DNA from: Promicromonospora sp. AC04
GTDB lineage: Bacteria > Actinomycetota > Actinomycetes > Actinomycetales > Cellulomonadaceae
NCBI RefSeq assembly: GCF_003058225.1
Contig: NZ_QBUG01000017.1
Location: 1 to 64,000, forward strand
Length of the DNA: 64,000 nucleotides
Direction: 5' to 3'
In this document: positions 1 to 64,000 of the stretch, in pieces
Layout: every line of letters starts with the position of its first letter
Numbering within the stretch: position 1 is the first letter of the stretch
Made by a program: the position numbers and the translations under genes
Notes under the pieces: model-generated
Seen by the model: only the letters and a program-made list of their open reading frames with translations
Databases searched by the model: none
What the model was told of the DNA's origin: nothing

Positions 1-480
1 CAGGGGCTCGGGTCGAACGGGGCTCCTTCGTTGCGGTCGGCATGCCTCCGGGCCCCCGCGCCCCTTCAGGTGCAGATAAGGTTGAAGGTCAAGCGCCGCG
101 AGACCGTCGACGTCATCTGCGGCGCGGTGATCGGCACACGCTCAGGCCCGCAGGAAGTCATCGCTGGCCTCACGATCGACGGCGAGCTGCGGATCGTGGG
201 ACGGACAACGCTCCTGTCACCGTCGGCCCGCCGGACTCTGGCTCCGTGGCTCGCTCCACCAGCAGGGAAGCATCCGTGGCCGGCCCAGGTGCCCCGGACG
301 GCGCTAGCGCATTTCCATGCGACCGGGAGGGACGTTGTCGAACTGACTCTCGTCGAGCCGATCGTAGTCGAGGTGAGGGCCGATGTGGGGTGGGACGGAC
401 AGAGCTTTCGGCACCTCCTGCGCTTCCTCCGGGTACGTCCAGACCTGCGTGTGGATGACGTCTCGATGCCCGCGGGCTGA
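1..480 (+). pseudogene. 3' fragment of ATP-dependent DNA ligase (LigC/LigD-like), copy 1
   Basis: The reading frame from about 70 to 480 encodes the C-terminal OB-fold part of an ATP-dependent DNA ligase. It has a KVKRRETVDV stretch, then VIGTRSGPQEVIAGL, a GELRIVGRT strand, an HPWP motif and a VEPIVVEV...LRFLRVRPDL ending, all in the order of that family. The adenylation domain with its KxDG lysine is absent. The sequence upstream of about 70 does not read as ligase in this frame, so the gene is truncated and probably silent. A second, more decayed copy of the same part lies at 3519-3830. The fragment could continue left of the window in another frame. Identification is from recognised motifs. 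Confidence 0.6.
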
Positions 481-562
481 TCGCTGGTCTTCCGCCGCCC
501 GCTAGGACGACTCTGTCGCGGAACCTGTTCCCTCGTGTCATTGACTCGCCTATGGTGCCGAT

Positions 563-1192
563 ATGACCAGTCTGGCGCAGTCGTTAGATGGGGCAAGCGG
601 AAGCCTGACACCGGCAATCGTGATCTCGACCTGTGCTCTACTCTTCACCGTCGGGTCGTTCTGGTGGTTATACGTACGCCCCGGCCGGCTCCGCATGGTT
701 GAGATCCGAGTCTTCTCCGCGTTCGTTCACGTTGATGAATCGGCGCTGCGAATCCCCGTGACTCTGTACAACAGCGGGCCGAAACCACTGGTCGTCGTCG
801 ACCTGCGTCTCCAGATGTCCAGCGCAGGACACACGGCAACTGCGGCGACGAAGCTCTTTCGCACGACTATCAAGCCTTCATCGGGTGACGTCGAGGATTT
901 CCCTCACCCCTACGTCGTGCCCGGGCGCTCTGTTGTGACCAAGTTTGTCGACTTCGCAGCCGATCCATCGGTCATGACGACTGGAGAACCTGCAACTGTC
1001 GGATTGCTCGTTTTGATTTCAGGTCGCGGATGGCGAAAGGTGGGGGGCAGCGAAATCAGGACCGACGTGATCAGTTCGCCGGACGCATACATCAGCTACT
1101 CCAACGACCCCGCGCATTGGCCGACCGGCCAGCTTGACAAGGCTCGCTCAGCCTTGGTCTCCGTCCGATCGCGCATCACGCCAACAGAGTGA
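563..1192 (+). CDS. one-helix membrane-anchored protein of unknown function
   Basis: A 209-residue protein. Residues 17-37 form one hydrophobic helix followed by a basic, aromatic stop (WWLYVRPGR). The rest is a beta-rich soluble domain with an Ig-like or bacterial-surface pattern (short alternating hydrophobic strands such as LRIPVTLYNSGPKPLVVVDL). I do not recognise the family. Similar layouts (short N-terminal helix plus a small domain describing an exposed beta-sandwich) occur at 4612-5124 and 24821-25360, so this may be a class of accessory proteins of the island. The start is the ATG at 563; the Shine-Dalgarno signal is weak. Function unknown. Confidence 0.6.
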   Translation: MTSLAQSLDGASGSLTPAIVISTCALLFTVGSFWWLYVRPGRLRMVEIRVFSAFVHVDESALRIPVTLYNSGPKPLVVVDLRLQMSSAGHTATAATKLFRTTIKPSSGDVEDFPHPYVVPGRSVVTKFVDFAADPSVMTTGEPATVGLLVLISGRGWRKVGGSEIRTDVISSPDAYISYSNDPAHWPTGQLDKARSALVSVRSRITPTE

Positions 1193-1528
1193 GGGCTCGC
1201 CCTTCGCGGGATCAGGCCTTATCGGCCCGAAGCCGACTCTGCAGGCATCAAATACGCCAGTTGTCCGCCCTGATACCGAGGTTCGCAGTGTCGAGCTCCC
1301 GAACCTTCAGCCTTGGGTCCAGATGGCGGACAGCTGCCGTAGATCGGATCCATCGGGACCCTTCGCGAGCCGACAAGTTCGCGCTGGTGCCGGGCCAGTT
1401 GCTCGCCCGTTCGCGTCGCCGCGCGGCTAGTACCGGCTCGAACGGGACGCCGACGGTTGGGAGGGACGGGCGGGGTGAACTCTGTCAAGACCTGCCCCAT
1501 CTGGCCTGGGACGGCTCAGTATAGTGAT
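1193..1528. other. gap with a short decayed repeat
   Basis: No convincing gene. Bases 1255-1296 are clearly similar to 3875-3916 (both contain TGTCCG.CCTGA.ACCGAGGT and GCAGTGTC). Both lie downstream of a DNA-ligase fragment, which suggests that this strip and the ligase scrap were duplicated together. Confidence 0.45.
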
Positions 1529-2518
1529 ATGTCCCCGCGATCGACGCATGACGCGATGCCCCCACGACAAGACCGACATGACTTCCTAGCGGCGCTGATT
1601 GAGCAAGCGATCACACTTGGCGTGCAGATCGCGGATGGTGACGCAGCCGGAATCTCGCAGGGAGAGACGACGATCACCGAGACCGCCCTCCTAAATTTGC
1701 ACAGACGGCTGGGTGGGCAGCTAAAGACCAACAAGATGAACCAGAACCAAGAAGGTGAAAATGGGGCCGACTGGATCTGGTGTACTGGGGACGAAAACGG
1801 GTGGTTCTCGTTTTATGTCCAGGCGAAGAAACTGAAGGATGACGGGTACGACATTGGCTACAGGACCGATAAGTCGCGACTGAGGCAAGTGGACAAGTTG
1901 ATCCTCGCGGCACGAGCCGCTGGCGTCATGCCGGTATACGTGCTCTACAACCCGGCAAGCGACATCGAGTCGTACAGCACACGAGCGTGCGCTCAAGTCC
2001 TCACGCGTCCGGCCTCTTCGATCACCTATGTCGCGGCAGTGGCTGCCAGCGGTCTACTGACACGTCAGCGCACACGCACCGTGCGCCTTGAAGACATGAG
2101 GCAGCACACGCACCCATGGTCGTGCCTGGCATGGTGCTTCGACGAGCCCGACAGTTGGTTGCGTGCGCTCACGGATGACCCGCGAATTCCGCCATCGCCG
2201 TTCGGGTTGCCCAGCGCGTTCTTCGCGCCGGGGGTGCCAGGTGCCATGGCGAGGCTCGCCGCATCGCCGGCGCTTGACAGACGGGGACGTCCAGAATCGG
2301 TGTTCGATGATGAGTATGTGGGTCAGCTCGTACGCGATCTGGTCGGAGGCGCATTCACTGAACAGCCACCTCTATGGGTGACGTCTCCAGGGGCTGCGCT
2401 GGAGCGGTGGCAATCGACACTGAGCGACCCGGCAAGCCAGACCCTCGAGGAAGGCGACGACTGGGAGGCTTATATGCCTTCGGTCGTGGTGAGTCAGCGA
2501 TTCAGATCTCTTGAATAG
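1529..2518 (+). CDS. DUF6615-like protein
   Basis: About 329 residues from the ATG at 1529 (another in-frame ATG at 1556 is possible; the frame opens further upstream without a better start). The motif order ETTITETALLNL, then ENGADWIWC, then FYVQAKKL and a VDKLILAARAAGVMPVYVLYN strand resembles the DUF6615 family, whose GADWEW and VQAKKL motifs are typical. A ..D..(x)n..QAKK pattern is suggestive of a PD-(D/E)XK-like fold, but that is inference. The family is often found in defence or mobile regions, and the neighbours here (HEPN-type gene, duplicated ligase scraps) fit such a setting. Molecular role unknown. Confidence 0.6.
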   Translation: MSPRSTHDAMPPRQDRHDFLAALIEQAITLGVQIADGDAAGISQGETTITETALLNLHRRLGGQLKTNKMNQNQEGENGADWIWCTGDENGWFSFYVQAKKLKDDGYDIGYRTDKSRLRQVDKLILAARAAGVMPVYVLYNPASDIESYSTRACAQVLTRPASSITYVAAVAASGLLTRQRTRTVRLEDMRQHTHPWSCLAWCFDEPDSWLRALTDDPRIPPSPFGLPSAFFAPGVPGAMARLAASPALDRRGRPESVFDDEYVGQLVRDLVGGAFTEQPPLWVTSPGAALERWQSTLSDPASQTLEEGDDWEAYMPSVVVSQRFRSLE

Positions 2519-2533
2519 CGGGACTGTCGCCCT

Positions 2534-3415
2534 TCAGTCGTGCGGCCCCGGCGCGGGAGCTTGCAGAGCGGCGCGTGGTTCGATGCGGAGCGCCTGCCCA
2601 GCAGCGAGTTGGAGAGCTAAATCGTCAGCCTGAAGGTGCCCGAGCGAAGTGATGCCGAACCCCGCACCAGTGAGTGCGGAGATTGCCCTCCTAGCCACCG
2701 TGTGGCGTTCGGCCTCCTCAGCGGCGGCTGCGGAGCCGAGGGAGAGCCACACACGTCCGTCGAACCCTACGGAGACTTGGACCGGCCCTGCAGGTGTGCA
2801 AGAGACTTCGGCGTCGGTGAGGACCTGTGCGGCGGCATCACGATGGTCGGCGGTGTCCTTCGTGTCGATAGCGCGCGCGGCCATGTAGATCGAATTGGCC
2901 AGCTCAGCAGCAGCCTCCCCAGCGGCGGTGACGTTGACTTGGTAGGGCCCCATGGAGACAGCGTCGGTGGTGACGTCGTAACGGAAACCCCAGAAGACGC
3001 GAGCCACATCGCGCCGTTCGTCACCAGCCTCGACCTGCTGGCTCTGCGGACCGTAGCCCAGGCCACGCGACCAGCTCTCGAAGTGGACCAGCCCGTTTCG
3101 GATTCGCGCGATGTTCGGCAGAGCCAGTTCGAATCGCTTGCGTGCCTGTCCCAGCGCCCGTCCGACCTCCGGGTGCATGCCGAGATCAGCCAGCGCCTCC
3201 TGCTCCAACGTCTCCGCCGTCAGCAACTGCGCCAGCGCGAGACACAAATGCCTCGCGTCGATCTGCCGGGAGTCGAACCCGCTGACTACTTCACCGCCAG
3301 CATGGATGCGCCCAACGCACAGCTCGACATCACGCAGTGCCCACTGAGCCTCCGATACGGCGATCGCGTAGGGGTTGTCTGCCGGTGACCAGCCGTCGAC
3401 TGCGGTCTCGTCCAT
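2534..3415 (-). CDS. predicted HEPN-domain protein
   Basis: 293 residues from the ATG complement at 3413-3415, preceded by a GACGAGGA-type ribosome site. The open frame extends upstream to 3706, but that part is arginine-rich and is antisense to a decayed ligase copy, so I reject it. The N-terminal half is helical and carries IRNGLVHFESW. R106, N107 and H111 form the R-N-x-x-x-H motif of HEPN ribonuclease or nucleotidyl-binding domains. The C-terminal half has beta strands of unknown type. HEPN proteins commonly act as RNases in defence or toxin systems. The assignment rests on this motif and the helical context only. Confidence 0.5.
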   Translation of the reverse strand: MDETAVDGWSPADNPYAIAVSEAQWALRDVELCVGRIHAGGEVVSGFDSRQIDARHLCLALAQLLTAETLEQEALADLGMHPEVGRALGQARKRFELALPNIARIRNGLVHFESWSRGLGYGPQSQQVEAGDERRDVARVFWGFRYDVTTDAVSMGPYQVNVTAAGEAAAELANSIYMAARAIDTKDTADHRDAAAQVLTDAEVSCTPAGPVQVSVGFDGRVWLSLGSAAAAEEAERHTVARRAISALTGAGFGITSLGHLQADDLALQLAAGQALRIEPRAALQAPAPGPHD

Positions 3416-3518
3416 GATTACTATCCTCGTCCCCAAGACACCACCACGCTGGGCATTTCTACAGAGTTCGGCAGCCCCCTGAGCTGGCCTGCGGTCGGTA
3501 CTGTCTCCCACGCTCATA

Positions 3519-3830
3519 GCGCTGTGTCGCGGTCGATGTCGTCTGCGTCGCGGTAATTGGCACCCCGTCGGCCCTTGAGCAGGTGGTGATGGGCCTTTCG
3601 ATCCAGGGGCTGCGCGTCCCCGGGGGCGTGGCCTGTTGTCCCTGGCAGCTCGCCGATCTCTGGCTTCGTGGCTTGTCCCGCACGCGCGGAGCGTGCATGG
3701 CTGCAACGGCTGCCTGCGTCAATGCTGGGATGGTTCAGTTCCTCGCGGGGTGACGTCGACCTGATGCTGGTCGAGCCGTTCGTCGTCGAGGTGAGCGTCG
3801 ACAACGGGTGGATGGCACCGCGTCCCGGCG
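3519..3830 (+). pseudogene. DNA-ligase 3' fragment, copy 2 (frameshifted)
   Basis: Bases from 3532 encode VDVVCVAVIGTPSALEQVVMG, matching VDVICGAVIGTRSGPQEVIAG of the fragment at the left edge. Further on, in a different frame, 3755-3800 encodes VDLMLVEPFVVEVSVDNGW, matching VELTLVEPIVVEVRADVGW. The two parts are out of frame, so this is a dead, shorter copy. It lies just upstream of the second copy of the short repeat at 3875-3916. Confidence 0.6.
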
Positions 3831-4611
3831 TCTCGCGCGGCATAGGAAAATCGACGGTTCCGAATAACGGACGGTGCCAGGTGTCCGTCCTGACACCGAG
3901 GTCAGCAGTGTCAAGCCGCCAGGCCGCTGGGCGCGGTGAGTTCAGCCGACGAAACCTGACGCCGCCGCACCGCGCATGCTCCGGGCCCACACCCCTGAAG
4001 ATGCGTCTGCAGTGATAGACGCTCCGGGCATCATCGAGAAGTGATCGTGGCGCGGCGGCCTCATGCCGCACCACGACCACGTCGTCCGGACATCGGACGT
4101 GTTGCCGGCGGCGTTCGGCATCGACGAGGACGTTGACACGCTTGCGTTCGGCGCGGGGCCAGGTCTCCTTGGTGACGAGGGTCCTGACGAGGACGATGTC
4201 GGCGGCGCCGAGGCAAGCCGGGACGCGCTGGGCCAGCCGAACGTGACACAAACGTGCCGCGTTGAGCGGCGCGAACCCGCTAAGGGCCGCGGCGGGCTGG
4301 CACCCGAGCGACGCGCCGGACGTGCGCGTGGCGGTGCGGAACTGCTCGGCCAGGAGCGATCCCTGGGTTCGAGCATGGCGTGTCGCCGACCCGTTGCCGG
4401 TCCTGCCCACAGCCGAGGCGTGGCCGCCGCACTAACAAAGCACTCCTGCTCACGACACGTCCAGCCGATGCTTCACCGTGAGCAGGTCACGGAAGCATCG
4501 CCGCTGACCTCTCGCGGGGCCCCTCACTAGGCATGACCTCACCACTGTGACTTATCGGACCATTGCCAGGTTCCGGACGCTCTGTCGTGACAGGTCAACC
4601 ACGATGACGCC
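3831..4611. other. decayed non-coding stretch
   Basis: Long open frames exist on both strands, but all are arginine/serine/proline-rich and none is a recognisable protein. On the minus strand there are scraps such as RKRVNVLVDAERRR that could be a dead gene broken by frameshifts. The only structure I can support is the short repeat copy at 3875-3916. Confidence 0.4.
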
Positions 4612-5124
4612 TCACCAAGGCTGTGGACCGTCGCCGTAGGGGTCGCTCTTCAGCTCGTGCAGCAGCCCATCTGTGGTGCGCCGCCACCAGGTACCTGCAG
4701 CGTCGCGGAACGTGAACTCCAACTGGACATCAGCGTCGGAGTCGAAACCAACGTCACGGGCCGGACCGACCTCGCGCGGCTTGTCGGTCGGCGTCAGTAG
4801 TCCCCAGGGCGCCAGCCGCCCTGGCCAGGCGCCCTTCGGCATGACGGTGACGAGGCTATACACCGGTGCGGTCGAAGCGTTGTGGAGCCGGTATCCGGCG
4901 AGCAGTCGTGTGTTGACGTCGTCGAAGTGGACCTCCAGCCAGGCGTTGACCAGCGCTGCCTGAGAAATGCGTCGTTCGGCTCGTTGCTCAGCCCGATCAC
5001 GGCGGCCGCGCCAGAACTCCACGCCGCCGAACGTCAGTGCCACGACTACCGCGGCTGCCGTGGCCAGTGCGGTGAGCCACTCGACCAGCGTGGCAGGGTC
5101 ATCGGCCATCATGGGTAGAAGCAC
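4612..5124 (-). CDS. one-helix membrane-anchored protein of unknown function
   Basis: 170 residues from a GTG at 5124 or about 166 from the ATG at 5112. Residues 14-37 are one hydrophobic helix (LTALATAAAVVVALTFGGVEF) followed by a basic stop and a charged helix. After that comes a small beta-rich domain with NASTAPVYSLVTVMPKG and a DVQLEFTFRDAAGTWWRR strand pair. The layout is like 563-1192 and 24821-25360. The gene is divergent from the HEPN-like gene that starts at 5259, so the two may share a control region. Function unknown. Confidence 0.6.
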   Translation of the reverse strand: MLLPMMADDPATLVEWLTALATAAAVVVALTFGGVEFWRGRRDRAEQRAERRISQAALVNAWLEVHFDDVNTRLLAGYRLHNASTAPVYSLVTVMPKGAWPGRLAPWGLLTPTDKPREVGPARDVGFDSDADVQLEFTFRDAAGTWWRRTTDGLLHELKSDPYGDGPQPW

Positions 5125-5258
5125 GCGTGCATCGTAGACACGTCACGACGGCGGTCCTGCTTAGAGGACTACCCCGAGCAAGTTTGCAGTTGGTGCGCGA
5201 CGGCTCTGCAAGCCCGAGCGTGGTTGAGCACTGGCACGTTCGGGCGCAGAATTCGTTG

Positions 5259-6602
5259 ATGTCGACAAGCGAGCCGGACGACGAGCACGGCAGCGAGCCA
5301 CTGACGCCGATCTACCCCTTCAACGCGCCGGGAGAGGCGATCTACCTCTACTCGGGACCTATCGGTGGACTGAACGGCAGTGGTCTGAAAGGGACGATTC
5401 GCCTGGTCCCATTCCCGTCACCGGAACTTCGCTGGCAAGTGCGTGCCCCGGAAACAGCGGGCCGCCACCCGAGGATTGGTCATGTGGGCGACCGGTTCGA
5501 ACTGACCGCTGGCCGGATGACGGGGCACAGCACGGTCAGCAGTGCATCGTTCGACTCGGTCACCGGTAGTTCCTCGCACCTTGAGTTCGAGTCCGGCGAC
5601 CTGCTGGAAAATGCCCTCGTGCACTGGATGAATCTGCCGAACTATCTCGGCAACGAGACGCTGCAATACACCAATAGTGACGGCAGTACGTGGTCACGCA
5701 GCCGCCTGGCCCTCGAAATCGACGGTTGGAGCATCACGCTCGATGGGCGACCGGATGGCGAATCCCTCTTCAAGGAAGATGTGGGATTGGCGCGTTACGT
5801 GCTCACCCACGTCATGGACCTTCGTCGCGCGGACGGCAGCTCGTTCGAGCTCGAAAGCGCGCGGCGGGTGATCGAGGCGCTGCGCCTGTCGCTGTCGTTC
5901 GCGGCCGGGCGCTGGGTCGCACCGACGCTCTCCGATGGGTTCGATACGACTGGCGGGAAGGCATGGCGCTCGTGGTCGAGTCCGATCTGCGCACCATACG
6001 AGCGGATCGGTTCACCGGTCATCAGCCCGATTGTCTTCGGCGATTTGGAGGCGTTTCTCGAGGTCAGTGTTCGGAAGCTCCTCGACGCTGATGCTGCCAA
6101 CACGACCCGTTTTCAGATGCAGTTCGCTACTCAGACGTCCAACCTGGGCTTTGTCGAGAACCGGATCTTCTCTGCGTTTCCCGCGATCGAGAACCTTAGC
6201 TGGGAGACGTTCGTGCTCGGCGGAGTGGTCTCAAAGGCTGAGTTCGAGAAAACGAAGGTGTGGCCGACCGCGCGTCGTCTTCGAGAGCTCCTCGTCCGCG
6301 CGCATATTCCGATCGGCGTGGACGAAAATCGACTACCCGTCTTGCATCAGCTCGCGGCAGATAAGGGAGTTGACGGCCCTGGGGCGGTTACGTGGGTGAG
6401 GAACCAGTTGATCCACCCAAAGGATCTGCAAGCCCGTTTGTACACACGGGAGTCCCTGGTTGTGGAGGCGTGGCAGCAAAGCCGTGAGTACGTCTGCATG
6501 TTGCTGCTGCACGCCCTTGGCTACACCGGTGGCTACCTGAGCACCATCCCCCCGCACGGATGGCTAGGAGATTCTGCACCGGTGCCCTGGGCGGCGCAGT
6601 AG
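5259..6602 (+). CDS. ApeA-like predicted HEPN protein
   Basis: 447 residues from the ATG at 5259 (the frame is open to 5127, but that part lacks a start context and protein-like composition). The N-terminal 250 residues are beta-rich, starting with YPFNAPGEAIYLYSGPIGG. The C-terminal region is helical and carries TWVRNQLIHPKD, with R381 and H386 forming an RN-x3-H HEPN motif, followed by an amphipathic helix and HALGY. The architecture (large N-terminal beta domain plus C-terminal HEPN) is that of ApeA-type anti-phage proteins, which are predicted abortive-infection RNases. The HEPN call rests on the motif; the ApeA relation is inference. Confidence 0.5.
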   Translation: MSTSEPDDEHGSEPLTPIYPFNAPGEAIYLYSGPIGGLNGSGLKGTIRLVPFPSPELRWQVRAPETAGRHPRIGHVGDRFELTAGRMTGHSTVSSASFDSVTGSSSHLEFESGDLLENALVHWMNLPNYLGNETLQYTNSDGSTWSRSRLALEIDGWSITLDGRPDGESLFKEDVGLARYVLTHVMDLRRADGSSFELESARRVIEALRLSLSFAAGRWVAPTLSDGFDTTGGKAWRSWSSPICAPYERIGSPVISPIVFGDLEAFLEVSVRKLLDADAANTTRFQMQFATQTSNLGFVENRIFSAFPAIENLSWETFVLGGVVSKAEFEKTKVWPTARRLRELLVRAHIPIGVDENRLPVLHQLAADKGVDGPGAVTWVRNQLIHPKDLQARLYTRESLVVEAWQQSREYVCMLLLHALGYTGGYLSTIPPHGWLGDSAPVPWAAQ

Positions 6603-6748
6603 GCCGTGCAGTGCGCCTGCATGCAGACGTGGCTCTGATCCGGGCTTGCGACCGACGTTGAGAGGGTGAACCGACTGGTCAGCAGTATCTGCCCGTCGAG
6701 GCGGCGCTCATAGTAGGTGTCAGTAGTTCTCTGCTGGGGGAGGTCGAC

Positions 6749-7741
6749 ATGACGGTGGTCACCGCTCCACCAGCGGGTCTGGTTCCCTGTGCGGTCAGCG
6801 ACGACGTGGACCGGTTACGAGCAGCGCTGGCCGCGCAGGTTCCGGCGAAGGCGAGCAAGAACCTGCTGATCGGGACGTGGAACCTGCGTGCGTTCGGCGA
6901 TCTCACCCACAAGTGGCAGTCGACCCAGGACGACAGTCCCAAGCGCGACTGGCACGCCCTGGCGTGCATCGCCGAGGTGGTTCAGCGGTTCGACGTGACC
7001 GCGGTCCAGGAGACCCGGCGCAACACCACCGCCCTGTTCGCCCTGCTGCACCTGCTCGGCCCGCGCTACAAGGTCATCGCCTCCGACGTCACCGAGGGCG
7101 GCCCTGGCAACGGCGAGCGCCTGGCCTACGTGTATGACGCCGAACGCGCCCAGCCTTCCGGCCTGGTGGGGGAGCTGGTGCTTCCCGCGGCGGCGAGCAG
7201 CGACGTCGACCAGTTCGCCCGCACGCCCTACGCGGCCGGGTTCGTGCGCGAGGCGACCGAGTTCATCCTGACGACCGTGCACGTGCTGTGGGGCAAGAAG
7301 CCCGAGGACCGGATCGGCGAGCTGACTGCCTTCGCCGCATGGATGCGGGGATGGGCCGACCGGCCCGACGACTGGAACCAGAACCTGCTGGTGCTGGGCG
7401 ACTTCAACCTCGACCGGATGGACGACCCCCTCTTCAAGGCGTTCCTGTCCACGGGGCTGTGGCCGCCTGCCGAGCTCAACGACGTCCCGCGCACGATCTT
7501 CGACGACGACAAGGACAATCATCAGTACGACCAGATCGCGTGGTTCAGTGATCCTGCACAGCCGGACGCACCTTCGCTCCTGGAGGGGCTGACCTATACC
7601 GGGACACTGCACCGGTTCGTTCGCTCAAACCTGTGGATGCTGTGCTCGAAGCCAGGGCCACGGTGGCGAACAACCGAGAGGCGGCCGTTGAACTCGCCGA
7701 AGGCATACTCCACCAGTTCGAATACGGACTCCTCAACGTGA
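6749..7741 (+). pseudogene. endonuclease/exonuclease/phosphatase family protein, 3' end broken
   Basis: The first 280 residues are a metal-dependent EEP-fold nuclease or phosphatase: GTWNLRAFG (metal-binding Asn), AVQETRRN (catalytic Glu) and LVLGDFNLDR (catalytic Asp/Asn). The family normally ends with an SDH motif (SDHyPLW). Here the protein loses similarity after LTYTG near 7600 and runs out in serine/arginine-rich sequence. In the next frame, 7625-7764 reads as a good helical tail ending ...LLNVIASADDA and a stop, which looks like the end of a different protein. So the gene seems to have been truncated by recombination near 7600. The start ATG at 6749 has GGGGGAGG upstream. Confidence 0.6.
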
Positions 7742-7837
7742 TCGCCAGTGCCGACGACGCCTGAGTCGGCGATCTCGCCGAACTCTGAGAACCAGACCGG
7801 CAAGGTCCTACAATCGGCTTCCGAGGAGCCGGAGGGC

Positions 7838-10800
7838 ATGACAGCAGACAATGCGGGACGGGTGGGCGCCGCCAGTCCGTACGCGAGTGGCGGGGGCGGG
7901 ACGCGTTTGGAGCACCGCCTCGGGGCGGTCCTTCTCGCTCGTCTCCTTACCGGTGGGCCGGTACACGAGTTGGGGGAGAGGCCGCCGAGTCGGGTGGCGT
8001 TCCAGCAGTCGCCCGCCGCACACCTTGATGATCTGGTGGCTACGGCAGCCGGCGCCGACGGCGTTTCGTCGCTCCGGCTTGAGATCGCGGTCCGGCGCAC
8101 ACCGAGGTTCATCCGAAGCGACAAGAAGACGACAGACCTCGTCGCGTCGCTCGTTGCAGCTGACATTGCCGCTGAAAACGAGCCGGACATGGGCGTGGAG
8201 CATCGTCTCGCGGTCGCGGTTTCGGGGTACCAGGTGCACGCGCAACAGCTCGCCGAGCTTGCGGGCGTGGCCCGCGCTCAAGCTACGGCCGACGAGTTCT
8301 TTGCGCTCGTGCAGACTCCCGGCAGGTTCGCCAGCCGCGGCCGGCTCGAACAGCTTCGCGGCATGGTCGCGAGCGTGCTTCCCGAGATTCCTGGCGCCCT
8401 CGGATCCGTCGAGCACCGCTGCTGGAGCCTCCTGCGCCGACTGTGGCTGATGCAGACACAGCTCGAGACTGGGCATGAGGATGCCTGGACGGCGATTATT
8501 GATGACCTTCAGCGAGTCGCCATCGGCGGGTTGGTCGAGAACGCTGCCGCGCTGCGCGACCGACTTGAGCAACTCGCTGGCGAGTTCGCCAAGAATGCTG
8601 GCGCAGTGGACGCAGCCACTCTGCGCCAGTACCTGCACGGGCAAATTGCTCCGAACACGCACGTGCCCCCGCAGGGGTGGACGCGTCTCGTTGACATGGA
8701 CCGGCGCACTCGGTCTGCCGTCGCACGTTCCGCAATAGGGCGGGAGGCGAAGACGCTGCGCCTGCCACGCAATGCGATCCGCGAGTCGATACGAGCAGCG
8801 GTCGTCGCTGCCGAGGACCTCGTCGTGATGGGCGAATCCGGCGTTGGCAAGAGCGCGCTCGTCATGGACACGATCGAGCAGCTCGGCAAGGACCGTCAGG
8901 CACTCGCGCTCAACCTCAGGCACTTGCCGTCCTCGTACGGTGACCTCCTCGCCGTCCTGCTGAACCCGCTCGACGAGCTTCTGGCAGAGCTGACAGCTCC
9001 GGAACGCATGCTCATCATCGACAGCGCGGAGGCCGCGGCGGAGGGCCACGGCGATGTCTACCTGCACCTCATCAGCTCTGCACGCGATGCAGGTATGAAG
9101 GTTGTCGCGGTGACAACGAGCGAGGCTGCTGCCGCAGTCATCGAGCTCATGAACCGATCCGGCGACGCTCCACGCGAGCTACTCGTGGCCGGGCTCGATG
9201 ACGAGGACCTGCGCGAGGCAGCTCAGACGTTCCCGGCTCTGCAGCGGCTCGTCGACGACGCCCGCGCCCGCGAGTTGCTCCGTCGGCCGATCGTCATCGA
9301 CCTCCTCTGCCGGTCGGGAGACCCTGGGCTGCCGCTCAGTGAGGCGCAGGCGCTCGAGCACATCTGGTATCACTTGGTGCGCAACGAGAACCGTCGCGAT
9401 GAGGGAGCGCCGGACGCGCGCGAGCAGGTCATGCTGCGGCTGGCGGACCACGCCGTCCGCCCCGGCGACGTCGACAGCCTTCTAGCACGGCTCGATCACG
9501 CTGCTGTTGACGGTCTTCGACGTAGCGGACTTCTGCTGCCGGCGAGCCGCCTGCCCTGGGAGCGGGTGCCAGCGTTTAAGCACGACCTCGTCCGCGCTTA
9601 TGCCGTCGCCCGAATGCTGTTAGCCGACCGCGACCCGGCGGCCGCACTGACTGCGCGTGGAGTGCCCCGGTGGACGCTGTCAGCGGCTCGGCTTGCATGC
9701 GAGATCCTGCTCACGGCTCCGGACGACCCGGGATACCCGCAGCATGGCCGACTCAAGGCTCTGGAGACGTCCTTCGACGCGCTGGTAGCGGACGGACATG
9801 GTCAACGATGGTCGGATGTCCCGGTGGAAGCCGCCCTCATGCTGCCCGACGCCGGCGACGTGCTCCACGACTCATGGCCGACACTCGTGGGCGACGACGG
9901 CCTCGGCGTCGCCCGGTTGATTCGTGTCATGCGCACCCGCCACCAACGGGACGGCGTCGTTGACACCGTCGTCGCCGAGCCCGTTGTTTCACAGTTGCTC
10001 GAGCCCGGCCTGCCGGGTCGCGTCGCCAAGGACGCCATGGCGCTTGAGGCGGACTGGCTACGCGCGCACGTACTCCGCCGGAGCGGCGCGGGCCAGGCGA
10101 CGCGCATCAAGCTCCGCGACGAGATCCTGCGGCAATGCGCACGTCGCGAGCGCAAGGTCAACGAGCAAGTAGCCGCCCGACAAGCCGCGCTCGCCGCGCG
10201 GACGCCCGAGGAGATCGCTGCCGCCGAGGAGGACCGCTCCCGCTGGCTTTCGGTGTTCTCGTCGGGCCGATCGTCGGGCCGCCGGCGCCGCCGAACTCCT
10301 GCTCGGCACCGCCCATACCTATGGATCGACGATGCGCAGATCGAGCACCTGGCACTTCTCGGCCCCGACCTCAGCGCCGAGGGAGAAGCCATCTTGCGCC
10401 GCATCGCGGAGGACGACCCATACAAGCTCCAAGACGCTGTCGAAGCCCTCGGTGGTGGGTCGGCACTCGCTGCGTACGACCCGACGCTCCTGCTCGACCT
10501 CGTCGAGGCGTACTACATCGAACACGAGGACGAGGACGAGGATGGGCTCGGTTTGTCCGGTGGACTGCCCGACGACGGCATCCGAGATCACCGCTACCGG
10601 CCCGGCCCACTCGCGTCGTACCAGCACGGTCCGTTCGTGGCGATGTTCCGTTCGGACTATCCAGGCGGCCTCGCAGTGCTCAACCGGATTCTCGACCATG
10701 CAGCTCGGTTCCGCGTTCGTCGATCTTCCACGCATTGGTCTGGAGCGGGTGTTGACGGCTCGGCGGTGACGGGCGAGGTCCTCTCGGTAACGGGCGAGCC

Positions 10801-12946
10801 GCGCGAGTACGTGGGCGACGGGCACGTTTGGCTGTGGTATCGCGGCACCGGCGTCGGCCCGTACCCGTGTATGAGCGCTCTGCAGGCTCTTGAGTTCGTC
10901 ACCGAAGAATTCATCGATGCCGGAGCTCTGCCTACTGCGCTCACCGACATGATGATGGCCGACGCCAACAGCCTCGCCATGCCCGCCCTCGTACTCGCTG
11001 TCCTCGTCCGGCACCTGGAGGACGTCGGCGACGCGATCGACCCCTACCTTGCCGAGCCCACGGCCTGGGAACTCGAGTTCTCCCGCGCTACCAACGAAGA
11101 AGTGGGCGACCTTGCCGCCCGAGTTCCTGAATTGGCGCATCTTGAACGCCGCAGCTGGTCGCTACGAGTGGTCAGCATGATGCTCGCGCTGACAGCCGAC
11201 GGCGAACGTGTCCAACAGCTTAAGAACGTCGGGGACCAGCTCCTGACGAACGCCCGCCAGCAACTCGATCACAACGGACCGGGCAGCCGCGAGCATCTCG
11301 CCATTGTGGAGACCTGGGCCGCGGGACTCGACCGGAACGCATACGACGCTCGACATGAGCACGACCACGTCGTTTTCCAGCAGACGACAAGCCCGGACGT
11401 CGAACAGGTCCTCGCGGACACGAACACCGAATTGCGCCGCAGCAACGAAGCCGCGGGCCTGGTCGTCCGCCACTCACTCGTCCGAGACAACGGATCGCCT
11501 GCCCCTGACCTCGCTCCGGACGTGCTCCGCGCTGACCTTGCGCTCGCGCGAGACCTCTTCGATAGCCCGCCGCGGGCGGATAGCTTCTCCTCGGACGGCC
11601 CTGCAGCTGTCGCGGCAACGGCAATCGAACTGCACCTGACATCGCGGGCAACGGTTCCTCCAGACGACCTTGCCTGGTCCGCGACAACGCTCCTACAAGT
11701 CGCGATACGGGCCACTGATCGGTCGCCGGACGCGAGCGACGACTCGATCTTCGATCAAGGTGCCGACAGGTCCGCTGCCCGTGCACTTCCGTTCCTGCTG
11801 CTCCCCGCGGCCAGAGAACTTCGGCTCGCTCTGTCCTTCGAGGGCCACGACGGCACAGACGCACTGATCACCCTCAGTCGTGGCCTCGCGGTTGACGGCA
11901 ACCACCAGACGCGGCTCGCCTTCGCGCGAGCGCTCGACGCCGTCTGGGCTTCGCCATGCGACACCGACCACCTCGACGGTCGCTGCCACCATCGCGCCGC
12001 ATACGATCTCGTCGTCGAATCCGCCTCCGTGTCGATCTTCGGCCCATGGGACCAGAAGCTGCAGCGCCGCACACAAACCAGGCTCGATCCACCGCATGTG
12101 GAGACGCTGGACGAGGTTCCAGGGGAGAATATCTATGTCCGACGATTGAACCCGGCGCTGCGCGCAACTGGAGCCGCCGCTACCACTGCTGCGTGCTGCA
12201 GTGGGGACGCGCGCCTCGCCCTACACGTGTGCCTCGGAGCGCATCAGCGGGGCATGCTCGCCAGTGAGCACGGCTACCACCATAGCGATAGCGATTCCCT
12301 CGTGGCGGCTCGTGCTGCACTGTGGCAAGCATCCAGCGGCGACGACGAAACCACGCTCCGGTACGTCCGCAACTACCTCTTGGACGCGAGGCTCCTCGCT
12401 GAAGGGCTCCGCGCGCTCGCTGCCGCCGCCGCCGAGCGATCGGTTGCCGGCGAGCACGCAAGACGACTCTGGCCGCAGATCATGGACCTCGTCCTCGACG
12501 AGGCGGACGACCACCCTCGGTTGTTCGCCGAGCGCAGCTGGGGCGCCTACGCCCGAGCAGATCTGATCCCCACCTCTTTCGCTGGTGGGCGCTACCTCAC
12601 GAGTGAACTTGCTGGTGATCCGTACGCCTGGCGTGACTTGCTGGCCTGGCAGCCCCAGGTAGACCGGTGGGTCGAGGCCGCCGGTTCGCAGCAAATGAGC
12701 CTTGATCACCTCGTCATCGCAGCCCGGGAACTCGACGTCCACGGCCAGATCGAACGCGGCCTGCCTTGGATCGAAGCGACAGTCGCCGCCGCAGGTCCTG
12801 ACTGCGCGTGGACGTACACGCTCCCCGAATGGCTCCACGAGCGCCGCCCCGACCTCACCCAAGCCGCGGACATCGCACGCTGGCAGCGCATCGTCGACAT
12901 GCTCGTCGTCGCCGGCGATACCCGCGTCGCAGACCTCGCCGACTAA
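7838..12946 (+). CDS. giant STAND NTPase, Avs/AVAST-like defence protein
   Basis: About 1702 residues from the ATG at 7838, which has GAGGAG nine bases upstream. An in-frame GTG at 7748 exists, but its leader is poor. Residues 10-110 (YASGGGGTRLEHRLGAVLLARLL ... FQQSPAAHLDDLV ... LEIAVRR) resemble the N-terminal DUF4297/Cap4-like predicted nuclease seen in large defence NTPases, though I cannot confirm catalytic residues. The P-loop is GESGVGKSAL at about 332-341, and Walker B is RMLIIDSAEAA near 390. After this come winged-helix-like and then long helical repeats to the C-terminus. This is the Avs plan of effector, STAND NTPase and sensor repeats. Such proteins oligomerise on sensing phage proteins. 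No partner gene is needed. Confidence 0.6.
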   Translation: MTADNAGRVGAASPYASGGGGTRLEHRLGAVLLARLLTGGPVHELGERPPSRVAFQQSPAAHLDDLVATAAGADGVSSLRLEIAVRRTPRFIRSDKKTTDLVASLVAADIAAENEPDMGVEHRLAVAVSGYQVHAQQLAELAGVARAQATADEFFALVQTPGRFASRGRLEQLRGMVASVLPEIPGALGSVEHRCWSLLRRLWLMQTQLETGHEDAWTAIIDDLQRVAIGGLVENAAALRDRLEQLAGEFAKNAGAVDAATLRQYLHGQIAPNTHVPPQGWTRLVDMDRRTRSAVARSAIGREAKTLRLPRNAIRESIRAAVVAAEDLVVMGESGVGKSALVMDTIEQLGKDRQALALNLRHLPSSYGDLLAVLLNPLDELLAELTAPERMLIIDSAEAAAEGHGDVYLHLISSARDAGMKVVAVTTSEAAAAVIELMNRSGDAPRELLVAGLDDEDLREAAQTFPALQRLVDDARARELLRRPIVIDLLCRSGDPGLPLSEAQALEHIWYHLVRNENRRDEGAPDAREQVMLRLADHAVRPGDVDSLLARLDHAAVDGLRRSGLLLPASRLPWERVPAFKHDLVRAYAVARMLLADRDPAAALTARGVPRWTLSAARLACEILLTAPDDPGYPQHGRLKALETSFDALVADGHGQRWSDVPVEAALMLPDAGDVLHDSWPTLVGDDGLGVARLIRVMRTRHQRDGVVDTVVAEPVVSQLLEPGLPGRVAKDAMALEADWLRAHVLRRSGAGQATRIKLRDEILRQCARRERKVNEQVAARQAALAARTPEEIAAAEEDRSRWLSVFSSGRSSGRRRRRTPARHRPYLWIDDAQIEHLALLGPDLSAEGEAILRRIAEDDPYKLQDAVEALGGGSALAAYDPTLLLDLVEAYYIEHEDEDEDGLGLSGGLPDDGIRDHRYRPGPLASYQHGPFVAMFRSDYPGGLAVLNRILDHAARFRVRRSSTHWSGAGVDGSAVTGEVLSVTGEPREYVGDGHVWLWYRGTGVGPYPCMSALQALEFVTEEFIDAGALPTALTDMMMADANSLAMPALVLAVLVRHLEDVGDAIDPYLAEPTAWELEFSRATNEEVGDLAARVPELAHLERRSWSLRVVSMMLALTADGERVQQLKNVGDQLLTNARQQLDHNGPGSREHLAIVETWAAGLDRNAYDARHEHDHVVFQQTTSPDVEQVLADTNTELRRSNEAAGLVVRHSLVRDNGSPAPDLAPDVLRADLALARDLFDSPPRADSFSSDGPAAVAATAIELHLTSRATVPPDDLAWSATTLLQVAIRATDRSPDASDDSIFDQGADRSAARALPFLLLPAARELRLALSFEGHDGTDALITLSRGLAVDGNHQTRLAFARALDAVWASPCDTDHLDGRCHHRAAYDLVVESASVSIFGPWDQKLQRRTQTRLDPPHVETLDEVPGENIYVRRLNPALRATGAAATTAACCSGDARLALHVCLGAHQRGMLASEHGYHHSDSDSLVAARAALWQASSGDDETTLRYVRNYLLDARLLAEGLRALAAAAAERSVAGEHARRLWPQIMDLVLDEADDHPRLFAERSWGAYARADLIPTSFAGGRYLTSELAGDPYAWRDLLAWQPQVDRWVEAAGSQQMSLDHLVIAARELDVHGQIERGLPWIEATVAAAGPDCAWTYTLPEWLHERRPDLTQAADIARWQRIVDMLVVAGDTRVADLAD

Positions 12947-13660
12947 GCAAGACTGGTTCAACCGGTCAACGTTGCCCGAGTCCGGCTCTGCAGTGCGCGC
13001 GGAGCTCGAGTGCAATCGATGTGGAGGAGAACCTGTACCGCCCATGCCATGACGGCCCGCTGCACTGGCCGTGCGGGGCGCGCCGCTTAGTTAGTGTGAT
13101 GTGACCAGGCGTACGCCGGTCTGTCGTTCTAGCGTTGAGTCATGACAACACGCTCGTCCATCGTGGTTCTGTTGGTGTGGTGGATCGCGGCAAACTTGGT
13201 TTCGATCTTGGCGTGAACGGCTCCTCGCAGGTAGCTGCAGCAATCCCGTACGGACGTCGCGATCGAAGCCGCACAGGTTCGGTCGAGCCGGTAAACTCAC
13301 AACGAGTTCCGAGCCGCCAGGACTGAAGGCTGGACTCTTTCAGCAGGAGTGGCACGCAGAAGGCACGATACCGGCGCGTGACCTCAGGATCCGTGGATTT
13401 CCAGGCACTACAGCTTCTTGGACGAGAACTGGGACTTCTGATCCGAGCGTGGCAGAAATTCGTGCTCGATCTACGAACGGGTCGCGGCAACTCGAGCAGT
13501 CGCATCATCCGGCCGGACCGGCAAGTCCAGTACGTCAACGGCGGCGTTCGCCGCCACGTGACCGAGGCAGTGGGCGGTGGCGCCTTGATTGGGGACAAGA
13601 GTGCTTGACGGAGGTTGAACAGGACCCCCCACACCGGTGACACTCTTCGGGCGAACTAGT
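12947..13660. other. gap with decayed repeat A
   Basis: Seven hundred bases without a convincing gene. The main structure is repeat A, listed separately. A 24-codon frame at 13142-13216 would make a hydrophobic peptide (VVLLVWWIAANLVSIL), but it has no good ribosome site, so I do not call it. Confidence 0.4.
13242..13445 (+). repeat. repeat A, homologous to 18301-18500
   Basis: About 200 bases align by eye with 18301-18500 with small indels. Shared blocks are GTCGAGCCG.TAAAC, TTTCAGCAGGAGTGGCACGC, GGATCCG.GGA.TTCCAGGC and GAGAACTGGGAC. In one frame both would read FQQEWHA...LRIRG.PG, so it may be the shared scrap of an old gene. The two copies bracket a 5 kb module (13661 gene, IS remnant, helicase-nuclease, 17628 gene). 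Confidence 0.6.
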
Positions 13661-14353
13661 TCACAGGTTCGGGCCTCCCACGCTCGGAGCCCCGGGTGGC
13701 TCGAACTCGAACGCGGGCTCAGCCTTCGACCCCGGGGTGGCCGCGGGCTGTCTTGCCGATAGATGCCGATGTGTGGGACTTGTTGGTGCAGTGGCCTTGG
13801 CTCCGGCGGCGGCGTAGGTGCAGGGCACAACTGCACCGTGGTGCATGCCGGTGCAGGAGACATCACCGACAATACGGTTCTCGCGCGCCAGGGTGCGCCG
13901 GCTGGCGGCCTCTACAGCATCGATCGAGGAGCTGTCGAGCGCTTCGTAGTGCTGGGTGCGGTCGGTGACCGGCGGCATGTCGGGAAACGCGGACTCCCAC
14001 ATCCGGAAGTAGAGGCCGGCAGCGGTCGAGCTCAAGGGAGCGACCAGGCTGGCTTCGCAGCACGCGCAACATACCTCGGCCGCCGTACCGGGGCGGGTGT
14101 CCTTACCGGTCGCCAGCCTGTCTAGGAGCTCCCGGTAGTGCGAGCGGCTCACGAATTCAGTGGCCATCAACCGATGCGTGGGTCTTAGGAGTCCGAACCC
14201 GTGATACAGAAGGTCACCTTGGGTCGGATGCCGGGCGATGGCGGCGTCGATCTCGCTCTCGGCCCACTCGATCTGTTCCAGCGTGGTGCCGACGAGGTCG
14301 GTGGACTCCTGCAGGATCGTGGACAGTGGATCGTTCTGACGCGCTTTGACCAT
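13661..14353 (-). CDS. hypothetical protein
   Basis: 230 residues from the ATG at 14353, with GAGAGG about nine bases upstream. Residues 1-150 look like a genuine alpha-helical protein (LVGTTLEQIEWAESEIDAAIARHP, FVSRSHYRELLDRLATG, a CCACC cluster near 93-97, LYFRMWESAFPDMPP). The C-terminal 70 residues are rich in Ala/Pro/Ser and may be disordered or read-through into decayed DNA. I do not recognise the family. It sits inside the module bounded by the two repeat copies at 13242 and 18301. Confidence 0.45.
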   Translation of the reverse strand: MVKARQNDPLSTILQESTDLVGTTLEQIEWAESEIDAAIARHPTQGDLLYHGFGLLRPTHRLMATEFVSRSHYRELLDRLATGKDTRPGTAAEVCCACCEASLVAPLSSTAAGLYFRMWESAFPDMPPVTDRTQHYEALDSSSIDAVEAASRRTLARENRIVGDVSCTGMHHGAVVPCTYAAAGAKATAPTSPTHRHLSARQPAATPGSKAEPAFEFEPPGAPSVGGPNL

Positions 14354-14519
14354 GACGGTCGACCTCTCTGGGCAGCGCCAGGACGGTGACTGTGGTCGTC
14401 CCGTCCTCAGCGCAGTCGGGCTTTGTCATCCCAGAGGTGTCCGTCCTGTGCCACCGAACTGATCCACGCTTCGGCAGGCAGGGCCGGTCGTGCTGACATC
14501 TGTGTGCCATCGCGGCATC

Positions 14520-14778
14520 GGGGCTGTTGCACGGAAAGTGACAACTGGCTTGTGGTGCCTTGTGGCTCACGTGGAAGGATGTTTACCGGGCCCGCATCCC
14601 ACCCCAAAGAGTTCCGCGACGATGCCGTAGCGGTGGCCCGCCGTGGCCAGGCTCCGATCAGTCAGATCACGAAAGGCCACGGGCTCAGCGAGTCGTGCCT
14701 GCGTAACTGGCTGCGCGCTGCTGATGTCGAGGACGGCGCCCGGCCTGGTGTGACCTCGGCCGAGCCGCGCGAAGCCTG
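14520..14778 (+). mobile_element. remnant of an IS3-type element (left end plus part of orfA)
   Basis: The sequence from 14520 matches the left end of the intact IS3-type element at 29514: GGGGCTGTTGCACGGAAAGT against GGGACTGCTGCACCGATAGG, followed by the shared GACAACTG.CTTGTGGTGCC. From 14579 it encodes MFTGPASHPKEFRDDAVAVA..SQITKGHGLSESCLRNWL, the helix-turn-helix of OrfA. It stops after about 65 residues. The rest of orfA, all of orfB and the right end are missing, so the element is dead. Confidence 0.75.
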
Positions 14779-14962
14779 ATGGAACTGGTCCGATGGCGGT
14801 CAACGGCAGGTTGAATTCACCCCGCATGTCGCGTCACGAATTACGTGCGCCGGCATCTCTCTTGGCGAGTCCTTCGCCGTTCAACGCCGTGATCACGGGT
14901 CTCACCATCGCCTGGCGTGAACAGGCGACTAGGTTTCCGACGAAGCAGATTGACACCGACTG

Positions 14963-17539
14963 ATGCCGTTTGTAGGCAAGTCCAAGAAGGTCCATCAGCA
15001 ATTCGATACGCCTGAGGAGCTGTACCTTCGCGGAGCGCTCCCGCGCACGGCGGACGCTGTCAGCTCGATGTGGATCCACCAGGGCGACGTGCTGCGGGCG
15101 TACGCGGAAGGGCACCACGACACTCCGGACCTCGCGCTGGAGCTCCCGACCGGGACGGGTAAGACGCTGCCCGGACTCCTGATTGCGGAGTGGATTCGGC
15201 GCAAGGCGCAGGGGCCTGTGCTATTTGCCGCTCCGACCAGGCAGCTCGCTCACCAGGTGCTTTCGACGGCGGCGACCGAAGGTGTGCCGGCCCGCCTCTT
15301 GGTGGGTAGCCATCATGGCTGGAGCGCCGCCGACGAGAGTGACGTCGACGGAGGCGAAGCGATTGCTATCACGACGTACAGCTCGATCTTCAACAGCAGC
15401 CCAAAGTTGCCGGTGCCCCGCCTCATCGTGCTTGACGACGCGCACGCGGGTGAGCAGTTCGTTGGTGAGAAGTACGGTGTAACGATCCGTCGTTACGAGG
15501 CGGAAGCAGCGTATCTCGCCGTTCTCGACGCGCTCCGACCGTTCCTCTCCGGACTGCAATTCCAGCGACTCCAAGGACAGCCCGACCCGGGAGCACACCA
15601 CCAAGTGCGTCTGATCTTGCCTGCCATTGAGCCCGCGGCCTTGGCGACGCTCGATGCTGCACTGTCCCAGCTTGGTGAGCCGTACAAGTTCCAGCTCGCC
15701 ATGGTCCGTACGGGGCTGGCTGCGTGCTGCGTCTACCTTTCCTACGGTGGCATTCAGATCCGCCCGATGGTCCCGCCAACCTTCGAGAACAGGGTGTTCT
15801 CCCACGCCGTACAACGCATCTACCTCTCCGCGACGCTGGGCGCCGGCGGCGAGCTTGAACGAGCGTTCGGTCGCTCCGACATCTTGCGCATGCCGTTGCC
15901 GACCAAGACGCCCCCACGCTCTGGTCGTCGCTTATTCGTGTTCCCGGATCTCGTTAAGGGCGGCGACGCCGTCGGCCTCACCAAGGACATCATCGGCATC
16001 ACCAACAAGGCTCTCGTGCTCAGCCAGGCTTCGTCCCAAGAGACTGAGGAGGCCGCTCGCCTCCTAGCCGGTGCGAACATTCCGGTCCTTGGAAAGAGTG
16101 CTGTCCAGAACGGGCTCCGAACGTTCGCCAAGGCGAAGACGGGCCTGCTGGGGCTCGCCAACCGTTACGACGGCATGGATCTGCCCGGCGACGCCTGCCG
16201 GATCGTAGTGCTCGGTGGCAAGCCTGATGCAGTCAGCCTGCAGGAGAAGTTTCTGAGCGAGCGTGCACAGGCAAGCGCTGCCCTCTCCGAACGCCTCAGG
16301 ACCCGGATCGTGCAGGGCGCCGGGCGCTGCACTCGTGGCCCCAACGACTACGCGGTCGTCGTTGTGCTGGGATCGGACATCACCCGCTATTTTTCACGGT
16401 CCGAGAACACGAGCGCGCTTGAACCCGAACTGCAGGCCGAGGTGCACTTCGGCTGGGAGAACAGCAGGGGGCAGGACGCGTCCGACATTCTCGACAACGT
16501 TCGCACTTTCTTGGATCACGAAACCGATTGGCGCGAGAACGGTGAGCCGCTCGTGGTCGAGTTCCGCGAGGAGGTGGAGAAAACCGACCCGCCCGGGGCT
16601 GTCGCTCTCGGGCAAATGGCGAAGCTGGAGGTCGCCGCCTGGCGGCTCGCTTTCGCCGAGGACTGGATCGCCGCAAGCCAGCAGTTGGAGGATGCTGCCC
16701 GCGTCGTCGGCAAGGGCGGCGAGGCGACTCGCGGATACCGCGGCCTACTGCTGCACATCGCTGGGACATGGCTCCACCTTGGTGCCAAGGGAGAGGCCCA
16801 TCGGGCGCGCGCCCGCCAGTTGCTCCGTGACGCCGAGAAGGCGTCGACCCGTGGCACCTGGCTCAAAGAAATGACAGAGCTTCCCGGTGCGGAGGAGGTG
16901 ACACCAACGGGCGCCGACGCCGTGGCGATCAACACGCTCGTGGCGACTCTCGGCGGGCAGTTCAGACCGAACAAAATCAAGGCCGACCTGGAGCAGATGC
17001 GCGAAGGCTTGAGCCAAGATGCTGCGGGCCCGTACGAAGCGGCGCTCACCACGCTCGGCACGTACCTGGGGGCTGTGGCGGCCAAGCCACCCGGTCAGGG
17101 ACGCTGTGACTCGGCATGGCGATGGGACACGGCCATGTGGCTGACCATCGAAGCAAAGTCTGAGGAGCACTCTGACGGCCTTCTGCCGCTCAAGGACATC
17201 CGCCAGGCCAACACTCAGCTCGACCAGCTGGCAACCGATCAAGGCACAGAACACGCCCCGGCAGGTAGCCCAACCATCCTCGTATCAGACCGTCTGACTG
17301 TCGCTCCCGAACACGCTCCAGTAGCGAACCCCAACGTCTACCTCGCGTCCACAGAGGTGGTGAGCCAGATCGCCGGCGACGTGGAGGCTGTCTGGGCCGA
17401 CCTCCTCGCGGCAGCCGCGAAGCAAGGTTCCCTCCCCGTCCTTCGGCGTCACGTACAGAACGTCCTCACCGAGAACGGATGTCTTCCCTTACAGGTGCTC
17501 GACCGGCTCATGCAGGACCGCCTTCGGCCTGGCGGGTGA
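14963..17539 (+). CDS. SF2 (XPD/DinG-like) helicase fused to PD-(D/E)XK nuclease domain
   Basis: 858 residues. Walker A is ELPTGTGKTL at about 62-71. The motif Ia region is LFAAPTRQLAHQV, the DEAH-type box is LDDAH at about 155-160, YLSATL lies near 290, and the C-terminal RecA motif is RIVQGAGRCTRG near 450. These mark an SF2 helicase of the DinG/XPD-like type. Near the C-terminus, residues 716-735 (CDSAWRW ... WLTIEAKSE) give the D...ExK pattern of a PD-(D/E)XK nuclease, embedded in a helical region. A helicase joined to a nuclease in a defence island suggests processing of invading DNA. I cannot match it to a named system. The ATG at 14963 has no strong ribosome site. Confidence 0.65.
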   Translation: MPFVGKSKKVHQQFDTPEELYLRGALPRTADAVSSMWIHQGDVLRAYAEGHHDTPDLALELPTGTGKTLPGLLIAEWIRRKAQGPVLFAAPTRQLAHQVLSTAATEGVPARLLVGSHHGWSAADESDVDGGEAIAITTYSSIFNSSPKLPVPRLIVLDDAHAGEQFVGEKYGVTIRRYEAEAAYLAVLDALRPFLSGLQFQRLQGQPDPGAHHQVRLILPAIEPAALATLDAALSQLGEPYKFQLAMVRTGLAACCVYLSYGGIQIRPMVPPTFENRVFSHAVQRIYLSATLGAGGELERAFGRSDILRMPLPTKTPPRSGRRLFVFPDLVKGGDAVGLTKDIIGITNKALVLSQASSQETEEAARLLAGANIPVLGKSAVQNGLRTFAKAKTGLLGLANRYDGMDLPGDACRIVVLGGKPDAVSLQEKFLSERAQASAALSERLRTRIVQGAGRCTRGPNDYAVVVVLGSDITRYFSRSENTSALEPELQAEVHFGWENSRGQDASDILDNVRTFLDHETDWRENGEPLVVEFREEVEKTDPPGAVALGQMAKLEVAAWRLAFAEDWIAASQQLEDAARVVGKGGEATRGYRGLLLHIAGTWLHLGAKGEAHRARARQLLRDAEKASTRGTWLKEMTELPGAEEVTPTGADAVAINTLVATLGGQFRPNKIKADLEQMREGLSQDAAGPYEAALTTLGTYLGAVAAKPPGQGRCDSAWRWDTAMWLTIEAKSEEHSDGLLPLKDIRQANTQLDQLATDQGTEHAPAGSPTILVSDRLTVAPEHAPVANPNVYLASTEVVSQIAGDVEAVWADLLAAAAKQGSLPVLRRHVQNVLTENGCLPLQVLDRLMQDRLRPGG

Positions 17540-17627
17540 GCGTATGGTGCTGGTGGTGTGATTGCCGGGCGTGCCATTTATTCGGCAGTTGAGCAGGAGG
17601 CGCAGGGCCATCCGCAACTGATTGCAT

Positions 17628-18125
17628 TCAGCCGAGCGGTTCCTCGATGGAATCAGTGCGCCGGGCCGTCCACACGACAAGTTGTGGAACACCATTCTCG
17701 TCCCACTTGATTACAGGACGGGGCCGACCATTGAACATTCCCATTTGCGCGATATCCCAGCCCGCTTGACCGTACTGGGTCAAGATAAGTTCGAGATCCT
17801 CGCGGGACATTGTCACTTGTGGCACCGTGCCGTGCACTTCTGCGTCGACCTGCCTGTCGGAATGCTGCTTCTCGCTCCCCATCCCCTCGGCTGTTCCGGG
17901 CGCCTCTCCAACGCGAGCCAGCACATGCTGCGCTCCGGGTGTCGATTCCGCAGGCAAGGTGGCTTCAAATGGGCCGGCCTTGAGCGACTTGATTCGGTCG
18001 ATCAGTCTCGCGAGCGCCGGCTGCTGCGACCTCATGAACAGCAGACCGAGGACTATGGCGGCTGCTGGCCAAGCGAGCGTGACCAGCGACGAGACGAGGG
18101 ATGCGACGAACTCAAGCGGACTCAC
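17628..18125 (-). CDS. one-helix membrane protein of unknown function
   Basis: About 165 residues from the GTG at 18125 (SPLEFVASLVSSLV...). The frame is open to 18287, but the upstream part reads through the decayed repeat region. Residues 3-31 form a hydrophobic segment (VTLAWPAAAIVLGLLFM), followed by RSQQPALARLIDRIKSLKAGPFEATL, a pattern often seen in one-helix proteins with a cytosolic tail. The C-terminal part has LELILTQYGQAGWDIAQMG and PVIKWDENGVPQLVVW strands. Function unknown. It is convergent with the helicase-nuclease gene. Confidence 0.5.
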   Translation of the reverse strand: MSPLEFVASLVSSLVTLAWPAAAIVLGLLFMRSQQPALARLIDRIKSLKAGPFEATLPAESTPGAQHVLARVGEAPGTAEGMGSEKQHSDRQVDAEVHGTVPQVTMSREDLELILTQYGQAGWDIAQMGMFNGRPRPVIKWDENGVPQLVVWTARRTDSIEEPLG

Positions 18126-18300
18126 CCGTCCAGGGTGACACCGAGGTCGCACCTCTGTCCTGAGGAGCTGCGTCGCCGTGAGTACGTTGATCGCAATGCG
18201 AGCACGGCTAGGTCCACCTCCTGAAGTCGGGTGGCTCGCGGCGAAGGGCCACGCGGCATGGATCGCCCGGCGTGAGTGGTTCCGCACACACAGCAGCAGC

Positions 18301-18500
18301 AGTCCCGTACCAGCGCCGTGATCGACGCCGCAGAGCTCCCGTCGAGCCGTAAACCGGCTACGAGCTCTGAGCCCGAGGACTGCGGGCGAGACTCCTTTTC
18401 AGCAGGAGTGGCACGCAGGAAGCACGGCGTCGGCGCGTGGCCTCCGGATCCGCGGAATTCCAGGCGGTCTACTCGGGTGAGAACTGGGACATCTGGACTC
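18301..18500 (+). repeat. repeat B, homologous to 13242-13445
   Basis: Second copy of the roughly 200-base decayed repeat. It occupies most of the 18126-18529 gap, which otherwise holds no supportable gene. The longest shared word with repeat A is TTTCAGCAGGAGTGGCACGC. Confidence 0.6.
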
Positions 18501-18529
18501 ATCCAGTCGTGCGAGGACGGCCGATGCAC

Positions 18530-20224
18530 CTAAGCCTTTGCGCGATCGGCCGCTTCCACAAGTGCTGTGATGTGCTGAAGAGCAGCGGCGAGCCGCCCAG
18601 TAACGGTCAGGAACGCCTTTTGTGGCGGCATCCCATCAATCCCAAGATTCTGTCGCGCAGCGGCCGCACCCGAGCCGCCCAGGTGCGCGATTCCGCCTGC
18701 GGAACGGAACCCTTGGAGAGCTATGAACGCCTCGACAGAATTCTCCGCGTCTCCCAGTTCGACAAGGAACCGGCGCAGGAGAGACAGCGAACGTTCATTC
18801 GGTTGGGCGCCGCCCAAGTACTTCTTCAGGGGTTTGGGGTCGATTCCATCGACTAGCGCCTTGGTCAAGATGATCGTAGGCGCGGCAATAGCTGACGGGT
18901 CGCTCGTCGTCGGGCCAAGCAGCTCTTCAAATTCTCTGCTGGTCTGGGTATCGAGGTAGCGCCATACGGGAGCACCGAGTAGCACGGCAGTTGCTTCGGC
19001 CGCCCGGGTCCGGGCGCGGCGGAGCTCGCCGACTGGGTCGGGCGACGACGCCCACTGGTTCAAGAAGTCTCGACGGAACCGACCCTCATCCATTGCTCCT
19101 TCGGGCTGAACGTTGTGAGCCAACCAGTGGGACTGCTCAGCCTCGGTCAGTCGGCCGAGATCGCCGAGATAGACCTCGACGAGGCCAACTGTGTTCGTCC
19201 CGATGTCCAGCCCCCACAGATCGAGGCACGAGATCCGGTTGGTGGTCACGCTGTAACGAGCCGGTTCCCCCGCGTAGCGACCCAACACCTCGCGGGCGAA
19301 GTACACAGGCGTCATGCTGTGCTGGCGCGAACTATCCCCATAGTCGCCAAGCTGGTTCGGATCACATGTGTGCCGCAGCACTTCGCCAGTATTGCTGTCG
19401 ATGCCATAGACGAACTCGACGTATCGTTTCGGCTCGTCTCGCTCATCGATCCGGCGAACGCGCGAGGTCCGAGCGCCTTCGACCACGTACTTACCCATGA
19501 CGGTCGAGAACGACGGATGTTCCTCCATGCTCGCCTCGTGCATGGCGAACCAATCGAAGTTCAGCCAAGGTTTCTTGCAGCTTGAATCCACTCGGGCAAA
19601 CGGGGCATGGTCAGTCTTAATCGTGTAGTCCTTCTGGACGAGCAACTCCCGATGAGCGTCTGCAAGGTACGTGCGCAACTCCAGTGCGGCGACCTCTACC
19701 TTCCATGCGTCCATCGCAAGACGCACCCGGATCAACTCGACGTCCCGACCAGCGGCGTTCAGATATGACCATCCGTCGTCTGTCGGGAAGGCGTCCCAGT
19801 ACCAGAGGAACGTTGGAGTGATCTCGAACGTGGGCTCAACGAGCCTGTGATGCTCACGAACGGCCGAGAAGAACGCTAGCGCACCCCCGTCGTCGCTTTG
19901 ACGCGCTGTCAAGCCGTCCGAGAATGTCCCGTCGGCCCAGACTTCGACTTGCCCTACGTCATGGTGGCCAGACCAACCAGTCGAACTGAGTACTCGTTCT
20001 CGCGCTGCGGGATCGATGAGCAGGCTGTGTGTTCCGCCGTACATGTCGTCGCGGTGGAAGTGTTCCTCGATCGTGAGCCAGCCTGTCGGGGCAGCCTCGA
20101 TACGACTCAGTTCAGTCTCTGGCCAGAAGCCGTGCGGGTAGTCGCCATCTGGCCGCGACCAGAGATCTGCCAACGTAGGTGGGCCTTCGTAGAACTCGTA
20201 GCCGGGAATCGATGGGATGTGCAC
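18530..20224 (-). CDS. large protein of unknown function, possible C-terminal HEPN
   Basis: 564 residues starting at the GTG at 20224 (MHIPSIPGYEFYEGPP). It is rich in Trp, Tyr, Asp and Glu, and looks like a real soluble protein with no signal or membrane segment. The last 90 residues are helical and contain FIALQGFRSAGGIAHLGGSG, where R and H are separated by six residues as allowed in HEPN motifs (R-x4-6-H). A predicted HEPN end is therefore possible but weaker than for the genes at 2534 and 5259. Otherwise the family is not recognised. It is divergent from the restriction-endonuclease gene at 20495. Confidence 0.5.
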   Translation of the reverse strand: MHIPSIPGYEFYEGPPTLADLWSRPDGDYPHGFWPETELSRIEAAPTGWLTIEEHFHRDDMYGGTHSLLIDPAARERVLSSTGWSGHHDVGQVEVWADGTFSDGLTARQSDDGGALAFFSAVREHHRLVEPTFEITPTFLWYWDAFPTDDGWSYLNAAGRDVELIRVRLAMDAWKVEVAALELRTYLADAHRELLVQKDYTIKTDHAPFARVDSSCKKPWLNFDWFAMHEASMEEHPSFSTVMGKYVVEGARTSRVRRIDERDEPKRYVEFVYGIDSNTGEVLRHTCDPNQLGDYGDSSRQHSMTPVYFAREVLGRYAGEPARYSVTTNRISCLDLWGLDIGTNTVGLVEVYLGDLGRLTEAEQSHWLAHNVQPEGAMDEGRFRRDFLNQWASSPDPVGELRRARTRAAEATAVLLGAPVWRYLDTQTSREFEELLGPTTSDPSAIAAPTIILTKALVDGIDPKPLKKYLGGAQPNERSLSLLRRFLVELGDAENSVEAFIALQGFRSAGGIAHLGGSGAAAARQNLGIDGMPPQKAFLTVTGRLAAALQHITALVEAADRAKA

Positions 20225-20494
20225 AACGAAAGTATGCGGCGTCGGCGCTTGGCCTCGCCGCTGGCGACGGCATGAAACGAAGGATCACCCCGACTGACAG
20301 CACTGGCCAACTCGGGACCTCGCCTCCTCTTCGCACTACCTGGGTTCCCAGGCCGTTTTCGTCGGTGCTCTCACGGGCATCGGAGCGACGTCCGGAGAAG
20401 CGCGGCAGTGTGGCTTCGGTGCTGTTGCGGAACTGGCAGACGCTGGTCCGGTTGTGCTGGGCTAGATCGTTGCCGCGAACCGTAAAATCGACGC

Positions 20495-21421
20495 ATGAAG
20501 CGCATCTCGCTCGACGGCTACCAGGCGCTCTGCGATGTGCTGGCGACAGCGACCTGGTACAAGCCAGATTTCGAGCGGTTTGTGAGAGCACTCTTCCGCG
20601 ATCAGCCCACAGTGCTCGCCGGCCTCAACTTCTCAGCCACGAAGCGCGAAGTCGCCGGCGAGCTTGTTGACCAACTCATCCAAAGGGACCTGGAACTGCA
20701 GGCCGCCACACTCCGGATCATGAGCGAGCTCGCGGGCAAGACCAGGTTCCCCGACATCGAGCGAATGAAGAAGCCCGACCGGGAGCAGCGTCTGCGCGAA
20801 GCGAGGGAGGCAGTCGCCCGGCTGGCCGAGGTCATGGCCCCGCAGGTCCACGAGGTGGAGGAGAAGGAGCGCCTTCGTGTCGCCCAGGAAGCCCGACTCG
20901 CGAAGGCCACGGCGCTGCGACAGTTCGAGGATCACATCTCCGGGCTCCAGCGCCGGTTCCAGGCCCTGCATCAGGCCGCGAACCAGCAAGCGCGTGGCTA
21001 CGAACTCGAGAAGCTCCTCGCAGACCTGTTCCAACTCTTCGACATGGAGCCGCGACTCTCCTACAGCACGGCGACCGAGCAGATTGACGGCTCGCTCAGC
21101 TTCGACACCGACGACTACATCGTCGAGGCGAAGTGGCATGCGGGACCAGTTGGCCGACCAGCGGCGGATGTCTTCGACGCGAAGGTTCGTCGTAAGGGGA
21201 AGAACGCTCTGGGTCTCTTCGTCGCCGTGAACGGCTTCACGAGCGACACTCGCGAGGTCTACAGGGTCGGTACATCGTTCCTGACGATGGACGGCATGGA
21301 CCTGCACCTCGTCCTCGACGGCAGGATCAGGCTGGATGAACTCATGCGGGCGAAGCGTCGACACGCGAACGAGACGGGATCGTGCTACTTCCCCGCTACG
21401 GACCTGCTTGGTGCGGGATAG
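20495..21421 (+). CDS. Mrr-like restriction endonuclease
   Basis: 308 residues. The N-terminal half is helical and coiled (residues 90-170, many Glu/Arg/Ala), followed by GYELEKLLADLF and QIDGSLSFDTDDYIVEAKW. The Asp of QIDG and the E-A-K of VEAKW form the D...ExK catalytic pattern of the Mrr_cat/PD-(D/E)XK fold, and a following LGLFVAVNGFT strand fits the same domain. Mrr-like enzymes cut modified or foreign DNA. It stands alone without a methyltransferase. The start ATG at 20495 is the natural one. Confidence 0.65.
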   Translation: MKRISLDGYQALCDVLATATWYKPDFERFVRALFRDQPTVLAGLNFSATKREVAGELVDQLIQRDLELQAATLRIMSELAGKTRFPDIERMKKPDREQRLREAREAVARLAEVMAPQVHEVEEKERLRVAQEARLAKATALRQFEDHISGLQRRFQALHQAANQQARGYELEKLLADLFQLFDMEPRLSYSTATEQIDGSLSFDTDDYIVEAKWHAGPVGRPAADVFDAKVRRKGKNALGLFVAVNGFTSDTREVYRVGTSFLTMDGMDLHLVLDGRIRLDELMRAKRRHANETGSCYFPATDLLGAG

Positions 21422-21974
21422 GCAATCTGCTCCGTCGCCTGTGCGCGAAAATTCTGCAGACGGGTCGTGCGACGGCGGACTCTGTCGAGACATGTGTTCG
21501 GGGGAGCGCGGCCGGCGCCAGCGTCGTTGCGAGGGAGTGGTCAGCTCCGCCACGATTCGAGCCTCACAACAAAGAACACAACAGGTTGAGTCCAGACGGT
21601 TCCTCCGACCCCAGGCACGTCCACCAAGCGTCAGCTCGCATCATCCCTGCCTGGGTTGTCTCCCGAGAATCCAAGGTAGGTCCCGCTGACTCCAGACCTT
21701 TCCGTAGTGGGAAATCTCGGGCACACCGAGTTCCCAGAGGTTGCGGTTCAAGTCGATCCACGCATCGTCCACGCAACCGCGCGTAGAAGCCCGAATCCTC
21801 AGTCAGTCCACGCGGTTGTCGACCGACAACGCCTGCGGTTGACCGTCATCGCCTGCTGCGCGAGGATGGCTCACGAGAGACGAGAATCCGCAGCATTCTG
21901 CGGTTCCAACCCTCTTAGCAGTGCTATCGCACCAACCTGCCGTGATGCCTCCGGAGGGCTAGAAAGATTCGAAC
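21422..21974. other. gap without a gene
   Basis: About 550 bases with short random frames only and no recognisable protein or RNA. The stretch ends at a tRNA 3'-end fragment, so it probably is the decayed edge of an integrated element. Confidence 0.4.
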
Positions 21975-22014
21975 CGACCTGAGAAGGTCGGGGGTTCGAA
22001 TCCCCCTAGCTCCA
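21975..22014 (+). other. tRNA 3'-end fragment (attachment-site remnant)
   Basis: Bases 21990-22006 form a perfect T-arm (five G, TTCGAAT, five C). It is followed by TAGCTCC and A at 22007-22014, the 3' half of an acceptor stem plus discriminator base, as in actinobacterial tRNA-Ala. The preceding GAGAAGGTC looks like the end of an anticodon arm and variable loop. No 5' half with a matching GGAGCTA is found upstream, so this is only the piece that integrases regenerate at an att site. The same CCCCTAGCTCCAC word recurs twice at 23337-23363. Confidence 0.6.
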
Positions 22015-22031
22015 CCCCTGTGATGACGCGG

Positions 22032-23324
22032 GACATCGTTCATAGATGTCTCGCGTCATCGTTCATATTGAGAGCCCGGCCATCGGCCGGGCTCTCGTTC
22101 GTTGTTGCGCCAGTAGGTGCGGTCGGGATCGATGGTGTTGGTGGCCAGGATCTGGCCGGTGCCGTGCTCGATGACGGTGGTGTGGGTCGAGTCGACGAGG
22201 ATGACGACCTTCTTGTGGCGGTGGGCTGCGCCGATGCCGAGGTGGTGCATGCGTCCGGCTCTGCGTAGGGAGATCTTGCCGTTGGTCCCGACGTGGTCGA
22301 ACCGGACGCGGTAGTGCGGGTCGGTGATGTGGTCGGGCAGGGCTTTGGGGCGGGCGTGGTAGGCCTGGTGGGGTGTCTTGCGGTCCAGTGCCCGGTGGGG
22401 GCGGGCGGTGTTGTAGAGCTGGCGGAAGGTGTCGAGCTGGGCTTGCAGGGTGGCCGGGTCGGGTGCCGGGGGCTGGCCGGTGAGCCAGAGCTTGAGGGTC
22501 TGGTGGAAGCGTTCGATCTTGCCCTGGGTCTGCGGGTGGCCTGGGTGGCCGTTCTTCTGTCGGATGCCCAGTCCGGCCAGGAGGTACTCGAACGCGTTGC
22601 GGCCGCCGGTGAAGCGTGAGGTGTAGACCAGGCCGTTGTCGGTCAGGGTCGAGGCAGGCGGCCCGTAGGTGTTGATCGTGGTGGTGAACGTGTTCACCAC
22701 GTCGGTGCCGGTCACGGGGGTGTGGGCGGTGCAGGACAGCAGGTAGCGGGAGTGGTCGTCGAGCCAGTTCAGGATCTCGACGTCGGTGCCGTCGGCCAGG
22801 TGCCAGTGGGTGAAGTCGGACTGCCAGGTCTCGTTGGGTTGTTCGGCGGCGAACCGGCGCAGGCTGGAACGCGGGCGTTTGCGTGGTTCGGGCGGGACCA
22901 GTCGGGCGTCGGTCAGGATCCGGCGGATCGTGGAGATCGCGGGCGGGTCGGTGCCCTCGGCGTGCAGGTGCCAGGCGATCGTGGCCGGGCCGGCGTCCAG
23001 GCCGTCGATCGTGAGCTTCTCGCGTAGCTCGATGATCCGGGTGCGGACGGGTTCGGGTGTGGTGCGGGGGTTGGACTTCGGGCGGCGCGAACGCGGCTCG
23101 AGACCGTCCAGTCCGTCGGCTTCGTAGCGTTGCACGAGGGTGTGCACCCACCGCCAGGAGACGTCGAACCGGCGGGCCGCTTCGGCTTTGGTCAGGCCCT
23201 GCTGGACGACGGACAGCACGATGACTTTGGCCTTCGACATGCCCGATCGTCCCGGTCCGTGGCTGTGCGGCTCGGGCTGACCCGCCGATATGAACGATGT
23301 CTCGACTCATCTATGAACGATGTC
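22032..23324 (-). mobile_element. IS481-type insertion sequence
   Basis: The ends are 22032-22048 and 23308-23324, a perfect 17-base inverted pair (GACATCGTTCATAGATG). The similarity continues inwards for another 20 bases, where the ATCGTTCATA word occurs a second time, giving two probable transposase sites per end. One transposase gene fills the element. I see no clear target duplication: left flank GATGACGCGG, right flank GTGAACCAGC. The element has landed between copies of the CCCCTAGCTCCAC attachment-type word. Confidence 0.8.
22056..23240 (-). CDS. IS481-family transposase
   Basis: 394 residues. The N-terminal helix-turn-helix is KAEAARRFDVSWRWVHTLVQRY, followed by a linker and a second HTH. 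The DDE catalytic domain shows WQSDFTHWHL (first Asp), STLTDNGLVYTS (second Asp) and HPQTQGKIERFHQTLK (Glu), the IS481 pattern. The frame is complete from ATG to stop and lies wholly inside the terminal repeats, so the element may be active. Confidence 0.85.
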   Translation of the reverse strand: MSKAKVIVLSVVQQGLTKAEAARRFDVSWRWVHTLVQRYEADGLDGLEPRSRRPKSNPRTTPEPVRTRIIELREKLTIDGLDAGPATIAWHLHAEGTDPPAISTIRRILTDARLVPPEPRKRPRSSLRRFAAEQPNETWQSDFTHWHLADGTDVEILNWLDDHSRYLLSCTAHTPVTGTDVVNTFTTTINTYGPPASTLTDNGLVYTSRFTGGRNAFEYLLAGLGIRQKNGHPGHPQTQGKIERFHQTLKLWLTGQPPAPDPATLQAQLDTFRQLYNTARPHRALDRKTPHQAYHARPKALPDHITDPHYRVRFDHVGTNGKISLRRAGRMHHLGIGAAHRHKKVVILVDSTHTTVIEHGTGQILATNTIDPDRTYWRNNEREPGRWPGSQYER

Positions 23325-23336
23325 GTGAACCAGCAC

Positions 23337-23363
23337 ACCCCTAGCTCCACCCCCTAGCTCCAC
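23337..23363 (+). repeat. two tandem copies of the tRNA-end word
   Basis: CCCCTAGCTCCAC occurs at 23337-23349 and again from 23351, repeating the end of the tRNA fragment at 22003-22015. The second copy runs into ACAGACG and a terminator. That is what the chromosomal 3' side of a tRNA gene looks like. The tandem copies suggest more than one integration and excision event at the same site. Confidence 0.5.
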
Positions 23364-23823
23364 AGACGTAAACCCCGCTTGACCAGGGCAAACGCTCCGG
23401 TCGAGCGGGGTTTCTCCGTTGCCTAAGAGGCGTCTTCCGCGTCGTCGGTTCCCCGAGGTTCCCCCGACCGTCGTTCAGGCGATCCAGACCCGCGACATCG
23501 GCTCCGGTCCCGAGGAAATGTAGGTACCTGTTCGTCGTCGCGGCGGATTCGCGGCCGCACCGCGCCTGTACCGTCGCCAGGTCGACGCGACGGGCGAGCC
23601 AGAGGCACGCGGCGGTGTGGCGGAGGTCGTGTAGCCGGTGCCCGCGTCCCGTCGTCTCCCAGTCGAGCGTGCGCAGGACTGCCGACCTGTGGAGCATCGC
23701 GTCACGCGTCGTCGTGAGCAGCAGCTCCTCCGGCGCCTTGCCGTGGGCGAGGTCCCGCACGATAGGCAGTACGCGGTTCGCCAGCGGCACGCGGCGGGAC
23801 CGACCGCCCTTCGGCCGCTCCAA
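23341..23823 (-). pseudogene. tyrosine integrase, C-terminal remnant
   Basis: The frame encodes SRRVPLANRVLPIV, then GHRLHDLRHTAACLWLARRVD, and ATTNRYLHFLGT, the C-terminal catalytic part of a phage/ICE tyrosine recombinase (H-x-x-R, then the nucleophilic Tyr in TNRYLH). The N-terminal arm-binding and core-binding domains and the first catalytic Arg are missing. At about 23823 the frame becomes antisense to a NUDIX gene. The 3' end of the gene runs into the att-like word, the usual place for an integrase of a tRNA-targeting element. Confidence 0.75.
23370..23413 (+). terminator. rho-independent-type hairpin
   Basis: AAACCCCGCTTGA at 23370-23382 pairs with TCGAGCGGGGTTT at 23401-23413 with one mismatch, and the 3' arm ends in TTTC. 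It lies 10-15 bases after the tRNA-end word, so it was probably the terminator of the original tRNA gene. Confidence 0.6.
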
Positions 23824-23835
23824 CGGGACAACCTC

Positions 23836-24180
23836 GTGCTCCTGGTCCAGCGCCGCGACGGCGGCGCGCTCCACTGGCAGTTCCCTGCTGGCATCGTGAA
23901 ACCCGGAGCGTCGCCGGCCGATGCCGCAGTACGCGAGACCTACGCCGAGACCGCCGTCCACTGCTCCGTCCGCGAGCAGATCGGAGCCCGCGTACACCCG
24001 CACACGGGCGTCCACTGCGAGTATCTCCACTGTGACTATCTCGCCGGTGAGGCGGAGAATCGCGACGTCGTCGAGAACGCCAGCGTCGCGTGGGTGGCCG
24101 TAACGGACCTCGGCAAGTTCATACCGGAGAGCACCATCTACCCGCCGATCCTCGAAGTACTGCGAGGCACGCATGTCTGA
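23836..24180 (+). pseudogene. NUDIX hydrolase, 5'-truncated, degenerate Nudix box
   Basis: The frame gives LVLLVQRRDGGALHWQFPAGIV then a Nudix-like box GIVKPGASPADAAVRETYAETA. In a normal box (G-x5-E-x7-R-E-U-x-E-E) the first Glu is here Ala and the EE pair is AE, so metal binding is probably lost. The N-terminal strand is missing because the gene is joined to the integrase remnant near 23823-23836. Its stop overlaps the next NUDIX gene by eight bases. It is probably a dead paralogue of that gene. Confidence 0.6.
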
Positions 24181-24583
24181 GGCAGCAACCGAAGAGAAGC
24201 CCGCCATCGCAGCGGCGATCATCGTCCAGGACGGGAAGCTGCTCCTGGTCCAGCGTCGCGTCTCCGAGGGCTCGCTCTCGTGGCAGTTCCCCGCCGGGGC
24301 CGTCGAGCCGGGGGAGACGTTCGAGCAGGCGGCCGTCCGGGAGACAGCCGAAGAGGCCGGGCTCACCGTCGAGGCTGTGAAGGTGCTGGGGGAGCGGTTG
24401 CACCCGAACACGGGTCGCCTCATGGGCTACGTCGCGTGCGACGTCGTCAGCGGCGAGGCGTACGTCGCAGACGCCGAAGAACTCGCAGACATCGTGTGGG
24501 CGACACCGGACAAGTTCACCGACTACGTGCCCTACGGCTTTGCGCCGGCGGTGCAGGACTGCCTCACGGCGACGCTGGCCTGA
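24173..24583 (+). CDS. NUDIX hydrolase
   Basis: 136 residues with an intact Nudix box (GAVEPGETFEQAAVRETAEEAG), preceded by LLLVQRRVSEGSLSWQFPAG and followed by GYVACDVVSGEAYVADAEELADIVW. The enzyme would hydrolyse a nucleoside diphosphate linked to another moiety; the substrate is unknown. The start ATG at 24173 overlaps the end of a broken paralogue. Integrative elements of the pSAM2 type carry a NUDIX gene (pif, immunity to conjugation) near rep/xis/int, so with the integrase remnant next door this fits a pif-like gene. That role is inference. Confidence 0.8.
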   Translation: MSEAATEEKPAIAAAIIVQDGKLLLVQRRVSEGSLSWQFPAGAVEPGETFEQAAVRETAEEAGLTVEAVKVLGERLHPNTGRLMGYVACDVVSGEAYVADAEELADIVWATPDKFTDYVPYGFAPAVQDCLTATLA

Positions 24584-24586
24584 CGC

Positions 24587-24783
24587 GGTAGCGGTAGTGC
24601 GGTCGGCGTCTATCCGCCGAGAGCCAAAACCCGGGTTTCGGGCCAAAACAGGGGTCTGGCTCGAAGGCCGCTACTCCGCTACCCCCAGGGGAGGATCGTT
24701 GAGATCTAGCGGCCCCCGGGGGTAGCGGATGCGGTAGCGCCCCCGCTACCGGTAGCAGGGCTCTCCGCTACTTGCGCTACCGC
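24587..24783. repeat. cluster of GGTAGCG / CGCTACC repeats
   Basis: GGTAGCG-like words occur on both strands about eight times in 200 bases: 24587-24598, 24668-24686, 24718-24738 and 24743-24783. They include an inverted pair GCTACCCCC (24678-24686) and GGGGGTAGC (24718-24726). Density and both orientations suggest a binding array for a replication, transfer or regulatory protein of the integrative element. Confidence 0.5.
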
Positions 24784-24820
24784 GTTGGCGTGCTCCCGAC
24801 GTCGCCCGGCGGGTGTGCAC

Positions 24821-25360
24821 TCACTCCGAAACTGTGGCTTTCCGTGCGGCTGTCATCGCGCCATCCATGACCTCCAGCGCACTCTTCTTCCACTTCCCCT
24901 TGAACGTTCCGTGTCCCGATTGAGCCCCAGGGCGGAACTGGCCCGGCGTGACGTTGTACCTGAGGCACGCCGCTGCAAGTTCGGTGGCGTTCCAGACAAA
25001 AGTGACGCTGTCTCCTGGCTCAACGGACGCCGGCAACGTGACGGTGGGGAAGTGGGAGTCGGCTCTCATGATGAAAGGGCCACCTGGAACACGGAAGTGG
25101 AAATTACTGATCACCGTCTTGCCTGAGCGCCCAACGTTCGTCGCCTCTGTGGCGATGAAGTACTGCTTGCCCAGAGGCGCGGCGTCCAGCAGGAAGAACG
25201 ACGTGACCGATACCTGCAGTCGCGCGCTGTCACGATGGCGGACCCAGATAGTCCAGCCGAACGTTGCCAGCGACACGGCCAGGGCAATCAGCGCTGCCCA
25301 GTTGTCCCACCAGGAGCCGACGAGTTCCACTCTCACGATGTCACCGAAAGGCATGGCCAC
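24821..25360 (-). CDS. one-helix membrane-anchored protein of unknown function
   Basis: 179 residues (GTG at 25360; an ATG two codons later is equally possible). Residues 20-38 form one helix (LIALAVSLATFGWTIWV) followed by RHRDSARLQ, then a beta-sandwich-like domain (VTSFFLLDAAPLGKQYFIATEATNVGRSGKTVISNFHFRV ... VTLPASVEPGDSVTFVW). It closely follows the plan of the proteins at 563-1192 and 4612-5124. Function unknown. Confidence 0.6.
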   Translation of the reverse strand: MAMPFGDIVRVELVGSWWDNWAALIALAVSLATFGWTIWVRHRDSARLQVSVTSFFLLDAAPLGKQYFIATEATNVGRSGKTVISNFHFRVPGGPFIMRADSHFPTVTLPASVEPGDSVTFVWNATELAAACLRYNVTPGQFRPGAQSGHGTFKGKWKKSALEVMDGAMTAARKATVSE

Positions 25361-25487
25361 ACGCTAGGACGGGCAGCGAGCCCTGGCGGTTCGTCGAGGG
25401 GTGAGATTGCCCCAAGCGTAGGGTGAAGTCCTTCGTGCGTTCCGACGGGGCCGGTTGTGGACGCACCGTTCGATCTAAAATTGGCTC

Positions 25488-26009
25488 ATGACGGCGACGG
25501 TCACCAAGGGAACATGGTCCCCACTCCCCGGGTCGCTTCCGACCAGCCCAGAGCCCGACAGGGTCTACGTGCTCCCGACCCGGTGGCCGGGCGACGATGT
25601 AGCGAGCGGACGCCCCAGCTACGTCGACTACGTGCGCTATCTGCCAAAAGAGGCTCGCGCGGCTGATCTTCCCGTGGAGTTCTCCCTTCCGCCGGGATCG
25701 CGCAACTATCTGCAGGAGTTCAGTGCTGATGCGGAGACGTGGGCGCTAGCTCTTGCGGCTGCGACGCTGGTGAACGATTGGATCATCTTCACCGTCGGAA
25801 TCTTCATCGAGATGCGCGCCAAGGCGCAGGGCTGGACGTCGAGCGAGGCACAGGGCTTGCCGCTGAAAGTCTCCATCGTGAAGATTGAAAACTCTTCAGA
25901 GTCCTCGGAGACCTGGGAGTTCGAGGGGTCTGGAGAGGACGTGCTGGAGGCCTTGCGTATTCGCAACCAGTCCCAGCGCGACGCCGGGGAGCTCGGCAGT
26001 GGCGAGTGA
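25488..26009 (+). CDS. hypothetical protein, first gene of a two-gene unit
   Basis: 173 residues from the ATG at 25488. There is no signal or membrane segment. It contains Pro/Ser-rich N-terminal sequence, RPSYVDYVRYLPKEAR, FSADAETWALALAAATLVNDWIIFTVGIFIEMRAK (a long amphipathic helix) and a beta hairpin near VSIVKIENSSESSETWEFEGSG. The family is not recognised. The next gene starts 11 bases before this one ends, with its ribosome site inside it, so the two are translationally coupled. Confidence 0.55.
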   Translation: MTATVTKGTWSPLPGSLPTSPEPDRVYVLPTRWPGDDVASGRPSYVDYVRYLPKEARAADLPVEFSLPPGSRNYLQEFSADAETWALALAAATLVNDWIIFTVGIFIEMRAKAQGWTSSEAQGLPLKVSIVKIENSSESSETWEFEGSGEDVLEALRIRNQSQRDAGELGSGE

Positions 26010-26907
26010 ACCGGCACGTTTCCGTGGCGCCATTATGGAGGTGGGACCCATCCCGCCATCGGGCGGACCGTTCCGTAAGCGCTATCTCGATAGGAACGGA
26101 CGGGAGTCTCTTCGGGTGGCCGAGGAAGAATATGCGACCGTTCGTGAGCTTCTCGGTAGTAGGGCGGCCTCAATGCCAATGGTGCATGCGCCATTGGTGG
26201 GTAGTTCTTTCGAGGTGCGCAGGGCGATCCAGAACAAAAAGCGATCGGCCTGGAACACGTTTCGGAACGCGATCGATTCCGCGACACGCGACGAGATTGA
26301 GCCCCACATTAGGCGATCTGAGTCGGCCGCTGTTGCCGCGCTGAATTATCTTGAGGACCATGAGCTCGCGGATGTCGCCCACAACGCGATTCACCGGTCG
26401 GCATTTATTCGACGTGGTCTCTTCGGGTGTCCGATCACGCTTCGCGACGACGCGCTTTGGACCGAGTGCGCGTTCGAGATGTCTCATATTCGATTGGGCC
26501 TGTCTGCTGGCCTTCTGAGCGAGTTCGAGTGCTCGGTCTGCGGGCAGCCTGTCGAGGACTGCGACCACACGATGGGGGAGACTTACGACAAGGTCGTTGT
26601 CCAGGATGAAGCAGGAAAATGCTCCCACTGTGGCTCAACCGACTGCGAACACGCCGTCGGCGCGGTCTACCCAATCAGGGCGTACGCGGATGCAAGAATT
26701 GTCCGTACCCATGAGGTCTCCATCGTTAACCGACCCCGGTATCCACAGTCCCGATTTACTGCCGTAACGATTGAGCAGAGCCAACTAGGTGATGCCAGAT
26801 TTCGCGTCGCAGCCCAGCTTGGTCGACTAAATTGCGACCAATGCCTCGGCCCATGTGGGGGATTCAGTGTGGCGCCACCGCAGAACACGGGCGTCACTGC
26901 TCGCTGA
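25999..26907 (+). CDS. Cys-rich (zinc-ribbon-like) hypothetical protein
   Basis: 302 residues from the GTG at 25999, with GGGGAG eight bases upstream inside the preceding gene. The middle is helical. The C-terminal part carries two related Cys/His units: CSVCGQPVEDCDHTMGETYDKV and KCSHCGSTDCEHAVGAVYP, plus a C-x2-C-x3-C group near the end (CDQCLGPC). The C-x2-C...C-x-H arrangement indicates bound zinc. The gene is less GC-rich than its neighbours and uses ATT codons, a sign of transfer. With the upstream partner it forms a small coupled unit in an island setting. Function unknown. Confidence 0.55.
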   Translation: MASEPARFRGAIMEVGPIPPSGGPFRKRYLDRNGRESLRVAEEEYATVRELLGSRAASMPMVHAPLVGSSFEVRRAIQNKKRSAWNTFRNAIDSATRDEIEPHIRRSESAAVAALNYLEDHELADVAHNAIHRSAFIRRGLFGCPITLRDDALWTECAFEMSHIRLGLSAGLLSEFECSVCGQPVEDCDHTMGETYDKVVVQDEAGKCSHCGSTDCEHAVGAVYPIRAYADARIVRTHEVSIVNRPRYPQSRFTAVTIEQSQLGDARFRVAAQLGRLNCDQCLGPCGGFSVAPPQNTGVTAR

Positions 26908-27149
26908 TCGGGTGTTGGCGGGTCGGCTCTTCATCCCAGCGACCTGCGCCGGTCGCGCAGGTTCCCCATAGGTTCCCCGAGAGCGCACTGCCAGGATTTC
27001 TGCACACTCGATGCATTGAGAAACCGGCTACGAATCGAGGGGCAAGCAGCCGAGCACGCGTTCGCAATGAGAAGGCCGGGAATTCGAATCCCTCCATCGA
27101 TGCTTCGTTCACCGGACGTCCAGGCCTGACGATGTCGTGGTAGCCGACC
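26908..27149. other. gap, possible decayed attachment site
   Basis: No gene. Bases around 27070-27100 (GAGAAGGCCGGGAATTCGAATCCCTCC) look like a worn copy of the tRNA T-arm fragment at 21981-22006. It could be the far end of the integrative element, but the match is weak. Confidence 0.3.
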
Positions 27150-29513
27150 TCAGTTTCTCCACAGGTATTCGGTGTGGAAGCTGAACCGGGACACTTCCCG
27201 TGCCCAGGGAACATACGGCGCCACGGTGTCGGGGGCACGGGCAGGCAGGCCGTGGGTTTGAAGGGCAGCGTCGACCACCTTGCAGAGCCGGCTCCAGGCG
27301 CTGCACTCGTGGCAGTCGGGGTGTCGGTCGCCGCCATGGCGCCCTGCCACTGATATGACCAGATCGCGAAACAGCGCCTCGCCGGGAGCCATTTCGAGGG
27401 CGCGGAAGAGCTCAGCAGCTTGTGCTGGCGTCCCGACGACGAGCGCGAGCAGTAGTCCGGCTGGCAGGTGTTCGCCCTCTTCGTCGGTGAACCGGGCGTG
27501 TTCGGGGAGATGTGTGCCGAGACGGATGAGCTGGTAGAGGTTGAGCAGCTTCTTCACCGTACGCGGCGTGGACAGTACGGCGGTCAAGGTTGCAAGGTAG
27601 CGGGCCTCGTACCAGGTCAGGGCAAGGCTGCGGGTGCGCCGGGACTGGTTAATGGGCGTAAAGATGTTGCGCTCAAGGGATTCGCCACCGGGTAGGTCGT
27701 CTTCGAGTGCTGGGAACGTCTCCGCGCGGCCGCTGGCGGATGCTTCACTTGGGCCAAATAGTGCCTCTGAGGTGGCCGATATCGTTTCTGGTGAAGCCTC
27801 GGTGGGTGCGGGGTGAGCCTGAGTATCGACGAACTTCCGCGTCAGGCTCGCTGAGGACACAAGACCGCGGTCGACCAGAGTCTTGATTAGATAATCGCCC
27901 GCGATTTCGTCGGTGAGAGGCGGCAGGGCGAACGGGATCTGGAAGACCTTGTCGAGGTAGTCGAGTGGTTCTCCTACCGCTAGACCGATGCGGTCGTGCA
28001 CCGTGGTTCCGGCAAATGTTGTTGTCTCGTGATATGCCAGAGACTTGCGCAGCCAACGTGGGTCGACACTCACGAGTACCACGAACAGGTCCGAAGACTG
28101 TAGGAGGGCGACGGCCTGCAGCACCTCGACCACCCGGTCTGGTGTGCAGCGATCCAGGTCGTCGATGTGCAGGACCACCCGGTCCACGTAGAGGTCGGCA
28201 CCGACTACCTCAGCACGCTCTCTTTCGCTGAGTTCTTGCACATAGGTGCTGGCAGCTTGGAGGCGTTCGGCGAGTTGGGCGAGGGTGTCCTCAATATGGC
28301 CGACCACACCGCGGTAGGACTCAAGCTGCTCTTGACGGGCGTTGTCCTCGAGCAGACCCAGGAGAGCAGATAGTGCGTCGCGAGCCTTGAGAGTGGCGAG
28401 GTCTGCCTCGGCACGAGCCAGCCGAATATGTGCTGCTTCTTGGACAAAGCCAAGAAGCAGTTCGTTCTTTTGAACGATCCTGCCCAGGGAGTCGAGTTCG
28501 CGGGTGTATTTGCGGATCACGTACCAAGCACCAACGAATGTAGCACTGCCCAGCGTGATGCCCAGGCCAGTAAGCCACGCGGTGGCTTGGGGAACTATTG
28601 CGGGCGTCACAATCGCGACAACGACCTCTAAGAGCAGGAGAAGAAATAGTCCTGTGACGGCAACGGTCAGACGGGCACCATAGAACCGTACGGCGGGAAG
28701 GAACTGTCGTAGTCCGTGAAAATAGCGGACTATCGTGTCGGCTCGCTGCAGGATGTGCGACCTTGGCTTCGCGTCTGCGGTTTCGACAGCGCCGACCTGC
28801 TCCGCGGCTCGTCGACGGCGTGCCACCTTTTCCTCGGCAGTCTTTATCCGGGCCCGCAGGGTCGAAGGTGTCTCAGTTCCGGTCCCTTTGGCATTGTGTT
28901 TTGCCCGCGCTCCTGTCGTTGGTGGAGTTCGCAGTTGCCGGAAGACCTGAGTGACCAGGCCGATGAGCACGGACGTGTCGCTATAGTGCCAAGCGTTGAA
29001 TTCCACAACACGTGCGGCACGGACGAAGTGTGGGTTGCTCCCGCTCAGGCTCGAGATGGTGGCGGCGAGCTGGCGCATGAAGCTCGACTTCCCGCCGCCC
29101 CAGGGCGCCAGGAGTGCGATCGCCAACGGCGGGACGGTCGTCATGGCAGTGATCAGGCGGGCCAAGGCCGAGACGTGGGATGCGAAATTCAGGTCGTCGT
29201 GCAGCGCGGGACCATCGGACAGGACCGCCGCGTGCTGGTCCACGACCACGCCGGGGTCGAACGTGCCGCCAGCCTGGACTCCAGTTTGGGGGTCCCACAG
29301 CCGGATCGTGCCGTCATAGCTACCGCTTGCTACGACCGAGCCATCGGCCTCGCCGGGTCCGATGGCGACTGCTGTCACAGTTCCCCAGTGTCCTTCGAGA
29401 ATCCATCGTGACTCGCCACGAGTGAGATCCCACACCCGCACGCTGCCGTCTTCGCTGCCTGATACCAGATGCCCGTCGGGTAGTACCGCCAACGCATGGA
29501 TTGGGCCGGGGGG
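27150..29513 (-). pseudogene. KAP P-loop NTPase half of an interrupted WD40-KAP gene
   Basis: This frame reads two WD40 blades (HALAVLPDGHLVSGSEDGSVRVWDL and a second ending GTIRLWDP), then a KAP NTPase. It has LAPWGGGKSSF (Walker A), a pair of membrane helices (LTVAVTGLFLLLLLEVVVAIV and ...WLTGLGITLGSATFVGAWYVI), and VLHIDDLDRCTPDRVVEVLQ (Walker B with the KAP-type IDDLDRC). The C-terminal third is helical with CHECSAW. The upstream part of the frame (29514-29711) is antisense to the insertion element and not original. The remainder of the propeller is at 30790-32255. KAP NTPases of this form are membrane-associated and often occur in defence islands. Confidence 0.75.
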
Positions 29514-29573
29514 GGGACTGCTGCACCGATAGGTGACAACTGACTTGTGGTGCCGACAGGCGTCACTGGAAGG

Positions 29574-29885
29574 ATGTTCACCGTGCCCGCACCCCACCCC
29601 AAAGAGTTCCGTGATGACGTCGTGGCCGTCGCCCGGCGTGGCCAGGCCCCGATCCGCCAGATCGCGAAGGACTTCGGCATCTCGGAGTCCTGCCTGCGCA
29701 ACTGGCTGCACGCTGCTGACGTCGAGGAAGGCACCAAGCCCGGTGTGACCTCGGCCGAGTCGGCCGAGCTGCGTGAGCTGCGGCGTCGTAACCGGCTGCT
29801 GGAACAGGAGAACGAGGTCCTGCGCCGCGCCGCTGCTTACCTGTCTCAGGCGCAGCTGCCGGGAAAAGGCTCTACCCGCTCGTGA
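29574..29885 (+). CDS. IS3-family transposase OrfA
   Basis: About 103 residues from the ATG at 29574, with GGAAGG just upstream. It contains the helix-turn-helix QIAKDFGISESCLRNWL and a coiled segment ELRELRRRNRLLEQENEVLRRAA, as in OrfA of IS3 elements. Its stop overlaps the GTG start of orfB. IS3 elements usually make a fused transposase by frameshifting; here reinitiation at the overlap or slippage could do this, but I see no obvious A-rich slip site. Confidence 0.8.
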   Translation: MFTVPAPHPKEFRDDVVAVARRGQAPIRQIAKDFGISESCLRNWLHAADVEEGTKPGVTSAESAELRELRRRNRLLEQENEVLRRAAAYLSQAQLPGKGSTRS

Positions 29886-30754
29886 CAGAGCTCGCCGTGG
29901 CGGGGATACCCGTGACGGTGACGTGCCGGGTCCTCAAGCTCGCCAGACAGCCTTACTACCGGTGGCTACGCCACCCGGTGACCGATGCTGAGATCGTGCA
30001 GGCGTATCGGGCGAACGCGTTGTTCGACGCTCACCGCGACGACCCTGAGTTCGGGCACCGTCTGCTGGTCGACGAAGCACGCCAGGCCGGCCAGAGCATG
30101 GCGGACCGGACCGCGTGGCGGATCTGCGCCGGCAACGGGTGGTGGAGCGTGTTCGGCAAGAAACGTGGGAAGAACGGCAAGCGACCCGGCCCGCCCGCGC
30201 ACGACGACCTGGTCCAGCGGGACTTTACTGCCGGGGCGCCGAACCGGTTGTGGCTCACGGATATCACCGAGCACCGCACTGACCAGGGAAAGGTCTATCT
30301 GTGCGCGATCAAGGACGTGTACTCGGGCCGGATCGTGGGCTACTCGATCAGCGACCGGATGAAGTCTTCCCTGGCCGTGACCGCGCTCAGTTCCGCGGTT
30401 GCCAGGCGTGGCATCAGTGGCGCAGACGTGGCCGGTTGTGTGGTCCATTCCGACCGCGGATCGCAGTTCAGGTCCCGGAAGTTTCTCGCTGAGCTGCGCC
30501 GTCATGACTTGGTCGGCTCGATGGGGCAGGTCGCCTCGGCCGGCGACAATGCCGCGATGGAGTCGTTCTTCGCGTTGCTGCAGAAGAACGTCCTGGACCG
30601 GCGCCGCTGGACCACTCGCGAGGAGCTGCGGATCGCGATCGTGACCTGGATCGAACGGACCTACCACCGCCGCCGACGCCAGGCCCGCCTCGGACGTTTG
30701 ACGCCCATCGAGTACGAAGCCACCATGACCACTCAGGTCGCACTCGCCGCCTGA
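29882..30754 (+). CDS. IS3-family transposase OrfB (DDE catalytic subunit)
   Basis: 290 residues starting at the GTG at 29882. The DDE residues lie in RLWLTDITEH (first Asp), CVVHSDRGSQFRS (second Asp) and NAAMESFFALLQKN (Glu). An N-terminal region with YYRWLRHP and FGHRLLVDEAR is also typical of OrfB. The frame is complete and the termini are intact, so transposition may still be possible. Confidence 0.85.
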   Translation: MTELAVAGIPVTVTCRVLKLARQPYYRWLRHPVTDAEIVQAYRANALFDAHRDDPEFGHRLLVDEARQAGQSMADRTAWRICAGNGWWSVFGKKRGKNGKRPGPPAHDDLVQRDFTAGAPNRLWLTDITEHRTDQGKVYLCAIKDVYSGRIVGYSISDRMKSSLAVTALSSAVARRGISGADVAGCVVHSDRGSQFRSRKFLAELRRHDLVGSMGQVASAGDNAAMESFFALLQKNVLDRRRWTTREELRIAIVTWIERTYHRRRRQARLGRLTPIEYEATMTTQVALAA

Positions 30755-30767
30755 GAAACCCTGTCAC

Positions 30768-32255
30768 CTATCGGTGCAGCAGTCCCGGGTGGCCAGTCAG
30801 GTCTTGCGATATGTTCGTGGTGAGGTCCCACACCCGCACCGTGCGGTCCCAACCGCCGGAGACGATCCGTCCGTCGGGCAGCACTGTCAGGGCTCCGATC
30901 CAGCCGGTGTGACCGCTCAGCGCTCGGGAGCTTCCGCTGGTCGGGTCCCACACCCGCAAACGGTCGCCACTCGCCGAAACGATCCGCCCGTCAGGCAGTA
31001 CCGCAATGGCGTCAACCGGCGCGGTGTGGCCTGTCAGGTCCCGTGAGGCGCCCATGGTCAGGTCCCAGACCCTCAGTATGCGGTCCTGACCGGCGGAGAC
31101 CACGCGCCCATCAGGCATGACCGCCACAGCGAAGACTGGTCCTGCGTGCCCGGTCAGGTCTTGAGAAGTACCGGTTGTCAGGTCCCACACTCGCACTGCG
31201 CCGTCGTCGCTGCCAGAGACGACGCGCCCATCGGGCATGACCGCCACGGCGCGTACCCAGTCGGTGTGGCCGGTCAGGACTTGGGACGTGCCGGTCGTGA
31301 GGTCCCACACCCGTACCGTGTGATCCCAGCCACCCGAGAGGATGCGTCCTTCTGGCAGTACCGCGACCGTGAGGACTGGGCTGGTGTGGCCGGTCAGGTG
31401 TTGGGAGGTGCCGGTGGTGAGGTCCACGATGCGAATCGCCTCGTCGTCGCCGGAGAGGACACGCCCGTCGGGCAGCACCGTTAAAGCGTGAACCCAGCCA
31501 GTGTGGTTGGCCAGGTCCCGGGAGGTGCCGGTCGTCAGGTTCCAGACTCGCACCGTGCCGTCGTCGTAGCCGGAGACGATGCGTCCGTCGGGCAGCACCG
31601 CCACCGCGAGGACGGAGGTGGTGTGGCTGCTCAGGAGGTCGGACGTTCTTGCGGCGAGGTCCCAGATTCGGACTGTCCCATCGTGGCTCCCGGAAACGAT
31701 GCGTCCGTCGGGCAGCGCTGCCAATGTGTTGATCCGGTCCGTGTGACCGGAAAGCTCCTGGGTGGCGCCAGTGGTGAGGTCCCAGGTACGCACCGAACCG
31801 TCTGCGCTGGCGGAGGAAACCCGCCCGTCGGGTAGCACCGCTACTGCGTAGACCTCGGCTGTGTGGCCGGTAAACGTCTCGGATCCATGCGTGGTGAGAT
31901 CCCAGACGCGCACCGTGCCGTCGTCGCCACCGGAGACGATGCGTCCGTCGGGCAGTATCGCCAATGTGTTGACCCAGTCTGTATGGCCGGTCAGGTCTTC
32001 CGAAGCGCCAGTGGTGAGATCCCAGACGCGCACCGTGCCGTCAGATCCGCCGGAAGTGACTCGACCGTCAGGCAGCACGGCCACTGCCTTCACCAAGCCC
32101 TCATGGCCGAGCAGGACTCCGAGCTGCTCGCGCGTGCCCAGGTCCCAGACGCGCACCGTGCCGTCCCTGCCACCGGAGACAAGGCGCCCGTCCGTCATTG
32201 CGGCTACTGCAAGCACAGGTCCGGGATGTCCCAGGAATGGTCGCTGACCGGCCAT
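30768..32255 (-). pseudogene. WD40 propeller half of the interrupted WD40-KAP gene
   Basis: From the ATG at 32255, with AGGAGG six bases upstream, the frame reads twelve WD40 blades, each close to LPDGRIVSGGDDGTVRVWDL. It ends at a stop inside the insertion element (30768-30770). The two blades on the far side (27150-29513) bring the total to fourteen, which would make two seven-bladed propellers. Blade 12 ends DLTGH, and the next blade begins PGPIHALAV on the other side of the insert, so the gene was once continuous. The domain order would be propeller then KAP NTPase. Both parts are now separate. Confidence 0.8.
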
Positions 32256-32325
32256 GTCGCCTCCTGAAGAGGGCCAGGCCAACAGGTTAATCTGTCGAAT
32301 TCCACATCGAACAGGACGAAACGCG

Positions 32326-32532
32326 CTAGAAACGGGTGATTACTCGCTCGCTACGTTCGCCGCATGCGCGATCGCGGGCCGGTGCGGCGTGCCGCAAGCG
32401 GCCCTGCGGCCCTTCCAGCTCGAGCGGTACGGGTGCCGCCGAGGTCACCGCATACGACGGCACTGCAGCGCCCGCTGATGCCATGAGTGCCAGCGCGGTA
32501 CCCGCGCCGACAAGCCTGTGCCGCAATCGCAT
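32326..32532 (-). CDS. possible short secreted peptide or gene scrap
   Basis: A 68-residue frame from the ATG at 32532 begins MRLRHRLVGAGTALALMASAGAAVPSYA, which looks like a good signal peptide with an AxA-type cleavage site. The tail is short, basic and not protein-like, so this may be the 5' end of a lost gene. The upstream GACGGGG could be a ribosome site. Confidence 0.3.
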   Translation of the reverse strand: MRLRHRLVGAGTALALMASAGAAVPSYAVTSAAPVPLELEGPQGRLRHAAPARDRACGERSERVITRF

Positions 32533-32819
32533 GACGACCACCCCGTCCTGGACGTGACCTGGAGAGATTCCTCAGGTTCTCTGGGCTGCCCCTCCATGTT
32601 CGGGCGGCACCGGCGCTGAGAATGCCACAACAACGACACCGGCGCTGCATAAAAACTGCAACACAGCCACCGTCTGTCTCCCAGGGTTCGACAGAATTCT
32701 GGGCGCGACTACTGGTATCAGATTCGCCAGGTGGTAAAGACCACCTGTCGTGAACCGCTACTCGTGCCGGGGTTGGTCTCGCAAGCGTGATCGGGGGTTG
32801 TCCGACCCGTCTGTCGCCT

Positions 32820-35468
32820 TTATGCGTCGTGCCCGGTCGGTCGGCGGTCGTGAGCGTTCGGGTGGCCGCTGGTCTCCAGCCTGTATTGCAGGGCTGCGAC
32901 CGCCAGCCGACGGGCTTGCGCGTTCTGGGGTTGCCCGTTGGCGTCCAGGGCGTCGGCGACGGTGGTCAGGACGCTGATCAGTGACCGCGCGACCGGGAGG
33001 AGGTTCTTGGGTGGGGTGTCGGTGGTGTGCCAGTCGACCAGTCGTGCTGCCTCGCTGGCGAGGGAGAGGGCGTCGACAGGCTGGTTGAGGGTCAGGCGGA
33101 GCGCGGCGTACCCGGCCAGTGACTCGGCCAGAGCGGTGAACGTGCCCGGGCTGGCGTGCTCGGTGACCAGGAGGCGTTCGATCGAGATGGCTTCGCGGTA
33201 GGCGGCCACGGCCTGGTCGGGGTGACCGGCGTCGCGATGGGCGTGCGCGGTCTGACGCAGGGAGCGCGCCAGGTCGGGGGTGTGTCGTTCGGGGTTGGCT
33301 TCGGCCAGGCGGCGGCGGATCTGCACCGATTCCTGTCCGGGCTCGATGGCGTCGTGGGGCTGCTGGTTGTTCAGGAGGCAGGAGCTGAGCTCGGTCAGGG
33401 CCCGGGCGAGGAAGACGAGGTCGCCGTCGGGGTTCTCGCGGGCCAGGATCCTGCGGATCTCGACCGTCTGGCGGATCGCGGGTAGCGCGTGGTCGGGGTG
33501 GCCGAGCAGGTTCTGGGCGATGGCGAGGTTCATTAGGGACCGGGCCAGGTGGGGCCGGGTGCGTTCGGGTTCGATCACCAGGAGGTGTTCGTTGATCGTG
33601 ACCGATTCCTGCAGTGGGGCGATGGCTTGGTCGGGCAGGCCGGCTTCGTGGTAGCGGGTGCCCAGGTCGCACAGGGTGCGCGCGAGGTGGGGGAGGTGGT
33701 TGCGGCGGTCGGTGCGGGCCAGCTGTTGCTCGATCTGGACGGCTTCCAGGGTGGGGGACAGGGCGTCGTGGGCTCTGCCGAGCTCGGACAGTACGACCCC
33801 GAGGTATCGCAGGGATGCCGCCAGCTGCGGGCTGTGCCCGGCCTGGTCGTCACCGGCGAGTTGTCGGCGTAGGTCGACGGCCTCGGTCAGAGCCTGGATC
33901 GCCTGGGTGTGCCGGCCGAGGCGGTACTGGCGCATTCCGATGTCGTGCAGTACCCAGGACCGTGCCGGGGTGTCGGCGGGGTCGATCAGGCCCAGGATGC
34001 TGTGCAGCAGGGACAGGTCGGACCGGGTCAGTACCTCGGACGGGTAGGGGATGACCGCGGAGACCGACTGCAGTAGCTCCAGGTCGTCGGGTAGCGCGGT
34101 GATGGCGTGGTCCAGTAGGTGCAGTGCGCGGTCGCGGACGTCCTGGTCGGAGAAGTGGTCGGCGACGGCGCGGGCCAGGACCGCGATGGCGTGCCGGGCG
34201 CTGCGCCCGTCCAGGTCGTCCAGCAGGACGCCGGCCAGGGCCGGAGCGTGGGTGAGCTCGGTGACCAGGTGCAGCTCGGCCAGGCGGTCCGGCTGCAGGG
34301 TCCCGATCCAGTGCTCGGTGTCGCGCGGCGGGTACAGGTCGCGCAACCAGCCCAGCACTCTGGGCGTGCCGGCACGAGGGTCGACCCGGGCCAGCAGGGC
34401 GACGGCTTCGGGTTCGTCGGCCGGAGGGGTGAGATACACGGCGGCGACGATACGGCGCAGCAGGTCGACCGTGAGGCCGTCGGGGCCGTGCAGGAGCCCG
34501 GCGTGCTCGGCCGTCCCGATCCAGTGCCGTTGCTCATGCTCGAGCAGGTCCGCCAGGACATCGAACACGTCCACCGCGAGCGGCGCTTCACCGGGCTGGG
34601 TGGGCTGTGCGCGAAGGACCGCGACCAGGCTCGCCGCGTGCAGGTCCAGGATCCGCCCGTGACCGCGTTCGCTGAGGCGTACCTCTGGTGCGGGGATCCC
34701 GAGCTGCTGGGCGAACGCGGCCGCGGCATCCTCGACTATCTGGTCGTCGGTGACGTCGGTGTCGACCCGGACTGGCAGGTCGGTGCCGTCGTAGGCGCTC
34801 TGGATCATCTCGCGCACCTGCGGGCCGCCGGCCTTGAGGCGCTGCCACCACTCCCCGGCGCTGCGCGCGATCAGCAGGACCCGCACACCGGCTGGTTCGG
34901 CGGCGACCTGGCGGACGAGGTCGTCGAGCTCGTGCCGGGTGTCGGCGTAGTCCACGATGAGCAGGACGGGGCGGTTGGTCGAGCTGCGGACCCGGGCCAG
35001 GACCGTGGCTTCCTGTTCTTCCCCGACAGCCACGCACTCCCAGCCGTCGCGGGCCATCAGCTCCTTGAGCTCGGCGGCCAGGCGGCTCTTGCCGACCCCG
35101 CCGGGTCCCGTGACCAGCCGGAGTGGCACGCCCTCGCCCTCGCACCAGCGGACCAGCGCCTGCAACTCATCGGTCCTGCCCTGGAATGGGACGACCTGAC
35201 GGTCCGGGGACAACAGGCTGGACGGTCCGCCTTCGCGGCGCAGCAGCGCCGAGGACTCCAGGACCGCCAGACGGGCCGACGTCCGGGCCCGGCGGGCCTC
35301 CCACCATCGTGCCACCAACGGCGCCGCTGGCGACGCGCAAGCCACGGCGAAGCCGAGCAGGACCAGCCACGGCACGCTCTCGCCGGCCAGCGCGAACACG
35401 CCCGCCGCGATCGCCACACCCGTGGCCGCGACCAGCCACCACCACGGCCGTGGTCGCAAAGCCCCCAT
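32820..35468 (-). CDS. membrane-anchored STAND ATPase with TPR repeats
   Basis: 882 residues from the ATG at 35468 (the open frame continues to 35678 in poor sequence). Residues 6-50 hold two hydrophobic helices (WWWLVAATGVAIAAGVFALAG and WLVLLGFAVACASP). The P-loop is TGPGGVGKSRLA near residue 122, with Walker B PVLLIVDYAD. After a winged-helix-type region, about eight TPR-like 42-residue repeats follow (LARTLCDLGTRYHEAGLPDQAIAPLQESV, LARSLMNLAIAQNLLGHPDHALPAI and so on). This is the plan of bacterial STAND signalling ATPases. The gene is divergent from the RHS toxin gene. A hairpin (CAGGTGGT AAAG ACCACCTG, 32728-32747) downstream may end transcription. Confidence 0.65.
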   Translation of the reverse strand: MGALRPRPWWWLVAATGVAIAAGVFALAGESVPWLVLLGFAVACASPAAPLVARWWEARRARTSARLAVLESSALLRREGGPSSLLSPDRQVVPFQGRTDELQALVRWCEGEGVPLRLVTGPGGVGKSRLAAELKELMARDGWECVAVGEEQEATVLARVRSSTNRPVLLIVDYADTRHELDDLVRQVAAEPAGVRVLLIARSAGEWWQRLKAGGPQVREMIQSAYDGTDLPVRVDTDVTDDQIVEDAAAAFAQQLGIPAPEVRLSERGHGRILDLHAASLVAVLRAQPTQPGEAPLAVDVFDVLADLLEHEQRHWIGTAEHAGLLHGPDGLTVDLLRRIVAAVYLTPPADEPEAVALLARVDPRAGTPRVLGWLRDLYPPRDTEHWIGTLQPDRLAELHLVTELTHAPALAGVLLDDLDGRSARHAIAVLARAVADHFSDQDVRDRALHLLDHAITALPDDLELLQSVSAVIPYPSEVLTRSDLSLLHSILGLIDPADTPARSWVLHDIGMRQYRLGRHTQAIQALTEAVDLRRQLAGDDQAGHSPQLAASLRYLGVVLSELGRAHDALSPTLEAVQIEQQLARTDRRNHLPHLARTLCDLGTRYHEAGLPDQAIAPLQESVTINEHLLVIEPERTRPHLARSLMNLAIAQNLLGHPDHALPAIRQTVEIRRILARENPDGDLVFLARALTELSSCLLNNQQPHDAIEPGQESVQIRRRLAEANPERHTPDLARSLRQTAHAHRDAGHPDQAVAAYREAISIERLLVTEHASPGTFTALAESLAGYAALRLTLNQPVDALSLASEAARLVDWHTTDTPPKNLLPVARSLISVLTTVADALDANGQPQNAQARRLAVAALQYRLETSGHPNAHDRRPTGHDA

Positions 35469-35833
35469 GAGATATGTGTACGGCACACCATCACAAAACA
35501 CAACGAAAGCGACACGGCAGAGTCTCAAATTCACCACGAAACATCCATGACTTTGCATGATCAGATCCTGGCCCGAGCCGTCCGTGCACCGTCGGGAACC
35601 GACGGCCCATCGCCGTGGCTCCCTTCGCGATACCGGGCGCTCAGGAGACGGTGACCGTTTTCTCACCCGGTGGTTCACCCGGGTGCGGCTTGTGCGGGCT
35701 TTGCCGCGCTTATTAGGTTCCTACCACCAGCGCGATCCGTGTGACACCGGCTCCTGCCTGGTCCTCGCCGCACCGGTGGCGAGGTTTCAAGTGGCCCGGC
35801 CATGGTGTCGGGTCCTCGTGGGAGTCGCGCTCA
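35469..35833. other. divergent intergenic region
   Basis: Control region between the TPR ATPase and the RHS gene. No clear operator or promoter hexamers could be supported. Confidence 0.35.
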
Positions 35834-38800
35834 ATGGCTGTTCTCGTACCTTTATTTGGCGTGCCCGGATCCTGGAAGCGCTCCGCAGCGGGTGTCGGTG
35901 TCGCCGCGGCCATCGCGGTCGGCACCACGGGTGTCGGGCTGATCGCCGCGCCCGCATCCATCGCGGATGAGCCCGAGCCCGTGTCGTGTTCGGTGGAGCG
36001 CACGGCCGCCGATGGCGTGTCCGCGATGCTGACGGCGAAGCTGTCGGGCTGCCGGATCGAGGACCTGTCGCAGCGTACGGAGACCTCCAGCACGTTCGCT
36101 CGCCCGGACGGTGACTGGGACGTCACCTACGCGATGTCCCCGGTCTGGGTCCGCACCGGCGGTGACGGAACCTCGGCCGAGGACTGGGCGGCGCTGGACG
36201 CCGACCTGCGATCGGGCGCCGAGGGCGGTTTCGCACCGGTGGCGCACCCGGCAGGCATCTGGGTCTCAGGGGCGCAGACAGCCGGCCAGGACGGCGTGTC
36301 TGTGGTGGCCTCCTTGGCCGACCCGACGACCCAGGCCACCTCCGAGGTGACCTGGCCCGGTGACCTGCCGGCACCCGAGGTCACAGGTCCACGAGCCCGA
36401 TACATCGACGTGGAGCCCGGCGTCGACATGGTCGTGGACGTGACCGGAGCCGGGATCGAGCAGTACTTCGTGCTCCACGACATACCCGCGGACGCGAGCC
36501 AGGTCGAGCTGCCCGTGGGCGTGCAGTCCCAGGACGCGACCGTGGTCGACACCAGCGCGGACGCCGAGGCCGCGGGCCTGGCGGACCTGGTCGCCGCCGA
36601 GGGCGAACAGGACGAGACCGTGGTGGCCCGGATCGGCAATCCGCTGGCATGGGACGCCACCTACGACAACCAGCTGGCACACCCCGTGCTGGCCGACTAC
36701 AACCCGGCGGACGAGGCCCCGCTCTGGGCAGGGACGATCAGCGAGCTCGAAGCGGCCGACGCTGCGCCCGAGGCCGAGGAGCCCGGGCTGCTGGAACAGA
36801 TGGGCGCCGCGGTCGCTGAGGCCGTCGGCGCCGAGCCCGAGCCGGTGGACCTCGGCGAGGTCGCGGAAGCACCCGCACAGGTCGACGTCGCCCCGAGCGG
36901 CGAGAGCGCCGACATCACCCTCGGGCTGAGCGACGACTTCGCACAGGCGGCCGCGGCCGGGCCGGTGGTGGTCGACCCAAGCGTGTCGTTGGCGCTGCCG
37001 TGGGACACCTACGTCCAATCAGACTCGAGCGTGGACAAGTCGACGGAGACCGAGCTGCGGCTGGGCACGTTCGACGGCGGGACGACCAAGGCCCGCACGT
37101 TCATGAACGTCGACACCTCCAAGATCATCGGCAAGTCGGTCCGGTCGGCGACGCTGAAGATGTGGGAGCACCACTCCTACTCGTGCACGCCCGCGCAGTG
37201 GCAGGCATGGTCGGCCAACCCCGTGCCGGGTGCGATCACCTGGGCCACGCAGCCCACCATCAACAACCAGTACGGGACCAGCACCGAGACCAAGGGGCAC
37301 TCGGCACCGTGTGCGGACGGGTGGGTCACGATGGACCTGACCTCCCTGGCGCGGGCGTGGACGAACAACACCCAGACCGAGCGGGGCATGGCCTTGCGGG
37401 CGGCATCGGAGACCGACTCCTACGGGTGGAAGCGGTTCAACTCGACCAACGCCTCCACTGGAAAGCCGACGATCACCGTCACGCTGAACACGGCCCCGAG
37501 CCTGCCGTCCTCGGCGTCAATGACGTCGGGGCACTTCAACTGGTACCCGTCGAGCACAGCTACCGATCGGCAGCTGTTCGTGAAGGTCACCAAGCCTCAG
37601 ATCAGCGCGGTTGTTTCCGACCCAGACGGGGACTCGGTGCGTCTTGGGCTGGACATCCTGGAGGGCTCGGCGCTCGTCTGGGACTCCAAACCCGGCGCGT
37701 ACGTGGCCTCGGGGGGCAGATCGGTGTTTGCACCGACATCGAACACTGAGCCCCTGGTCCACGGGCATACCTATTCGGCACGGGCGCGGGCCAATGACGG
37801 TCTGCTCATTTCGGCAGACAAGGCACTCTGGACGTTTGCCGTCGACACGGCCAAGCCCGCCACCCCGGCCGTGACCGCGTCGGGGTACACGGCGGGGGAG
37901 TGGAAGGACACCAAACCGTCCTCGAACACCTTCACGTTCACCGACAGCAGCACCGACGTGGTCAGGTTCGAGTACTCGCTCGACGGCGGCACGTGGATCT
38001 CGGTTGCGGCGACGGGCACCACTTCGAAGACCGCGACCCTGACGTGGAACCCGGCCAACGGTGCGCACACGCTGAAGGTCCGTGCCATCGACAAGGCCGC
38101 CTGGGCCTCGGCGGACAAGACGTTCACGTTCGGCGCCGGCGGCGCGTCGATCACTGCTCCGACCTCGGCCGGCCTGAAGTCCACCTCCACCGTGCCGGTC
38201 AAGGCCACCGCACCTGCCCCTGCGTCGGGGTCCGTGTCTGCTCAGGTGCTGTGGCGGGTGGGCGGCGGCGCCGAACCCGCGGATTTCTCCGCCACGAACG
38301 GGTCCCGCACCGGGTGGACCGCCATCGAAGGCACGGTTCCGGTCACGACGTCAGGCTCGACCGTCACGGTGAGCTCCACCCTGGATGCGGCTGGGATCGC
38401 GACAGAATTGGAGCGTGAACGCAAGGCCACGATGCTGAACGTGCAGGTCTGCTTCACCTACACCAGCCCCGCGACCACGCGATGCTCATGGACCGGCACG
38501 GCGAAGTCCCACGCGACGGCGACCTACGTCCCGCACGCCTTCGGCGACGACTTTCCCACGGCGGAGGCCGGGCCGGGGCAGGTCGCGCTGTGGACGGGCG
38601 AGTTTGCGGTCCATGATTCGGACTTCGAGAACGCTGACCTGGCAATTGGGCGCTCGTTTGCGACGTATGACGAGCCCGGCTCGAGATCTGGAGTGTTTGG
38701 TTCCGGCTGGAGTGCGTCGTTCGTAGGAGACCTGGCGGGGACGTCGAGCATGGCCGTGAGCGATAACACGACCTTCGACGGGACGGTCTCGTTCACCGAT

Positions 38801-41800
38801 CGATACGACGTGCCGATGGTGTACAAGCAACCTGGTACAGCACGCGCAGAACGCAAGCCCGGTGTTTACGTCGCAGCTGACGATGCGACGGCAGAGCTTG
38901 GCGTTCGCGTCGAGGTCAGCGAACCCGACGCGGAAGGGCATGGAACGCACCTGACGTGGACCGAAGGCGACGGGACGCAGACAGATTGGTCCTGGAGTGA
39001 CGGGTCCTGGCGTGCGGTCTCCGTCAAGGGCGTCGACCACCCAGGAACAATGAGGTTCGACTACGACGGGAACGGTCGGCTAACCCGAATGTTGGCGCCC
39101 GTGCCAGAGACCGATGGGGCACCGATCTCCTGCAATGCGGGTGCGGAACAACGCGGCTGTCGCGTGCTGTCGATCGAGTACGGCACAACGAACTCAGGCA
39201 CGGATGCGACACCAGGTGACCGCGTCGGGCAGGTCAAGCAGGTGTCCTACACCGCCTGGAACGCGGCCACTTCAGCGATGAAGACCACAGTGGTCTCGAA
39301 GTACGTCTACAACGGCACCGGCCTGCTGGTGAAGGTCACCGACCCCAGGTCGAACCTGGCCACGTCCTACACTTACTCGGGTACCTCAAGCGCTGGGGTA
39401 CCACTTCTGACGGGGGTCACCCCGGCAGGGCTCTCCGGATGGACGTTCCAGTATGGGTCCACAACCCAGGACTCCAATGCCCTGCTCACTGTGACCCGTG
39501 ACGGCCCTACCACCGGTGCTGCGAGCATCCGGACCAACCGTTACGTGTACGGGATCAACCCCGCCACGGCGACGGCGGGGCTCCCGGGGATGACCGCGGC
39601 AGACACCGCGATATGGGGCCAGGAGACTGCTCCGGTCTATGGCGCGGCAGTCTTCGATCAGGACAAGGCCGCTGACGTGCCCGGGTCGGCGCCAGGAAGT
39701 GTCACTGCCGCGATGTGGCCGTTCGCCGATGTGGTCTACACCGACGCTGAGGGCCGGCCAATCAACACGGCTGCCTACGGTGCTGCGGCCTGGCAGGTGA
39801 CACATGCGAAGTACGACGACGCGGGGCGCGTAGTTCGGGCACTGGACGCCGAGGCGATCGATCAGATTCGCGCCGACACGGCAGCTGGGGACGACGTCGA
39901 CCCCAACCTCTACGCGACACTGACCGAGTACAACCAGGAGATCACCTCGACAGCCGACGCGACCGGGCCTGCGGACGATGAACATCCCGAGGGCACAACC
40001 GTGCCGCCGGGCACTGTCCTGATTCCTGAGGGAACCGTGGTCGCCGACATGTGGTACCCAGCCACTGAGATCACAGATCCCGTCACGGGCGATATCACGC
40101 TGGCGCGAGCACATGTGCACACGTCCTATGACCAGGGCGCCCCGAACAACGGAGTAAACCCGACAACCGGCCTCGGCTATGCCTTGCCTACCATCAACAC
40201 CCTCCTGTCCGAGCCGGTAGGGGCAGAGAACGCGAACTCGTTGGTCTTGAGCGAGTCTCGCAAGGGATACGACCCGATCGATGGCACCGACCCGCTGGGC
40301 GACTCCTCCGGCTGGGTCCTGGGTGAGCCAACGACAACGACGACGGAGACGGGCGCCACGGACATCGTCACAAGGGTCAAGTTCAACGGGCAGGGCCAGG
40401 AGGTCGAGCGCCGCCTGCCCAAGTCCGCAGGGGCGGACGCTGGCACGACACTGACCGGGTACTACACCGCCGCCGCGCAGACCGGCACGTTCGCCGCGTG
40501 CGGCGGAAAGCCCGAGTGGGACGGCCTGGCCTGCCAGACCCGGCCGGCCGAGACCGCGCCGACCGTGCCTGTGACGACCAACGAGTACGGCTACCTCTAC
40601 GACGTGACCAAGACGATCGAGTCCAAGGCAGGAGCCACCCGCACCACGGCCCAGAAATACCTGGCCGACGGACGCGTGGACACGGCGACCGTCACCACCA
40701 CCGGACTCGCGACGTCCGCGACCGTGCCGACCACGATGACGGTGTACGACAACACGACCGGGCTGGCGACCGCAACTGTCTCGCTGAACGGTGCCGGGAC
40801 AGAGACTGAGCGCATCAGTACCGGATACGACAAGTGGGGTCGCCAGGTGTCCTACACCGATACCGACGGGCAGACCACCACCAGCGCTTACGACAACGCC
40901 GGGAACCTGGCGACGGTCACCGACCCGGTTGGAGTCACCACCTACACCACCGACAGCGCGACCGAGCACCGCGGCCTGGTCACCGGGGTCAACCTGGACG
41001 GCAAGGGGCAGATCAACGCCACCTACGACGCCGCTGGCCAGGTCGTCTCCCAGGAGATGCCCGGCCAGGTCACCCAGACCCGCACCTATGACCAGGTTGG
41101 GCAGCTGAGCGGGATGTCTTACACCACCACCGACAGCGGAGGCGAGGCTCTCACGCTCGGTGCATGGTCCCTTCGGCGTGACCTTCTCGGACGGGTCCTG
41201 ACCCAGGACACGAATCTCGGCACCGGCGCGGACGGCGCCCAGGGCAGGTCCTTGCAGTACGGCTATGACAAGGCCCTGCGCCTGACCGGTGTGAGCGACA
41301 CGCTCGGTGGGTGCACCACGACGAGGGCCTACGGGTTCGATCTCAACGGCAACCGCACCAGCCAGAACACTGTGGTGCCGACCCTGGACGCGGGCACTGA
41401 GCAGTGCACCCAGACCACGACGACCACGGCCAAGACATGGACCCATGACGCGGCTGGCCGGATCACGAACGGGGCCACCATCGGAGGGATCATCGGCCAG
41501 GCGTACACCTACGACCAGCTCGGCCGGCAAACGCTGATCCCTGCCGTCGACACTCCCGCCGGTGCCTCCGGCGGGGACATCCAGCTCGACTACTACGACA
41601 CCGACGCCGCCCACACAGTCACCCAGAACGGCACCACTACCACCTTCGCGCTCGACCCCGCCGGTCGGCGCGCCACCGAGACCCGCGAAGGTACAGGCGA
41701 CATCACGACGATCGAACGACACTATGGTGACGGGTCCGACAACCCGGCCTGGGCTACCGAGACCGACGGCGCCGTAGAGACCACCACCTGGTACGGCGGC

Positions 41801-42604
41801 TCGACCACTGGCGACCTCGCCGTCACGATCACCAACGACCAAGACACCGACCTCGTCCTGACCGACCCCCACGGCGACACAGCACTAACGCTGCCTGTTG
41901 TCACTGGGACCGAGCGGGTCGCTACGGCTGCACCGACATACGACGAGTACGGCAACGCGATCACGGCTGCGGCGACTGGCTCCGGTGAACCGCTCGGCTA
42001 CGGTTGGCTCGGCGCTCACGAGCGTGCCGCCACCGATACCGGCCTAACCCTCATGGGCGCACGCCTCTACAACCCCACCACTGGGCAGTTCACCTCGGTC
42101 GACCCAGTCGTGGGCGGTAATACCACTGCCTACACCTACCCGCAGGATCCGGTCAGTCAGACTGATCTCTCTGGAATGATGTCAGGGACGGAAATCCTTC
42201 GCCATGTCGGCGAACTGTGGGCATGCATATCCCTGGGCGGCCGAAACTGCGTGATTGTCGTCCAGATATCTGCAACGGCTATATGGGCTGTTCGTAACAT
42301 ATCTACGCGGTATGGAAAACAAAACGCCATTCGACACTTCCTCTGGAGCAGCATGCTGACCATGGCCTTCGGGGCCAGGAAGGCCAAGGGAATCACCGAC
42401 TCCCACGAGTGGCGCGAGATGGGAAATGACTCTCGTGTGGACCAGTACAATAACTGGTGGGGGAGGGTCGTCGCGTCGTTGTATCAGACATCCGTACGTT
42501 CTTGGTGGGTTCGCAACTACTATCCCACAAGAATATACTGGACGAACGTCATGATCCGGCTGGCCAATTGGTACTGGCCCCGAGGCTACCTGGCAGGCAA
42601 ATGA
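35834..42604 (+). CDS. secreted RHS/YD-repeat polymorphic toxin
   Basis: About 2256 residues from the ATG at 35834 (an earlier in-frame ATG lies 31 codons upstream). Residues 14-45 form a signal peptide (SWKRSAAGVGVAAAIAVGTTGVGLIAAPASIA). Near residues 380-550 a DNRLRE-type domain is visible (LRLGTFDGGTTKARTFMNVD ... WVTMDLTSLARAWTNNTQTERG). YD repeats run from about 1050 to 2100 (YDKWGRQVSYTDTDGQTTT, YDQLGRQT and others), ending in the RHS core YNPTTGQFTSVDP...AYTYPQDPVSQTDLSG. The last 140 residues are the toxin tip. QNAIRHFLWSSML, GITDSHEW and DQYNNWWGR resemble the DUF6973 family. The tip is AT-richer than the shell and uses ATA codons. Confidence 0.75.
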   Translation: MAVLVPLFGVPGSWKRSAAGVGVAAAIAVGTTGVGLIAAPASIADEPEPVSCSVERTAADGVSAMLTAKLSGCRIEDLSQRTETSSTFARPDGDWDVTYAMSPVWVRTGGDGTSAEDWAALDADLRSGAEGGFAPVAHPAGIWVSGAQTAGQDGVSVVASLADPTTQATSEVTWPGDLPAPEVTGPRARYIDVEPGVDMVVDVTGAGIEQYFVLHDIPADASQVELPVGVQSQDATVVDTSADAEAAGLADLVAAEGEQDETVVARIGNPLAWDATYDNQLAHPVLADYNPADEAPLWAGTISELEAADAAPEAEEPGLLEQMGAAVAEAVGAEPEPVDLGEVAEAPAQVDVAPSGESADITLGLSDDFAQAAAAGPVVVDPSVSLALPWDTYVQSDSSVDKSTETELRLGTFDGGTTKARTFMNVDTSKIIGKSVRSATLKMWEHHSYSCTPAQWQAWSANPVPGAITWATQPTINNQYGTSTETKGHSAPCADGWVTMDLTSLARAWTNNTQTERGMALRAASETDSYGWKRFNSTNASTGKPTITVTLNTAPSLPSSASMTSGHFNWYPSSTATDRQLFVKVTKPQISAVVSDPDGDSVRLGLDILEGSALVWDSKPGAYVASGGRSVFAPTSNTEPLVHGHTYSARARANDGLLISADKALWTFAVDTAKPATPAVTASGYTAGEWKDTKPSSNTFTFTDSSTDVVRFEYSLDGGTWISVAATGTTSKTATLTWNPANGAHTLKVRAIDKAAWASADKTFTFGAGGASITAPTSAGLKSTSTVPVKATAPAPASGSVSAQVLWRVGGGAEPADFSATNGSRTGWTAIEGTVPVTTSGSTVTVSSTLDAAGIATELERERKATMLNVQVCFTYTSPATTRCSWTGTAKSHATATYVPHAFGDDFPTAEAGPGQVALWTGEFAVHDSDFENADLAIGRSFATYDEPGSRSGVFGSGWSASFVGDLAGTSSMAVSDNTTFDGTVSFTDRYDVPMVYKQPGTARAERKPGVYVAADDATAELGVRVEVSEPDAEGHGTHLTWTEGDGTQTDWSWSDGSWRAVSVKGVDHPGTMRFDYDGNGRLTRMLAPVPETDGAPISCNAGAEQRGCRVLSIEYGTTNSGTDATPGDRVGQVKQVSYTAWNAATSAMKTTVVSKYVYNGTGLLVKVTDPRSNLATSYTYSGTSSAGVPLLTGVTPAGLSGWTFQYGSTTQDSNALLTVTRDGPTTGAASIRTNRYVYGINPATATAGLPGMTAADTAIWGQETAPVYGAAVFDQDKAADVPGSAPGSVTAAMWPFADVVYTDAEGRPINTAAYGAAAWQVTHAKYDDAGRVVRALDAEAIDQIRADTAAGDDVDPNLYATLTEYNQEITSTADATGPADDEHPEGTTVPPGTVLIPEGTVVADMWYPATEITDPVTGDITLARAHVHTSYDQGAPNNGVNPTTGLGYALPTINTLLSEPVGAENANSLVLSESRKGYDPIDGTDPLGDSSGWVLGEPTTTTTETGATDIVTRVKFNGQGQEVERRLPKSAGADAGTTLTGYYTAAAQTGTFAACGGKPEWDGLACQTRPAETAPTVPVTTNEYGYLYDVTKTIESKAGATRTTAQKYLADGRVDTATVTTTGLATSATVPTTMTVYDNTTGLATATVSLNGAGTETERISTGYDKWGRQVSYTDTDGQTTTSAYDNAGNLATVTDPVGVTTYTTDSATEHRGLVTGVNLDGKGQINATYDAAGQVVSQEMPGQVTQTRTYDQVGQLSGMSYTTTDSGGEALTLGAWSLRRDLLGRVLTQDTNLGTGADGAQGRSLQYGYDKALRLTGVSDTLGGCTTTRAYGFDLNGNRTSQNTVVPTLDAGTEQCTQTTTTTAKTWTHDAAGRITNGATIGGIIGQAYTYDQLGRQTLIPAVDTPAGASGGDIQLDYYDTDAAHTVTQNGTTTTFALDPAGRRATETREGTGDITTIERHYGDGSDNPAWATETDGAVETTTWYGGSTTGDLAVTITNDQDTDLVLTDPHGDTALTLPVVTGTERVATAAPTYDEYGNAITAAATGSGEPLGYGWLGAHERAATDTGLTLMGARLYNPTTGQFTSVDPVVGGNTTAYTYPQDPVSQTDLSGMMSGTEILRHVGELWACISLGGRNCVIVVQISATAIWAVRNISTRYGKQNAIRHFLWSSMLTMAFGARKAKGITDSHEWREMGNDSRVDQYNNWWGRVVASLYQTSVRSWWVRNYYPTRIYWTNVMIRLANWYWPRGYLAGK

Positions 42605-43038
42605 AAAACACTTCGCGCAAGCGACAAGCTTCGATAGCTGCAATTCTGTCCGCTGTTCTGATTGCCCTCTTTGTAACAGGCTGCGCGTGGGATCGCAGCG
42701 ACGAATGCGCTGACGCGATCACCGAGCATGGCGTCCTGTTGATGGATGAGGCGGAGAACGTCGCAGGTGCACAGGGCGCACCCGAAGTGAGCTGCGATGA
42801 CACCGGTGGTCCGCCGGCCTATGCCGTGTTCGACCTGCAACCGCACCTGGAAGTCGGGTTCAACGAAGCCCTCGCCCTACAAGGGTGGGGATGCGCTGAG
42901 AAGGCTGACGACGAGGAACTTCCAGGCTTGGTGTGCTCCAAGACCGAAGGCGGCGTTTCATTGGAACTGGATACTGTTGAGTTCTTGAACGGGAAGGTGG
43001 AGGTGTGGGTATATGCAGATCCTCCTTGGACTGAATAG
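42601..43038 (+). CDS. lipoprotein, probable immunity protein of the RHS toxin
   Basis: 145 residues from the ATG at 42601, which overlaps the RHS stop by four bases (ATGA), so it is coupled to the toxin. MKNTSRKRQ...LIALFVTGCAW is a lipoprotein signal with the lipobox VTGC. The mature part is acidic (many Glu/Asp) with four Cys, and beta-rich near the end (GGVSLELDTVEF, KVEVWVYADPPW). Immunity genes of RHS toxins sit directly downstream of the tip. A surface lipoprotein would protect against a toxin that arrives at the envelope. I do not recognise the family. Confidence 0.6.
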   Translation: MKNTSRKRQASIAAILSAVLIALFVTGCAWDRSDECADAITEHGVLLMDEAENVAGAQGAPEVSCDDTGGPPAYAVFDLQPHLEVGFNEALALQGWGCAEKADDEELPGLVCSKTEGGVSLELDTVEFLNGKVEVWVYADPPWTE

Positions 43039-43284
43039 ATTTGTCTTGGGCGGCCCGAGGTCTCTTCAGGTGGCGTCATCGAATCAGGGCTTCTTGCTTT
43101 CTCACCCATCGATTCACCCGGGAATCATTGTGGGCGTCATACCTGGCAATAGCCCGCTCAATTCGCTGTCCGAGACGCGAGAGGTTCCGGCGATGTCCCA
43201 ACCTGAAGTGTCGCTGCACCTTCCGCTGGTCTCGACCGGAGAGATTGGCCGGGCGGATACGAATACCCCTGGATCAAGAAGATT

Positions 43285-43445
43285 GTCGAGTTGCTCCAGG
43301 TCCGGATGCCGGGCCTTGAGCGCCGCGAGCAGCCGGTAGACCGCCTCGGTGTGGCGGTGTACGTTCGCACCGCCGGCGGCATCCACGGCCTCGATGAGGT
43401 CGCCGTTCTGGTCCCACTTGATGTAGTCGAGGCGGTGCTCGGCAT
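43285..43445 (-). pseudogene. alpha-galactosidase (GH36) scrap
   Basis: The frame gives LDYIKWDQNGDLIEAVDAAGG then VHRHTEAVYRLLAALKARHPDLE. YIKWDQN with the catalytic nucleophile Asp and the helix TEAVYRLLAALKARHP are characteristic of GH36 alpha-galactosidases. Only about 55 residues remain. The surrounding 43039-43785 has no intact gene, so this is a decayed patch downstream of the RHS locus. Confidence 0.6.
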
Positions 43446-43785
43446 TGAGCGCTGAGATCGCCGCCAGCACGACTGGAGCAGGTGGACAACGACGTGACGA
43501 TGGGCTCAACAGTCTCCTCGCCCTGGTCGCAGCCAGTCAATCTGAACAAGAGTCTCCCCATTGAGCACGGCGGGCCTGGTGGAGGCTATCTTCAAGGAGT
43601 GCGCGACGTTCGTCGTGTACATCGACGAGCAGTCCTACCCGGGTAGCTCGCCGCGTTGGCCGTCCTCGGTTAGCGACTTCGAAGCTCAAACCGGTCCAAG
43701 TCCCAGGGGAGTCCCATCCGCCCACGGCGGGAGATGAAACCCCAGGTCAGAGCCGATATGCACAGTTCAACGTCTGAGGATCCTC

Positions 43786-43823
43786 CGCGTCTCCCGCTGA
43801 CTTTCTGATCAGCGGGAGACGCG
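43786..43823. terminator. strong hairpin, probable bidirectional terminator
   Basis: A perfect 15-base stem, CGCGTCTCCCGCTGA (43786-43800) with TCAGCGGGAGACGCG (43809-43823) and an 8-base loop. It is followed by GTTTGATC. It separates the decayed patch from the biotin region. Confidence 0.65.
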
Positions 43824-43997
43824 GTTTGATCTGCGGTTTCGCCTCGGGGCCTGAGGGACTTCGGCGGACAGGAGTCGGCCCTCCCCGGCCGTTCGTTCCC
43901 CCACAGTGATTGCACAGTACGAGGCGTGGCCGAGCTCAGGTCCGCACCCATCGGCGGTCTTGCTGCCAACGAAGCAGCGATCCGTGGGCGCCCGGCC

Positions 43998-44624
43998 CTA
44001 ACGCTGCTGGGCCCTGTGCTGCGCTATCGACACCTCGAGGCCGTGCGCGATCATTGTCAGCGCCTCGGTGAAGTCGCCGCCGGGGGAGTCCGCACGCACG
44101 CCCTCCGTGCTCGAGGCGACCGGTTCTTCCAGCAGCCCGAGCCTGCTCGCGGCCAGACGTTGCTGCTCGTGGAACGTGAAGCCCATGACGAAGTGCATGA
44201 CGGCCTCGGCGGCCACCTCGGCCAGGGCGTCGGGCACATCGTGCAGGCGAGCGACCTTAAGCAGCGTGGGCCGAACCGGTGAGCTCGCCAGCCCCAGGGC
44301 GAGCGAGCTCGACACCAGCTCTGACGCGTCCCGGTGCGCGAGCAGGCACTCGCGCATCCGCGCGCCCACCGTGCGTACGGCCTCGTGCATGGAGATGTTG
44401 CCGAGCGGATCCTCGCCCATCGGCGCGAGGATCCGGTTGCTGACCGCGGCGAGAAGCGTCTGCTTGTTCGGGAAGTGCCAGTACAGGGCGCTCGGCTGGA
44501 CGCCGAGGGCGGTCGCCAGGTGCCGCATCGTCAGATAGGGCAGGCCTTGCTCGTCCAGGAGGTGGAGGGCCATGTCGGCAACGTCGTCGCGACTTCGTCG
44601 TAGCGAGGTTCCCGAAGCTGCCAT
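43998..44624 (-). CDS. bioQ: TetR-family regulator of biotin genes, BioQ-like
   Basis: 208 residues from the ATG at 44624; the longer frame to 44774 runs into the divergent operon. The N-terminal HTH is PYLTMRHLATALGVQPSALYWHFPNKQTLLAAV. The rest is the ligand/dimer domain with MHFVMGFTFHEQQR and conserved Tet_C-like helices. It is divergent from bioY, and the shared promoter region carries two 13-base palindromes TGAAC-N3-GTTCA. BioQ, the actinobacterial TetR regulator of biotin genes, binds TGAAC-N3-GTTAC or very similar boxes. The assignment rests on position and operator. By analogy it would repress bioY and itself when biotin is plentiful. Confidence 0.7.
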   Translation of the reverse strand: MAASGTSLRRSRDDVADMALHLLDEQGLPYLTMRHLATALGVQPSALYWHFPNKQTLLAAVSNRILAPMGEDPLGNISMHEAVRTVGARMRECLLAHRDASELVSSSLALGLASSPVRPTLLKVARLHDVPDALAEVAAEAVMHFVMGFTFHEQQRLAASRLGLLEEPVASSTEGVRADSPGGDFTEALTMIAHGLEVSIAQHRAQQR

Positions 44625-44642
44625 GCTGCCACTATAGTCACC

Positions 44643-44670
44643 TGAACATCGTTCAGGTGAACGGTGTTCA
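44643..44670. promoter_or_regulatory. two BioQ-type operator boxes
   Basis: TGAACATCGTTCA at 44643-44655 and TGAACGGTGTTCA at 44658-44670 are both perfect TGAAC-N3-GTTCA palindromes, 15 bases apart centre to centre. The second box ends only 17 bases before the bioY start. The first extends to a perfect 9-3-9 palindrome (44639-44659). The boxes lie between the divergent regulator and transporter genes. Confidence 0.75.
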
Positions 44671-44686
44671 GGTAGGAGGTGAGCAG

Positions 44687-45313
44687 GTGTCCATCGAACA
44701 CGGTGTGCGGCGTCGGGCGCTCGACGCGACCGACATGGCGCGCGTGGCTGTCTTCGTCGCGATAGTCGCGGCACTCGGTCTGCCAGGTAGCTTCAGCGTC
44801 CTCGGCGCTGTACCGATCACCGCGCAGACGTTCGGCGTCATGCTTGCAGGTGCGGTCCTCGGGCCCCGCCTGGGTGCGCTGGCCATGGTCGTGCTGCTCG
44901 CCCTCGTCGCGGTCGGTCTACCGCTGCTCGCCGGGGGGCGTGGCGGCATCAGCGTGTTCGTCGGGCCGTCGGCGGGTTACCTGATCGGATGGATCGCCGG
45001 GGCATTCGTGACGGGCCTGATCGTGCACTCCTCGGCCCGGAAGCCGGCGATCTGGAGAACGGCGATCGGGACGGTCGTCGGCGGAATCATCGTCGTCTAC
45101 GCGTTCGGCATCCCCGTGCAGAGCGTGATCACGCGCCTCCCCATCGAGGAGACCGTGCTCACCAGCCTCGTGTTCCTCCCCGGAGACCTGGTGAAGGCGA
45201 CGCTCGCCACCCTGACCGTCACAGCTCTGCTGCGTGCGTACCCGCGTGCGTTCCGGCGCACGTGGCTCCCGTCGCGACGGCAGGACGGCTCGACCACGGA
45301 AACGACGCGATGA
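44687..45313 (+). CDS. bioY: biotin ECF transporter S component BioY
   Basis: 208 residues from the GTG at 44687, with AGGAGG at 44674-44679 giving good spacing. An earlier GTG at 44657 lies inside the operator. The protein is a six-helix BioY with LGAVPITAQTFGVMLAGAVLGPRLGALAMVVLLALVAVGLPLLAGG, the family hallmark, and GPSAGYLIGWIAGAFVTGL. It binds biotin and imports it with the BioM ATPase and BioN permease encoded four and five genes later. First gene of the operon controlled by the BioQ-type boxes. Confidence 0.9.
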   Translation: MSIEHGVRRRALDATDMARVAVFVAIVAALGLPGSFSVLGAVPITAQTFGVMLAGAVLGPRLGALAMVVLLALVAVGLPLLAGGRGGISVFVGPSAGYLIGWIAGAFVTGLIVHSSARKPAIWRTAIGTVVGGIIVVYAFGIPVQSVITRLPIEETVLTSLVFLPGDLVKATLATLTVTALLRAYPRAFRRTWLPSRRQDGSTTETTR

Positions 45314-46428
45314 CCTCGCGCGTCGTGGTGCTGCGGGGTTCGCCCGACGAGCTCGTCGACCGCATCCGAACCGTGCGTGCCCGCGGAGACGTCCCGCTCA
45401 TCGGTGACGACCGATGGCCCGCGGCGCAGTGGTCCGCGGTACACGAGGTGACCGAAGCCGGCCCGGTCCCGGCCGGCGCGGCCTGGGCGGCTCTGACCTC
45501 CGGTACGAGCGGCACGCCGCGCGTCGTGCTGCGGACCGCCGCATCGTGGGAGCGGTCCTTCGCCGCGGTCTCGAAGCTGCTGACCGACCGGACGGCCTCG
45601 GACGAGCTGATCATGCTGCCGGCCCCGCCGTCGTCCTCGCTGACGCTGTTCTCCCTCGCCCACGCACTCGGCGGCGGCCCACGGCCCGTCTTTCCCGGCG
45701 GGCGCGCTGGCGCGGAGGCGACCCTGTTCCACGGCACACCACAGGCGCTGCGGACGATGCTCGAAACCCGAGCTCTCCCGCGGCTGCGGACCGCCCTCGT
45801 CGGTGGCTCCCACCTCGACGCGAGGTTGCGCGCGGACGCGGAGTCCCGTGGCGTCCGGGTCGTCTCGTACTACGGAGCGGCGGAGCTCTCGTTCGTCGCG
45901 CTCGACGAGGGCCGTGGTCTGCGAGAGTTTCCCGGGGTGGAGACCGCCGTGCGGGACGGCGAGCTGTGGGTCCGCTCGCCGTACACCGCTCTCGGCTACC
46001 TCGGTCGGCCCGGTCCGCTGCGCACCGACGAGGCCTGGGCGACGGTCGGTGACCTCGCGACCGTCGATGACGGGGTACTGACCTTGCGCGGGCGCGGAGA
46101 CCAGGCCATCCTCACCGCGTCGGCCACCGTCATCCCCGACGAGGTCGAAGCGGGCCTCCGCATGCTCCCGGGAGTCGCCGACGCCATCGTCTTCGGGATT
46201 CCCAAGGGCCGGATCGGGTCCCTCGTCGCCGCGATGATCGAGGTGGAGACGGACGCCCCGCCACCCACCGCACGCCGGCTCCGCTCGATGTCCGCGACCC
46301 GGTTGGCCCCCGCCCACCGGCCCCGCGTGTGGTTTGCCGGACGGCTGCCACGCACCGCGTCCGGAAAGCCGGCACGGGCAGAGGTCCGGCGCCTGGTCGC
46401 CTCCGGCGAGGTGACACGACTTGCCTGA
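45310..46428 (+). CDS. acyl-CoA synthetase (ANL superfamily)
   Basis: 372 residues from the ATG at 45310, overlapping bioY by four bases. It has the ANL core motifs: TSGTSGTPRVVLRT (ATP-binding P-loop-like A3), SYYGAAELSFVALDEG (A5), TVGDLATVDDGVLTLRGRGDQ (A7/A8) and RLPRTASGKPAR (A10 Lys). It activates a carboxylic acid to an acyl-adenylate and CoA thioester. The protein is shorter than most ANL enzymes, with a reduced N-terminal part. The position between bioY and a thiolase in the biotin operon suggests a link to a biotin precursor such as pimelate, but this is inference. Confidence 0.75.
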   Translation: MTSRVVVLRGSPDELVDRIRTVRARGDVPLIGDDRWPAAQWSAVHEVTEAGPVPAGAAWAALTSGTSGTPRVVLRTAASWERSFAAVSKLLTDRTASDELIMLPAPPSSSLTLFSLAHALGGGPRPVFPGGRAGAEATLFHGTPQALRTMLETRALPRLRTALVGGSHLDARLRADAESRGVRVVSYYGAAELSFVALDEGRGLREFPGVETAVRDGELWVRSPYTALGYLGRPGPLRTDEAWATVGDLATVDDGVLTLRGRGDQAILTASATVIPDEVEAGLRMLPGVADAIVFGIPKGRIGSLVAAMIEVETDAPPPTARRLRSMSATRLAPAHRPRVWFAGRLPRTASGKPARAEVRRLVASGEVTRLA

Positions 46429-47548
46429 CGAACCAGTCGTCGTCGCCGCGCGACGCACACCGATCGGCACCCGCAGCCGTGCCTTCGCCGAGCTCAGAGC
46501 CGAACAGCTCGCCGGACCCGTCATCCAGGCCGCCCTGGTCGACGCGGAAGCAGCCACGGGGTCGACGCTCACGGTCGCCGACGTCGTGCTCGGAAACTGC
46601 ATGGGGCCGGGAGGCAACCCCGCCCGGGTCGCGGCGCTCGCCGCCGGGCTCGGCGTCGGTGTGCCGGGCGCGACCGTGGACCGCCAGTGCGGCAGCGGCC
46701 TGGCCGCCGTCCTCGACGCGGTGGCGGCGATCCGCGCCGGAGACGACCGCCCGCGCATCGCGGGCGGCGTCGAGAGTGCGTCGACCGCCCCGACCAGATC
46801 CGTCGACGGCGTGCCCTACGACCGGGCGCCGTTCGCGCCGGCGGGCTGGCCCGACCCGGACATGGTCCGAGCGGCCGAGAACCTGGCCCGGGCCGACGCC
46901 ATCACCCGGGAACGGCAGGATGCTCACGCGGCACGCAGCCACCAGCGGGCACGTGCGGCCCGCGACACCGGGCGATTCGACGCCGAGCTCGTTCCCCTGG
47001 CAGACGTGCACTCCGACGACTCGACCGGCGTGGCCGAACCCCTGCTGACGCGCCTGCGTCCCCTGTTCCCCGGCGGCACCGTCACCGCGGGGACATCGAC
47101 GCGAATCAGCGACGGCGCCGCGGCGGTCGTCGTCGTTCCGAACCGGCTGAGGGGCCGGGCCGCCGGCCTCGTGGTCCGCGGGCACGCGATCGTCGGCTGC
47201 GACCCCGCCCTGCCTGGAATCGGCGCGGCCCCGGCCGTGCTCGCGGCGCTCGCCTCCGCCGGTGTCGAGGTCGGCGACGTCGCCGCGGTCGAGATCGTCG
47301 AGGCGTTCGCGGCGCAGTCGCTGGCGGTACTAGACCGAATCGGTCTCGAGGACGACGATCCGCGGGTCTGCGCCGACGGCGGAGCACTCGCACTGGGCCA
47401 TCCGTGGGGCGCCAGCGGCGCGGTCAGCATGGTGCGGCTGTTCAGCCGCCTGGTCCGCTCCGGAGCGCCTGCCGGAACCATCGGGGTCGCCGGGGCCTCG
47501 GTCGGCGGCGGGATGGGTGTCGCGGCCGTGGTCGAGGTGCTGCGGTGA
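46421..47548 (+). CDS. thiolase with one catalytic Cys replaced
   Basis: 375 residues from a TTG at 46421, overlapping the previous gene by eight bases. The nucleophilic Cys90 is in VDRQCGSGLAAVLDA, a conserved Glu region is in EIVEAFAAQS, and His327 is in ALGHPWGASGA. In normal thiolases the last active-site motif is C-x-GGG. Here it is GAS360VGGGMG, so the second catalytic Cys is Ser. That could bias the enzyme to one direction or abolish the condensing step. It lies between the acyl-CoA synthetase and bioM and overlaps bioM by four bases. A role in making or degrading a biotin precursor is inference. Confidence 0.75.
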   Translation: MPDEPVVVAARRTPIGTRSRAFAELRAEQLAGPVIQAALVDAEAATGSTLTVADVVLGNCMGPGGNPARVAALAAGLGVGVPGATVDRQCGSGLAAVLDAVAAIRAGDDRPRIAGGVESASTAPTRSVDGVPYDRAPFAPAGWPDPDMVRAAENLARADAITRERQDAHAARSHQRARAARDTGRFDAELVPLADVHSDDSTGVAEPLLTRLRPLFPGGTVTAGTSTRISDGAAAVVVVPNRLRGRAAGLVVRGHAIVGCDPALPGIGAAPAVLAALASAGVEVGDVAAVEIVEAFAAQSLAVLDRIGLEDDDPRVCADGGALALGHPWGASGAVSMVRLFSRLVRSGAPAGTIGVAGASVGGGMGVAAVVEVLR

Positions 47549-48231
47549 GCTACCTCGAGCTGGACGACGTCCACGTGCGCCTGGGTGACGCCGAGGTCTT
47601 GCGCGACGTCACGTGCTCGCTGGACGAGCGCACCATCGCCGTCATCGGTGAGAACGGTTCGGGCAAGTCCACGCTCGCGCGGCTGGTCGGCGGGCTCACC
47701 CACGCTGCGAGCGGCACGATCCGCGTCCTGGGTCTTGACCCGGCCCGTGAGGCAGCCCAGCTGCGACGTCGCGTCGCCGTCGTCTTCAGCAACCCGGACA
47801 CCCAGATCGTCATGCCGACAGTGGCGGAGGACGTCGCGTTCTCGTTGCGGTCCGACAAGCTGTCGCGCGACGAGAGGAACCGGCGGGTCGACGAGGCCAT
47901 GCACCGGTTCGGCCTCGCCGACGTCGCCGGGCATGCCTCACATGACCTGTCCGGTGGGCAGAAGCAGCTGCTCGCGCTGTGCGGCGCCTTCGTCCGCCGT
48001 CCCGACCTGGTGATCGCCGATGAGCCGACCGCCTACCTGGACGCGCGCAACGCCCGTCGGGTCGCCGACCACCTCTTCGAGGAGGGGCGGCACAGGCTGC
48101 TCCTGGTGACGCACGACCTCGCCCTCGCTCAGCGCTGCGAGAGAGCCGTCCTGGTGAAGGACGGCACGATCGTCGCGGCCGGGACGCCCGCCGCGGTCGT
48201 CGCGGAGTACGAGGACGGGCTCCGATGCTGA
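47545..48231 (+). CDS. bioM: biotin ECF transporter ATPase BioM
   Basis: 228 residues from the GTG at 47545 (GTGA overlap with the thiolase stop). It has Walker A GENGSGKSTL, the Q-loop region VFSNPDTQIVMPTVAEDVAF, the signature LSGGQKQLLAL, Walker B LVIADEPTAYLD and the H-loop VTHDL. It is the energising ATPase that works with BioY and BioN at the membrane. The Q-loop motif SNPDxQ is typical of ECF ATPases. The longer open frame upstream is a shadow of the thiolase gene. Confidence 0.88.
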   Translation: MSYLELDDVHVRLGDAEVLRDVTCSLDERTIAVIGENGSGKSTLARLVGGLTHAASGTIRVLGLDPAREAAQLRRRVAVVFSNPDTQIVMPTVAEDVAFSLRSDKLSRDERNRRVDEAMHRFGLADVAGHASHDLSGGQKQLLALCGAFVRRPDLVIADEPTAYLDARNARRVADHLFEEGRHRLLLVTHDLALAQRCERAVLVKDGTIVAAGTPAAVVAEYEDGLRC

Positions 48232-48821
48232 CCCTGTACCGGCCCGGCGACGGCCCTTGGCACCGGTTGTCCGCGGGGCCGAAGGCGCTGGGGCTCATGC
48301 TGGTCGTGCTCGGTGTGAGCGTGCTCCCGTCGAGCTGGTGGGGCGCGGTGGTCACCGCGGGGCTCTGTGTGGGCTGCTACGCGGTCCGGGGCGTAGGGAT
48401 GCGCGACCTCCTCCGGCAGGTCGTCACTATTCGATGGATTCTCCTGGTGACGCTCGCTGGGCAGCTTGTGTTCCTCGGTCCGGAAGACGCCGTCGCGAAC
48501 ACCGTCCGGGTGTGCGTGGCCGTGGTGATCAGCGGACTGCTCACGCTGACCACGCCGGTCAGCGAGCTGCTGGACATGCTGGAGCGGGCGTTGAGGCCTC
48601 TGGGATGGCTGCGGCTCGACCCGCAACGTGCCGCTCTCGTGATCGCCGTGACCGTGAGCACCCTGCCCGTGCTCGCGAGACTGGAGCGCGAGGTCCGCGA
48701 GGCGCAACGGGCCCGGGGCGGCGGGCGGAGTCTGCGACTCTTCGCGATCCCGTACCTGGTCGTCGCGCTCAAGCATGCGGATGCGCTCGGTGACGCGCTG
48801 ACGGCACGAGGAGTGAGATGA
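48225..48821 (+). CDS. bioN: biotin ECF transporter T component BioN
   Basis: 198 residues from the ATG at 48225, overlapping bioM by seven bases. It has four to five transmembrane segments and the coupling-helix Ala-Arg-Gly signatures REAQRARGG near 160 and LTARGVR at the C-terminus, which bind the ATPase. It links BioY to BioM. It is the last transporter gene; the CHY zinc-finger gene starts four bases before its end. Confidence 0.87.
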   Translation: MLTLYRPGDGPWHRLSAGPKALGLMLVVLGVSVLPSSWWGAVVTAGLCVGCYAVRGVGMRDLLRQVVTIRWILLVTLAGQLVFLGPEDAVANTVRVCVAVVISGLLTLTTPVSELLDMLERALRPLGWLRLDPQRAALVIAVTVSTLPVLARLEREVREAQRARGGGRSLRLFAIPYLVVALKHADALGDALTARGVR

Positions 48822-49132
48822 GCGCGGTGGTGCACGGGCCGACCGTGGACGACCAGACCCGGTGCGTCCACTACCGGACAGAGCTCGACGTGATCGCGAT
48901 CCGGTTCGCCTGCTGCGGCCGCTACTACCCGTGCCACCTCTGCCACGACAGCACGGCCGACCACGACCCGCGCCCGTGGCCCCAAGGAACGGGCCACGAG
49001 CGCGCCGTGCTCTGCGGGGTGTGCTGGACGGAGCTCACCATCGCGGAGTACCGCGGAGCGGGATCCTGCCCGCGGTGCAGCGCCGCATTCAACCCGCGGT
49101 GCGCGCTGCACCACCCCATCTACTTCGAGTAG
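48818..49132 (+). CDS. CHY-type zinc-finger protein
   Basis: 104 residues from the ATG at 48818 (ATGA overlap with bioN). It has the CHY pattern: RCVHYRTELDVIAIRFACCGRYYPCHLCHD, a second part with CGVCWTEL, and CPRCSAAFNPRCALHHPIYF at the end. Ten or more Cys/His residues would bind several zinc ions. Bacterial CHY proteins are uncharacterised. Its tight coupling to the biotin transporter operon suggests co-expression, not necessarily a role in transport. Confidence 0.8.
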   Translation: MSAVVHGPTVDDQTRCVHYRTELDVIAIRFACCGRYYPCHLCHDSTADHDPRPWPQGTGHERAVLCGVCWTELTIAEYRGAGSCPRCSAAFNPRCALHHPIYFE

Positions 49133-49174
49133 CGGCCGCACGCGTCCAGTGCCGCCTGGACTGATGGCAAACTT

Positions 49175-49190
49175 TACCGTACGTATGGTA
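49175..49190. promoter_or_regulatory. operator and promoter of the TetR-SMR operon
   Basis: TACCGTACGTATGGTA is a near-perfect palindrome centred on TACGTA, directly followed by TATATATATT (a possible -10 element) and then the gene start at 49203. It is the likely self-control site of the TetR gene. Confidence 0.55.
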
Positions 49191-49202
49191 TATATATTGC
49201 CC

Positions 49203-49739
49203 ATGAGGCCAAGCTCCCGCACCGAGATCCTTGACGCGGCCATGCGCGTGGTCGACGCCGAGGGCGGCGCAGAAATCACCTACGAGTCCGTCGCCCGAGA
49301 AGCAGGCCTGACCAAGGCCGGGCTGATGTACCACTTCCCGTCCAAGGACGCGCTGATGATCGGCGTCATCGAGCACGTCATCGCCCGCTGGCAGGCCGAG
49401 CTGCGCGAGGCACTCGGCGTCCCGTTCGAGGAGTCGACCCTGGCGCAGCGCGTACGGGCCTTCGTGAGCTTCGCGGGGGAGGGCGGGGTGAAGCAGGGCG
49501 ACTTCGTGATCTTCGCCGAGGCGGTCAGGCGCCCTCAGCTGTCGGCGCCGTGGCTCGCCTACCTGCGCGACTGGTTCGGCTTCGGCGAAGACGCAGACGT
49601 CGCCCCGCTCCTGCTGGCGTGGCTGACCGCGAACGGCCTGTGGATCGCGGAGTCGACGAACATCCTGACCGTGACACCGGCACAACGCGCGGCCGTCCTC
49701 GGCCGGCTGACCGACCTGATCGAGGAGATGGCGGCGTGA
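49203..49739 (+). CDS. TetR-family regulator of an SMR efflux pair
   Basis: 178 residues from the ATG at 49203; the longer frame to 49149 would start inside the operator and promoter. The HTH is ITYESVAREAGLTKAGLMYHFPSKDALMIGV, the common TetR form. The C-terminal domain is helical with AEAVRRPQLSAPWLAYLRDWFGFG. The stop overlaps the first SMR gene (GTGA), so regulator and pump form one operon, probably repressed until a cationic compound binds. Confidence 0.75.
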   Translation: MRPSSRTEILDAAMRVVDAEGGAEITYESVAREAGLTKAGLMYHFPSKDALMIGVIEHVIARWQAELREALGVPFEESTLAQRVRAFVSFAGEGGVKQGDFVIFAEAVRRPQLSAPWLAYLRDWFGFGEDADVAPLLLAWLTANGLWIAESTNILTVTPAQRAAVLGRLTDLIEEMAA

Positions 49740-50134
49740 AGAAGTGGCTCATCCTGTCTGCGGCGATCGTGCTGGAGGTCGCCGCCACACTCTCCCTGCG
49801 TGGCGCGATCGACAACCCGTGGTGGTCGATCCTGACGGTCATCGGTTATGCCGGGGCCTTCGTCGCGTTGTCGCTGTTGCTCCGGCTCGGCGCCCCCATC
49901 GGCGTCGTCTACGGCATCTGGGCGGCCACCGGAGTGGCCCTCACCGCGGTCATCGCCTCCGTCCTGTTCGGGGAGCCGTTCACGCTCACCATCGGTATCG
50001 GGATCGCCCTGGTGATCGCGGGCGTCGTGCTCGTCGAGACGGGGCACGGCACGGCCGCCGTCGAACCCGCTGCCGGATCCACCGAACCCACCGAACGGGC
50101 CGAGGCGCCCGAAGCAGCGAAGGAGATCCGATGA
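49736..50134 (+). CDS. SMR multidrug efflux subunit (first of a pair)
   Basis: 132 residues from the GTG at 49736. It has four transmembrane helices with the conserved Glu in IVLEVAATLSLRG (Glu14 of EmrE), GAPIGVVYGIWAATGVALTA and a second-half ASVLFGEPFT. A 25-residue acidic, Ala/Pro-rich tail (TAAVEPAAGSTEPTERAEA) extends beyond the usual 105-residue family length. It overlaps the next SMR gene by four bases. Paired SMR proteins form heterodimers with opposite membrane orientation. Confidence 0.85.
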   Translation: MKKWLILSAAIVLEVAATLSLRGAIDNPWWSILTVIGYAGAFVALSLLLRLGAPIGVVYGIWAATGVALTAVIASVLFGEPFTLTIGIGIALVIAGVVLVETGHGTAAVEPAAGSTEPTERAEAPEAAKEIR

Positions 50135-50457
50135 CGTGGCTCATCCTGGCCGGGGCCATCCTCACCGAGGTCGCCGCCACACTGTCCCTGCGGGCCTCGG
50201 ACGGCCTACGAAAGAAGCGCTGGATCGCCCCGGTCGCCGTCCTGTACCTCACCGCGTTCTCCCTCCTCACCCTGGCTCTCGCGCACGGGATGCCCGTCGG
50301 TATCGCGTACGGGATCTGGGCTGCCTGCGGCGTGGCTCTCACCGCGGTCGGCGCACGCGTCTTCTTCCAGGAGAAGCTCACCTGGCGCATGACTGCCGGG
50401 ATCGTCCTGATAGCGATCGGGGTCTTCGTCATCGAGCTCGGCGCCCCCGCCCACTGA
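50131..50457 (+). CDS. SMR multidrug efflux subunit (second of a pair)
   Basis: 108 residues from the ATG at 50131 (ATGA overlap). It has the normal SMR length, with Glu in GAILTEVAATLSLRASDG, YGIWAACGVALTAVGARVFFQEKLTW and a fourth helix IVLIAIGVFVIELG. The charges on the loops differ from those of the first subunit, as expected for a dual-topology pair. Substrate unknown; probably quaternary cations or similar. Confidence 0.85.
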   Translation: MTWLILAGAILTEVAATLSLRASDGLRKKRWIAPVAVLYLTAFSLLTLALAHGMPVGIAYGIWAACGVALTAVGARVFFQEKLTWRMTAGIVLIAIGVFVIELGAPAH

Positions 50458-50646
50458 CGACCGCCTGCGACCTCCGCCGCCAGACCCATCACGTAGGAAG
50501 GAAGGCCCGTCGACAGGTCTCCGAGTTGCGCAACCACCTGCCGACCGATAGTCCGAGGTAAGCGCGCCGCGTCGCTTCATGTCCGGCGGCGTCACAGGCG
50601 CTGACCTCACTCTTCGGGCGTCAGCAGCGAGGGCAAGGGGAATCCC

Positions 50647-51840
50647 ATGTGGTGGAACCGCCGCAAGCCGCCGGTCGAGACCGAGCCTGGGCCGATATCC
50701 GAGGCGGGTGGCTCGCAGGAGGAGGTCAACACCACGCCGGTGCACCGCACCGCCTACATCATGGTCGGACTGGGTGGTGCAGTGGTCGCGGCTTTCGGGC
50801 TCGCGGCTATCGGCGAGATCTTCGTGTGGTCGTTCTTCGCGCTCGTGCTCACGATCTGCGCCTACCCGCTGCGTGCGCGGCTCGAGGGCTATGGGCTGAA
50901 GCGGGGCGTCGCGACGTTTGGTGTCGTGTTCGCGGTGGTACTGCTGCTCGCTGCGTTCTTCGGCGCGTTGTTCGTTTCGTTCGCCCAGTTCCTGACGCTC
51001 CTGCCGCAGTACACGGACGAGCTCCGGTCCTGGGCGTCCGACGTCGGTGCCTGGCTCACGAGCATCGGGCTCGGACAGCAGCAGGCCGACGAGGTCTCGT
51101 CGTGGTTCGACCCGGACCAGGTGCTGGGATTCATCGGTGGGATCGTGGGCAGCGCGAGCGGGTTCGTGACGGCAGCCGTGATCCTCCTGACGATGGTGAT
51201 GCTCATGGGCATGGACTCGTCGTTCGCGAGGCCACTGGTGCGCGGGCTCTACCCGAGCCGACCCCGCCTGGCGATCGCGGGCATCGCCTACACGACCGGC
51301 GTCCGCCGGTACATGGTGGTCACCACGCTCCTCGGCGTCGCCCAGGGCGTGGTCGACTGGATCGCGCTCACGCTGCTCGGCGTACCGGGCGCGGCGCTCT
51401 GGGGTCTGCTCGCGTTCCTGTGCAGCTTCATCCCGAACATCGGGTACTTCATCGCGATCGTGCCGCCGATCGTGTTCGGGGCGCTCGTAGGTGGCTGGCC
51501 GCTCGTGATCGCGGTGATCGTGGTGTACGGCATCGTCAACGCCGTGATCCAGTCGTTGGTCCAGCCGCGCGTGGTCGGCAACGCGGTGCAGCTCAGCCAG
51601 TCGCTCACGTTCTTCTCGGTACTGTTCTGGGCGGTGGTGCTCGGTCCCATGGGCGCGGTCCTCGCCATCCCGCTCACCCTGCTGGTGCGGATGCTCCTCG
51701 TGGACTCGAACCCGGGTATGACCTGGGTCCGACCGGCCCTCGGCGATATCGACGCGGCCAGGAAGATCATGGAGGTCGAGGACGCGGCGGCCAAGGCGGA
51801 GCGGCGCAGCCGCCGGAATCCCGACGGCGCCGCCGCGTAG
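50647..51840 (+). CDS. AI-2E family transporter (PerM/TqsA type)
   Basis: 397 residues from the ATG at 50647, with AGGGGAA eight bases upstream. Seven to eight transmembrane segments are visible, including the central LFVSFAQFLTLLPQYTDELRSWASD loop and the family-typical FIPNIGYFIAIVPPIVFGALVGGWPLVIAVIVVYGIVNAVIQSLVQPRVVGN and LGPMGAVLAIPLTLLVRMLL. The C-terminus is charged. Members export small molecules or ions; the substrate of this one is unknown. The overlapping arginine-rich frame starting at 50649 is a shadow. Confidence 0.85.
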   Translation: MWWNRRKPPVETEPGPISEAGGSQEEVNTTPVHRTAYIMVGLGGAVVAAFGLAAIGEIFVWSFFALVLTICAYPLRARLEGYGLKRGVATFGVVFAVVLLLAAFFGALFVSFAQFLTLLPQYTDELRSWASDVGAWLTSIGLGQQQADEVSSWFDPDQVLGFIGGIVGSASGFVTAAVILLTMVMLMGMDSSFARPLVRGLYPSRPRLAIAGIAYTTGVRRYMVVTTLLGVAQGVVDWIALTLLGVPGAALWGLLAFLCSFIPNIGYFIAIVPPIVFGALVGGWPLVIAVIVVYGIVNAVIQSLVQPRVVGNAVQLSQSLTFFSVLFWAVVLGPMGAVLAIPLTLLVRMLLVDSNPGMTWVRPALGDIDAARKIMEVEDAAAKAERRSRRNPDGAAA

Positions 51841-51935
51841 GGCAGGCCTTGATCGCGGCGATCCGGGCGCCGATCACCTGAGTATCGGGCCGCACGGGCT
51901 GGGTGTCAGCGCCCGTCCGCTGCGACGGCTCGGGT

Positions 51936-52607
51936 TCAGGATCGGGCGGGACCGGCGAACCCTGTCTCGGCGGTGCTCGCGCGGACAGCGTCCGCGAGCC
52001 GGTGGATGACCTCGGCCGCGGTGAACTGCTGGTGGTCACGGAGCGCTGCGATGCTGATGTCCTCGTTGACGACGCGGACAGCGGCGGTCGCCGCGGCGGC
52101 GCACACCCGGACCTGCGGGTTGGTGGTCGTCAGGTCGAGCCGTCGCGCGACGACGGTGACGAGCTGCCGCTCGGCCTCGTCGCAGACCATGAGCCAGGCC
52201 GAGCGGATCGCGGGCTCGGTGGCCGCGAGCGCGATCATGCGCAGGGCGCTGAGGTCGTCCTCGATCTGCTCCGGGGACGACGGGTCGTCGGAGAGCTCGG
52301 CGAGAAGGAACTCCTCCAGTGAGCTGCCGAGCGGCCAGCGGTCCAGAGCGGCCATGAACCGATAGACGGAGGCGGCGAGGAGCGGTTCGACGCAGCTCTC
52401 CTTGGACCGGAAGTACCGCCACACGCTGCGGGGCGAGACGCCGGCTGCCTCGGCGATGTCGTCCCCGCTGGTCGCGGCGACACCGCGCTCCCAGAACAGC
52501 GCGGCAGCATGCCGGGAGACCGCCATCCGCGCGCGTGCGAGCCGCGGGGACAGGGGAGCGGTGGGCGGGCCGTCGCTGCTCATGTCGGGTGTCGTCCTCT
52601 CCGTCAC
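51936..52607 (-). CDS. TetR-family regulator
   Basis: 223 residues from a GTG at 52607 that overlaps the stop of an upstream 47-residue gene (GTGA). The HTH is AATSGDDIAEAAGVSPRSVWRYFRSKESCVEPLL. The C-terminal domain has DRWPLGSSLEEFLLAEL and RMIALAATEPAIRSAWLMVCDEAERQLVTVVARR, as in the MftR/TetR-C group. A perfect 15-base inverted repeat lies upstream of the small gene, so the regulator probably controls its own operon. Ligand unknown. Confidence 0.75.
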   Translation of the reverse strand: MTERTTPDMSSDGPPTAPLSPRLARARMAVSRHAAALFWERGVAATSGDDIAEAAGVSPRSVWRYFRSKESCVEPLLAASVYRFMAALDRWPLGSSLEEFLLAELSDDPSSPEQIEDDLSALRMIALAATEPAIRSAWLMVCDEAERQLVTVVARRLDLTTTNPQVRVCAAAATAAVRVVNEDISIAALRDHQQFTAAEVIHRLADAVRASTAETGFAGPARS

Positions 52608-52747
52608 GCGGCCGCCAGCGGCGGAGTGAGGAGGAGCGGCAGCCCGTACGCGGCCGCGGCGACGAGGACTTTCGTCCAGCCCGGGCGGCGTCCGGTGGCG
52701 AGGGCTGTGGTGGGCTCGGTGGTGGGTTCGGTCGAGAGGTTGGACAT
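52604..52747 (-). CDS. 47-residue single-helix membrane peptide coupled to TetR
   Basis: The frame starts at the ATG at 52747, has GGAAGG eight bases upstream, and ends with a TGA overlapping the GTG start of the TetR gene. The first 25 residues are Thr/Pro-rich and polar (STEPTTEPTTALATGRRPG); the last 22 are one hydrophobic helix (KVLVAAAAYGLPLLLTPPLAAA). Good ribosome site, start and stop overlap support translation. It may be the small membrane partner or sensor of the regulator, or only an in-operon leader peptide. No family known to me. Confidence 0.6.
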   Translation of the reverse strand: MSNLSTEPTTEPTTALATGRRPGWTKVLVAAAAYGLPLLLTPPLAAA

Positions 52748-52808
52748 GGTGCAGCCTTCCCGTGCGATGAGGAGTGCGGCGGCGTCAGGACGCAGCCGAC
52801 ATCCCGAG

Positions 52809-52844
52809 TGGCAGTTAGTGCCAGTAGGGTGGCACTAACTGCCA
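52809..52844. promoter_or_regulatory. large perfect inverted-repeat operator
   Basis: TGGCAGTTAGTGCCA (52809-52823) and TGGCACTAACTGCCA (52830-52844) are exact reverse complements separated by GTAGGG. Each arm is itself bounded by TGGCA and TGCCA, giving up to four half-sites. It lies about 62 bases upstream of the 47-residue gene and is the likely site of the TetR encoded in the same operon. Confidence 0.75.
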
Positions 52845-52911
52845 GTTATCGCAATCGGCTCTCCTGGCTGATGGGCCGGGAAGGGTGGCGGTGATCGCGT
52901 CTCTGGGGACC

Positions 52912-54354
52912 TCACGGGGATTCCGTTGTACGGCGCGAGAGCTCCCAGAGTCGGTGCAGGAGTGCTTCGTCGAGCTGCGGGGCGGCGGGTTGGTCGCCGT
53001 CGTACGAACCCGCCGGCCCGTGGACTTCGGCGTGGAGCTGTTCCATGCGGTGGTCGAGCTGTTCGGCGGCGGCCGCTGCTTCGGTCAGGTCGGTCGCGAG
53101 ATGGCCGGGGACGGCGCCGTTGTACTTGTAGAAGATCTTGTGTTCGAGGCTGGCCCAGAAGTCCATCGCGACGGTGCGGATCTGGACTTCGACGGTCACG
53201 GGGACGGCGCCCGTGGACAGGAAGACGGGGATCTCGATGATCGCGTGCAGGCTCTTGTACCCGTTGGACTTGGGGTGAGCTATGTAGTCCTTGAGATCCA
53301 CGACGCGGACATCGTCCTGCGAGGTGAGGGCTTCGAGGATCCGGTAGGTGTCGGCGATGAAGCTGCAGGTGATGCGGACCCCGGCGATGTCGGTGATGTT
53401 CTCTCGGATGGAGGGCAGCGTGGGCGCGCACTGCTTGCGGGACACCTTCTCCAGGATGCTGTCGGGGGTCTTGATGCGCGAGGCGACGTGTTCGATGGGG
53501 TTGTAGCGGTGCAGGTGCCGGAACTCTTCGCGCAGGATGGTGACCTTGGTGAGGACTTCGTCGACGGCGAACTGGTACTCCATCATGAAGCGGGCGAAGT
53601 CCTCGCGCATCTGGCGTGCATAGACGAGCATGTCCGGATCGGGCAGTACCGGGGTTGGCGCGGCGTGCGCGGTCGCAGGCCGCACGGTTCCGGCCGGTGC
53701 CGGCTCCTCGGACGTGACGGGGGCCCGCCAGACGGCGACAACGGTGTCGATGATCTCGCTGGCGACGTCGTCCCATGACCCCGTCGCCATGGCGGGGTTC
53801 TCGGCCAGTGCACGTTCCCGGTCGACGGTGGTCTGGTTGATCAGGTGCCGGGTCATGGCGCCGCGTGCGTCCCGGACGTCGTCGGGCAGTGGAGGCAGAC
53901 AGCGGCTCATGCCCTCTCGTAGAGCTCGCAGCGTGGGGGCGGTGGTCAGGACGTCGTCCTCGTCGAGATCGTGCAGGGCCGGGTCGGCGGCGACCTGGGC
54001 CAGGAATCGCGCGTACCAGGACGGGCTCCCGAGGTTCGCCAGGTGCTCGGTGACCGACCGCACCGCGACCTGGACCCATTCACGCAAGTCGCCAGGGTTC
54101 GACACGGCGACGATCCGCCGGGAGCGGATCTGCTCGATCGCAACCGAATGCTTGTGCAAGATCGCGCGGACGAGGTCGGTCTTGGTGCCGAAGTGATAGC
54201 TGACAGCGGTGTTGTTGCGCTGCCCTGCGGCCTCGCTGATCTGCCGGTTCGACACCGCGTGCACGCCGCGCTCGGCGAACAGCCGCTCGGCCGTCGCCAC
54301 GAGCGCGTCGCGCGTGGCAGCGACCTGCTCCTCCCGTCGTCGCGTGGTGGCCAT
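52912..54354 (-). CDS. TetR regulator fused to small alarmone (ppGpp) synthetase
   Basis: 480 residues from the ATG at 54354, with GAGGTG six bases upstream (GTG or TTG starts up to 54405 are in frame). Counted from 54405, residues 28-74 are a TetR HTH (AVSNRQISEAAGQRNNTAVSYHFGTKTDL), followed by a helical TetR C-domain to about 228. A Pro/Ala linker (230-257) precedes a complete RelQ/YjbM-type synthetase at 260-470: RIKTPDSILEK (GTP/ATP site), DIAGVRI, DYIAHPKSNGYKSLH and VEVQIRTVAMDFWASLEH with the catalytic Glu. No hydrolase (HD) domain. The single open frame shows no frameshift. It would make (p)ppGpp and regulate transcription. It is divergent from an FAD monooxygenase gene. Confidence 0.85.
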   Translation of the reverse strand: MATTRRREEQVAATRDALVATAERLFAERGVHAVSNRQISEAAGQRNNTAVSYHFGTKTDLVRAILHKHSVAIEQIRSRRIVAVSNPGDLREWVQVAVRSVTEHLANLGSPSWYARFLAQVAADPALHDLDEDDVLTTAPTLRALREGMSRCLPPLPDDVRDARGAMTRHLINQTTVDRERALAENPAMATGSWDDVASEIIDTVVAVWRAPVTSEEPAPAGTVRPATAHAAPTPVLPDPDMLVYARQMREDFARFMMEYQFAVDEVLTKVTILREEFRHLHRYNPIEHVASRIKTPDSILEKVSRKQCAPTLPSIRENITDIAGVRITCSFIADTYRILEALTSQDDVRVVDLKDYIAHPKSNGYKSLHAIIEIPVFLSTGAVPVTVEVQIRTVAMDFWASLEHKIFYKYNGAVPGHLATDLTEAAAAAEQLDHRMEQLHAEVHGPAGSYDGDQPAAPQLDEALLHRLWELSRRTTESP

Positions 54355-54390
54355 TTCGGTCACCTCGCTCACCTCCTGGTCTCGACCGTC

Positions 54391-54428
54391 AGTCACGTGA
54401 CCCAAGACTACGCCAGTGAGTCACCTGA
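54391..54428. promoter_or_regulatory. repeated AGTCAC(G/C)TGA boxes between divergent genes
   Basis: AGTCACGTGA at 54391-54400 and AGTCACCTGA at 54419-54428, centred 28 bases apart, with GTCACGTGAC a perfect 10-base palindrome (54392-54401). They lie between the TetR-synthetase gene and the FAD monooxygenase and are candidate binding sites for the TetR domain. Confidence 0.5.
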
Positions 54429-54502
54429 TTGACGAGTGCGAAACGGCGGGCTAAATTATTTCAGGCAGCCGACTTACATTCGGCCATGTCGAGAGGAACC
54501 AC

Positions 54503-55789
54503 ATGTCACTCGCACCCAAGACCACCCGTCGCGTGCTCGTCGTCGGGCTCGGGATCGCTGGGATGTCCACCGCCATCCGGCTGCGGCAGTCCGGCTGGGA
54601 ACCCGTCATCGTGGAGCGCGCCCCGGCACGGCGTCCCGGCGGGCACTTCATCGCCCTGTTCGGCACCGGTCGTGCCGCCGCCCAGCGACTCGGGGTGCTA
54701 GACCTCATCGAGAACCGCACCAACACGGACTCGCACAGCTGGGAGGTCGACCGCAAGGGACACAAGCGCCCCGGCCTCGGCTCAGGATCGATCCCGGGCG
54801 CGGCTCCCTGGATCCTGCTGCGCGGCGATGTCGAGGACGGGCTCTACCAGGGTGTGCCCGAGGACCTGGAGATCCGGTACTCGACCCAGCCCGTCGCCTT
54901 GGACCAGGACACCGACGGTGTCGACGTCACCCTGCGCGACACCGCAGCCGACCACGAGTACACCGAGCGGTTCGACCTGGTGGTCGGCGCCGACGGCGTA
55001 CGGTCGGCCGTCCGCCGCCTCGCGTTCGGCCCCGACGCGAACTTCGTGCACCCGCTCGGCTACATGATCGCCACGGCCCTGCTCGACTCCCAGATCACCG
55101 GCATCGGCGAAAAGGACAGCCTGGTCCTGGCCGAGCCGGGGCGATCCCTGTGGACCTTTTCGTTCAAGAACCACGAACCGAGCCTGATGTTCTCGTACCG
55201 CACCACCGACCCCGCCGCCGAGCTCGCCCGGGGACCTGTCGAGTCCGTCCGGGCCGCATTCGGTCAGCCCGACCCGGGGCCCTTCCTCGGCGAAGCCCTC
55301 GAACGGTTCGCGGCGACCGATCACACGGTCTTCGACTCCGCACAGCAGGTCCGGATGCGGCAGTTCCACAACGGTCGGGTCGTCCTGGTGGGCGATTCCG
55401 CCTGGTGCATGACCCTCTACTCCGGGTACGGGGCCTCCTGCGGCCTGGCCGGCGGCGAGCTGCTCGGCACCTACCTGGACAAGTACCCCGACGACGTGCC
55501 CGCCGCGCTCGTCGCCTGGAACGAGCACATGCACCCGCACGTGTCCTACCAGCACCAGCTCGTCGGCAGGTCCCGCACGCTGTTCACCCCGCACGACCGG
55601 CGCGAGCAGGTCATGCGGACGGCGCTCATCCGTACCCTCAACATGCCCGGTGTCAGTGGCCTGGCGCGTCGGCGCATGCAGCACCACCCGACCCTGAGCA
55701 TCAAGGACCGCGACATCGCGATCCTGCCCGACCTCAGCAGCACGCGGGACCCTTCGGCCGGCCCAGATCGCGCACTGGTCGGCGCCTGA
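54503..55789 (+). CDS. FAD-dependent monooxygenase
   Basis: 428 residues. The N-terminal Rossmann motif is VLVVGLGIAGMSTAIRLRQSGWEPVIVERAP. The DG motif is VVGADGVRSAVRRLAFG, and the second FAD motif is GRVVLVGDSAWCMTLYSGYGASCGLAGGELLG. These mark a group A flavin monooxygenase (PHBH/TetX/Rox type) that hydroxylates a small aromatic or polyketide-like compound with NAD(P)H. It has AGAGGAAC upstream of the ATG at 54503. The gene is divergent from the TetR-alarmone synthetase gene, which may control it. Substrate unknown; TetX- or Rox-like drug modification is one possibility. Confidence 0.8.
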   Translation: MSLAPKTTRRVLVVGLGIAGMSTAIRLRQSGWEPVIVERAPARRPGGHFIALFGTGRAAAQRLGVLDLIENRTNTDSHSWEVDRKGHKRPGLGSGSIPGAAPWILLRGDVEDGLYQGVPEDLEIRYSTQPVALDQDTDGVDVTLRDTAADHEYTERFDLVVGADGVRSAVRRLAFGPDANFVHPLGYMIATALLDSQITGIGEKDSLVLAEPGRSLWTFSFKNHEPSLMFSYRTTDPAAELARGPVESVRAAFGQPDPGPFLGEALERFAATDHTVFDSAQQVRMRQFHNGRVVLVGDSAWCMTLYSGYGASCGLAGGELLGTYLDKYPDDVPAALVAWNEHMHPHVSYQHQLVGRSRTLFTPHDRREQVMRTALIRTLNMPGVSGLARRRMQHHPTLSIKDRDIAILPDLSSTRDPSAGPDRALVGA

Positions 55790-55850
55790 CGCGCAGCAGA
55801 GAGTGACACCTGTCGGCCGGGTGCTCGGGCGGTGAGCTCGGTCTCGACGG

Positions 55851-56570
55851 CTATGACAGGTGTGGCAGGCTCGGCGTCGCCGGGCCGTAGACCGCCGCCG
55901 GGGCGCCCGTCACGAGCGCCCAGTAGCGGTCCCCGTAGGACCAGTGCCACCACTCGGTGGGGTAGTTGACCAGGTCGGCCGAGCCGAGGGCGCGGGCGAG
56001 GATGCCGCGCAGCGCGCGTGCCCGTTCCGGGATGTCCGGCGCGTCGAAGTAGCAGCGGCCGCCGGACATCTCCGGCGTCGCGTCGATGGCGGTGCCCATG
56101 TCGAGCGGGCCGTCGAAGTCGGCCAGCGTGAGGTCGACCGCGGCGCCCGCCACGTGCGGTGCGACGGCGATCGGGGCGACGAAGCGGCTTGTCAGGACCT
56201 CGAGCTCGTACGGGTCGAGGCCGGGACGTTCGGCGGACACCTCGGCGGCGTACCTGTCGATGATGCTCTGCTGGTCGGCCGGGTGCCGGTGGCCCTCGAC
56301 CACCTCCAGCCGCAGTCCCTCCGGCAGCAGGTTCTGGGCCCTGCGCAGCCGCTGCGCGACCCCCGCACGGACCAGCGAACGCGCCGGACCGAACGTCTCG
56401 TCGAGCTCCACCAGCGGTTCACCGCAGTCCACCACCGGGATCTCCCCGACCCGGGGATCGGCCAGGAGGACGATCTCACCGTCGTCGTGGCCCGGACGAG
56501 GGATCGTCGCGACACGCGGCGCCCCGGAGCTCTGTTCCGACGGCGGGACGGTGTGCTGGCCGTGCGTCAT
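55851..56570 (-). CDS. D-alanyl-D-alanine dipeptidase, VanX-like (M15)
   Basis: 239 residues from the ATG at 56570, with AGGAGA just upstream. The zinc ligands are H139 in APHVAGAAVDLTL with D146 (H-x6-D), and H209 in PTEWWHWSYGD with catalytic E206 (E-x-x-H). A conserved EGHRHPADQQ precedes them. This is the VanX/DdpX pattern. It hydrolyses D-Ala-D-Ala (VanX) or removes a C-terminal D-Ala (VanY-like). No signal peptide is seen, so it should act in the cytoplasm, as VanX does. It is the last gene of the minus-strand operon, 86 bases after capA. Confidence 0.75.
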   Translation of the reverse strand: MTHGQHTVPPSEQSSGAPRVATIPRPGHDDGEIVLLADPRVGEIPVVDCGEPLVELDETFGPARSLVRAGVAQRLRRAQNLLPEGLRLEVVEGHRHPADQQSIIDRYAAEVSAERPGLDPYELEVLTSRFVAPIAVAPHVAGAAVDLTLADFDGPLDMGTAIDATPEMSGGRCYFDAPDIPERARALRGILARALGSADLVNYPTEWWHWSYGDRYWALVTGAPAAVYGPATPSLPHLS

Positions 56571-56656
56571 GGGTCTCCTGACAGCGATCGGTTCGGGTTG
56601 GGCGGGCGGGTGGACAGACCGGCGGCGCCGGACGCGCCGTCGTCCTGGGGTGCTTG

Positions 56657-57751
56657 CTACTCGTCGTTCAGGACCGGACCAAGGTGAGCGCACTCGCGGA
56701 GGCCGTCGAAGTTGTGCCGGGCCAGGTCTGCCTGCCACCCGGTGAGCACCTCCGGCTGGCCCGTGCTGGTCATCACCGTCGGGACGAACTCCGACTGGAC
56801 CACCTCGCGGCCGCGGACCGTGAGGCGGAGGACGCCGGCCCGGGCGCTGTACGGCTCGTGGAGGCCCTCGCTGTACCAGAGGAAGTTCCCCAGGCCGTAC
56901 GCGACGTAGGCGCCGTCCATGGTGCCCGCGCCCTGCAGGACGTGGGCGTGCGCGCCCACGATGACGTCCGCTCCGGCGGAGATCAGGCCGGCGGCGAAGT
57001 CGAGCTGGCGGCCGGTCGGGCACTGGTCGCCCTCCGCCCCCCAGTGGGGGAGGACCACGACGAGGTCGCTGTCGGCCCGGGCGGCACGCACCGCCGCGTA
57101 CGCACGCTCGGTGTCGAAGGCCATGGCCATACCGGACCGGTCCGGCGTGGCAGCCCACTCCTCGGCCAGGTCGTCGACCTGGCTGAACGCGAAGATGGCG
57201 ACGTCGACGCCCTGGACGGTGCGGTGCAGCGGGGTGAACGCCTCGTCGATGTCGTCGCCGGCGCCGACCGTGTCGAGCCCGCCGCTCGCCGTCTTCTCCA
57301 GGGTGTCGGCCAGCCCCACCCGGCCGTAGTCCATGGTGTGGTTGTTCGCCAGGCTGACCACGTCGATGCCGGCCTCCGTCATGGCGGGCACCGCCGCGTC
57401 CGGCGCGCGGAAGACGTAGTTCTTGACCTCCGCCGTGCCGCGCGAGGTGATCGGCGTCTCGAGGTTGACCAGCGTGAGGTCGCCGTCGGCGAGCTGGTCG
57501 GTGACCGGGCCGAACGTGCTGGCCGGATCGTCCAGCAGCTCGGCCACCCGGTCCTCGAAGTGCACGTCACCGGCGAACGTCAGGGTGATCTCGGGCGGGG
57601 CGGAGTCGGTCGCCTCGGTGCTGCTCGCCGACGGCGTGGCGCAGCCCGCAGTGGCCAGGAGCGCGGCCGCCGCGACGAGCGCGGTCGCCGCCCGCCGGGC
57701 GCGGGGCGCCCGGAAGGCTGCAGCGCCCGGGGCGGTCTGTCGTCGGCTCAT
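56657..57751 (-). CDS. CapA-family lipoprotein (PGA synthesis-like)
   Basis: 364 residues from the ATG at 57751, overlapping the acyltransferase stop (ATGA). Its signal peptide has the lipobox LLATAGC. It shows the CapA/PGA_cap metallophosphatase-like motifs: TLTFAGDVHFEDRV, LVNLETPIT, SLANNHTMDYG, VVVLPHWGAEGDQ and VIVGAHAHVLQG. The first metal site (D-x-H), the NNH and the H-x-H motif are all present. Family members act on poly-gamma-glutamate or cell-wall components; the substrate here is unknown. It sits in the same operon as a racemase and a VanX-like dipeptidase. Confidence 0.8.
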   Translation of the reverse strand: MSRRQTAPGAAAFRAPRARRAATALVAAAALLATAGCATPSASSTEATDSAPPEITLTFAGDVHFEDRVAELLDDPASTFGPVTDQLADGDLTLVNLETPITSRGTAEVKNYVFRAPDAAVPAMTEAGIDVVSLANNHTMDYGRVGLADTLEKTASGGLDTVGAGDDIDEAFTPLHRTVQGVDVAIFAFSQVDDLAEEWAATPDRSGMAMAFDTERAYAAVRAARADSDLVVVLPHWGAEGDQCPTGRQLDFAAGLISAGADVIVGAHAHVLQGAGTMDGAYVAYGLGNFLWYSEGLHEPYSARAGVLRLTVRGREVVQSEFVPTVMTSTGQPEVLTGWQADLARHNFDGLRECAHLGPVLNDE

Positions 57752-58788
57752 CGGTCCACCTCGGCGAGTACGGGAGATCGGTCCAGGTCGGGGCCCTTCC
57801 GGGCCGCGTGGCGGCGTCGGGTGCCGGGGAAGGCTCGCTGCACCAGGACCGTGGCTACAACACCGCAGCCGACGACGACCGCCACGATCACCAGCGGCTC
57901 GACCAGCGCGGCCGGGTACTGCACGGTGGGCCCCATATGCCCGAGCCGCGCCAGCAGGACCCTGTCGAAGAGCGCGACGACCGGGATCTGCAGGAGGTAG
58001 ATCGCGACGGCGGCCGTGCCCACCTGGGTGAGCCCGCGGGAGGGCCGCCGGCCGGCTCCGAGCCGTGCCGATCCGAGTCGTGCCAACAGGGTCAGGGCGA
58101 ACGGCAGCACCGCGAGCCCCGCGACCACGGTGCCGAGCCCGTCGGGGAAGCGCGGGACGCCCAGCACCGACGCACCCACCAGGGCGACGGCGCCCTGCGG
58201 CAGCAGGCTGCGCCAGGTGGTGGTCTCCGCCAGGCGGCCGATCTCCGGACCCAGCCGCATGCCGACCAGGAGGAAGACCAGGAACGTCGGCGCGGTCGTC
58301 AGCAGGGTCAGCCCGGCCAGGGCGACGATGACGACGCCGGTCGGGAGCCGGCGGGCCAGCTTCGCCACCACGGGGGCGAGCGCGAGCGACCAGAGCAGCG
58401 AGAGCTCGGGCGGGGGCAGCACCACGAGGGGCAGGATCTCGGCGACGTCCCGCGCCGGGATCCCGGTGAACCCGGGGTTGAACCGGCGGAGCCCGACGAG
58501 CGTCAGGCCCAGCCACACCACGTGCGCCGCGAGCAGGGGGAGGACCCACTCGGTCAGCAGCCGCCACCAGGACCGGCCGATCAGATGTCCGGCCTGCCGC
58601 TCGACCCCGCGTCCCAGGGCGGTGAGCAGCAGCGGCATCCCGACCACACCGAGGATCGCGCCGAGCACCCACCACAGGACCGGCAGGGGCGCCTGGACAG
58701 TCCACTCCACCTGCAGGTAGTGGCGCTCGACCACGTACGCGGTGACGGCTGCGACCACGCCCACGGCCGCGGCGTCGGGCTGCCTCAT
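57748..58788 (-). CDS. membrane acyltransferase-like protein (VanT N-domain-like)
   Basis: 346 residues from the ATG at 58788, overlapping the racemase stop by four bases (ATGA). About nine transmembrane helices are visible. LLWSLALAPVVAKLARRLPTGVVIVALAGLTLL and TAAVAIYLLQIPVVALFDRVLL resemble acyltransferase-3 proteins. The N-terminal membrane half of VanT (serine racemase of VanC-type resistance) belongs to this superfamily and precedes a racemase domain in one protein. Here it is a separate gene tightly coupled to a racemase, which suggests a split VanT. The relation is structural inference. A paralogue is encoded at 61318. Confidence 0.6.
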   Translation of the reverse strand: MRQPDAAAVGVVAAVTAYVVERHYLQVEWTVQAPLPVLWWVLGAILGVVGMPLLLTALGRGVERQAGHLIGRSWWRLLTEWVLPLLAAHVVWLGLTLVGLRRFNPGFTGIPARDVAEILPLVVLPPPELSLLWSLALAPVVAKLARRLPTGVVIVALAGLTLLTTAPTFLVFLLVGMRLGPEIGRLAETTTWRSLLPQGAVALVGASVLGVPRFPDGLGTVVAGLAVLPFALTLLARLGSARLGAGRRPSRGLTQVGTAAVAIYLLQIPVVALFDRVLLARLGHMGPTVQYPAALVEPLVIVAVVVGCGVVATVLVQRAFPGTRRRHAARKGPDLDRSPVLAEVDR

Positions 58789-59924
58789 CGGACGGGCTCG
58801 TAGCGGCGCTGCACCCTGGTCCCGATCCCGGTCAGGATGTGGTTCGGGTTGGTCTTCGCCCACCGGGCCCAGTCGTGCGCCGTCGGCTCGCCGTCCGTTC
58901 CCGGACCGAACATGACGGCGACGTCGCCTGGGCGCACGGGAAGGTCGCCGACGTCGAGCACCACCTGGTCCATGGCGACCCGGCCCGCTACCGGGCAGCG
59001 CACGCCATGGACCTGGAAGGCCGCCTCGCCGCTCGCCTGCCGCGGCAGGCCGTCGGCGAAGCCGAGCGGGACCAGCGCGAGGGTGGTCTCGCGGTCGGTG
59101 ACGTAGTCGTGGCCGTAGTTGACGCCCGTGCCTGCCGGGACGCGCTTGGTGAGGAGCACCTGGGCCTGCACGGTCATCGCCGGGCGCAGGTCGTGGCTCG
59201 CCCCCGGCACCGGCTCGATCCCGTACAGGCCGATGCCCACGCGCAGCAGGTCGAAGCGGGTGCGCGGCAGCCCGAGCGCCGCGGCCGAGTTGGCGAGGTG
59301 GACGATCTCCGGGTCGAGCCCGGCGTCGGCTGCCTGGCGGAGGCCCTCGTCGAAGGCGGTGAGCTGGTCCTGCAGCCCCTGGTCGCTCGGCTCCTCGGCG
59401 GTCGCCAGGTGGGACCAGAGGCCGCGCACGCGCAGCGCGCCCGCTCGGTGCAGCATGCTCGCGCGCTCGAAGAGCTGCGCCCACTCCGCGGCCGGTGCGC
59501 CCCCGCGCGACATGCCCGTGTCGAGCTTCAGGTGCACGTTCGCCACCACGAGCATGCTCCGCGCGGCCTCGGCGACGGCGTCCAGCGCTTCGACCGTGCC
59601 CACCGACACGTCGATCCCTTCGAGCAGCACCTTCTCGAAGGTCTCCGTCGGCGGGTAGAGCCAGATCAGGATCGGTGCGGTGATGCCGTCGGCCCGCAGG
59701 GCGAGCGCCTCGGGCGGGCTGGACACGCCCAGCCAGGTGGCACCGCCGGCCAGGGCGGCCCGGGCGGCCTGGGTCGCGCCGTGGCCGAAACCGTTGGCCT
59801 TCACCACCGCCATGACTCCGGTGCCCGCGCGGTCGGCGAAGACACGGGCGTTGTGGGCGATGGCGTCCAGATCGACGACCGCCTCCGCCATGGTGGCCAT
59901 CGGGCGGGACGTGGAAACAGGCAC
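58785..59924 (-). CDS. alanine racemase family (alanine or serine racemase)
   Basis: About 379 residues from the GTG at 59924, with AGGA ten bases upstream; other in-frame starts lie at 59954 (GTG) and 59900 (ATG). PLP enzyme with Lys42 in VVKANGFGHG (family consensus VVKADAYGHG), DTGMSRGG, HLANSAAAL, LYGIEP and the second catalytic Tyr in GVNYGHDYVT. Downstream genes are a VanT-like membrane protein, CapA and a VanX-like dipeptidase. It is divergent from a D-Ala-D-X ligase. It supplies D-Ala, or D-Ser if it is a VanT-like serine racemase; the sequence alone does not decide this. Confidence 0.8.
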   Translation of the reverse strand: MPVSTSRPMATMAEAVVDLDAIAHNARVFADRAGTGVMAVVKANGFGHGATQAARAALAGGATWLGVSSPPEALALRADGITAPILIWLYPPTETFEKVLLEGIDVSVGTVEALDAVAEAARSMLVVANVHLKLDTGMSRGGAPAAEWAQLFERASMLHRAGALRVRGLWSHLATAEEPSDQGLQDQLTAFDEGLRQAADAGLDPEIVHLANSAAALGLPRTRFDLLRVGIGLYGIEPVPGASHDLRPAMTVQAQVLLTKRVPAGTGVNYGHDYVTDRETTLALVPLGFADGLPRQASGEAAFQVHGVRCPVAGRVAMDQVVLDVGDLPVRPGDVAVMFGPGTDGEPTAHDWARWAKTNPNHILTGIGTRVQRRYEPVR

Positions 59925-59997
59925 GGACGAACAATTCCTGAGGCGCCTGCTCACTCTCCAGGCCGTTCGGTGCTCATGTCGCTCGCCGGGAGCTCTT

Positions 59998-60028
59998 GTC
60001 TACGGTGCATCGGGCGGTAGTCTACGGT
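59998..60028. promoter_or_regulatory. direct repeat in the divergent cell-wall promoter region
   Basis: GTCTACGGT occurs at 59998-60006 and again at 60020-60028, exactly 22 bases apart, two helical turns. OmpR/PhoB-type response regulators such as VanR bind direct repeats with such spacing. The 314-base region 59925-60238 is the only shared promoter for the racemase operon and the ligase gene. Confidence 0.45.
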
Positions 60029-60238
60029 CCGTCCAGCGGTGGCGGACCTCGCTTCCGCTGGTAGTGGCCCTCGTCACGGGCGACCGGCTGGACCGGTGAG
60101 CGCAGAACCGGACACCGGACGGCCTTCCGATCGAGCGGTGCCTTGCACCAGGATTTACTCCTGGAGTGCGGGCGCGCTCTGTCGCGCGCGACCGGTGTTT
60201 GGGAGTCGTCGCGACCGAACTTGGAGTGATACCTCGAT

Positions 60239-61321
60239 ATGCCCACCAGATCCCGGGTTGTAGTGCTCTTTGGCGGGCGCAACACCGAGCACGACGTCTC
60301 CTGCCGGTCCGCGGCGAGCGTGGTGCAGCATCTCGACCGCGGCCGCTACGAGGTGGTGCCGATCCGCATCACCAGCGAGGGGCACTGGGTGGTGGGCGCC
60401 GACACCGGACAGGACGTCGTCGACGACGTCGCCCTGCGGGCGATGACCCCGGAGCCGGCGGGTGCGCCCGGCACCATGCTGGAGAGCCTCGCGCGCGGCA
60501 TCGAGGCGGTGCGCGGCGCCGAGGTGGTCCTGCCGATCCTGCACGGGCCGTACGGTGAGGACGGGACGGTCCAGAGCGTGCTCGAGCTCGCGGGCGTGCC
60601 GTACATGGGCAGTGGCGTCCTGGCCAGCGCGACGAGCATGGACAAGGACTTCACCAAGCGGGTCCTGGGCGCGCGGGGCATCCCGGTCGCGCCGGGAGCG
60701 GTCCTGCGGACCCCCGCCGACGAGCTCGCCCAGCACGACCGGGACCGGCTCGGCCTGCCCGTCTTCGTCAAGCCGTCGCGCGGCGGCTCCAGCGTCGGGG
60801 TCACCCGCGTGGACGACTGGGCACAGCTCCCCGCGGCGCTGGAGCTCGCTCGCGAGAGCGACACCAAGACGCTGGTCGAGGCCGGCGTGCCCGGCCGGGA
60901 GGTCGACATCGGCGTGCTGGAGCTTCCGGACGGCCGCCTGCTGACCAGCCCGCCGCTGGAGATCAAGGTGGTCGAGGAGCACGGCTGGTTCGACTACGAG
61001 GCCAAGTACCAGTCGGGCATCACCGACTTCGTGGTGCCCGCCGAGCTCGACCCGGAGGTCGCCGAGCAGCTCGCGACCCTGGCGCTCGACGTGTTCCTGG
61101 AGCTGGGCTGCTCGGGCCTGCTCCGCGTCGACTTCTTCCTGCCCGAGGTGGACGGCGTCCTGGTCCCGACGGTCAACGAGGTCAACACGATCCCCGGCCT
61201 CACGTCCATGTCGCAGTTCCCGCGGATGTGGCAGGCCGCGGGCACCTCCTACCCGGAGCTGCTGGACATCCTCATCGAGACGGCGCGGGCCCGGGGCCCG
61301 GTGCCAGCGGTCCTGCGGTGA
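60239..61321 (+). CDS. D-Ala-D-X ligase (Ddl/VanC-like, ATP-grasp)
   Basis: 360 residues from the ATG at 60239, with GGAGTG ten bases upstream. It has GGRNTEHDVS (ligand-binding Glu), ILHGPYGEDG, FVKPSRGGSSVGV (Ser of the Glu-Ser-Tyr triad), an omega loop with WFDYEAKYQ, and metal sites RVDFF and NEVNTIPGLT. The omega-loop Lys-Tyr (Lys215/Tyr216 in DdlB) argues against D-Ala-D-Lac ligases, whose loop differs, and allows D-Ala-D-Ala or D-Ala-D-Ser. It is divergent from the racemase operon and overlaps a second acyltransferase gene by four bases. Whether it is the housekeeping Ddl is open. Confidence 0.8.
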   Translation: MPTRSRVVVLFGGRNTEHDVSCRSAASVVQHLDRGRYEVVPIRITSEGHWVVGADTGQDVVDDVALRAMTPEPAGAPGTMLESLARGIEAVRGAEVVLPILHGPYGEDGTVQSVLELAGVPYMGSGVLASATSMDKDFTKRVLGARGIPVAPGAVLRTPADELAQHDRDRLGLPVFVKPSRGGSSVGVTRVDDWAQLPAALELARESDTKTLVEAGVPGREVDIGVLELPDGRLLTSPPLEIKVVEEHGWFDYEAKYQSGITDFVVPAELDPEVAEQLATLALDVFLELGCSGLLRVDFFLPEVDGVLVPTVNEVNTIPGLTSMSQFPRMWQAAGTSYPELLDILIETARARGPVPAVLR

Positions 61322-62601
61322 GCGAGCGGTACCAGGCCGACACCGTGCCGATCCCGGTGGTGTCGGCGCCTGCCGCGCCGGTCCCTGCTGCGTCGGTCCC
61401 TGCTGCGTCGGTCCCTGAGGCGTCCGTCCCCGCTGCGCCGACGCCCGCTGCGTTGGTTCCCGAGACGCCGACTCCCGCGGCGGCGTCCGGCGCGCCCGCG
61501 AAGCCACGGTCGGAGTGGGCGGACATCGCCAAGGGCGTCTGCATCCTGCTCGTCGTGCTGTGGCACGTGATCATGAAGCTGTACCTCACGATCGACTGGC
61601 ACCTCCCCGTGCCGCTCCCCGGACTCTGGGGTGCCTTCGGCGACCTGCTGCTGCCCCTGCGCATGCCGGTCTTCTTCACGATCTCCGGGATGTTCGCCGT
61701 CGCGGCGGTACAGCGCACCTGGTCGGCCACGGCGAAGAGCCGGATCGCGCGGTTCTACTACCTCTACCTCGTGTGGTTCACGGTGCACACCCTGGTGCTC
61801 TCGCTGGTCCCCGACTTCGACACCCTGGCCGCGCACAACGCCCTGGAGGTGGTCGAGGAGCTCACCATCACCCCCACCAACCTCTGGTACCTGGTGGCGC
61901 TGGCCGTGTACTTCGTCGTGGCCAAGCTGACCCGCAAGCTGCCGACCTGGGTGGTGCTCGTGCCCGCCCTGCTGCTCTCGGTGATCGCCTCGGCCGACCT
62001 GCTGGCGGCGCCGGGCAACCGCGGGCAGCTCTACCAGAACCTGTTCTTCTTCCTGCTCGGCCTGCGGTTCCGGCCGCTGCTCGAGCGCTGGGCCCGGGTC
62101 GCCACCATGCGTCATCTCCTGGTCGGGGGAGTCGTGTACCTCGGGTGCATCGGCGCGGTACAGGTGCTGGGCCTGCAGGACCTGTACGGGGTGTGGCCGG
62201 CGGTCTGCGTCGTCGCCGTGGTGGTTGGGGTCGCCGGGGCGGTCCAGCTCGAACGCTGGCGCAAGGGCGCCGCCCTGCTCGCCACGCTCGGGCGGCAGAC
62301 GCTCCCGATCTACGTGATGCACATGCCGCTGCTCGCGCTGCTGACGGCAGTGGTGGTGGGCCCCTTCTCCCAGGTGGGCACCGGCCCCCAGCTGGTGATC
62401 GCGGTGCTGCTCCCGATAGTGGCCGTGCCCCTGCTGGTCTCGGTGTGCCTGACGCTCAGCTCCTGGCTGCGCGCCGCCGGCGCGACGTGGCTGTTCGAGC
62501 TGCCGAAGCTCAGCCGGGCAGACCGCCGCGAGTCTCCTGCCACCACAGCAGGCTCGCCAGCACCGTCAGTCCCTGAGCCAGGTGCCGGCGGTAGGTACTG
62601 A
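61318..62601 (+). CDS. membrane acyltransferase-3 family protein (VanT-like paralogue)
   Basis: 427 residues from a GTG at 61318 (GTGA overlap with the ligase). The first 70 residues are an Ala/Pro/Val repeat linker (PAASVPAASVPEASVP...). Then comes RSEWADIAKGVCILLVVLWHV, the classic acyltransferase-3 start with its His, followed by about ten helices, PTNLWYLVALAVYFVVAKLTRKLPTWVVLVPALLLS and TLPIYVMHMPLLALL. The LW.L.AL..VAKL.RRLPT block is shared with the 57748 gene. It may acylate a cell-wall or lipid component. Its last 92 bases are antisense to the convergent regulator gene. Confidence 0.7.
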   Translation: MSERYQADTVPIPVVSAPAAPVPAASVPAASVPEASVPAAPTPAALVPETPTPAAASGAPAKPRSEWADIAKGVCILLVVLWHVIMKLYLTIDWHLPVPLPGLWGAFGDLLLPLRMPVFFTISGMFAVAAVQRTWSATAKSRIARFYYLYLVWFTVHTLVLSLVPDFDTLAAHNALEVVEELTITPTNLWYLVALAVYFVVAKLTRKLPTWVVLVPALLLSVIASADLLAAPGNRGQLYQNLFFFLLGLRFRPLLERWARVATMRHLLVGGVVYLGCIGAVQVLGLQDLYGVWPAVCVVAVVVGVAGAVQLERWRKGAALLATLGRQTLPIYVMHMPLLALLTAVVVGPFSQVGTGPQLVIAVLLPIVAVPLLVSVCLTLSSWLRAAGATWLFELPKLSRADRRESPATTAGSPAPSVPEPGAGGRY

Positions 62602-63844
62602 ACGGCAGCCCCAGCCGCTCGGCGGCGGCCTCCTGTGTGGGGGCGCCGCCGAGGTAGGTGGCCAGCACGGCGCGGTGGCCCTTGCTCTCCCGCGGGTCCT
62701 CGCTCAGCCCGTCAACGGCGGTCTGCAGGACGGCGCGCAGCGCGACGACGCGATCGGGCTCCGCGCTCTCGGCGACCAGCCGGCTGCTGGTGAGCGGGTT
62801 GGTGGCGAGCAGGTCGGGGCGCCGCCAGGACCGCAGGGCTTCCCGGACCGCCAGGTCGAAGGCCTCGCGCGACAGCCGACCGGGATCGCCCGCCGGCGGG
62901 TCCCCGGCCGGGCCGGGACTACGCCACCGCCGCTCGAACGTGATCGCCTCGCGCACGAACGATCGCAGGTGCAGCCCGCGCGGTCCCGCGTCCACGAACG
63001 GCAGCGACCGCAGCCACCGGAACAGCTCGGTGGCGTCGCCCGCGGCGGACAGGTGCCCCTCCGTCGTCGGGTCGGTGGCGGCGCACAGCTCGAGGGCCTC
63101 GCGGTGCGCGGGCGTGGGCAGCGACCCGACCACCCGCTGCAGGACGACGTGCGCGACGGCGAGCCGCACGTCGTCGTCGGACCCGCCGGCCGACAGCGTG
63201 TCGATCGCGACGCACAGGGCGAGCGGGTTGCCGTCGGTGATGGCGAGGAGCCGGGCGTGCTGGTCCCTGGGCACGGAGCGGCGGTCGAGCAACCGGCCCG
63301 CCTCCGCGGGGGACAGGTCACCCAGCTCGTGCACGCTCAGCAGCTCCTGCCAGCCCGGGTCGGTGGTCCACTCCAGCGCGGGCGGGGTGCGGCCGGCCAG
63401 GACCACCACCGTCCCGAGCGGCAGCGCGGGCAGGAGCTCCTCGCGCAGCCAGGGCTCGGCCGGGTGCAGGTCGTCGAAGTCGTCGATCAGCAGGACCAGG
63501 GAGGCCCCGGCCTCTGCGGGCGTGAGCACCGCGACCGCCGAGAGCTCCGCCACCAGCGTGTCGGCGGACGTCGCCGGATGGAAGCGCCTCGTGCGCACCA
63601 CCCGGCGTCCGGCCAGCTCCGCCTCGTTGGCGAAGCGGCGCAGCAGGGTGGTCTTGCCGGTGCCGCCCGCGCCGTGGACGAACAGGACGGTGGACGCGAA
63701 ATCGCTGGTGAGCGCGGTGCGGAAGGCGGCGGCCTGCTCGCCGCGGCCCACGAACGCACGCTGCCGGGCGAGCTCGAGCCGGTGCCCCAGATCGGTGCTC
63801 CGGACAGAGCGGATCCCGCGGGGGGAAGTGGTCGGTGAAGTCAC
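62510..63844 (-). CDS. AAA/STAND ATPase regulator with C-terminal HTH
   Basis: About 444 residues from the GTG at 63844, with GGGAG just upstream. Walker A is VHGAGGTGKTTLL and Walker B is SLVLLIDDFDDLHP, followed by an arginine-type sensor AGRTPP and winged-helix-like sequence. The C-terminus has PTQEAAAERLGLPFSTYRRHLAQG, a helix-turn-helix. This is the plan of a STAND transcription factor. The gene converges on the acyltransferase gene and overlaps it by 92 bases at the 3' ends. It is the closest regulator candidate for the cell-wall cluster. Confidence 0.65.
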   Translation of the reverse strand: MTSPTTSPRGIRSVRSTDLGHRLELARQRAFVGRGEQAAAFRTALTSDFASTVLFVHGAGGTGKTTLLRRFANEAELAGRRVVRTRRFHPATSADTLVAELSAVAVLTPAEAGASLVLLIDDFDDLHPAEPWLREELLPALPLGTVVVLAGRTPPALEWTTDPGWQELLSVHELGDLSPAEAGRLLDRRSVPRDQHARLLAITDGNPLALCVAIDTLSAGGSDDDVRLAVAHVVLQRVVGSLPTPAHREALELCAATDPTTEGHLSAAGDATELFRWLRSLPFVDAGPRGLHLRSFVREAITFERRWRSPGPAGDPPAGDPGRLSREAFDLAVREALRSWRRPDLLATNPLTSSRLVAESAEPDRVVALRAVLQTAVDGLSEDPRESKGHRAVLATYLGGAPTQEAAAERLGLPFSTYRRHLAQGLTVLASLLWWQETRGGLPG

Positions 63845-63878
63845 GGGCTCCCATCCCTCGAGATACGGCGACCAGACT

Positions 63879-64000
63879 TTACCGCGAACGCCCCGCGTCG
63901 TGCTCCTGAACACCGACCAGCGCCACCAGCGTCGCGTGCGCCCCGACCTGGTGCAGCGAGCCGAGCGCGTCGAGATACGCCTCGACGAAGCGCGGCTCGT
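63879..64000 (-). CDS. C-terminus of an unidentified protein, 5' end outside the window
   Basis: The minus-strand frame from the right edge reads EPRFVEAYLDALGSLHQVGA, then ATLVALVGVQEHDAGRSR and a TAA at 63879-63881. Codon use and helical pattern look real. It lies 35 bases upstream of the STAND regulator and may be in the same operon. Too short to identify. Confidence 0.5.
   Translation of the reverse strand, partial: EPRFVEAYLDALGSLHQVGAHATLVALVGVQEHDAGRSR

Follow-up and report, generated by a model that had tools for sequence, protein, structure and literature searches.

A TetR-type regulator fused to a small alarmone synthetase: a rare protein that may connect a chemical signal with the control of growth

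In the 64-kb stretch of DNA analysed here (the window), a TetR-type DNA-binding domain is fused to a small alarmone synthetase (SAS) with a complete active site. The fusion recurs in four further genomes with both domains conserved, a dyad recurs upstream, and a FAD monooxygenase gene is linked to it in two genera. As judged from these relatives, the fusion is genuine, is made of two conserved halves, and is rare and patchily distributed.

The earlier note had described a TetR factor and a complete SAS in one frame, and this description holds: the minus-strand frame from 54354 to 52912 is open over 480 codons and contains every motif named there. The protein has 480 amino acids if translation begins at ATG 54354 and 483 if it begins at GTG 54363, with the stop at 52912 in either case; GTG appears to be the likelier start, with AGGAGG (54377-54372) 8 nt ahead of it. 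Matches to both Pfam domains lie above their cut-offs, TetR_N at residues 18-65 with 37.1 bits (cut-off 24) and RelA_SpoT at residues 292-413 with 118.3 bits (cut-off 27). No other Pfam family matches the window protein at E <= 1, and by this search no HD hydrolase, RNase HII / DUF429, delivery or antitoxin domain was found in it. The genome that carries it (G000; 6.85 Mb, 99.67% complete) holds three RelA_SpoT genes: one in a frame of 784 aa, the fusion, and another short gene whose frame has 274 aa. The features of the gene are as follows.

52912..54363, minus strand: TetR-SAS fusion gene (open frame; AGGAGG before the start; same domain order in L004, L185, L186 and L187)
53716..54363, minus strand: TetR domain, residues 1-213 in the 480-aa numbering (TetR_N, 37.1 bits; alignments of stand-alone TetR proteins)
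54160..54303, minus strand: helix-turn-helix, Pfam TetR_N, residues 18-65 (Pfam)
53641..53715, minus strand: variable Pro/Ala linker, about residues 214-238 (alignment of five fusions; pLDDT <50 at 209-227)
52915..53640, minus strand: RelP/YwaC-like alarmone synthetase domain, residues 239-480 (Pfam, active-site residues, Foldseek)
53481-53116, minus strand: Pfam RelA_SpoT match within the synthetase domain (profile search)

Two outcomes had been named that would count against the fusion: a frameshift or assembly error at the linker, and the lack of any homologue with both domains. The linker is unbroken, and the independent genome of Glycomyces paridis (L004) encodes a fusion of identical domain order, with 468 aa and 70% identity to the window fusion over residues 4-476, as do three more genomes. 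Because homologues with both domains exist, in five genomes in total, the second objection falls away, and so does the idea that the fusion is unique to the window, which is overturned by the fusions in other genera. The four further examples comprise one from Glycomyces (L004), one from Brevibacterium (L185; genome G795, taken as Brevibacterium) and two from Kineosporia (L186 and L187; genomes G868 and G904, taken as Kineosporia, with proteins K868 and K904).

The fusion is scarce wherever it was sought. A contig scan found both domains spanned in G. paridis only among the best 80 of 559 loci. On the window's side, the fusion is present in 1 of 221 genomes of the GTDB family (G000), 1 of 394 of the class (G000; E <= 1e-85) and 4 of 396 of the order (G000, G795, G868 and G904; E <= 1e-95). 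On the side of G. paridis, it is present in 1 of 22 genomes of the genus, 1 of 150 of the family and 1 of 397 of the order (E <= 1e-95). Two of the six genomes in the genus of G868 carry it, as does 1 of 60 in the family of G795 (E <= 1e-90). These samples overlap and are partial, and the four E limits mean that weaker fusions could be missed. Two genes with an in-frame stop, in G037 (residues 150-473) and G576 (residues 157-459), both reach into the TetR region and were left out of the count. Viral contigs gave no match to the pattern, and no match among 30 phage records or 88 plasmid records covered 80% of the query. The best TetR-only match from plasmids, at 60% identity, lies on Streptomyces plasmids. 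This closest stand-alone TetR protein (L123, plasmid NZ_CP109105.1, 5938-6900) has an unusually long tail and adjoins what by eye is a transposase-like frame; the plasmid record has no synthetase match.

Adjacent TetR and synthetase genes were also considered as a parent operon and rejected. The TetR-like gene upstream of the synthetase in L077 is 34.6% identical to the fused TetR over only 52 aa, and the weaker TetR-like gene in L005 has no significant match to it, so a parent operon is not shown by them. The L077 gene (4273-4965, plus strand; Robertmurraya), although unrelated to the fused TetR, lies directly 5' of a stand-alone synthetase and is perhaps a second, unfused pairing.

The earlier note had assigned the N-terminal half a full TetR helix-turn-helix and C-domain. 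The helix-turn-helix passes the TetR_N model, but the window protein's C-domain stays below the cut-off of every Pfam TetR_C model, even though stand-alone TetR proteins align over about residues 7-213 of the fusion with 45-60% identity. The G. paridis fusion barely passes TetR_C_30, with 26.4 bits against 26.3. Two C-domain motifs, PSWYxRFxAQ and RxAM, are conserved in all five fusions, including the two with an altered helix-turn-helix. These two are from Kineosporia: by alignment K868 has a shortened helix-turn-helix and K904 one with an insert, and the TetR_N scores are 22.5 bits, below the cut-off, and 25.6 bits over 30 of 47 positions, a partial match. AlphaFold2 run on A1 (46 rows) gave a pTM of 0.54, with the synthetase mostly >90, the TetR C-domain at about 40-65 and the linker <50. 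A TetR-only AlphaFold model reached a pLDDT of 43.7, and no claim made here rests on a TetR model.

The synthetase half had been typed as RelQ/YjbM, and this assignment is reversed by PDB scores, an NCBIfam cut-off and the G-loop proline. Naming differs between sources, since RelP denotes YjbM in Atkinson 2011 (PMC3153485) and YwaC in PMC5794853; the latter usage is adopted here. By sequence, the domain ranks closest to Bacillus subtilis YwaC (6fgk, 203.4 bits), followed by Staphylococcus aureus RelP (172.9 bits) and B. subtilis YjbM (143.3 bits), and it reaches only 186.9 bits against the cut-off of 320 for the NCBIfam YjbM equivalog model. With the predicted structure as query, the top Foldseek match is the RelP chain 6ewz (E 1e-19), with the first RelQ chain at rank 10; with the whole model, the best 50 of 472 matches are all synthetases. 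All ten SaRelP residues that contact ATP, Mg or guanosine (R78, K80, S84, K88, R91, D107, R112, Y151, E174 and H190; PMC5794853) are kept in the fusion. Residue P361 is the counterpart of SaRelP P146, the G-loop proline that distinguishes RelP from RelQ, and it is present in 44 of 44 synthetase rows of A1. On these comparisons the synthetase is RelP/YwaC-like and not RelQ/YjbM-like. RelP/YwaC-type enzymes were taken to be single-domain proteins of ~25-29 kDa that form homotetramers and yield (p)ppGpp or pGpp; the window protein departs from the single-domain description by the TetR domain in front.

According to PMC5794853, the G-loop proline frees RelP from pppGpp dependence, and S. aureus RelP does not require activation by pppGpp. 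The RelP-type G-loop of the fusion thus suggests an enzyme that is always on. Published assays record an inactive RelP from Corynebacterium glutamicum (PMC5566576) and an inactive BsRelP (PMC5794853).

The fusion gene is separated from a divergent monooxygenase gene by a short region with candidate operators and promoters:

54389..54401, minus strand: candidate operator copy B, GTCACGTGACTGA, which departs from the dyad only at its first base (pattern scan)
54405..54410, minus strand: possible -10 element (TAGTCT) of the fusion gene, with copy B starting 3 nt downstream (by eye, not called by the promoter scan)
54419..54430, plus strand: candidate operator copy A, AGTCACCTGATT (dyad ARTCANNTGAYT), the sole exact match in the 64-kb window, also found 5' of the G. 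paridis and Brevibacterium fusions
54429..54457, plus strand: promoter-like site TTGACG-17-TAAATT for the FAD monooxygenase, overlapping copy A by 2 nt (promoter scan, which called 2 sites in a 2-kb region against 0.2 expected)
54503..55789, plus strand: divergent FAD-dependent monooxygenase, 428 aa, probable co-regulated partner (Pfam FAD_binding_3, 61.5 bits; Brevibacterium counterpart)

The two candidate operator copies thus fall almost where a binding site had been proposed earlier (54391-54428). A 13-mer, GTCACRTGAYTGA, was derived from the window and the G. paridis locus. At no more than one mismatch it has two matches in the window, both in the 139-nt intergenic region (0.37 expected; 4 of 100 shuffles reach 2), and one match in the G. 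paridis locus, 68-80 nt 5' of the fusion start (0.03 expected). Exact matches occur in 6 of 181 loci, every one a copy of the window or G. paridis site, and in the comparison of these two intergenic regions alone the match is reached by 3 of 300 shuffles. In a forward test, a looser form, GTCACNTGANTGA, at no more than one mismatch has one match in 12 kb of L185, 5' of the Brevibacterium fusion, and none in the two Kineosporia loci.

The dyad ARTCANNTGAYT was refined after sight of all three sequences, from the window, G. paridis and Brevibacterium. The 64-kb window has a single copy, against 0.06 expected and with at least one copy in 6 of 100 shuffles, and the dyad is present in 10 of 206 loci, eight of which are copies of the three fusion loci and two of which, L073 and L141, are unrelated. 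The core CANNTGAYT has two sites 5' of the window fusion, two 5' of the G. paridis fusion and three 5' of the Brevibacterium fusion, with none within 151 nt of the Kineosporia starts. The dyad is present at all three fusions with an intact helix-turn-helix and absent from both Kineosporia fusions with an altered one. A perfect palindrome, GTCGGTGAA-N8-TTCACCGAC, lies 5' of the G. paridis fusion and is not found in the window. On the other side of the fusion gene, positions 52809-52844 hold a perfect 15-nt inverted repeat with a 6-nt spacer (TGGCAGTTAGTGCCA / TGGCACTAACTGCCA), situated before the next TetR gene (52607..51936, minus strand) and possibly the operator of that gene.

That a drug or xenobiotic might trigger both the fusion and the divergent monooxygenase had been suggested from their layout, and the link between the genes is borne out in part. 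The Brevibacterium genome encodes a monooxygenase 76-77% identical to that of the window (76% over 412 aligned aa), 3.4 kb from its fusion and within a divergent operon that comprises MFS, SDR, alpha/beta hydrolase and FAD monooxygenase genes (Pfam). For comparison, the window genome's own paralogue is 54% identical and proteins in 12 other genomes of the genus are at most 50% identical; at E <= 1e-135, just two of the order's 327 genomes, G000 and G795, have a match. However, no monooxygenase was found beside the G. paridis fusion or the two Kineosporia fusions, so the link holds for two of the five, and none of the 12 other genomes of the genus has the monooxygenase in synteny. No NCBIfam cut-off was passed among 25 of the 68 matches of the window monooxygenase, which scores 112 bits with the tetracycline destructase model (cut-off 550). 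Stand-alone synthetases of G350 and G374 adjoin monooxygenases that are 37% and 25% identical to that of the window, a post hoc observation that is not counted as support.

Several neighbourhoods deserve mention in their own right. The 54% paralogue (L172, on contig C14 of G000, 3176-7018) is accompanied by a TetR-like gene and, in divergent orientation, an MFS-like transporter gene, both recognised by eye; the arrangement resembles the Brevibacterium fusion operon. A monooxygenase beside a stand-alone Glycomyces synthetase (L171, 2340-3845, minus strand) resembles rifampin monooxygenases at 453 bits, below the cut-off of 800. Within the window, 49149-50457 (plus strand) holds a TetR gene (Pfam) followed by two small membrane proteins that by eye are like a paired SMR efflux pump, and 55851-59954 (minus strand), downstream of the monooxygenase, holds genes that by eye are D-Ala-D-Ala dipeptidase-like and alanine racemase-like.

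In the tree, a single branch (support 99/96) separates the TetR parts of the five fusions from 15 stand-alone TetR proteins. Both Kineosporia rows are long, with branches of 1.36 and 1.58 against 0.23-0.29, and C-domain identity in comparisons with Kineosporia is 0.44-0.53. The synthetase parts, by contrast, do not form one clade (AU p 1.25e-5, 53 rows): the G. paridis fusion groups with a stand-alone gene of G. niveus (100/99), K904 with stand-alone genes of G845 and G813 (100/99), K868 with those of G924 and G856 (98/91), and the window with these two Glycomyces genes (95/84). Moreover, over their first 80 nt the G. paridis gene and leader are homologous to the corresponding stretch of the stand-alone G. 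niveus gene (L008), with a score of 68 that none of 1000 shuffles reached (maximum 37) and a maximum of 30 in 238 other windows. Similarly, the 5' end of K904 is common to G845 (L188; score 56, shuffle maximum 33) and G813 (L189; 46, shuffle maximum 29). No clear sharing is seen between K904 and G924 (L190; 32, shuffle maximum 34) or G856 (L191; 20, shuffle maximum 30), and the window 5' region has no significant match to L004 or L008, the scores being reached by 63 and 60 of 1000 shuffles.

Because the tree unites the TetR parts in one clade but not the synthetase parts, and because some stand-alone synthetases retain the 5' end of a fusion, the TetR part has probably been lost repeatedly. 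The simplest reading of these trees and 5' ends is one old fusion that moved between genera; exchange of TetR parts by recombination, or insertion rather than deletion, is a less simple account. Where the fusion persists, both domains appear intact and under purifying selection in comparisons of the window, G. paridis and Brevibacterium. Between the window and G. paridis, dN/dS is about 0.47 over the 211 TetR codons, 0.45 over a mere 14 linker codons and 0.17 over the 228 codons of the synthetase; between the window and Brevibacterium the separate dN / dS values are 0.15 / 0.46 for the helix-turn-helix, 0.33 / 0.85 for the C-domain and 0.14 / 0.42 for the synthetase.

We propose that the fusion could well be a self-repressing, always-on alarmone synthetase, which keeps both its own gene and a linked gene for oxidative detoxification repressed until it is released by a ligand; DNA binding, repression, ligand and alarmone output are the steps that we infer. 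The TetR domain would bind as a dimer to ARTCANNTGAYT in the divergent promoter region. The bound protein would repress its own gene together with the linked gene or operon, meaning the FAD monooxygenase in the window and the MFS, SDR, hydrolase and FAD monooxygenase genes in Brevibacterium. A small ligand, probably the monooxygenase substrate or a relative of it, would free the protein from DNA, after which monooxygenase and synthetase would both increase, so that detoxification would go up in step with the alarmone. In B. subtilis, sigma M and sigma W control SasA/YwaC, and wall antibiotics induce it (PMC7492591). With a RelP type that is free of pppGpp activation, and with this precedent of transcriptional control, the enzyme's dose in the present case would be set by its own DNA-binding half. 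Counted against self-repression are the stand-alone sister synthetases that have no TetR part, the fast-evolving Kineosporia TetR, the dyad in L073 and L141, the absence of the monooxygenase at three fusions, the refinement of the dyad after its sequences were seen, and the shuffles that equal the window-G. paridis match (3 of 300) or the two copies in the window (4 of 100).

Ligand or DNA binding by the TetR part might instead alter synthetase activity directly, via the linker or an oligomer, yielding a ligand-gated synthetase that is also a repressor. We consider this unlikely. The retention of PSWYxRFxAQ and RxAM in all five fusions, those with an altered helix-turn-helix included, is consistent with such coupling, as is the mutual dependence of the halves of RelZ (described in PMC7591505). 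The linker, however, is long, variable and of low confidence, the stand-alone copies suggest that the synthetase works alone in sister species, the Kineosporia TetR parts evolve fast throughout, and the RelP-type G-loop points to an always-on enzyme. An equally doubtful extension would see a one-chain, ligand-gated stringent-response switch: on sensing a xenobiotic or metabolite, it would derepress the divergent detoxification promoter and allosterically change the synthetase. Its family would be old, would travel between genera together with the operator and sometimes the monooxygenase, and would decay by TetR loss.

It is also rather improbable that the fusion lacks regulatory meaning, with only the synthetase selected and the TetR part a relic under loss. 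The altered helix-turn-helix and long TetR branches of Kineosporia and the shared 5' ends of the stand-alone sisters in L008, L188 and L189 would agree with a relic, but L190 and L191 lack such a shared end, and an intact TetR part, with dN/dS well below 1 and the dyad alongside, is seen in the window, in G. paridis and in Brevibacterium.

There is a small chance that (p)ppGpp itself is the ligand of the TetR part, so that the alarmone would tune repression. Support comes only from the fusion itself, to which the (p)ppGpp-binding repressor PurR adds a precedent (PMC7492591). The stand-alone TetR relatives, however, adjoin genes that by eye encode P450 enzymes, which suggests a lipophilic or aromatic ligand. 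Smaller still is the prospect of a fused toxin-antitoxin as in CapRel, with TetR restraining a toxic, tRNA- or nucleotide-modifying synthetase. The PADLOC model PDC-S33 does match the synthetase part with 69.8 bits, but in sequence and fold this part is closest to housekeeping RelP/YwaC, the CapRel match has an E of only about 2e-6, and sister genes exist without the TetR part. Finally, an assembly or frame artefact joining two genes, for which no supporting point was found, is effectively ruled out by the recurrence of the fusion across four genera, in five independent genomes.

Returning to the self-repressing synthetase, proteins that combine an enzyme and a repressor in one chain are known, as in PutA, BirA and NadR, each of which represses its own pathway and senses the substrate of that pathway. 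The enzyme of the fusion would instead make a global alarm signal. Another precedent, CapRel, joins an RSH-type synthetase to an antitoxin domain and is a toxin. Tas1 likewise carries an added domain, for delivery (PMC7591505), and differs in being a toxin; the window protein has neither a delivery nor an antitoxin domain by Pfam.

The closest relatives of each half differ from the fusion in domain content. RelP / YwaC (SAS2, SasA) of Firmicutes resembles it in the synthetase domain, with 6fgk and 6ewz as best matches and the ten binding residues and G-loop proline in common, but consists of one domain and has its control in other proteins (sigma M/W for YwaC, PMC7492591), whereas the fusion has TetR in front. 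RelZ / MS_RHII-RSD (actRel) of Mycobacterium smegmatis is likewise an SAS with an extra N-terminal domain (PMC7591505), but that domain is RNase HII (DUF429 in Atkinson 2011, PMC3153485) rather than a DNA-binding TetR. The TetR regulators of L114, L115 and L120 are 45-48% identical over the TetR part and lie divergent from or beside an oxygenase gene, but they have no synthetase and belong to another clade than the five fused TetR parts (split 99/96). The neighbours of these regulators look by eye like cytochrome P450 and ferredoxin reductase, and no close match to GTCACRTGAYTGA lies in the 400 nt either side of the TetR matches. In searches of open-licence PubMed Central articles no TetR-synthetase fusion was found, which is weak evidence of novelty, and 'TetR' is absent as a whole word from PMC3153485. 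By these comparisons, small alarmone synthetases with an extra domain are a known kind, and the N-terminal TetR domain is unexpected.

Most descriptions of small alarmone synthetases are of single-domain enzymes, with regulators from outside setting their supply. If the proposal is true, a synthetase that carries its own repressor would connect a chemical cue directly to (p)ppGpp, and it would make testable how a non-starvation signal becomes an alarmone response. The five fusions, with DNA-binding halves either intact or altered, together with the sister genes that have no TetR part, form a natural test series for this purpose. The relatives in three other genera, the common upstream sites and, in one of these genera, the shared neighbour gene suggest a rare but real switch, by which a chemical cue may be tied to growth control.
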